From the IMG/VR virus record IMGVR_UViG_3300047459_000093, positions 1-27,569 of that record: a stretch of 27,569 nt of DNA; one strand, 5' to 3'. The stretch's first letter is position 1; each line of letters begins with the position of its first letter. Position numbers and translations under genes: made by a program. The notes beneath the pieces were generated by a model. The model did no database searches. It saw nothing but the letters and a program-made list of their open reading frames with translations, and was not told the origin of the DNA. Positions 1-27,569 of this stretch are shown one piece after another. This stretch comes from a virus.

Positions 1-3000
1 GAGCAACCGCAGTTTCTCTACCTTGAAGTATAAAATCCTCTTGGAAGATGTCTGTTCCATCTCTTGCGACCCTGTAATATAAGTCAAAGTCAGAAGCCGA
101 AGGTCTTAATGCAGCGAGTAGAACTTTCAGACCAACAGCACTTTCTGCAAGAGTCTGAACCGAAGTGGTATGTTTCGCAAGAGATGACCCACCAAACGCT
201 TCGGTTTCTGCGGTAAATGATAATGGAACATTGAATCCTGATGAAACGCTATTTGCTTGTCTGTCAATCTGGTTTCCGACACAAATCAATGATGCTCTTT
301 GTGCATCGATGATTGGTGAAACATCAGCACGATTTGTTGTCATATCAACTTTGAATGTAGTAGAACGAACCCCTGCACCCAATTCCGTAGTTTCATTTTG
401 TGGAGTAGCAATAAGTCTTGGACTATCAAATAGATTGGTGTCAAGTATTGCGATGTCACTATTAAAACTTGTATCTTTTTGGAAACGTGTTTCTGAACCC
501 GCCCATGATTTACCTGTGGTAAACTTTGCACTATATGTCAGATTTGTGTTGTCTGGGGTCAGTGTAGTGAACATCGGAATAACTTCATCAAACTGTATCT
601 GTTGGTCAACGGCAACATTGGTGCCACCGAAACGACCTGATGAGGTTGCATTAGCGCCTGCTTCAAATTTAATACCATAACCATCGGCGTGAGTAATAGC
701 TCTTGTGGCAACAATATTTGCACCAGTGATACCATTAACTGTATCTGCACTATCAATACCTTCGATATGAATATCGTCACCAACTTGGAAACCATGTCCA
801 TCAATCATTGCAGTAACAGTTGCATCACCGTTCTCAACATGGAATGGATTTTCTTTAAGAAGTTGTTTAGGCATATCGACATTTTCAAATACAGCAAAAC
901 CACCAGCAGTAGAGAAATCTGCCTTAAAGATTTTGAATGCAAGGTCTTTAGTCTGGTCAGGCTCCCATGTCGTTCCGTTTTGTGATTTGAACAATGAACC
1001 CATAGAAGGTTGACGAGAGATACGATTTTCAGTTGAACCTAATTCAAATGCATAGGTCTCTCCAACATACGCTTCATATTTTGTTGACTCTGCCAACAGA
1101 ACAATTGCATATTCCGTATCTGGATTCAAGAAGACTGGTTCATCGAATGTGAACGTTGTAGGTGCAGCAACAACCGCTGCCTGTGTCTGTGATGCAGGGA
1201 GACTCACTTCTGAACTTGGCGTCAGAAACTTCACCGCATTTGCAATGATGTCTGTTGCAGATGGTTGACCGTTTACCATTGGACGGATTTCCAAACGAAT
1301 AGGGATAACATCATCCTTACTCTTAAAATAAGTTTGAACTTTGGTTACGAATATACCATCTGGTTCTGTCACACGGAAGGATTGTGCGAGAGGGTCGCGT
1401 CCACGAACACGTTGAGTTTCTGTCCATCTACGAGTTCTTACCGTTGTGATACGAGTAGATGTAATAGTCTTCTGTCTTGTATCCAATGTTCCTTGTGCAG
1501 TATAAATTGCAGATGCAATTGATAATGCATTTGCATCATTATTTACACTAATATCAAGAAGTTTGAATTCTCTTTCGCCTGCCTTAAATCTCAAATCCTC
1601 ACGAGCTGGGATGAAGAAAGAACCTCGAATAGCACCATTCAAGTCAGATGTGAGAGTTGATTTACCTTCAGGGTGTTCTGCTGCTAACTTATGTCGGTCA
1701 CCATATTTCCAACCACCATTAGTTGAAGATGCAAATCTTTCGAATGATGTTTCAGTGCGAACATAGTCTGCAACAGGTGTTCCATCAAAGAATGCAAAGT
1801 ATTGCGTATTTGGACGGAGACCTTCTGCGTGGAAGAATATTTTACGAGCACGAATGAAAGGTAAGAATGTTAGCGAAACTGTGCGGTCACCAATTTCTTT
1901 CCTTACAGTCCTTTCGCCCACAACGATACGTTGTGAGAAACTTCTAACAATATTTCGACCTCTTCTTACAACAGAACCTTGAACTACACCGTTTCTATTC
2001 CAGTTAGCAACTCCGTTCCATCCATTCCAAATACCAGCATTAGGAATGAGACCGAATCCAAGAAGTGGTATCCAGAATGCACGACCCCACCAAAATGCAA
2101 TGAGACCTCTGCTTGCAGCAGTTCCTACCGCAAGATTACCCTCATTAACTGCTGCCAAAGTTTCTGTTGCAGTTTTGTTAATTACATTTGCGGGACGATA
2201 TTCTGTGTCAATCCATTCATCAGAAGCAGGAGAAAGTGTAAGTTCGCCTTCACCTGTAATAACAGCAAATGGGTTTACATTCTCTGTTCCTGATACCTGT
2301 GTTTGTGTAATTGCTTCTACATCTTGATATTTCAGATATACAGTATCACCCTTCAGAATAGTATTCGATGATGCAGCAGAGTCATATCGTAGTGTAACAT
2401 TTTTCTCAGTCTTTTGAGGTGATAAAGTTTCTGTTGATGGGTCAATACCCGCACGATACTCTGGACTTTGAACGTCTGAGAAAGTTCTGTCAGCGAAGTT
2501 ATCAACAAAGAAACCAGACTTAGTTCTTGGATTACCCGCAGAGTCTAAGACCAACAGAGCATCAGTGCCGACTTCAAGTAATGACAACGAGGTAACTTCT
2601 TCAAGTTTATCGACACGTTTTTCTAGTTTGCCAATATCGGCCATTGTAAATCTTTTTGCTCTAAGAACATTTGTTGCAACATCCGAATCATGCAGACCAT
2701 ATGCATTCAATTCTAACTCAAAAAGACCTAGAGTGTTTTCGGGAGTATCTGGAACTTGTGAACCAAATCCATTCTCACCCTGAATATTTTTCAGTTCTCC
2801 ATCTTTGGTAATCACAACCTTATCTGCACGAGGCATATAATATGTTACATCCCCTTGAAAAATATCACCATTGGTAGGCATTTCATTGACAGCAGCATCA
2901 CCACCAACAAACAATCCATCAGAGTCAACCGAAGAACGGAAGTCAATCACATCACGCAAGTTTACGGATTCCCGTGGGCCTGTTGCGAAGGATGGGATAT

Positions 3001-5071
3001 CTTCATAATCAACTTGACCAGTGTAAGAGTTCACGGAGAAGAAGTCGCCTGCACCGTGGGTAAAGTGTTTGAATCTTATGAAGGTATTATCAGAACCGCC
3101 GGGTGCAGTTGCACCACCATTAAGAATCAAACGACCATTATTATAAAACCCTGCTCTCTGACCATTATCAAGATAGTATTTACTTGATTGGTCTGCGCCA
3201 TTTGAATCTGTATCTTTAATTGAAACAATTTCAAAGATATCATTTTCATGAAGGTCGATATATTTACTTCCGTTACTATCTTCGGATATACCAGTAAAAG
3301 TTTTTGTGGTTTCAACCAATGTCTTTGTCCGAACTGATGGTTGTGCTTTATTAACTTTTGCATAAACTGTAACAGCTGAACCAATTGGTAAACCACTAAC
3401 GTTAACGCTTTGAGTTCCCGCAGCACCAATGGTTAGAGACGAAACGACATCACCACTAGAGTCAACAGTCGCAATGAATTGACCCGTATTAGCAAATGTC
3501 TCACCTGTAGCAGACAATGTAAGTTGAACAGTTCCACTAGCATTATTAGTTGGTATACTACTTGAATGAACAATTGTTCCATCGTCAGAAGTTCCAGTGA
3601 ACACACGTTGAACTTCAAAGTCTACATCAGTAATACTTTTAGGACGAGGGTCTGGTGTAGGGAATACAAGATTTACTTTATTCGATTCCTTGATTACTGC
3701 CTTACCATTTTCCAAAAGTGGTTGTGCAAAATCAGCTGTGCCTGTTCCGAATGATTTAACATCACGCAAAACTTTACCTAATAATAAGTTAATATCAAAA
3801 AGGTATATCTTGAAGTTTGACCCATCTTCTTCTACATATCTAACTCTTGCAGTGCCGAGCCCGTTGCCGCCAAACCCTGTTGCATCTTTAAGTCCAACAG
3901 TTTGGAATTGGTTTATATTGAGATTACCTTCCAATACATCACATATAAAATACTGACCATAGTTAACACCAACAACCTCATTTGTGCGTTCAACTTCTGC
4001 CCGAGGTTTTGGTATAGTTAACTTCGTAGGTTTTTCAGAACCAACGCGATATCCATTAAGATATGCAACACCCGAAGATACACTTGCAATGAAGTTTGTA
4101 TTGTTTGTCGCATCGTCAGCAAAATCAATAGTAAATGGGGACACGATATAATTACCCGATTCTTCGGCCGTTCTTTGCGCTAATACTTCGGTAATTTTAT
4201 TGTAATCATCTGTTCCGCTTACTTGGTCAACGATATTACCATCGACTACATCACAATAGTAAACAAAGTTTTCATCACTTGCAACTTGGTCTTTTGTTGT
4301 TAAAGTAAGTTGAATACGATATCGGTCTGCGCCCGGCGAAGATAAGTTTGGTGTAGCACCTTGATTATCAAACAACTCATTTGTATCACTGGTTGTAACA
4401 ATATCTTCTGTTACTTTGAAACCAATAACTTTTGAAGGTAGTCGCGAGTATTTCGATAGAATTAAACTTTGTTCTTTTGCAAATACAAAATGACCACGAA
4501 CAAAAAAGTCACCAGATGAATTAGAAATTTGACAACCGCGACCAATAGCGGGGTTTGATGCGGTGTTGGTTGACTGAACAGTTAGAGTCTCACCGCCGCC
4601 TGATATAGTTTCACCTGACTTATAACGAACTGGGTTTTCTCCAACTTCACCACCAGAAGTATTAACATACTGAACATAAAGTGTTGCAGGGTCAGAACCC
4701 TCTGCCTCGACAACCTCAAGAACTCGTGCGACAACATTAGAATTGGCACCAGTAAATTCTACACCAATCAAACCACCATTTGCTTCAAGCGCATTTGCGC
4801 CAGCTGGTAATGCATTAGTGTTTGTGTTTAGTTTTACAAACTCATAGTTCGTATTAATTGTAGGGCCGCCAGGATTTACCGATGCACCATCCTTAAAGAT
4901 GTTGCGACCAAATCTACCAATCTCTTCCTGAATAATTGTTTGTGATTGAGTAAGTTCTCTCGCTTGTAGCGCCCGACCACTATTAAACAGGATACGGTGA
5001 TAGTTATCACTATCCTTAAAATCATCCTTGTATGTGGATGAAAATACATTTTCTGTAAACGTTCTTGGCAT
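1..5071 (-). CDS. DUF4815-type virion structural protein, 3' end outside window
   Basis: An open frame runs without a stop from ATG at 5071 to the left edge, giving at least 1690 codons; the C-terminus is missing. The N-terminus (MPRTFTENVF, then RALQARELTQSQ at about residues 30-45) and a conserved block near residue 810 (MADIGKLEKRVDKLEEV) match the DUF4815 structural proteins of marine T4-like phages. Later blocks include FIPF/FLPFIRAR, GLRPNTQYFAFFDG and DGIFVTKVQTYF, also typical of that protein. A tryptophan-rich segment lies near residues 980-1030. The start has an AAGG Shine-Dalgarno sequence about 8 nt upstream and lies 10 nt after gp8. By position it takes the place of T4 gp9/gp10 at the baseplate rim. 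It is probably a baseplate-to-fibre or fibre protein, but its exact role is inferred. Confidence 0.8.
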   Translation of the reverse strand, partial: MPRTFTENVFSSTYKDDFKDSDNYHRILFNSGRALQARELTQSQTIIQEEIGRFGRNIFKDGASVNPGGPTINTNYEFVKLNTNTNALPAGANALEANGGLIGVEFTGANSNVVARVLEVVEAEGSDPATLYVQYVNTSGGEVGENPVRYKSGETISGGGETLTVQSTNTASNPAIGRGCQISNSSGDFFVRGHFVFAKEQSLILSKYSRLPSKVIGFKVTEDIVTTSDTNELFDNQGATPNLSSPGADRYRIQLTLTTKDQVASDENFVYYCDVVDGNIVDQVSGTDDYNKITEVLAQRTAEESGNYIVSPFTIDFADDATNNTNFIASVSSGVAYLNGYRVGSEKPTKLTIPKPRAEVERTNEVVGVNYGQYFICDVLEGNLNINQFQTVGLKDATGFGGNGLGTARVRYVEEDGSNFKIYLFDINLLLGKVLRDVKSFGTGTADFAQPLLENGKAVIKESNKVNLVFPTPDPRPKSITDVDFEVQRVFTGTSDDGTIVHSSSIPTNNASGTVQLTLSATGETFANTGQFIATVDSSGDVVSSLTIGAAGTQSVNVSGLPIGSAVTVYAKVNKAQPSVRTKTLVETTKTFTGISEDSNGSKYIDLHENDIFEIVSIKDTDSNGADQSSKYYLDNGQRAGFYNNGRLILNGGATAPGGSDNTFIRFKHFTHGAGDFFSVNSYTGQVDYEDIPSFATGPRESVNLRDVIDFRSSVDSDGLFVGGDAAVNEMPTNGDIFQGDVTYYMPRADKVVITKDGELKNIQGENGFGSQVPDTPENTLGLFELELNAYGLHDSDVATNVLRAKRFTMADIGKLEKRVDKLEEVTSLSLLEVGTDALLVLDSAGNPRTKSGFFVDNFADRTFSDVQSPEYRAGIDPSTETLSPQKTEKNVTLRYDSAASSNTILKGDTVYLKYQDVEAITQTQVSGTENVNPFAVITGEGELTLSPASDEWIDTEYRPANVINKTATETLAAVNEGNLAVGTAASRGLIAFWWGRAFWIPLLGFGLIPNAGIWNGWNGVANWNRNGVVQGSVVRRGRNIVRSFSQRIVVGERTVRKEIGDRTVSLTFLPFIRARKIFFHAEGLRPNTQYFAFFDGTPVADYVRTETSFERFASSTNGGWKYGDRHKLAAEHPEGKSTLTSDLNGAIRGSFFIPAREDLRFKAGEREFKLLDISVNNDANALSIASAIYTAQGTLDTRQKTITSTRITTVRTRRWTETQRVRGRDPLAQSFRVTEPDGIFVTKVQTYFKSKDDVIPIRLEIRPMVNGQPSATDIIANAVKFLTPSSEVSLPASQTQAAVVAAPTTFTFDEPVFLNPDTEYAIVLLAESTKYEAYVGETYAFELGSTENRISRQPSMGSLFKSQNGTTWEPDQTKDLAFKIFKADFSTAGGFAVFENVDMPKQLLKENPFHVENGDATVTAMIDGHGFQVGDDIHIEGIDSADTVNGITGANIVATRAITHADGYGIKFEAGANATSSGRFGGTNVAVDQQIQFDEVIPMFTTLTPDNTNLTYSAKFTTGKSWAGSETRFQKDTSFNSDIAILDTNLFDSPRLIATPQNETTELGAGVRSTTFKVDMTTNRADVSPIIDAQRASLICVGNQIDRQANSVSSGFNVPLSFTAETEAFGGSSLAKHTTSVQTLAESAVGLKVLLAALRPSASDFDLYYRVARDGTDIFQEDFILQGRETAVA

Positions 5072-5081
5072 CGGTATTACC

Positions 5082-6440
5082 TTAAATTTGAATTACGATT
5101 TTTATATCTTCTGTTTGGTCAGTTGCGCGAGTAACTGATGCGCGATTATCAATATATAGAACATCACCCGTTAGAATATCTACTTCAGGATTTATGTATG
5201 GAGCAAAAGAAGCATTCAATACGCCTGCACCATTACCATCGGTTTCAGTGATGTTTTCACCTGAATCAAAGTTACCAAATCCTGTCTCCGCTGTTTGGTG
5301 ATACCAAATATTCGCAGAATCGACTTTATCAATAAGTGCCTTGACATTAGATGTTGAACCCTGAATAGTATTGTCTGCGGTAAATCCTGTGTTCACACTT
5401 GAAAGTCTTAATTGTTTTAACGCAATACCTGTTGACCCAGTAAATAAGGTAGACCCAGAACTATCTTGAATATTTCTGATAAGACCTACTTGACGGAAAT
5501 CGTTACCGACAATGAAGTCTCCAGTTTCAGTTCCACTAGGTTTACTGTTAAACATGACTGCGGTGGAGCGAAGGTCATCTCGAGCGTCACCACCAAGTCC
5601 AAGAGGTGTTGCTAGAATTGGTCGTATTTTTGCGGGTTTGGTTGGTGAACCACCGCCCGTAACGGATACTGTTGCATAGTCATAACCTGAACCAAATGTA
5701 TAATTACCAGAACTATCAATTAGTTCTACCTTAGTTACCTGACCACCATTCTCTGTTGCGCCTGCTTTTGCTTTTGTGCCATTTCCATTCACTTCGATGG
5801 TTGGGTTACCAGAGTATCCAGCGCCACCAGAGTCAATTGCATATCCAATAATCTGACCAACTATTGCGTTATTTTGAACTGTCTTTTGTTCAATGTCAGC
5901 AGAAGGAGAATCTGAGTCAGTTGTTCCAATTAATTTGACGGGAAGGAAGTTGGCAGAAATAAATTTGTTAGCATCCAATGCACCAATAGAATATAGGAAC
6001 TTCCAAATGTAACCATCAGCGGTATCGAATGGCGTTCCATCTGTGCCACCTGTCGGTTGAACTGTAGAAACCTGTGCATTACCAGAGACATCTTTTGATT
6101 GTTGAATACACAGATAAACTTGGTTATTGTCATTCATAACGTAGTATGTTTGAGTAGGATATCCTACTTGGATATCATCATATGGAGAATAAATTGCACC
6201 AGATGACCAGTTGAAACGAGGAACAACAAAGGAAGTATCAATAATATTTTTTACCGATTGGAGTCCAAGACGGAAGTTTCTATCTTCTACCAGATTGTTA
6301 AGAGCAGTGGGCGCAACATCAGAGTCATTCCAATCTTCTGAACGACCAATAGCTGCATAATATCTACTAGAAGAATCAGCAAAATCTGTCAACAAATCTG
6401 TTATAACTTGTTTTTTAATTCTGTTTGTTACAATCGCCAT
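5082..6440 (-). CDS. gp8: Baseplate wedge subunit gp8
   Basis: This 452-residue protein shares the landmarks of T4 gp8 (334 residues) from end to end: IGRSEDW at 31-37 (T4 FGRSEPW), VPRFNW at 73-78 (T4 IPRRDW), DGYIWKFLY at 142-150 (T4 DGYVWEYLF), and a C-terminal block at 425-452 with GDVLYIDNR and DQTEDIKI (T4 GEMIYMENR and DQTEEINI). gp8 is a wedge protein that helps form the six arms of the baseplate. The extra length is mainly a Gly-rich insertion at about 203-263 with two GG/GSGY-type repeats. An AGGA Shine-Dalgarno sequence lies 7 nt before the ATG. It sits between a fibre-like gene and the DUF4815 gene, as part of the wedge cluster. Confidence 0.88.
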   Translation of the reverse strand: MAIVTNRIKKQVITDLLTDFADSSSRYYAAIGRSEDWNDSDVAPTALNNLVEDRNFRLGLQSVKNIIDTSFVVPRFNWSSGAIYSPYDDIQVGYPTQTYYVMNDNNQVYLCIQQSKDVSGNAQVSTVQPTGGTDGTPFDTADGYIWKFLYSIGALDANKFISANFLPVKLIGTTDSDSPSADIEQKTVQNNAIVGQIIGYAIDSGGAGYSGNPTIEVNGNGTKAKAGATENGGQVTKVELIDSSGNYTFGSGYDYATVSVTGGGSPTKPAKIRPILATPLGLGGDARDDLRSTAVMFNSKPSGTETGDFIVGNDFRQVGLIRNIQDSSGSTLFTGSTGIALKQLRLSSVNTGFTADNTIQGSTSNVKALIDKVDSANIWYHQTAETGFGNFDSGENITETDGNGAGVLNASFAPYINPEVDILTGDVLYIDNRASVTRATDQTEDIKIVIQI

Positions 6441-6455
6441 TTTATTATCCTACGC

Positions 6456-7487
6456 TTACGCTGTTGTTGTCCCGTTGTTTCCAACAATAAACCATTTACT
6501 TGCTGTTGTATTCCATATTAGTTGACACCCCTGTCCTATAGTAAACTTAATAAACCCAGCAGCAGAATCTACACCCTGAATGTTTGATGCGCCGCCCGCT
6601 GGCGTGAGATGAACTTCACCCGCCCCAATATTACTGAAGTATTTAGACTCTGCCTGAATCGTTCCATCACCAAGAGTAGGGTTGATAAAACTACCAGAGT
6701 TAAACACTGTTAGGGGTTGATTTAAGTTGACCGCAGTGGTGGATGCTACATCAGTTCCTTTTTCAAATACAATCTTATTTGTAAACGTGATACCACCAGT
6801 TCCCTTTGCACTTAAATTGAGACTAACATTAGTATCATCACCATCGACATCGATAGTTGGGCCAGTAGTAGTTGCAGAGTTTGTCAGTGTTATGAAATTG
6901 ACTGCACTTGAAGTTTTGTTGAATTGTAAATACTCGTTATCTGAACTATCAAAGAATTTTGAACCGCCATCTATACCACCAACTACTGGATTGTTAACAT
7001 TTAACCCATTAATTGTTTTATTACTAAGAGTCTGAGTTGCATCTGCAAACACGAATGTGTCGTTTGTTGACAGTGACGGAATAGTGATATTACGATTTGC
7101 AGATAAATTACCAACCACAACATTGTAACTATGACTAGAGTCATTATCTTTAATAGAAGGAGTAGTCAACGAAGGACTTAAAATAGTTTTGTTAGTCAAA
7201 GTCTGAGCGCAAGAGTCAAGAATAAGTGTCCCGCCATCATTAGGAACATACACATAATTATCAGCGGTAGGTTCTACCGCAACCATATATGTTTCGTTAC
7301 TGTCTGCAACCTGACCTTCAAAGACCACACCCACATTTGATAGACTTACGATTGCAGCTGCAGAATCACCACCGATACTCTGGTAGAGTTCAGTAAAGTT
7401 CTCATTAATCTTTTGGGCAGCGGTGCGGAGGGTATCACCCGTTCCGTCATTTGCTGTAGTGCCTCTGTTTAATGTTTGTCTTGCCAT
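6456..7487 (-). CDS. Tail-fibre-like structural protein
   Basis: This 343-residue protein begins with a block common to marine T4-like fibre or structural proteins (LNRGTTANDGTGDTLR, then AAQKINENFTELY at about 4-35). The middle carries fibre-type repeats: QTLTNKTILSPSLTTPSI and TQTLSNKTINGLNVNNP. The C-terminus (IWNTTASKWFIVGN) resembles a small beta-domain cap. It is rich in Asn, Thr, Ser and Gly, low in charge, and has no enzymatic motif. A late-promoter box lies 22 nt upstream of the start codon, so it may begin a separate late transcript that also carries gp8 and the DUF4815 gene. It lies between the gp6 group and gp8, an unusual place for a fibre gene compared with T4. Whether it is a short fibre, a fibre connector or a baseplate decoration cannot be decided from sequence alone. 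Confidence 0.7.
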   Translation of the reverse strand: MARQTLNRGTTANDGTGDTLRTAAQKINENFTELYQSIGGDSAAAIVSLSNVGVVFEGQVADSNETYMVAVEPTADNYVYVPNDGGTLILDSCAQTLTNKTILSPSLTTPSIKDNDSSHSYNVVVGNLSANRNITIPSLSTNDTFVFADATQTLSNKTINGLNVNNPVVGGIDGGSKFFDSSDNEYLQFNKTSSAVNFITLTNSATTTGPTIDVDGDDTNVSLNLSAKGTGGITFTNKIVFEKGTDVASTTAVNLNQPLTVFNSGSFINPTLGDGTIQAESKYFSNIGAGEVHLTPAGGASNIQGVDSAAGFIKFTIGQGCQLIWNTTASKWFIVGNNGTTTA

Positions 7488-7509
7488 TTTATAGTCCGTT
7501 TGTTTTAAC

Positions 7510-7517
7510 TATTTATA
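7510..7517 (-). promoter_or_regulatory. T4-type late promoter box TATAAATA
   Basis: An exact TATAAATA on the minus strand lies in the 41-nt gap between the genes starting at 8527 and 7487. In T4 the box covers about -13 to -6, so transcription should start near 7504, leaving a leader of about 17 nt before the fibre-like gene. The upstream gene ends at 7529, so the box is intergenic. Confidence 0.7.
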
Positions 7518-7528
7518 AGGTTTATCGG

Positions 7529-8527
7529 TTAAAGAGTGAAACTTTTTAAGTATTGGTCAGAGTCAGCACTGAAATGTTGGTGTTTGTCTTGGTCTAAAGT
7601 CTCGAAGAACAAGTTGTTTGACAAGTCCATACCGTTTGTTCCAACTTCATCTGAATCGTCAAATGTTGGTGAAGATGCAATTTGCGCTTCACGCAACGAT
7701 GAATATTGATTATTGATAGTTTGGATAGTTTGTAAATCAAACCCTTCCATATTTGTCAATTCTGCATTGATGCGACTGAATACGCCTGCTGAATCTGTAT
7801 TTAGGTCATCCACAATAGAGGTCAAATCTGTTACTCCTGTATCGCCAAATAATCCTGTTGCCTCGACCACAATAGGTGGTGCTTCAGAAGGCACAACAAG
7901 AGGAGCAGTCAATTCATCAGTAACACTCGATACAATCTGCACCTCCGAACCAATGAACATACCCGCAGGGTGAACGAATAATTTATATGGTTCTCTCCAC
8001 TCGTTAAATGAGATGTCAGACTTTACCTGAATCGCAAATGTCTGAAACAATTTATTATCTGTCAAGAACTTCTGTGATTCCAATCCAATTTGAGAGTCAG
8101 TTTCTCCTACCTTGAATACGTTCTCTTTTGTGTAAATAATATCTGGGTCAACACCAAAGAAAGTTCGGAAGAACTGTTGAATAGAATATTTTGTTCCCTT
8201 TGAACGATACAGAGTGTTAGAATATTTTGCAGCAGCACGTTTATCAGTAAACCCTTCAAAGTATGATTGACCCAATAGGAGTTCATCTTCAATATATGAA
8301 AGAAGGTCTAAATCAGTCTGTGTAATATCACGAGAGTAAAACAGGTCATCTGCAAGACGAGAAGGTGCGTTATCATCATCTTCAAAATTATAATACTGTT
8401 CAAGAAGTGTAATGAGTTTTGGATACTCTGTCTTGAAGAATTCAGGTAGAACTTGAGTAATCTTGTTATCAGAAAAAACAAGCTCTCTTCTACCTAAATC
8501 TCTTAAAGTATCGTTTTGTTTACCCAT
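7529..8527 (-). CDS. Baseplate wedge-region structural protein, gp7 position
   Basis: This 332-residue protein starts at an ATG that overlaps the gp6 stop codon (TAATG), with GGAG about 10 nt upstream, so it is coupled to gp6 translation. The first 200 residues form the more conserved-looking part (VLPEFFKTEYPKLITLLEQYY near 25-45, RSKGTKYSIQQFFRTFFGVDP near 108-128, then EWREPYKLFVHPAGMF near 178-193). The C-terminal third is acidic and Ser/Thr-rich. Similar proteins follow gp6 in marine T4-like phages and are annotated as structural. By position it lies where T4 has gp7, but T4 gp7 has over 1000 residues, so equivalence is only positional. No catalytic motif was seen. Confidence 0.6.
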   Translation of the reverse strand: MGKQNDTLRDLGRRELVFSDNKITQVLPEFFKTEYPKLITLLEQYYNFEDDDNAPSRLADDLFYSRDITQTDLDLLSYIEDELLLGQSYFEGFTDKRAAAKYSNTLYRSKGTKYSIQQFFRTFFGVDPDIIYTKENVFKVGETDSQIGLESQKFLTDNKLFQTFAIQVKSDISFNEWREPYKLFVHPAGMFIGSEVQIVSSVTDELTAPLVVPSEAPPIVVEATGLFGDTGVTDLTSIVDDLNTDSAGVFSRINAELTNMEGFDLQTIQTINNQYSSLREAQIASSPTFDDSDEVGTNGMDLSNNLFFETLDQDKHQHFSADSDQYLKSFTL

Positions 8528-10353
8528 TAGTTTGTAACTCCAGGCTCAACATCTACAATACGAGAGAATGATTCATCAGTATCAAATTCAATAATATCTT
8601 GTCTGAATGGAGTAATCGCACTTTGGTTTGCGGGTTTTGCACTTACTTTGATAAATTGATTTGCACCAACAAAATCATCAACTTTGAGACCGACAATACT
8701 TATAGTGTCATCACTGTAATTTCCAATATTGTCAACTAGAACCTCTCTATCAATAGTGTTAAATACTTCAAGTTTTGATGAATCTAGTTTATTGCGTAAG
8801 ATACAGGTTTTATTATTGAGCGTAAACGCAGAAGATGTGATTATATGTTCTTTGTCATCAGGGTCAGCGATGATTGCTGCATATCTTAATTTATGGTCTT
8901 GTAAAGTATTCAAAGTAGGAGTGAACCTTCTCTGGAAAAAAACATCTGAGCGAGAAGAGAGAATAGCCGGACTTATATCATCCACTAATGTTAAGAGATT
9001 TGAACGTCTAAACGATTGACTGAATTTGCCAGTATTTGCCGCAAAATAGTTTCCAATAACTGTATTGACATTATCTTGAATTGTATTACGAGATAGTGTA
9101 GTCAAGTTCGGATTGAACTGGAAGAATATCCTCGTCTCAATGAATGTCTTTACGGGGTCATCAAACTTCAAACTAAATGATGCAACCGACAATTGTTTCG
9201 CAAGGTCTTGAATTGCATCCTTTGTTGATTGTATTGTTGTCGCATCTACATCATCATTGAATAGAACCGACATAAAGACCGTTCCGAATTCTGGTTCTAG
9301 TGCGTCTTCACCACCAAAAGATTTAATATCTTTGATGAGTGTAGAGAAATTTCTCAAGGCCAACGTAGAATAATCTACTGCGGTTACCATGCGATTTTGT
9401 GATGCGTATTGGAATGGTGCATTCTTACGGATTGACTCAATTGATTCTTTACTACCGCCACCAACTGCCTTTGTGACCGTTGTCACATTTATATTAAATT
9501 GTTGACCTTCTACCGTAACTTTACTTTGCGGAGCAAATGTTGAAGACGTATCAGCATCACTACCTGATACTGCAAGATAGTCAACTGTAACTTTATTACC
9601 AGCCGCTGGCGCACGACCCAATGTTTTACCATTACCAAAAGAAAGTTCAAAGAGACCATTAGGCGCTTCTTTTAATATGAAGAGTGTCGAGTTTTCATTT
9701 ATATTTACAGCATCAACTATATTAGTATATGTTTGAAAATTAGATGAAGTAGAAGTTTCATATACACGAACAACAACTGTGTCTAAGTCTAATGACTCAT
9801 CTGGTATAATATAGTTTGCATTTTCGGTTGCATCCAACGCAAGGAAAGTCTTTGTTCTAGCAATACCTTCATGGATTGTGATATTTTGTGAACCGTCAAC
9901 GTTTGTAAAGAGATAAAGACCGTTACCATCATCAGTTGCAGAGATATCTTCCAATGTTTGAAATACATATTCAACTTCATCAACGGTTGCATTGAACTTA
10001 AATCCATCATTGATACTAATTTTGTTTGGTCTGGTTGCCAATCCTGACAGATTCATAGAAAGATTTACTACTGCTTTGGATGTAGTTTTTGAATCAGGAA
10101 TATATCCAATACCCTCTGCGAGAGAAATAACTGACCCACGAAGTTGTGCCGTCCCAAGAAATGATTCATTCAAAGCAAAGTTTGCGATGAGACCATTGTA
10201 ATGAGTATTATATGCAAGCACATCAAGGATGCTTGATAATCCAGATGCTTCAAAATTGTAATCATCAAACTCCCCCCCTTGTTCAAGAAAGGTTTTTAGA
10301 TTATTTTTGATTGCATCAAAGTCTAGTGAGGTTGATTTGATTGTTGTTCCCAT
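8527..10353 (-). CDS. gp6: Baseplate wedge subunit gp6
   Basis: This 608-residue protein has a length close to T4 gp6 (660) and carries the family landmarks: an N-terminal block LDVLAYNTHYNGLIANFALNE at about 43-63, GSVISLAEGIGYIPDSKTTS at about 73-92, FELSFGNGKTLGRAP near 230, and NAPFQYASQNRMVTAVDYSTL near 310-330. gp6 dimers form the inner ring of the baseplate and couple its conformational change to sheath contraction; this family is related to phage P2 gpJ and Mu gp47. The gene follows gp25 with a 1-nt gap and has AAGGT upstream of the ATG. The gp25-gp6 order is conserved in T4-like phages. Confidence 0.92.
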   Translation of the reverse strand: MGTTIKSTSLDFDAIKNNLKTFLEQGGEFDDYNFEASGLSSILDVLAYNTHYNGLIANFALNESFLGTAQLRGSVISLAEGIGYIPDSKTTSKAVVNLSMNLSGLATRPNKISINDGFKFNATVDEVEYVFQTLEDISATDDGNGLYLFTNVDGSQNITIHEGIARTKTFLALDATENANYIIPDESLDLDTVVVRVYETSTSSNFQTYTNIVDAVNINENSTLFILKEAPNGLFELSFGNGKTLGRAPAAGNKVTVDYLAVSGSDADTSSTFAPQSKVTVEGQQFNINVTTVTKAVGGGSKESIESIRKNAPFQYASQNRMVTAVDYSTLALRNFSTLIKDIKSFGGEDALEPEFGTVFMSVLFNDDVDATTIQSTKDAIQDLAKQLSVASFSLKFDDPVKTFIETRIFFQFNPNLTTLSRNTIQDNVNTVIGNYFAANTGKFSQSFRRSNLLTLVDDISPAILSSRSDVFFQRRFTPTLNTLQDHKLRYAAIIADPDDKEHIITSSAFTLNNKTCILRNKLDSSKLEVFNTIDREVLVDNIGNYSDDTISIVGLKVDDFVGANQFIKVSAKPANQSAITPFRQDIIEFDTDESFSRIVDVEPGVTN

Positions 10354-10354
10354 T

Positions 10355-10801
10355 TTATCTTAACCTTGATAGTGTTGAAGTGAATTCTACTTGTTCTTCA
10401 GTATTCACCACTTTGAATTTTAGTGTTACACTTAAACTATTATAATCACTCTGCAAATCTATTATCAAATCAAGAACTTCTGCTCGAGGTTCGTAAAATT
10501 GAATAGTATTAATAATTCTATCGCGTAAGAGTGCATCCTTACCTTTATATGCCAGTTCAAAGAGTTGTGCTCGGACATCTCCTCCAAAATCAGGACGAAA
10601 TGGTTTTTCCAATTTATTACACATCACCAACGTTTTGACTGACTGCTTCACAGCAGCTGCGTCCGTCTTCTTGAATATTTCTCCAGAGGACGGTTTTGCC
10701 GTAAATGATAGGTCAATATCTGTATACTGCTTCGTTCTACTAGTCGTTACCGAAGCAGTGTTGATATTATTATCTTCCTGTGCGAATGCTCTTCTTGCCA
10801 T
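10355..10801 (-). CDS. gp25: Baseplate wedge subunit gp25
   Basis: This 148-residue protein belongs to the gp25/GPW family of small wedge proteins with a lysozyme-like name history but no lysozyme activity. Typical features are the IDLSFTAKPSSGEIFKKTD block near 29-47, the KPFRPDFGGDVRAQLFE block near 81-97, an arginine at the conserved EPRAEV motif near 124-129, and a beta-rich C-terminus. gp25 joins gp6 and gp53 in the inner baseplate core. The ATG at 10801 has no Shine-Dalgarno sequence. A late-promoter box ends 5 nt before it, so the mRNA predicted from that promoter begins at the start codon itself. T4 gp25 has 132 residues, so the length is normal. Confidence 0.93.
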   Translation of the reverse strand: MARRAFAQEDNNINTASVTTSRTKQYTDIDLSFTAKPSSGEIFKKTDAAAVKQSVKTLVMCNKLEKPFRPDFGGDVRAQLFELAYKGKDALLRDRIINTIQFYEPRAEVLDLIIDLQSDYNSLSVTLKFKVVNTEEQVEFTSTLSRLR

Positions 10802-10806
10802 AATTC

Positions 10807-10814
10807 TATTTATA
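10807..10814 (-). promoter_or_regulatory. Late promoter box TATAAATA, 5 nt before gp25 ATG
   Basis: An exact TATAAATA on the minus strand is followed by GAATT and then the gp25 ATG. With T4 spacing the first transcribed base would be the A of the start codon. It lies in the 20-nt gap after the preceding gene and would start a new late transcript for gp25, gp6 and the next gene. Confidence 0.75.
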
Positions 10815-10821
10815 TGTGTTT

Positions 10822-11421
10822 TTAGTCAGTTTCTCTTATTTCTATCAATTCATTTTTACTCATAAGTGTCCCATTATACCATGTCTGAATATCATTTGAA
10901 AAGGTCACATCAAAACTCTCAGGGACATCGTTGAATCGTAATCCAATCTGACCAGTCAATTTACCACTAGGGTCATACGAATCATAATCTAGATATAGTC
11001 TGTCAAAACTAATATAGTCTTTCCAATATTCAGCGATATCAAAGGTTTTCTCAAAGTCAATCTTACCATCTTTGTCTATGACTTGATAATAAACTAAGCG
11101 ACCAAATCGTTTATCTTCAATCACTTCATCACCAATCAGAGATGCCCATATATCTTTGGGTTGTAACAATCCTTCCGAAACAATCAGACGGATATCATTG
11201 AACAATGGACTATCGTTGATTACTCTCATTGCTTCTGCATGAAGATACAGATTACGAGCGATACGCCTACGATTAAACTCAAACTCGATGTGATTAAAAG
11301 GTGTTCGGTCACCATATGCACCCAAGAACTTTGCAATCGTGATGCCTGGCCCTAACTTAGTGGCAGAACTGATTGATACTTGATTCTCTGGGTTGTATAC
11401 TGGGTCTGCTAATATAATCAT
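10822..11421 (-). CDS. Unknown structural-cluster protein between spike and gp25
   Basis: This 199-residue protein is not recognised as any named T4 gene. Its ATG overlaps the stop codon of the beta-helix spike gene (ATGA), and it ends 20 nt before gp25, so it is co-expressed with baseplate genes. It has a basic helical part (FNRRRIARNLYLHAEAMRV near 49-67), then an acidic, aromatic region (EYWKDYISFDRLYLDYDSYD near 131-150) and a beta-rich C-terminus. No signal peptide, membrane segment or enzymatic motif was seen. It is similar in size to T4 gp53, but the gp53 family match is clearly the gene at 17355-18113, so this is a separate protein. A baseplate or hub accessory role is inferred from position only. 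Confidence 0.6.
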   Translation of the reverse strand: MIILADPVYNPENQVSISSATKLGPGITIAKFLGAYGDRTPFNHIEFEFNRRRIARNLYLHAEAMRVINDSPLFNDIRLIVSEGLLQPKDIWASLIGDEVIEDKRFGRLVYYQVIDKDGKIDFEKTFDIAEYWKDYISFDRLYLDYDSYDPSGKLTGQIGLRFNDVPESFDVTFSNDIQTWYNGTLMSKNELIEIRETD

Positions 11422-12887
11422 GGTCTAAATCTCTTTCCTCTGTTTTCAAGCGCATTCCCGATAGGTTGATAACCAAATCTTGATGATGCAGACTTTTTCA
11501 CAGTTCTACCAATTGCAGGCGGTGTTGGTATTTTGTATTCAGGGTTCAACAAACCATCCGCAACCAGAATACTGCCTACTGCATCACCCACATACGAACT
11601 CTTTAGTGCAGAACGAACTTCTGCAATGGTCGGTATTTTATAGAAGTATCCTTCATATTTCTTTTCAAGTAATAGACTTGTTTTGAGTTTATCCTCTGCA
11701 TCAATGACAACTGTTCGTATTGCATACGACCCATTGAGTGAATGGTCAACCACAAGGTCTGGAGTAATAGGTGCATTCTGGCCAGAAATATCTTCTTGTG
11801 ATAATGAGTGTAATGTTGCAGTATCACCAACTGTGCTTCCTGATGTTGCCGCTTCTCCATATGATTGTGAGTGTGTAAGGTCTGATACTTCAGCAAATGC
11901 CGCTTTATCAGCATTGACAGAACGAATCGCTTCGGTTGCGACACCCTTGAATGTTCCCCAGAAGATTGCGTTTGAACCAGTATCACCTGAAGCAACGCCT
12001 TCAACCTCACCCTTACTACCATGATAAGATTTACCTGTGTAGTCAACCTCTTTACCACCGATGAGTCCCTTATTACCAAAGACAGTGATTTGTTTCGCCC
12101 CTGTGATATTGGAAACCTTCGAAGTCACTGCAAACTGTTCCTTACCAGACACAAAGATTTTATCCTCGCCAGCAATGTCGATGTTACCCTCAACGAGATT
12201 TGACTGATTTCCCTTGACAATCTGATTGTTGTCTGCTAACATAATGTCAGTATGTGTTCCGACTGTCTTGGTCGTTCTGGTTTGTTTGGTGGTATATGTT
12301 GAGTTTCGAACAACAGTAGTTCTATGATTCTCTTGAATATCTTCTACCATATTACCCGCAACATTGACATTATAGTTACCACCTACATCGACATTGAAGT
12401 CACCCGTTACCTTGAGATTTAGATTACCATTGTAGATGAGATTACCCTCACCCTCAACGATAACTGTTTGGTCACCGCCCGTAACTTCCACTTTGTTGTT
12501 TGTTGATGTGATAACAACAGTTCCATCTGCCCGCATCTCAACACCAGAACCCTTGCGGTGTTTGATTAAAATACGTTCACCGCCTGGCGTATCATCATAC
12601 TCAACAATATGACCCGATGATGTCTCGTTCACATCATTGAATGGATACTGTGACGGTCTCTGGGGAACAATGTTTAATGATACACCAATGTCACCACCAC
12701 CTGTCGCAAGTTTATTCACTTGCGTTCCAACCGATGCCTTATTGAGACTTGGCCCGTAATGGTAATCTACTTTAGGAAACTGACCTGACGGGTCTTGCAT
12801 TCCATTTTCAGGAACACCGACAGTCTCTTCTTGACCCTCGCCAAGTTTCGCTTCTCTCTGTGATATGTTGTCTAATTTAGTTGTCAT
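11418..12887 (-). CDS. gp5C-like: Baseplate spike protein, gp5 C-terminal beta-helix-like
   Basis: This 489-residue protein matches the C-terminal needle half of T4 gp5. Residues 91-126 have the block found at the start of gp5C/VgrG needles (GHIVEYDDTPGGERILI, then HRKGSGVEM and DGTVV). From about 133 to 190 it has 8-residue repeats of the VxGxxxxx type (for example LKVTGDFN, VDVGGNYN, VNVAGNMV), which build a trimeric beta-prism in T4. Further weaker repeats continue to about residue 300. The C-terminal 150 residues are a different, unassigned domain. There is no OB fold and no lysozyme domain; these are in the two upstream genes. It starts at a TAATG overlap with the amidase gene. It is inferred to form the cell-puncturing needle at the centre of the baseplate. 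Confidence 0.82.
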   Translation of the reverse strand: MTTKLDNISQREAKLGEGQEETVGVPENGMQDPSGQFPKVDYHYGPSLNKASVGTQVNKLATGGGDIGVSLNIVPQRPSQYPFNDVNETSSGHIVEYDDTPGGERILIKHRKGSGVEMRADGTVVITSTNNKVEVTGGDQTVIVEGEGNLIYNGNLNLKVTGDFNVDVGGNYNVNVAGNMVEDIQENHRTTVVRNSTYTTKQTRTTKTVGTHTDIMLADNNQIVKGNQSNLVEGNIDIAGEDKIFVSGKEQFAVTSKVSNITGAKQITVFGNKGLIGGKEVDYTGKSYHGSKGEVEGVASGDTGSNAIFWGTFKGVATEAIRSVNADKAAFAEVSDLTHSQSYGEAATSGSTVGDTATLHSLSQEDISGQNAPITPDLVVDHSLNGSYAIRTVVIDAEDKLKTSLLLEKKYEGYFYKIPTIAEVRSALKSSYVGDAVGSILVADGLLNPEYKIPTPPAIGRTVKKSASSRFGYQPIGNALENRGKRFRP

Positions 12888-15154
12888 TAGATATCATCCA
12901 AACTTATATCATCGCTTGCTAAAACGTCGCCAAATGTTCTTACTTCAGTTGAAGGTTCATCAGGTTCAGGTTCGTAATCAGTCAAGTCTTCAGCTTCTAA
13001 CCACGCACCATCTTCTTCGTCCCACTCAAAATAGTGTCGAGTTCCATCTGGGTCTGTGCGGGGAATATCTTGACCGTCTGACCCCTTCGCTGGTGGAGCG
13101 GGTCTAGAAGTGTCTTGTAGTATCGCTTTATCCTGTGGTGCTGGGTCTCCGTTAGGTTCAATTACTTCTGTAGTTCTAACCGCAGAACCACTGATAGACT
13201 CGTCACCACTTTCTAACAAAGATGTCACATCATTAAACACAATCGTTCTACCTATAGATTCTAGGTCTATCGACTTCACAACAAAATTAGGTTCTATTGA
13301 TTGACTATTTAGTGTATCACCCACGATATTTTTCTTACGGAAGATTGCTTCAACAAAAGAAATTACATCAAAGTAAGGGTCAAGTTCATTTACATCAACA
13401 TCACTATGACCAAATACCTGACCGCCTGGGAACTGTCGATAAAAAGCACCTAAGAATTGTTCGAGTGTGGTATATTGTGCTCGAGTAAAAGAACCGGCAC
13501 TTCTTCGAGCATCTTCCGAATTCACGGGTGAATCGATACCACCAACCATCACAATACCGATTGAGTTCTTGTCATGACCATTTGTAGGTGCATGTTCACC
13601 CTGTCTGTCCACAGGGCGACCACGTTGTAATCTACCATCTCGTCTTATCACATAATGAAATCCAATACCATCATGACCCAGTTCTTTGTGTATATTATTG
13701 ATTTCGATAGAACCAATGTTTTTGTTTGTAAAGGTTTCAGTTGCGTGAACGATTACTTCCGTAATCACCCGATTAATATTTGACATCTCTGTGTCTAGTT
13801 CTTCTACAGAAGAGATGTAGGTAAAAACATCATCAGAACTTGACCGTCCTGACCATTTCTGGTTATTATCACTAATTGTCGGCGCATCACCAAACATATC
13901 CGCATCAACAACAAATGTGCCAGCGATTGTCGTGTCTATCTTATCAAGACCTGTTTCGACTGTTGCAACTTCATTGTTATAATCACTTATTTCTTTTTCA
14001 GGAACACCCTGTTTTCTTGCTTCTTCTTCGACTTTATTTTGTAATTCAATAGTTGTGCTAGCGGATGTCGAAGCAGATATCTGTTTCATACGAGGAGTTA
14101 CATTGGATGATTTAGAAACAACTCTCTTTACCGCAGATGTTTTTTCTTTTGGACTTTCTGCGGTTAGTTCTTTGAATGTCTGTTTATATTCATTTCCGCT
14201 GAAAGATATACCACCTGGCACAACATTAGCAACAGATGCTTTTGCATTACCGCCGATTGTCTCACCAAAATTTTGAAGAAATCCACTTTGAAGTCCATTA
14301 TCAAATTTTTTATTTGTTTTACCAACAAAACTTGTCACAGCACTACCAAAATCACTGACCGCAGAGGTGACATTACTGAGTCCTGATTTTATAACATTAC
14401 CAACACTCTTAAAATTACTAAGAATACTTTTAGATTGAGGTGCCTTTGCAGTTAAAGCAGATATTCCTGTCGAATTAGATACATTATCTTTTATATCAGA
14501 CAGTTTACCTGAAATATTACCCACAGGAGTAACATCTTTTACAGTGTCTTTGAGTGAACCAAAGTCAACACTTGGAATATTCATATTTGCTTGTTCAGTT
14601 GAGTCTGCTATAGTGCTTGCAAATGATTGAACATCAAGTGCCGCCGCATTCTTCTTACTCTTTGCAACTTCGACTGATGATGCAATACTTTGGGGGCCAG
14701 TTGCACCAACCACCTCTATTGCCGATGATGCAGTATCTCCCGCTGTCTGTGCAGGCAAACCAGTCATTGAACCTAATGCAGACTTGGGTGTTTTAGTTCC
14801 CGTCAGTTTACCAACACTATCAGTCAGTTTACCTACTGAAGTGTTGAGTGTTGTTTCACTTGCTGTAATTGTATCTTTACCTAGACTCTTGACACCACCC
14901 AAAACTTCACCATCTTTACGACCAAGTTTGGTTGCATTCTTGACAAGAGTATCTTCTTGTGCTTTAGTTGCTTTCGCTGAAAGACTTGACGGACTTGTAT
15001 CTTCCGTAACCTCTACCCTTTGAGTCAAAGTATATGAAAATCCTTCTGCGTCAACACCCCTTGTTGTAACCACTTTATACTTTGAACTAGAAGATTTATT
15101 CGTCTTTGCCTCGTTCTTGAGCGCAGTGTTAATATCAGACTTATCTAATGACAT
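12887..15154 (-). CDS. Baseplate-associated N-acetylmuramoyl-L-alanine amidase
   Basis: This 755-residue protein has a long Ser/Thr/Lys-rich N-terminal region (about 1-440) followed by a T7-lysozyme-like amidase domain at about 460-610. The domain shows VIVHATETF with His470, GFHYVIRRDG with the usual Tyr, HDKNSIGIVMVGG, and GHSDVD with His583, followed by DPYFD with Asp592. His470, His583 and Asp592 are candidate zinc ligands; T7 lysozyme uses two His and a Cys. Such enzymes cut the bond between MurNAc and the L-Ala of peptidoglycan. The C-terminal 140 residues are acidic and Pro-rich. The gene lies between the gp5 OB protein and the spike, so it probably supplies the wall-degrading function that T4 places inside gp5. 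An AGGA-type Shine-Dalgarno sequence precedes the ATG. Confidence 0.82.
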   Translation of the reverse strand: MSLDKSDINTALKNEAKTNKSSSSKYKVVTTRGVDAEGFSYTLTQRVEVTEDTSPSSLSAKATKAQEDTLVKNATKLGRKDGEVLGGVKSLGKDTITASETTLNTSVGKLTDSVGKLTGTKTPKSALGSMTGLPAQTAGDTASSAIEVVGATGPQSIASSVEVAKSKKNAAALDVQSFASTIADSTEQANMNIPSVDFGSLKDTVKDVTPVGNISGKLSDIKDNVSNSTGISALTAKAPQSKSILSNFKSVGNVIKSGLSNVTSAVSDFGSAVTSFVGKTNKKFDNGLQSGFLQNFGETIGGNAKASVANVVPGGISFSGNEYKQTFKELTAESPKEKTSAVKRVVSKSSNVTPRMKQISASTSASTTIELQNKVEEEARKQGVPEKEISDYNNEVATVETGLDKIDTTIAGTFVVDADMFGDAPTISDNNQKWSGRSSSDDVFTYISSVEELDTEMSNINRVITEVIVHATETFTNKNIGSIEINNIHKELGHDGIGFHYVIRRDGRLQRGRPVDRQGEHAPTNGHDKNSIGIVMVGGIDSPVNSEDARRSAGSFTRAQYTTLEQFLGAFYRQFPGGQVFGHSDVDVNELDPYFDVISFVEAIFRKKNIVGDTLNSQSIEPNFVVKSIDLESIGRTIVFNDVTSLLESGDESISGSAVRTTEVIEPNGDPAPQDKAILQDTSRPAPPAKGSDGQDIPRTDPDGTRHYFEWDEEDGAWLEAEDLTDYEPEPDEPSTEVRTFGDVLASDDISLDDI

Positions 15155-15156
15155 GA

Positions 15157-16023
15157 TTAAATCCTATCCTTCAATCTTCGAGCAGCAAGTTCAATCTGTT
15201 TGATAAATTTTGCATTAACTTTTTTTGAATAAAAACGAGCAAATATTTCTACAGAACCATTTATTCCTTCTATGTTTTGAGTATCCAACAGTCTAATGTT
15301 TGCTTGACTTTCTGTAGTTCTTAATTCGTATATAACAAATTTCAACTGTTCACTGAATCTCAAATAGTTATTTGAGAATGCTTTCATTTGAGCCCATCGT
15401 TTTTCTTCCCATGAGTTAATACCATTCCCTCCTTTTGGAATCTGATTTGTTCTCATATTAGAAATCTTTTGTAATGTTGCCGTCATACCTATCGCTTGAT
15501 TTAATGTATATCCAACGTTCAAGAAGAAACTTAATGCGAATCTTTCTCTATTGATTACCACATGCCTCTGTGGGTCACCAAAGTTATCATCTTGAATATC
15601 TTTATCTGGTCTCACAAAATCAACAACCTTACCAAAAAAACTTCTAGGGTTTTGTATTCCCACATCTTCGTCTGGTTGTCCTAGTTGTATCTCTGATGCC
15701 ATTTCGATGTGTGGTAAAGAACCTAATATGATAGGTGTCTGCGAGTTAACACCATCAACAAAGAATCCAAATACCAGCGCACTGGGTTGAAGTCTAGGAA
15801 TACGTCCTAAACCAGAAACTCCACCCTCTGTGGTTGGCAGAACACACTGGGCCCACGGTAGGTCACTTTCAGGTATATCCACCTGAGAGTGACTATGAAG
15901 ACCATGCACACGAATCTTGATACGACCTTCATAACCAACAGGCGGTTGATTACTAATAACCGTTGCAATAAACCAACGACTATTATCACCATAGTATTCA
16001 GATGGGATTGGCGTAGGTGTCAT
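15157..16023 (-). CDS. gp5: Baseplate hub OB-fold protein, gp5 N-terminal-like
   Basis: This 288-residue protein has the OB fold shared by T4 gp5 and VgrG at about residues 15-110: RWFIATVIS, then GRIKIRVHGLH, ESDLPWAQCVLP, and FGFFVDGVNSQTPIILGSLPH. In T4 this domain sits between the gp27 hub and the lysozyme. The rest (about 130-288) is helical and basic, without the Glu-Asp-Thr catalytic set of T4-type lysozyme. The ATG overlaps the stop codon of the gp27-like gene (ATGA), and the amidase follows after a 2-nt gap. It probably anchors the spike complex to the hub. Confidence 0.82.
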   Translation of the reverse strand: MTPTPIPSEYYGDNSRWFIATVISNQPPVGYEGRIKIRVHGLHSHSQVDIPESDLPWAQCVLPTTEGGVSGLGRIPRLQPSALVFGFFVDGVNSQTPIILGSLPHIEMASEIQLGQPDEDVGIQNPRSFFGKVVDFVRPDKDIQDDNFGDPQRHVVINRERFALSFFLNVGYTLNQAIGMTATLQKISNMRTNQIPKGGNGINSWEEKRWAQMKAFSNNYLRFSEQLKFVIYELRTTESQANIRLLDTQNIEGINGSVEIFARFYSKKVNAKFIKQIELAARRLKDRI

Positions 16024-17354
16024 GCGTTATCCCTTTCTAGTTTACAAACGTTCATACTCACGGTGTGTTGAGTTCCTTGAAAAGTGTGTCTAGTGTCATA
16101 AATGATGAACTTACCAGATAATCTTTTATCTAATGCAATTGTCTCATCAATATTTTTTTGTATCTCTGCATTATCATTTATGACATTCATACGAACAACA
16201 TCACCAACGGTTGCCTTCGCAACAATAAACCCTGCACCCTCAATGACAACATTCAACATATTTTTATACAGATGTCCTTTTAACGATATGGACTCAATCT
16301 TTTTTCTAAACCGAGATTCTTGAAATTCATCATTATAACTTTGTGTATTGCCATATGTTCCCGAAGACGTTATAGTATGAAACCTTCTGGATTCATATAA
16401 GTCGGATTGTTGTTCCGATAAAAAGAAATCTTCATCAAATACATTTTGGTTCTTACCAATCACATTTCGATTTTTCATTCTCTCTAATGTCTTACGAATA
16501 CTATAAGGTTGATTGAATATCTGTGCTGTATTTATATTTGTATTTGAATATTGAGAACTCACCAAACCCTGTTCAACTAGTTTGAGTGTGTTGGACATCT
16601 TTGCAGATTTTACGTTTTTGATAATAAAAGTTTTTTCAAATTCACTTTGACTATCTGCAAGACTCACATTCGATGGATTGAATGTATATGGTATTTTGTC
16701 GTTCCACGGTGACTGTTGTAACATAACCTCCAGATTACCAAGACGAATATTCTCATCATGCATCGATGCATATGTAAAGAACGGTGAACCTGTATCCGTG
16801 GTTGCTCTTGAAGTCAACCATCTCAATGCTTCAAGTATCGTTAGATTAGGAATGATACCTTTGATACTTTGTTGTGAAAGAATCGACCCCTGCATATATG
16901 AAGTATCAATATTTTTACGCATTTCCTTGCCGATAAGTTTAACAAGTATATCATCAATCCTACCGTTAAATGAACGACTAATCTTTTTCGCTCTTGCGAG
17001 ATATGCATGTTCCTCAATCAAAGTAAAGACATTCAAACTTGATTTAGCGTTATTATTACTTTTTACACTTTTCTCAAGACTAGTCATGATGAAGGTTCGT
17101 TCAAAGACTGAATCTAGGTCATTCTCAATTGAAGCAATACGAATAGTAAATCTTTCTGTCCCCTGAAAGTTTATTGTATCAAACAGACCTTTATCATCGA
17201 GAATTGCAACCTGACCAGTAAGATAAGGTTTATCAAGACTTTCAAAAATATTAAACTCTGCAATACTCGATGTCACATCATAAATATTGCCAAGTCTATC
17301 TGCTTTAACAGACGCTTCGGTTATCTTGTATTGTTGAGACTGATTTTGTGCCAT
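16020..17354 (-). CDS. gp27: Baseplate hub protein, gp27-like
   Basis: This 444-residue protein lies directly upstream of the gp5 OB gene, which is where a hub protein is expected. Its N-terminus has the beta-barrel pattern of gp27/VgrG-type hub proteins: YDVTSSIAEFNIFESLDKPY at about 25-44, TGQVAILDDKGLFDTI at about 46-61, and GTERFTIRI at about 65-73. A central IKGIIPNLTILEALRWLTSRA block near 165-185 is also typical. T4 gp27 has 391 residues, so the length fits. The start codon directly follows the gp53 stop codon. The assignment rests on pattern and position; no specific T4 gp27 residues could be matched with certainty. Confidence 0.68.
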   Translation of the reverse strand: MAQNQSQQYKITEASVKADRLGNIYDVTSSIAEFNIFESLDKPYLTGQVAILDDKGLFDTINFQGTERFTIRIASIENDLDSVFERTFIMTSLEKSVKSNNNAKSSLNVFTLIEEHAYLARAKKISRSFNGRIDDILVKLIGKEMRKNIDTSYMQGSILSQQSIKGIIPNLTILEALRWLTSRATTDTGSPFFTYASMHDENIRLGNLEVMLQQSPWNDKIPYTFNPSNVSLADSQSEFEKTFIIKNVKSAKMSNTLKLVEQGLVSSQYSNTNINTAQIFNQPYSIRKTLERMKNRNVIGKNQNVFDEDFFLSEQQSDLYESRRFHTITSSGTYGNTQSYNDEFQESRFRKKIESISLKGHLYKNMLNVVIEGAGFIVAKATVGDVVRMNVINDNAEIQKNIDETIALDKRLSGKFIIYDTRHTFQGTQHTVSMNVCKLERDNA

Positions 17355-18113
17355 TTATATTCTAGTCTTCATAAACGTATTGAATTCAGATACAACTTTA
17401 ACAACAGCATCAGGCCTGATAACAATTATTTCTTTCAGGACATCATTACGTCTGTCAAGTCTTTCTCTATATGTAACTGGTAACAAACTAGGGTTAGGAT
17501 TATTGAAATCATAAAGTGTCAGGTCTTGATGAACACCATTCGCGTCTTCATAGTGATGAATTCCATTATACTGTTCGGATTCTCTCACCAAAAATATTTC
17601 TTCAGTCTGTCCCTGATTATCAGTATATGATACACGTTCTGTTTGGTTGAAATTTGTAGTATTTGGTTCTACACCCGTATCGATAATCAACTGTCCCATT
17701 TCAGGAATTTTACGAATGATTGTTCCGACTGTGCCACTTGTATTACCTGTCACGGTCTGACCTACAGGAAAATTATTTGATATATTACTATTGGTTGTAA
17801 CTATACGATACGGATATTTTACTTTGGCAATATCTAACATCTCGTAGGAAGGTTTTGGCCAACCTGATACACGAATATCATCATTCATAAGATAGAATGT
17901 CCAGTAATAATCAGTAGTTCCATATAATTTGTATGAGAGTGTATCAGGACGTTCTCCTGCCTGAATTGTATACTTGTTATAGAAAGAAGTGTTGTTCTTT
18001 AGGTCATCAATCATATCCACATATTGAGATAGATTTTTGAAAAGAACGGGGTCTTCGCCGTTACCGAATTTGTAACCTATGTATTGAAAGTTTTCGAAAT
18101 ATTTGGTAGTCAT
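17355..18113 (-). CDS. gp53: Baseplate wedge subunit gp53
   Basis: This 252-residue protein has the gp53 signature at about residues 52-90: AGERPDTLSYKLYGTTDYYW, then FYLMNDDIRVSGWP. T4 gp53 (196 residues) has the same short LysM-like domain, in which a Gly-X-X-Pro-Asp start, a Tyr-Gly pair and paired Trp residues are conserved. The additional C-terminal part (about 110-252) carries a beta-rich TVTGNTSGTVGTI segment. gp53 clamps neighbouring wedges together in the inner baseplate. Its ATG overlaps the gp48 stop codon (TAATG), with AAGGTGG just upstream, so it is coupled to gp48 in the same late transcript. Confidence 0.85.
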   Translation of the reverse strand: MTTKYFENFQYIGYKFGNGEDPVLFKNLSQYVDMIDDLKNNTSFYNKYTIQAGERPDTLSYKLYGTTDYYWTFYLMNDDIRVSGWPKPSYEMLDIAKVKYPYRIVTTNSNISNNFPVGQTVTGNTSGTVGTIIRKIPEMGQLIIDTGVEPNTTNFNQTERVSYTDNQGQTEEIFLVRESEQYNGIHHYEDANGVHQDLTLYDFNNPNPSLLPVTYRERLDRRNDVLKEIIVIRPDAVVKVVSEFNTFMKTRI

Positions 18114-19066
18114 TAGAATCCACCTTCTTCTACATCAGTTCTACTCAATGTTCTTGACTCTTGGAATGATAGTGTCATTTCAATATCGGTAAAGTTACCA
18201 TCCTCGTGAAATGACATCGCTGTTGTGTTATAGTTTGTTGTGACATCACGCAGATAGACTGGTTTGATTTTATTAGCAACAAAGTCACCGTCATACAAAA
18301 CATCAATCTGAAATCTGTTAGGGAACTTATATCCAACTGATATTTTTGATGCGCCAACATCAAGAGTAATATCTTCAGGATAGAGTTCAGTTCGGAAGAA
18401 CTTTACGATTTCTTTACATTCCTCTGCTTCTTTTGCAGATGTAGGAATGAATTTGAATGTGAATGAAAAGTCACGCAGACCCACTTGTTTGAATAGAACA
18501 CGAGTGTTTGGATTTGTGGTAACTCGACCCGCAGACTTAAATGCACCAGCTAGTTCGTCTGGCCCTTTTGATGCAAGTTTTACTGCACCTAGTTTTGCCA
18601 TATCCGAACCACCCGAACCAGTAAGACCAGAAGATAAGGTTTTCATACCCGCATCAATCATTTCGGATATTGCACCCGTTCCGCTCTGTAAACCTCTCTC
18701 TGCAGCTGCACCCATTCCGCCCAAGTCCATGTTATCATACGCAACATTATCACGGAATGCAAGTCCTACAGGAAGATAAATTGATACTTGTCTATTTGTT
18801 AATTGTGGTTGTGCTGGCCCTGTGATTGGAAAGTTTTTCAGTTTACCAGATGCCTCATCCGCTGCTTTCTGTTGTTCTTCCTTTGATAGACTCAAGAATG
18901 ACAAAGCACCTTCACCTAGTTCCGTGACGGTATCTGCTAAGTTTCCGAGGTCTGTTTGTGGTTCTTCAAGAACAGTGAATACAAGTCTACCCTTATAGTC
19001 ATCTGGATTGTTTAGAGGATACTCTAAATCTACTCTTTTTCTTGCTTCATCTACGCCTTGAGTCAT
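18113..19066 (-). CDS. gp48: Baseplate tail-tube cap gp48
   Basis: This 317-residue protein resembles T4 gp48 (364 residues), which caps the hub and forms the first layer on which the tail tube is built. The C-terminal half is diagnostic: NTRVLFKQVGLRDFSFTFKF near 194-213, then SAKEAEECKEIVKFFRTELYP near 217-237, YKFPNRFQIDVLYDG near 250-264, and a final TDIEMTLSFQESRTLSR. A Gly/Ala-rich middle region (about 115-160) is predicted to be flexible. It is the first gene of the coupled leftward block (gp48-gp53-hub-spike) and is preceded by a late promoter with a leader of about 30 nt. Confidence 0.85.
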   Translation of the reverse strand: MTQGVDEARKRVDLEYPLNNPDDYKGRLVFTVLEEPQTDLGNLADTVTELGEGALSFLSLSKEEQQKAADEASGKLKNFPITGPAQPQLTNRQVSIYLPVGLAFRDNVAYDNMDLGGMGAAAERGLQSGTGAISEMIDAGMKTLSSGLTGSGGSDMAKLGAVKLASKGPDELAGAFKSAGRVTTNPNTRVLFKQVGLRDFSFTFKFIPTSAKEAEECKEIVKFFRTELYPEDITLDVGASKISVGYKFPNRFQIDVLYDGDFVANKIKPVYLRDVTTNYNTTAMSFHEDGNFTDIEMTLSFQESRTLSRTDVEEGGF

Positions 19067-19101
19067 TGTCTACGATTCCGATAAATAGGTTATAACTGTT
19101 T

Positions 19102-19464
19102 CTATTTATAAGATTTTTCGTAATATATACCCGCAGACTCCAACAATTCTAACGCAAATTCTTGTTTCTTATCTAACTCTTGATAATAGACATGAGTTAT
19201 TCCTGACTGAATTATCAATTTCGCACAAGACACACACGGAGAAAGGGTTATATAAATCTTATGTCCCTGTGTCGCAATACCTAATCTGGCTGATTCGGAT
19301 ATTATTCTAGCTTCTGCGTGTTGTGTCGTATCAGGATGTTCTCTTTCAGTTAGGTGTGTATTGTGTGAAGAGACACCATTAGTGAGATATGCGCCAACCT
19401 GATATCTTTTGTTTTTGGCCAGTTCTTTTTGTTCGATTGCGAAATTCATGAACGTATCGGTCAT
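19102..19464 (-). CDS. cd: Deoxycytidylate (dCMP) deaminase-like protein
   Basis: This 120-residue protein is a zinc-dependent cytidine/deoxycytidylate deaminase-fold enzyme. His49-Ala-Glu51 supplies one zinc ligand and the proton-shuttling Glu; Pro76-Cys77-Val-Ser-Cys80 supplies the other two ligands. The RYQVGAYL block at 20-27 is typical of dCMP deaminases, which convert dCMP to dUMP for thymidylate synthesis. T4 Cd has 193 residues, so this is a short form with no room for the T4-type insertion. The ATG at 19464 has GAGG 9 nt upstream; a second ATG 5 codons later is possible. The first 86 nt overlap the end of the TOPRIM gene in another frame, so the two are probably co-translated. dCMP is the likely substrate but this is not proven. 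Confidence 0.8.
   Translation of the reverse strand: MTDTFMNFAIEQKELAKNKRYQVGAYLTNGVSSHNTHLTEREHPDTTQHAEARIISESARLGIATQGHKIYITLSPCVSCAKLIIQSGITHVYYQELDKKQEFALELLESAGIYYEKSYK
19103..19110 (-). promoter_or_regulatory. Late promoter box TATAAATA for gp48 block
   Basis: An exact TATAAATA on the minus strand overlaps the TAG stop codon of the deaminase gene (19102-19104). Predicted initiation is near 19097, leaving about 30 nt before the gp48 ATG. The box is followed by GAAAC, the same five bases found after the box at 20448. Confidence 0.72.
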
Positions 19465-19957
19465 ATCCGATTTCCTCTATTAATTCATAATTATCATTAC
19501 AGTTTTTTATATCAAAGGTAAATGATTTATCACCCACAGTTTCCAAAATCCAATTTGTCTGCCTATATCCAGTAAAGTCATTATCAAACGCAGTAATGAT
19601 TTTATCAAATGATTTAATATAATCTAGTGATTCTTCTAACATCATAATAGGAAAATTACTATGACATGTTGTTCCTACAATTGGTGGAATCATATTGGTT
19701 GTTCTAAGAAACGCTTCTGCAACAACGAGAACCTCAATTTCACCCTCAACAATTATCAGTTCTTCACCACCCCTATCGAATATACTACTTCCATATAATT
19801 GTAGTATTCTGTCTGCCTTGTGTCGCCATACTTTAGTATCATCTGATAAGTTTCTCTCTTGGGTAAAACCTTCTCCTATATAAGGCATATATAACTTATG
19901 AGAATCTGTATACGCACCATACTTGTCTAGAACTGTTTGAGATATTCCTCTAATCAT
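19379..19957 (-). CDS. Stand-alone TOPRIM-domain protein, primase-like
   Basis: Starting at the ATG at 19957 this is a 192-residue protein. It begins like the RNA-polymerase part of T7 gp4-type primases (MIRGISQTVLDKYG), has a WRHKADRILQLYG segment at 44-56, and then a TOPRIM core: IIVEGEIE with Glu71, and ITAFDNDFTG with Asp125 and Asp127, the metal-binding set. The zinc-binding domain and helicase domain of full-length primase-helicases are absent. A longer form from 20026 would overlap gp4 and is less likely. T4 uses separate gp61 and gp41, so this is a different primase lineage. It may be part of a split primase or a separate nuclease or regulatory protein. The ATG has no Shine-Dalgarno sequence and follows a late box by 5 nt. 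Confidence 0.72.
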   Translation of the reverse strand: MIRGISQTVLDKYGAYTDSHKLYMPYIGEGFTQERNLSDDTKVWRHKADRILQLYGSSIFDRGGEELIIVEGEIEVLVVAEAFLRTTNMIPPIVGTTCHSNFPIMMLEESLDYIKSFDKIITAFDNDFTGYRQTNWILETVGDKSFTFDIKNCNDNYELIEEIGYDRYVHEFRNRTKRTGQKQKISGWRISH

Positions 19958-19962
19958 TTTTT

Positions 19963-19970
19963 TATTTATA
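19963..19970 (-). promoter_or_regulatory. Late promoter box TATAAATA, 5 nt before TOPRIM ATG
   Basis: An exact TATAAATA on the minus strand is followed by AAAAA and the ATG at 19957. It shares a base with the gp4 start codon on the other strand, so the two divergent genes are separated by only 12 nt. With T4 spacing the transcript would begin at the TOPRIM start codon. Confidence 0.65.
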
Positions 19971-20446
19971 TGGCATATTCTGGTAGATATCGGGTAAAAA
20001 ACCCAACGAAATATAAAGGTGACCACACCAATGTGGTCTACCGTTCCCTATGGGAGAAACATGCATTCAAGTGGTGTGATGATAATCCTAGTGTGGTTGA
20101 ATGGTCATCCGAAGAAGTTGTAATACAATACTTATATGAAGTCGATAAGAGGTGGCATCGTTACTTTGTAGACCTAAAACTCAAGATGGACAATGGAAAG
20201 ACCTATCTGATTGAGATAAAACCAGATGCACAGACTCAACCCCCTACAGGTTCAAGGAGAACAAAAAGGTTTTTGAGTGAAAGTTTTACTTATGTCAAGA
20301 ACATGAACAAATGGCAAGCAGCAAATGAGTTCGCAAAAGATAGAGGTTGGCACTTCCAGATATGGACGGAGAAGAACGAACCATTGAAGAGTCTTATTCC
20401 CAAATCAACAAAACCATTAAAACCTTTCCAAAAACGTAAAAAATAA
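19970..20446 (+). CDS. gp4: Head completion protein gp4 (PD-(D/E)XK nuclease fold)
   Basis: Starting at the ATG at 19970 this is a 158-residue protein, close to T4 gp4 (150). The MAYSGRYRVKNPTKYKG start and YRSLWEKHAFKWCD block (24-37) are characteristic, so the longer upstream start at 19937 is rejected. Asp68 and Glu82-Ile-Lys84 form a D...ExK set in RYFVDLKLK and TYLIEIKP, consistent with a PD-(D/E)XK nuclease core. In T4, gp4 acts with gp50 after DNA packaging so that the tail can join the head. No Shine-Dalgarno sequence precedes the ATG and no plus-strand late promoter was seen upstream, so how it is expressed is unclear. It is the first gene of the rightward tail cluster. Confidence 0.88.
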   Translation: MAYSGRYRVKNPTKYKGDHTNVVYRSLWEKHAFKWCDDNPSVVEWSSEEVVIQYLYEVDKRWHRYFVDLKLKMDNGKTYLIEIKPDAQTQPPTGSRRTKRFLSESFTYVKNMNKWQAANEFAKDRGWHFQIWTEKNEPLKSLIPKSTKPLKPFQKRKK

Positions 20447-20447
20447 G

Positions 20448-20455
20448 TATAAATA
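20448..20455 (+). promoter_or_regulatory. Late promoter box TATAAATA, 5 nt before ATG at 20461
   Basis: An exact TATAAATA on the plus strand begins just after the gp4 stop codon. It is followed by GAAAC and then ATG at 20461, with no Shine-Dalgarno sequence. The predicted first transcribed base is the A of the start codon. Confidence 0.77.
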
Positions 20456-20460
20456 GAAAC

Positions 20461-21054
20461 ATGAGTAATATCTTCAACAGACTGGAACTACAGGCATTCC
20501 GCGCTGGGGTGACGCCACGCACCAAAGAAAGTCGTGATTGGTTTCGGAAGAAAGCATCGAATCTTCGTTCAATCAACCGTAATGAGTTGATGAAAGAAGA
20601 ACCGCTCAAACGAAGAGCGCAACGTGGCGTGGTCGGTTCGATGCAGATGTTCTTCTATGACCCGAAGACCAAAGACAAACTACCATATTATGATGTATTT
20701 CCATTGGTTGTCGTAGTCGGGCCTGCGGAAGGTGGATTCTATGGATTGAACCTTCATTATCTCCCACCAATTCTTCGTGCAAAGATGTTAGACTCATTAA
20801 TGGAAACCGCGACTAGTAAGACATCTGATGATGCAAAGTTCGCAATAACATATAGTAAATTACAAAGTATTTCAAAGCTGAGATATTATAAACCATGTTT
20901 CAAACACTACTTGAATAAACACGTTTCGAGTAAATTTGCAGAAGTCCCTGCACCCGAATGGGAGATTGCAACCTTTCTTCCAACCGCAGACTTCCGTAAG
21001 TCAAACTCACAAAAAGTATTCTACGATTCAAGACAGATGATAGGTAAAGGTTAA
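20461..21054 (+). CDS. Conserved T4-like morphogenesis protein, possibly gp2 DNA end protector
   Basis: This 197-residue protein is of a type that is well conserved in marine T4-like phages, often annotated as the gp2 DNA end protector. Features are FNRLELQAFRAGVTPRTKES near 5-24, a central DKLPYYDVFPLVVVVGPAEG segment near 72-91, FYGLNLHYLPP near 93-103, and KLRYYKPCFKHYL near 140-152. It is basic overall, and no catalytic motif was seen. T4 gp2 has 274 residues, so the assignment is tentative; the position beside gp4 supports it. The next gene starts within its stop codon (TAATG). Its own start is the best example of the late box-5 nt-ATG layout. Confidence 0.6.
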   Translation: MSNIFNRLELQAFRAGVTPRTKESRDWFRKKASNLRSINRNELMKEEPLKRRAQRGVVGSMQMFFYDPKTKDKLPYYDVFPLVVVVGPAEGGFYGLNLHYLPPILRAKMLDSLMETATSKTSDDAKFAITYSKLQSISKLRYYKPCFKHYLNKHVSSKFAEVPAPEWEIATFLPTADFRKSNSQKVFYDSRQMIGKG

Positions 21055-21755
21055 TGACAACTCGTATCGATGATTTCAAATCACAGGTAGGTAAAGCTGG
21101 TGGTTTTGCAATGGGAAATCTTTATAAGATTTTCCTTCCGCCTATCTCTGGTGAAGCAAGAGAGATGAATTTGTTGTGTAGAGCCGCATCAATGCCTGGC
21201 AGACAAGTCCTCTCTACAGAGAAACAGATTGGTTTACAGACAACCAAAGTTGCATATGGATATGCAGTGGATGATATATCTCTATCCTTTCATGTCATGA
21301 ATGACTATAAAGTCAGAACATACTTTGAGGCATGGCAAAATCTTGCAGTAAATCAAGAGACACTAGAAGTAGGATACTACAATGACTATACACACCCTGT
21401 CGTGATTCAACAGATAAAAAAGGGTGTCGCATTTCCATTGAAAAAGAAAAAGATTTTTGATTCAGGTAAACTACCAAGTTCTATCGCGAATCGTTTACCT
21501 CGTATTGGGCCTCTTGATTTGGCGCAAGGCGAGATTGACTTAAATCTACTTACAGGTGATAAGATTGCTTATACTTGTATACTAGATAAAGCATACCCAA
21601 CTACATTGAATGCAATTGAGTTGAGTGATGATGGCCAGAACCTTCAACTAGACGTTCAGTTATCTTATAAGAACTGGAGAAGTGAAGGCGGAGATGCCGG
21701 CGGCGGTGGATTTATCGAAGGTCTTGCTGGTGAATTGATTAGGAAATTCTTATAA
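21054..21755 (+). CDS. gp54: Tail-tube-family protein, probable baseplate tube initiator gp54
   Basis: This 233-residue protein has the tail-tube (gp19) family pattern: an N-terminal RIDDFKSQVGKAGGFAMGNLY, then LLCRAASMPGRQV near 40-52, a DDISLSFHVMNDYKVRTYFEAW segment near 73-94 (its core is the common ND-x-x-x-R-x-x-F-x-x-W motif), and a C-terminal beta region (LQLDVQLSYKNW). The C-terminal tail is Gly-rich. In T4 both gp19 and gp54 belong to this fold; position next to gp26 and gp29, rather than beside a sheath gene, favours gp54, which starts tube polymerisation on gp48. The ATG overlaps the previous stop codon. It could instead be a second tube protein. Confidence 0.68.
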   Translation: MTTRIDDFKSQVGKAGGFAMGNLYKIFLPPISGEAREMNLLCRAASMPGRQVLSTEKQIGLQTTKVAYGYAVDDISLSFHVMNDYKVRTYFEAWQNLAVNQETLEVGYYNDYTHPVVIQQIKKGVAFPLKKKKIFDSGKLPSSIANRLPRIGPLDLAQGEIDLNLLTGDKIAYTCILDKAYPTTLNAIELSDDGQNLQLDVQLSYKNWRSEGGDAGGGGFIEGLAGELIRKFL

Positions 21756-21769
21756 TTGTGGAGTAAATA

Positions 21770-22477
21770 ATGGCGTTACCTAAACTAAACGACAATCTAA
21801 AATACGAGATGGTGATTCCATCAACCGATAAGATTGTCACATTTAGACCATACTTGGTCAAAGAGGAGAAAGTTCTTCTCTCTGCTTTTGAGTCGCAAGA
21901 CCAAAAACAGGCAATGAGAGCGATGATGGATACTGTTATCGCATGTGTGAATGATGATATTAAATCAACAGAACTAACAACATTTGATGTTGAGTATATG
22001 TTCACTCAAATTCGTAGTAAGTCTGTTGGTGAGACATCTACACTGATAATGAAGTGTGATGCAATAGACTGTGATAAGTCTACCGAAGTTTTGGTTGATT
22101 TAACTACGGTCAAGATTGAGAAGACCGATGTAGACCCCGTGATTCAGTTGACAGATGATATCTATGTTGAGATGAGATATCCAACCTATGATGGTTTTGT
22201 AAAAAACTTCAAAGAGGGTATCAGTGAGGCAGAGTTTGGATTTCAAATGTTAGAAGATTGTGTTGTAGCAATTCTGACCGATGATGAAAAACATTTGGCC
22301 AATGAAGTAAGTAAAAAAGAATTGAATGATTTTATTGAATCCATGACCAACACTCAGTTCGAAAAGATTGGCAAATTTCTTCAGACTGTTCCCGTCATGA
22401 GAAAAGAGGTTGAGTTCACCTGTGAGTGTGGTCATCAGAATAAAGTAACACTGGAGGGTCTTCAAGATTTTTTTTAG
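21770..22477 (+). CDS. gp26: Baseplate hub/tail assembly protein gp26
   Basis: This 235-residue protein matches the T4-like baseplate hub assembly family to which T4 gp26 (208 residues) belongs. It shows the MALPKLNDNLKYEMVIPST start, RPYLVKEEKVLLSAFESQD near 26-44, a central Cys pair (KCDAIDC near 99-105) and a C-terminal Cys pair (FTCECGHQ), which together could bind zinc, and ends in LEGLQDFF before TAG. GGAG lies 6 nt before the ATG. The last codons overlap a strong -1 frameshift signal that would add 63 residues. The location directly before the tape measure gene is where other tailed phages encode tail assembly chaperones with the same kind of frameshift. Confidence 0.85.
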   Translation: MALPKLNDNLKYEMVIPSTDKIVTFRPYLVKEEKVLLSAFESQDQKQAMRAMMDTVIACVNDDIKSTELTTFDVEYMFTQIRSKSVGETSTLIMKCDAIDCDKSTEVLVDLTTVKIEKTDVDPVIQLTDDIYVEMRYPTYDGFVKNFKEGISEAEFGFQMLEDCVVAILTDDEKHLANEVSKKELNDFIESMTNTQFEKIGKFLQTVPVMRKEVEFTCECGHQNKVTLEGLQDFF

Positions 22478-22492
22478 TATGCCTCTCGCATG
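22453..22492 (+). other. Candidate programmed -1 frameshift signal
   Basis: Three elements line up at the 3' end of gp26. An internal Shine-Dalgarno-like GGAGGG lies at 22453-22458. A slippery T-TTT-TTT heptamer in the gp26 frame lies at 22468-22474, directly before the TAG stop at 22475. A small hairpin (UAUGC paired with GCAUG, including a G-U pair, loop CUCUC) lies at 22478-22492. The spacing resembles the E. coli dnaX signal. Slipping back one base puts ribosomes in the frame that is open to 22665. Confidence 0.65.
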
Positions 22493-22665
22493 ATAATTTG
22501 GTCAATCATTTCAAGACCAACTTCGCGCTGATGCAACATTTTAATTATTCATTACATGATATTGAACATATGATGCCGTGGGAGAGGGAGATTTATCTAG
22601 TATTACTGGAAGAGTGGTTAAAAGAACAAGAAGAAAAAATGAAAGAAAATAATAACGGGTTCTAA
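22474..22665 (+). CDS. Downstream -1 frame of gp26, tail assembly chaperone-like extension
   Basis: This 63-codon frame is open from the slippery site to TAA at 22663-22665. It has no start codon with a Shine-Dalgarno sequence; the first in-frame ATG, at 22531, would leave only 44 codons. The predicted peptide is structured: HFKTNFALMQHFNYSLHDIE, then MMPWEREIYLVLLEEWLKEQ. The PWEREIY-type motif is typical of small proteins encoded beside gp26 in T4-like phages (sometimes labelled gp51). The full frameshift product would have 298 residues. The tape measure ATG follows 2 nt after its stop. The reading as a frameshift extension is inferred; a separate small gene is the alternative. Confidence 0.62.
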   Translation, partial: LVCLSHDNLVNHFKTNFALMQHFNYSLHDIEHMMPWEREIYLVLLEEWLKEQEEKMKENNNGF

Positions 22666-22667
22666 AA

Positions 22668-24296
22668 ATGGCAGAAGTAACCATAGCACACCTCACCGAA
22701 GCGGTTCAGGAAGAAGGCGCAGAAAGTGAAAAGAGAGATAAAAAACAGATTGAGCAACTCGCCACTCTGAATAAATCTTTTGGACAATTTTTTCAGGCAC
22801 AAAAATCTAGTAAACTCGACAAACTCGAAGAAGCACGAGAGAAGGTATCTGGCCCCAAACCCACTAAAGAGAACTTTAGTGATGCGGCCGCCGGTGCGAA
22901 AGATGCATTGGGGTTTGGTCTTCTAGGTTTTCTGGGTATTGTTACTGCAGCAATCTCTGGTCTTGCAACAGGTATCGCGGTAGGTCTAGGTAAATACCTT
23001 GCTGCACTTGGTAGAACCTTTGATAATTTGACTGGTAATAGAATTGGTAAGGCGATAACAAACCTTACACGACAAATTAGAGGTGGTGTGTTTAGACTCA
23101 TAGGTCTGTTACCAAATGGAAAGTTAGACCCATCTGCATCGAAGTTCGCAAGATTCTTGAGAGCGGTAAGAAGTCCGTTTGTTAGTGCCACGGGGTTTTT
23201 CAAGACTATTCAAGGTGGTATGTTTCGATTATTTGGACTAGGTATTGATGGTAAACCAGTAACCACTACATCAAACTTTGTCAAGTCAATACTTAAATTT
23301 GGTAATCTCTTCAAACCAATTACAAGTGTATTCGCTGATAGTTTCAAAGAAGTTGGTTCTGCACTGAAAGGGATTGGTAATACTATTAAGAGTGGTGTCA
23401 ATTCTACCACTCAAGTTTTCCAGACTATTGGAAAAACTTTTAGTGCATTGCGTGGCGCATTGTCTCCGATATTTACAGTATTCAAGACACTGGGTCGAGT
23501 AATCTTTGCACCTCTTACTTTAATAATGAGTATTATCGATGGTATCAAGGGTGCAATTTCAGGGTATCAACAAGAAGGGGTTTTAGGTGGTATTCTTGGT
23601 GCAATCGGCGGTGTTCTATCTGGACTGATTGGTATGCCTCTTGACCTAGTAAAATCTGCGATTGGATTTATTGCGGGTAAACTTGGATTTGAGAATGTCC
23701 AAGCGGCATTATCTGGTTTCAGTTTTGCTGATATGATTAAAGATACATTCATGGGTGTTGCCCGTGTATTTAATGATGTTCTTAAAAATCTATTCAGTGG
23801 ATTTGAGGATGGGTTTAGTGCTGGTCTGTCACAGATGTTTAAGTCAATGATGGTTTATGTGAAACGACTTCTATTATTTGGGCCAGCAGTTTTGGCGGGT
23901 GGTGCTGCAGCATTGGGCGCTGTTCTGCCAGGCGGCGATAGTCCAATCGAAGCATTCCAGAAAACATTTAGTAAAGTATTGAAAACGGGTGAAGGTAGTG
24001 CTGAAACAACATTACCTACTGAACAAGGGGAGACAGGCGAAGAAGAACCTGAACCTCCAATCGCTGCGCCACAAAATGTTGAGAGGGTTGTCGCGACACA
24101 AGAACAGGCAAGAATAAGACAAGCGAACATTGAAAGAATGCGGGCGAATAAAGAGGCAAATGATGCTAAAAAGGCTGCAATGGCAGTAAACACTGTAAAC
24201 GCACCGACAACTACTAATATGAGTAGTAATACCGCAGTCTTTACTGACCCGACTCCCGCAACTGATGACCTAGACAGAGAAGCGGCATCTTTCTAA
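22668..24296 (+). CDS. gp29: Tail tape measure protein gp29
   Basis: This 542-residue protein has the composition of a short tape measure: a charged helical N-terminus (about 1-75), then a Gly/Ala-rich hydrophobic stretch (about 80-110: FGLLGFLGIVTAAISGLATG), repeated basic amphipathic segments (about 130-270), a second hydrophobic stretch (about 290-345), and a Glu/Pro-rich, disordered C-terminus. T4 gp29 has 590 residues. With the usual rule of about 0.15 nm per residue the tail tube would be near 80 nm long. It follows gp26 and its frameshift frame by 2 nt, which is the usual order for tail assembly chaperone and tape measure. The Shine-Dalgarno sequence is weak, so translation may be coupled to the frameshift product. 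Confidence 0.82.
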   Translation: MAEVTIAHLTEAVQEEGAESEKRDKKQIEQLATLNKSFGQFFQAQKSSKLDKLEEAREKVSGPKPTKENFSDAAAGAKDALGFGLLGFLGIVTAAISGLATGIAVGLGKYLAALGRTFDNLTGNRIGKAITNLTRQIRGGVFRLIGLLPNGKLDPSASKFARFLRAVRSPFVSATGFFKTIQGGMFRLFGLGIDGKPVTTTSNFVKSILKFGNLFKPITSVFADSFKEVGSALKGIGNTIKSGVNSTTQVFQTIGKTFSALRGALSPIFTVFKTLGRVIFAPLTLIMSIIDGIKGAISGYQQEGVLGGILGAIGGVLSGLIGMPLDLVKSAIGFIAGKLGFENVQAALSGFSFADMIKDTFMGVARVFNDVLKNLFSGFEDGFSAGLSQMFKSMMVYVKRLLLFGPAVLAGGAAALGAVLPGGDSPIEAFQKTFSKVLKTGEGSAETTLPTEQGETGEEEPEPPIAAPQNVERVVATQEQARIRQANIERMRANKEANDAKKAAMAVNTVNAPTTTNMSSNTAVFTDPTPATDDLDREAASF

Positions 24297-24297
24297 T

Positions 24298-24321
24298 AAA
24301 AAAGGGAGACCGAAGTCTCCC
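24298..24321 (-). terminator. Rho-independent terminator of gp32, C(UUCG)G loop
   Basis: On the minus strand a perfect 7-bp stem GGGAGAC/GTCTCCC (24321-24304) with a TTCG loop is followed by six T (24303-24298). The C(UUCG)G tetraloop is unusually stable and is a hallmark of T4 terminators. It lies 29 nt after the gp32 stop codon. On the plus strand the stem is not followed by a T run, so it should work only leftward. Confidence 0.92.
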
Positions 24322-24349
24322 CTTCCCATCATCCATAGGAGAATGAATC

Positions 24350-25276
24350 CTAGTCTTCTGCAGCAAGTTTCGCGAAGTATGATAGTGTATCATCCTCATC
24401 ACCGTCTACAGTCTCCGTGACTACAGGTTCAGGCGCAGACGCAATCACTTGCGGTTCTACTACTTTTGGTGATACTGCCTCTGCGGTTTGTGCGAGAGAC
24501 TCATTCTTTACAGTCGAACCAGCGCCGGTTGACTGACCCAGAACAACTTCCAAACGACTCTTCAACTCTTCATAAGACTTGTAAGTCTTGGGGTCAGCGA
24601 ACTCACTGACATCATGTAGTTGGTTGTAGGTCGCTTCAAGTTTGGTCTCATCTGATTCAAACAATGCAGAAGGTGATTTGAACTCCGACTTGTCGTAGTT
24701 ACGATAACCCGCAACGTTACGAATCTTCAACTGGAAGTCTGCGCCAGTCCAGAAGTCAAACGGGTTGACTGGTTCTTCGCCTGGGAACTGTGGTTGCATC
24801 ACATCCATAATCTTGTCAAAGATTTTCTTACCGAAGTCATAGAGGAATACTTTACCCTCATTGGTCGGATTGGACGGGTCACTCACAACCAGAATGTTTG
24901 CGACATAATGCAAACGGCGTTTCTGTTTACGAGCAATCTCTTTGTCCTCATCAATACCAGAGTTCCAAAGGCGCGAGTTGTGTTCACTCACAGGGTCATT
25001 GTTACCCAGAGTAGTCAAGGACTTCTCAACATACCATTGACCAGTCGGGCCTTTGAAGAAGTGGTCGAAGTAACGAACCCACGGAAGTTCTTGACCTTCA
25101 GCGGCAGGAAGGAAACGAACCTGTGCAAAACCATTCCCTGCTTCATCAACAGTAGGTTTCCAGAAACGTGTATCTTCATATTTGTTGGTGGTTTGTTTTT
25201 GACCAGAGATTTCCGCTGCTGCTTGTGCGAGTTTGGAAACGTCTGTTCGATTAGATTTTAGATTTGCAAAAGACAT
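24350..25276 (-). CDS. gp32: Single-stranded DNA-binding protein gp32
   Basis: This 308-residue protein is close in size to T4 gp32 (301). It has a basic N-terminal segment for cooperativity (MSFANLKSNRTDVSKL), an OB-fold core with NGFAQVRFLPA, GPTGQWYVEKSL, NDPVSEHNSRLWNSG, ANILVVSDPSNPTNEGKVFLYDFGKKIFDKI and DFWTGADFQLKIR, and an acidic C-terminal tail (VDGDEDDTLSYFAKLAAED) for recruiting replication proteins. The zinc ligands of T4 gp32 (one His, three Cys) are not kept; the protein contains no cysteine at all. gp32 coats single-stranded DNA during replication and recombination. GGAG lies 7 nt before the ATG. It is expressed from a sigma70-type promoter, possibly also from a late box, and ends at a strong terminator. 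Confidence 0.95.
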   Translation of the reverse strand: MSFANLKSNRTDVSKLAQAAAEISGQKQTTNKYEDTRFWKPTVDEAGNGFAQVRFLPAAEGQELPWVRYFDHFFKGPTGQWYVEKSLTTLGNNDPVSEHNSRLWNSGIDEDKEIARKQKRRLHYVANILVVSDPSNPTNEGKVFLYDFGKKIFDKIMDVMQPQFPGEEPVNPFDFWTGADFQLKIRNVAGYRNYDKSEFKSPSALFESDETKLEATYNQLHDVSEFADPKTYKSYEELKSRLEVVLGQSTGAGSTVKNESLAQTAEAVSPKVVEPQVIASAPEPVVTETVDGDEDDTLSYFAKLAAED

Positions 25277-25312
25277 ATGTATTCTCCGTATATTTGCGTA
25301 TTGTGTGTATTA

Positions 25313-25341
25313 ATTGTATCATAATATAATAAGTTTGTCAA
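25313..25341 (-). promoter_or_regulatory. Sigma70-type promoter for gp32
   Basis: On the minus strand TTGACA (25341-25336) and TACAAT (25318-25313) are separated by exactly 17 nt. This is close to the consensus of host vegetative sigma factor promoters. The predicted start near 25306 leaves a leader of about 30 nt that includes the GGAG ribosome binding site. It fits early or middle expression of gp32. Confidence 0.78.
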
Positions 25342-25347
25342 TACCTT

Positions 25348-25355
25348 TATTTATA
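25348..25355 (-). promoter_or_regulatory. Late promoter box TATAAATA upstream of gp32
   Basis: An exact TATAAATA on the minus strand lies just after the gp33-like stop codon (25357-25359). Predicted initiation near 25342 would give gp32 a leader of about 65 nt containing the sigma70 promoter sequence. It suggests that gp32 is also transcribed late. Confidence 0.6.
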
Positions 25356-25356
25356 A

Positions 25357-25569
25357 TTAATCATTGGGTAAGGTTTCCCGTTTATCGAGATAATTAAGAT
25401 TCATTGCTTCCATCTCAATTTTCTCTTTGATAGATGTCGCGATATATTTCTTAACATCTTCAATCTCTAATTGATTGTCGTCACATAGGTGGACAACCGC
25501 ATCCATATATGTCAAGGACTTCTTTTTCACGGTGTCCTCAACCATACGAGTAAATTTCTTTTTACTCAT
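25357..25569 (-). CDS. gp33: Late transcription coactivator gp33-like
   Basis: From the ATG at 25569 this is a 70-residue protein. The pattern SLTYMDAVVHLCDDNQLEIEDVKKYI followed by IKEKIEMEAMNLNYL matches the gp33 family of marine T4-like phages, in which a YxDAVxxxCexxxIEiE core and a KxKIExEAxxLNxL helix are typical. gp33 bridges host RNA polymerase and the sliding clamp for late transcription, so it fits the late boxes in this window. GAGG lies 11 nt before the ATG. A TTG start at 25626 would add 19 acidic residues and overlap the upstream gene; either start is possible. Location directly upstream of gp32 agrees with the gp33-gp32 neighbourhood in T4. Confidence 0.72.
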   Translation of the reverse strand: MSKKKFTRMVEDTVKKKSLTYMDAVVHLCDDNQLEIEDVKKYIATSIKEKIEMEAMNLNYLDKRETLPND

Positions 25570-25615
25570 GAAGTTGGATTCCTCTTCACTGGAATCCGTT
25601 CCACCGATAATTAAA

Positions 25616-26071
25616 TCAACTTTCAAATTCTTCTTCTAACTCCTGTGTCCACATACCGACATCATCATACCAGACACCGACTGTGCGTTTCACTTCACCT
25701 TCTTTATCATATGCCTTTGCAAGACAACGATATTTGATTACACCCTCACGGTCTTCACCATAACGAAAATCCATCCAGACACCAGTAGTAAGATATTTCT
25801 TCATGTTGTAGATATAGACCTCAAGGTCTTTGTATTCCGCCCTCTCTCTCCACGCTGTAGATTTCTTGAGATGACGTAGACCTTTAAGTTCCAACTCACA
25901 GGATTTAATCCATTGTTTTACTTTCTTCCAATGAATATAATGGTCTTCGGAATAATCACGAATACTTTCGTGAACACCCATCCGACCATCATGACCACGA
26001 ACAGCTCTTGCTTTCGCAAGACGCTCGCTCGCCGCCTTCTTTTGTTCCGCAGTGAGTTTTCTTTTTGCCAT
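25616..26071 (-). CDS. Conserved hypothetical basic protein upstream of gp33
   Basis: This 151-residue protein is not recognised as a named gene. It starts with a basic Ala/Lys-rich helix (MAKRKLTAEQKKAASERLAKARAVR; first 25 residues described, not a signal peptide), then has HYIHWKKVKQWIKSCELELKGL near 44-65, and ends with a compact acidic, aromatic part (VGVWYDDVGMWTQELEEEFES). Proteins with this start are common near gp33 and gp32 in marine T4-like phages. The ATG directly follows a 14-nt palindrome and has no Shine-Dalgarno sequence, so translation may depend on the upstream gene. A nucleic-acid-binding role would fit its basic N-terminus but is only a guess. Confidence 0.7.
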   Translation of the reverse strand: MAKRKLTAEQKKAASERLAKARAVRGHDGRMGVHESIRDYSEDHYIHWKKVKQWIKSCELELKGLRHLKKSTAWRERAEYKDLEVYIYNMKKYLTTGVWMDFRYGEDREGVIKYRCLAKAYDKEGEVKRTVGVWYDDVGMWTQELEEEFES

Positions 26072-26085
26072 ACACTATATAGTGT
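26072..26085. repeat. 14-nt perfect palindrome ACACTATATAGTGT
   Basis: The palindrome abuts the ATG at 26071 and contains the stop codon of the upstream gene (26075-26077). It could be an operator or form a weak RNA hairpin that hides the start region. No Shine-Dalgarno sequence lies between it and the start. Confidence 0.5.
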
Positions 26086-26344
26086 CGAATGTTTGCAAAG
26101 AATCTACACGAAAAGAACGCCAATCCTCAATATCTAAATCATAGACCCGAACCGCAATCTGGTTCTTTTCGGTCTTTACGTTTGCATCAGTCTTGGGCAT
26201 TTTTTCTTCGGGGATAAATTTACTATCCAGAGTTGCTCGCATGTTGCGAACCTGACCATCTTTCACTTTGATGAAAGACAGACGAACAATATTTTCCCGC
26301 AGTGTGCCTACCACACTGTCATAACTATAATCAATTCCAGTCAT
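26075..26344 (-). CDS. DUF2693-like small protein (SH3-like fold)
   Basis: The start at 26344 (89 residues) is chosen because AGGA lies 7 nt upstream; the ATG 6 nt further upstream has the AGGA too close. The pattern VRLSFIKVKDGQVRNMRATLD, then FIPEEKMPK and IAVRVYDLDIEDWRSFRVDSLQTF, matches the DUF2693 family, small beta-barrel proteins found in many phages. Function is unknown. It overlaps the end of the upstream small gene by 14 nt and is followed by the hypothetical gene at 26071. Confidence 0.68.
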   Translation of the reverse strand: MTGIDYSYDSVVGTLRENIVRLSFIKVKDGQVRNMRATLDSKFIPEEKMPKTDANVKTEKNQIAVRVYDLDIEDWRSFRVDSLQTFDTI

Positions 26345-26492
26345 TATCATATCCTACTGTTTCTTGATAAGTATCGGTAACACCAATCTCATCGAAATAA
26401 TCTTTTGTGTCATTCCAATACAGAACGTCACGGTTATCATAGTCACCTTCGAACAGGTCTTCAGCAACTTTCTTTTTACGGCGGTCAATCAT
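26331..26492 (-). CDS. Small acidic hypothetical protein
   Basis: From the ATG at 26492 this is a 53-residue protein (MIDRRKKKVAEDLFEGDYDN...). The start is favoured by AAGGAG 8 nt upstream and by the TAATG overlap with the upstream gene. After a short basic start it is acidic and rich in Asp and Tyr. No family was recognised. The tight coupling with both neighbours suggests a real gene. Confidence 0.6.
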   Translation of the reverse strand: MIDRRKKKVAEDLFEGDYDNRDVLYWNDTKDYFDEIGVTDTYQETVGYDNDWN

Positions 26493-27031
26493 TATGCACA
26501 CTCCTTCCACCAATCAGGTTCATCACGATTTGTCCATTTAGCAAATGAACGTTTCTCATTTAGATAGTAGATACGATATGCATCTACAGGGTCTTCGCGT
26601 TTGCAATAGTCAGGCATTGCTTGTGCGAATTTCGTCAATCCCGCTTTGGGGATTTTCTTAGGTATGTTGAGTAGTATATCAGATAAACGAGTATCTGTCA
26701 AGTGATATTTTCCATACCTACGGGTATACTCTTTGCAGCACTCACGGAAGTGACGATACAACCAGAAGTAGTTCTCGTCAGACTCACGCACCCAAATGTT
26801 TGACGGGTGATTGACATGAGACGCTTTATAAAGATAACCATGATAATCAGGATGCGCCCAACGTTTGATTTTGCGACCATTCGCAGTCCTGTCGATATAC
26901 AAGGCGCCATCAAGCACACGGTGTGCGGTTGACATCAGTTGTGCATACTCGACAATCATCTTGACGATATGCTTGTCGCACATTGCCTGTGCTGCCTTGA
27001 TAGGGTCATTGTCCAGATGGAAAATATTCAT
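26492..27031 (-). CDS. Conserved phage protein of unknown function
   Basis: This 179-residue protein starts with MNIFHLDNDPIKAAQAMCDK, then HIVKMIVEYAQLMSTAHRVLDG, NHPSNIWVRESDENYFWLYRHF near 74-95, and ends with QAMPDYCKR, AYRIYYLNEK and KWTNRDEPDWWKE. This pattern is common in marine T4-like phages and in other large phages, usually annotated as hypothetical. It is rich in conserved His, Trp, Asp and Arg, which looks enzyme-like. Some annotations compare such proteins to pyrimidine-dimer glycosylases, but the match is too weak to adopt. The ATG overlaps the upstream stop codon (ATGA). Confidence 0.68.
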   Translation of the reverse strand: MNIFHLDNDPIKAAQAMCDKHIVKMIVEYAQLMSTAHRVLDGALYIDRTANGRKIKRWAHPDYHGYLYKASHVNHPSNIWVRESDENYFWLYRHFRECCKEYTRRYGKYHLTDTRLSDILLNIPKKIPKAGLTKFAQAMPDYCKREDPVDAYRIYYLNEKRSFAKWTNRDEPDWWKECA

Positions 27032-27291
27032 GTTAAACTCTCAATCTCTTTCAATGTATCAGCAACTTCTTGAAAGGTCAAATGACCAATCACATCATCA
27101 GTAATAGGTGTATCATAACACAGTTCACCATTAATGTCAAGCACTGCAACTTCGAAAAGTCCATCAGTGTTACCATACGAACTAGGATTACAAATCACAG
27201 ACGCACCATATCCATTATCAAAAGTATATGTCTTCTGATACTGATTACTTTTCCTTATCGACTCATGATTTACATTACGCTCCGACTGCAT
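27028..27291 (-). CDS. Small hypothetical protein
   Basis: The start at 27291 (87 residues) is chosen because AGAGGG lies 8 nt upstream; this site is inside the end of the upstream gene. The core TYTFDNGYGASVICNPSSYG followed by LFEVAVLDINGELCYDTPIT and DDVIGHLTFQEVADTL is of a type seen often in T4-like phages. It is predicted to be a small alpha/beta domain. No function is known. It overlaps the upstream gene by 17 nt and the downstream gene by 4 nt. Confidence 0.65.
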   Translation of the reverse strand: MQSERNVNHESIRKSNQYQKTYTFDNGYGASVICNPSSYGNTDGLFEVAVLDINGELCYDTPITDDVIGHLTFQEVADTLKEIESLT

Positions 27292-27523
27292 TGTAGTAAC
27301 CCTCTGCATAGACGCGAAACTTCGGTTCGTTCTCAATCTGTTCTACGACATCGAGAACAGAACCAGTGAACCACGCACATGCATCACGCATGTCATTCAG
27401 TTCATTTACAGGAATGACCGTATCAATCGGGTCTTTCCAGTTGTCCATGCCTTCCGTGAGAGTGTTAAACTTCTCACGGAGAACATCGATACGTTCATCA
27501 GTAGCAAACGTCAGTAGTGACAT
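27275..27523 (-). CDS. Small hypothetical protein
   Basis: This 82-residue acidic protein (MSLLTFATDERIDVLREKFN...) has AGAGG 7 nt before the ATG, and the ATG overlaps the stop codon of the upstream gene (TAATG). It is mostly helical by composition, with VNELNDMRDACAWFTGSVLD in the middle. No family was recognised. It belongs to the same coupled chain of small genes. Confidence 0.6.
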   Translation of the reverse strand: MSLLTFATDERIDVLREKFNTLTEGMDNWKDPIDTVIPVNELNDMRDACAWFTGSVLDVVEQIENEPKFRVYAEGYYNAVGA

Positions 27524-27569
27524 TATGCAGCCTCTTTAATCCGAGCGTTTTTCAAAAAGTTCTCAAGGG
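27523..27569 (-). CDS. C-terminal end of a gene cut by the window edge
   Basis: An open frame enters from the right edge and ends at TAA (27525-27523), encoding a final LENFLKNARIKEAA. The stop codon overlaps the next ATG, as in the rest of this gene chain. Too little is present to identify the product. Confidence 0.5.
   Translation of the reverse strand, partial: LENFLKNARIKEAA

Follow-up and report, generated by a model that had tools for sequence, protein, structure and literature searches.

A conserved -1 frameshift signal at the gp26/gp51 junction of T4-like phages, predicted to yield a short and a long tail assembly chaperone

Comparative analysis of the gp26 region in a DNA stretch of 27,569 nucleotides from a marine T4-like virus (hereafter the window, meaning the whole stretch analyzed) indicates that this locus very probably makes a short and a long tail assembly chaperone by programmed -1 ribosomal frameshifting, a reading to which we assign a probability of about 0.88. 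The signal, its phase, the protein encoded in the -1 frame and the constraint at the RNA level are all conserved among related sequences, and it is from this conservation that we infer the frameshifting itself and its rate. In the mechanism we propose, two proteins would arise from one start. Most ribosomes would read gp26 to its TAG stop and release a 235-aa protein, TAC-N, and a minority would slip back by one base on T TTT TTT, pass the stop and add the 63-aa TAC-C, giving a 298-aa TAC-NC. Slippage would be promoted by 16S rRNA pairing with an internal GGAGGG and by an RNA structure that follows shortly after the heptamer. The features of the locus, with the evidence for each, are as follows:

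21054-21755, plus strand: tail tube protein, the upstream neighbor (phrog_45 tail tube, E 3.3e-31)
21770-22477, plus strand: gp26, the putative short form TAC-N, in frame 0 with stop TAG (PF12322, phrog_150, AlphaFold2 model)
22453-22458, plus strand: internal Shine-Dalgarno-like GGAGGG (anti-SD duplex energy; excess of GAG and of Leu codons ending in G)
22468-22474, plus strand: slippery heptamer T TTT TTT (in-register T TTT TTN in 291/292 loci)
22475-22477, plus strand: frame-0 stop TAG, directly 3' of the heptamer (from the sequence; TAG or TAA in close relatives)
22474-22665, plus strand: gp51, the putative TAC-C domain, in the -1 frame, 63 codons plus stop (phrog_634, phrog_150, pN/pS)
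21770-22665, plus strand: predicted long form TAC-NC, 298 aa, via -1 frameshifting (conservation and the domain order of T4 gp51)
22478-22492, plus strand: small hairpin named in the initial annotation (-3.3 kcal/mol; not consistently present in relatives)
22498-22520, plus strand: downstream stem-loop TTGGTC/GACCAA (core of a predicted structure at 22488-22528, -9.9 kcal/mol)
22668-24296, plus strand: tape measure protein, 542 aa (phrog_1272 tail length tape measure, E 1.3e-9, plus others)

Direct reading of the sequence bore out the layout given in the initial annotation for gp26, the GGAGGG, the spacing, the heptamer, the -1 frame and the gap before the next gene. The 3' end of gp26 (235 aa) reads GAT TTT TTT TAG, and the heptamer, located 9 nt downstream of GGAGGG, is contained in a run of eight Ts (22468-22475) that is unique in the window, counting both strands. 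The -1 frame is open for 63 codons (22474-22662) and ends with a stop at 22663-22665, leaving a gap of 2 nt to the tape measure ATG at 22668, and the predicted fusion is 235 + 63 = 298 aa long. The gene order of tail tube, gp26, -1 frame and tape measure places the pair in the position of a G/GT-type module.

Other parts of the window hold unusual arrangements of their own. On the minus strand at 11418-16023, a gp5-like hub/tail lysozyme seems to be split into three adjacent genes, with a gp5-like N-terminal part at 16023-15157 (minus strand), a C-terminal needle part at 12887-11418 (minus strand) and, at 15154-12887 (minus strand), a 755-aa protein that has an amidase domain and no gp5 match; the lysozyme appears to have given way to an amidase encoded by a separate gene. 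A lone primase/helicase fragment, corresponding to phrog_239 positions 114-298 of 801, is found at 19379-20026 (minus strand), where its 5' end overlaps a gp4-like head closure gene (19937-20446, plus strand) and its 3' end a deaminase-like ORF (19102-19464).

The junction was compared across ~290 loci gathered from viral contigs and phage records. Wherever both frames could be placed, gp51 occupied the -1 frame relative to gp26 (292/292 loci) and never frame 0 or +1, and an in-register T TTT TTN heptamer, which has the dnaX-type form X XXY YYZ, was present in 291 of the 292; several loci share contigs or are near-identical, and thus these counts are not counts of independent events. The locus that lacks the heptamer, L279, has a stop inside its gp26 itself, and its disrupted gp26 frame is probably a sequence error. 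The slippery run and the -1 frame, whose presence across relatives the initial annotation had put forward as a check, are both kept in all intact survey relatives, the -1 frame with its phase and its gp51 domain. Among the survey loci all four bases occur at the last position of the heptamer, and the distance from there to the stop ranges from 0 to 27 nt; with the last base and the stop distance both variable, it is the heptamer that stands out as the conserved element. Close relatives keep GGAGGG or a near form of it, the T run and the stop at a protein divergence to about 70%. Other Phe-Phe pairs in gp26 are encoded with T6 in register in only 2 of 72 cases, compared with every one at the slip site; background codon use is TTT for 70% of Phe, GAT for 76% of Asp and AAT for 68% of Asn.

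The heptamer and the -1 phase are found in isolates of Kyanoviridae, Schizotequatrovirus, Ceceduovirus, Emdodecavirus, Menderavirus and Pootjesviridae. Isolates outside the survey that agree are a Vibrio Schizotequatrovirus, Sinorhizobium phiN3, a Methylophilales phage, Rhizobium RL38J1, Ochrobactrum OC, S-CRM01, Stenotrophomonas Yut2, Vibrio Bakedbeans, Agrobacterium OLIVR5, Aeromonas CC2 and Rhizobium RHph_I1_18. The exception is Vibrio phage K413 (L315, 1887-2090), in which a gp51-like frame lies in the -1 phase of gp26 with no canonical heptamer, the end of gp26 reading TCA CTT TTC AAG TAA. In the record of Rhizobium phage RL38J1 (L308), an annotated repeat at 1659-1978 covers the gp26/gp51 junction, and the ends of that record thus cut through the chaperone locus.

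Homopolymers are prone to error, and the initial annotation had named an assembly error in the run of eight Ts as a refuting finding; on such a reading, an assembly or sequencing error splits one gene into two. We consider the chance of this negligible: the run recurs in many independent contigs, the same junction is present in contigs from many samples, with either TAG or TAA, divergent phages and isolates carry T6C, T6A and T6G versions, and an in-frame gp26-gp51 fusion was found in no locus. From these comparisons we conclude that the slip-site signal is real, neither chance nor an assembly error.

For the analyses of start sites, codon choice and RNA structure, we clustered the loci at 80% nucleotide identity in the region of the slip site, which gave 130 clusters and lessened the redundancy noted above; the input was restricted to loci with T6N, nearly the whole set. 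Many annotations assume a start for gp51 near the gp26 stop, as S-PM2 and P-RSM4 do with annotated ATG codons, and under this assumption gp51 in the window would be an independent or translationally coupled gene beginning at TTG 22498. The TTG is present, but it has no SD and the conserved residues LSHD precede it. Moreover, in 51 of the 130 clusters the -1 frame contains no ATG, GTG or TTG in its first 16 codons and the upstream overlap, a start with an SD-like site upstream was found in only 2 of the 130, and the -1 phase is fixed in all loci, so that an independently started gp51 is very improbable. Homologues carrying gp51 with its own start had been named in advance as a finding that would count against frameshifting; the clusters revealed no conserved independent start. 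Conservation of the gp51 peptide in the 130 clusters extends from the very first codons past the slip site, with no indels, and comparison of the window with eight relatives gave pN/pS values of 0.09-0.29 for the -1 frame and at least 0.56 for the other frames. These values point to strong purifying selection on the -1 frame.

Public annotations of cyanophages and relatives either treat gp51 as a separate baseplate hub assembly catalyst or omit it, a common misannotation that the present analysis corrects. The cyanophage records S-WAM2 and ACG-2014b, for example, leave gp51 unannotated though the -1 frame is open. As a rule for annotation, T TTT TTN at the end of gp26 followed by an open -1 frame would denote a tail chaperone, and this rule applies to one of the most abundant virus groups of the ocean.

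Evidence for stimulators was found on both sides of the heptamer. The GGAGGG of the window forms an anti-SD duplex of -9.8 kcal/mol, which is equalled or beaten by 0.24% of background sites. Across the 130 clusters, anti-SD pairing at this site has a mean energy of -6.5 kcal/mol versus -1.5 kcal/mol elsewhere in gp26, and energies of -5 or below are seen in 75% of clusters versus 11% of background, which places an SD-like stimulator upstream of the slip site. Codon choice follows the same pattern, with GAG accounting for 49 of 73 Glu codons at the SD site (27% expected, p 5e-13) and G-ending codons for 62 of 110 Leu (25% expected, p 4e-12), p-values that assume an independence of clusters that does not hold. 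These excesses indicate that the internal Shine-Dalgarno is selected at the codon level. The element is missing or weak in some relatives (Vibrio, phiN3); the internal SD, whose conservation the initial annotation had proposed to test, is widespread and under selection without being universal.

Downstream of the heptamer, folding energies were compared with those of synonymous-codon recodings of the same locus. The mean structure z for the 130 clusters, in a 54-nt stretch starting 5 nt 3' of the heptamer, is -1.48 (s.e. 0.13), compared with about -0.2 along gp26 and values close to zero farther into gp51, and the synonymous-codon-controlled value for the window itself is -2.98. These data indicate that the downstream structure exceeds what the protein sequence explains. 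Many cyanophages have a stem of ~11 bp that starts a few nt 3' of the heptamer. The main stem of the window (22498-22503 paired with 22515-22520) starts 23 nt 3' of the heptamer, which is farther than the 5-9 nt of dnaX-type stems. The stem registers vary by lineage, with at least three that alternate, and that of the window is present in only part of the family. Because the register differs between lineages, the evidence supports structure rather than one conserved helix; indeed, a single conserved hairpin register was considered and rejected when mutual information over the 130 clusters gave no clean helix. The hairpin that the initial annotation placed 3 nt after the heptamer does exist, but as a stimulator it is weak and lost in relatives, and it is not the conserved element. 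With the stimulators conserved, the predicted frameshift is directly testable by reporters in E. coli.

Transcriptional slippage on T8, adding a U to some mRNAs, could also generate part or all of the long form, and eight-T runs are indeed present in the window and in 57 of the 130 clusters. However, 61 of the 130 have only six Ts with the heptamer kept, a run that is probably too short for efficient polymerase slippage, and transcriptional slippage is thus disfavored as the general mechanism. In addition, selection on the internal SD and on the downstream structure points to the ribosome. We therefore regard polymerase slippage as a quite unlikely source of the long form, one that may contribute in the T8 run of the window, and we retain ribosomal frameshifting as the preferred reading.

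The protein families and structural model of the two frames bear on what the products would do. gp26 matches Pfam T4_baseplate (PF12322, E 1.9e-53) and phrog_150 (E 2.4e-57), the latter match covering positions up to 232, and for the -1 frame the matches are to phrog_634, a baseplate hub assembly catalyst family (E 1.5e-25), and to phrog_150 positions 236-281; the published family profile thus already spans the junction. The two frames therefore show N- and C-domain homology to the T4-like TAC family (PF12322/phrog_150 and phrog_634). A match of gp51 to Stealth_CR2 (Pfam E 3e-4; 19/34 family members) is below the curated cut-off and was taken as unrelated. The AlphaFold2 model of gp26, made from an alignment in which rows from annotated records were left out, has a pLDDT of 93.9. 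Both of its top PDB matches are chains of the HK97 tail assembly chaperone (2OB9); the match is weak and leads in rank only (prob 0.80-0.89, E 0.3-0.4, TMq 0.20-0.25), and as such this similarity of a predicted fold supports, but does not prove, a chaperone identity for gp26. Among viral predicted structures, gp26 homologues were matched. Sequence searches of the PDB with the gp26 and gp51 profiles gave no match, nor did a search of NCBIfam.

In the lambda G/GT frameshift system, the short form coats the tape measure and the C-domain of the long form recruits tube subunits. By analogy, TAC-N would coat the tape measure protein encoded by the adjacent gene, and the C-domain of TAC-NC would recruit tail tube subunits. 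The parallel with G/GT had been drawn in the initial annotation, and it gains support from the gene order, the architecture of T4 gp51 and the weak HK97 chaperone fold match. Should frameshifting be real, gp26 and the long form could nevertheless be baseplate hub assembly factors, in keeping with their T4 annotation as hub and hub assembly catalyst. We think this unlikely, as the gp26/-1 frame pair sits directly between the tail tube and tape measure genes and combines a short/long architecture with a fold match to HK97 gp13. Further, the T4 protein that determines tail length, gp29, itself carries a hub subunit annotation, and a tape measure chaperone would thus also give a hub phenotype. We infer, then, chaperone action on the tape measure rather than hub assembly.

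Comparison with T4 reveals a different genetic arrangement of the same domains. In T4, genes 26 and 51 are separate, divergently transcribed and full-length, with no frameshift, in contrast to the frameshift pair predicted in the window, and the G/GT-like pairing proposed for this phage consequently does not extend to T4. T4 gp26 is a relative of T4 gp51, which consists of a full PF12322 domain (residues 1-201) and a C-domain that aligns with the -1 frame of the window at 34% over 44 residues; in architecture, the fusion predicted in the window thus corresponds to T4 gp51 and TAC-N to T4 gp26. The study by Vladimirov, Gautam and Davidson (2022, Virology 566:9-15) reportedly found frameshifting conserved in several T4-like groups, with T4 using genes 26 and 51. 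The T4-like TAC-N/TAC-NC proteins of that work belong to the same families (26/51) as those of the window. That 26/51 are chaperones and that T4-like groups use frameshifting is therefore prior art, and the core idea, for which the initial annotation left open whether it had been described in this phage group, was already published (Vladimirov et al. 2022). In the Adele paper (PMC12846349), the poly-T slippery sequences of TAC-N genes in T4-like phages are credited to Vladimirov et al. (2022). Our literature search on frameshifting in cyanophage gp26/gp51 found nothing beyond that study and papers citing it. As far as could be checked, what is new here is the added phage, the wide range of loci surveyed and the support for an internal SD and a downstream structure.

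The locus resembles lambda G/GT (Levin 1993; Xu 2004) in its order, V-G-T-H there corresponding to tail tube, short form, overlapping-frame C-domain and tape measure, and in a -1 frameshift, predicted here, close to where the short form ends; it differs in its slippery sequence and in that the stop directly follows the heptamer. With E. coli dnaX it shares an upstream SD, a slippery heptamer and a downstream RNA structure. However, the dnaX heptamer is A-type whereas that of the window is T-type, the structure in the window is weaker and farther away, and the frameshift product of dnaX is shorter than the in-frame product, the reverse of the window. We are evenly divided on a broader proposal: that the ancestral chaperone of most non-Tevenvirinae T4-like phages uses a three-part dnaX-type signal, composed of an internal SD, T TTT TTN and a downstream RNA structure that shifts register from lineage to lineage, and that this ancestral form gave rise to the two-gene arrangement of T4 through a duplication in which the frameshift was lost.
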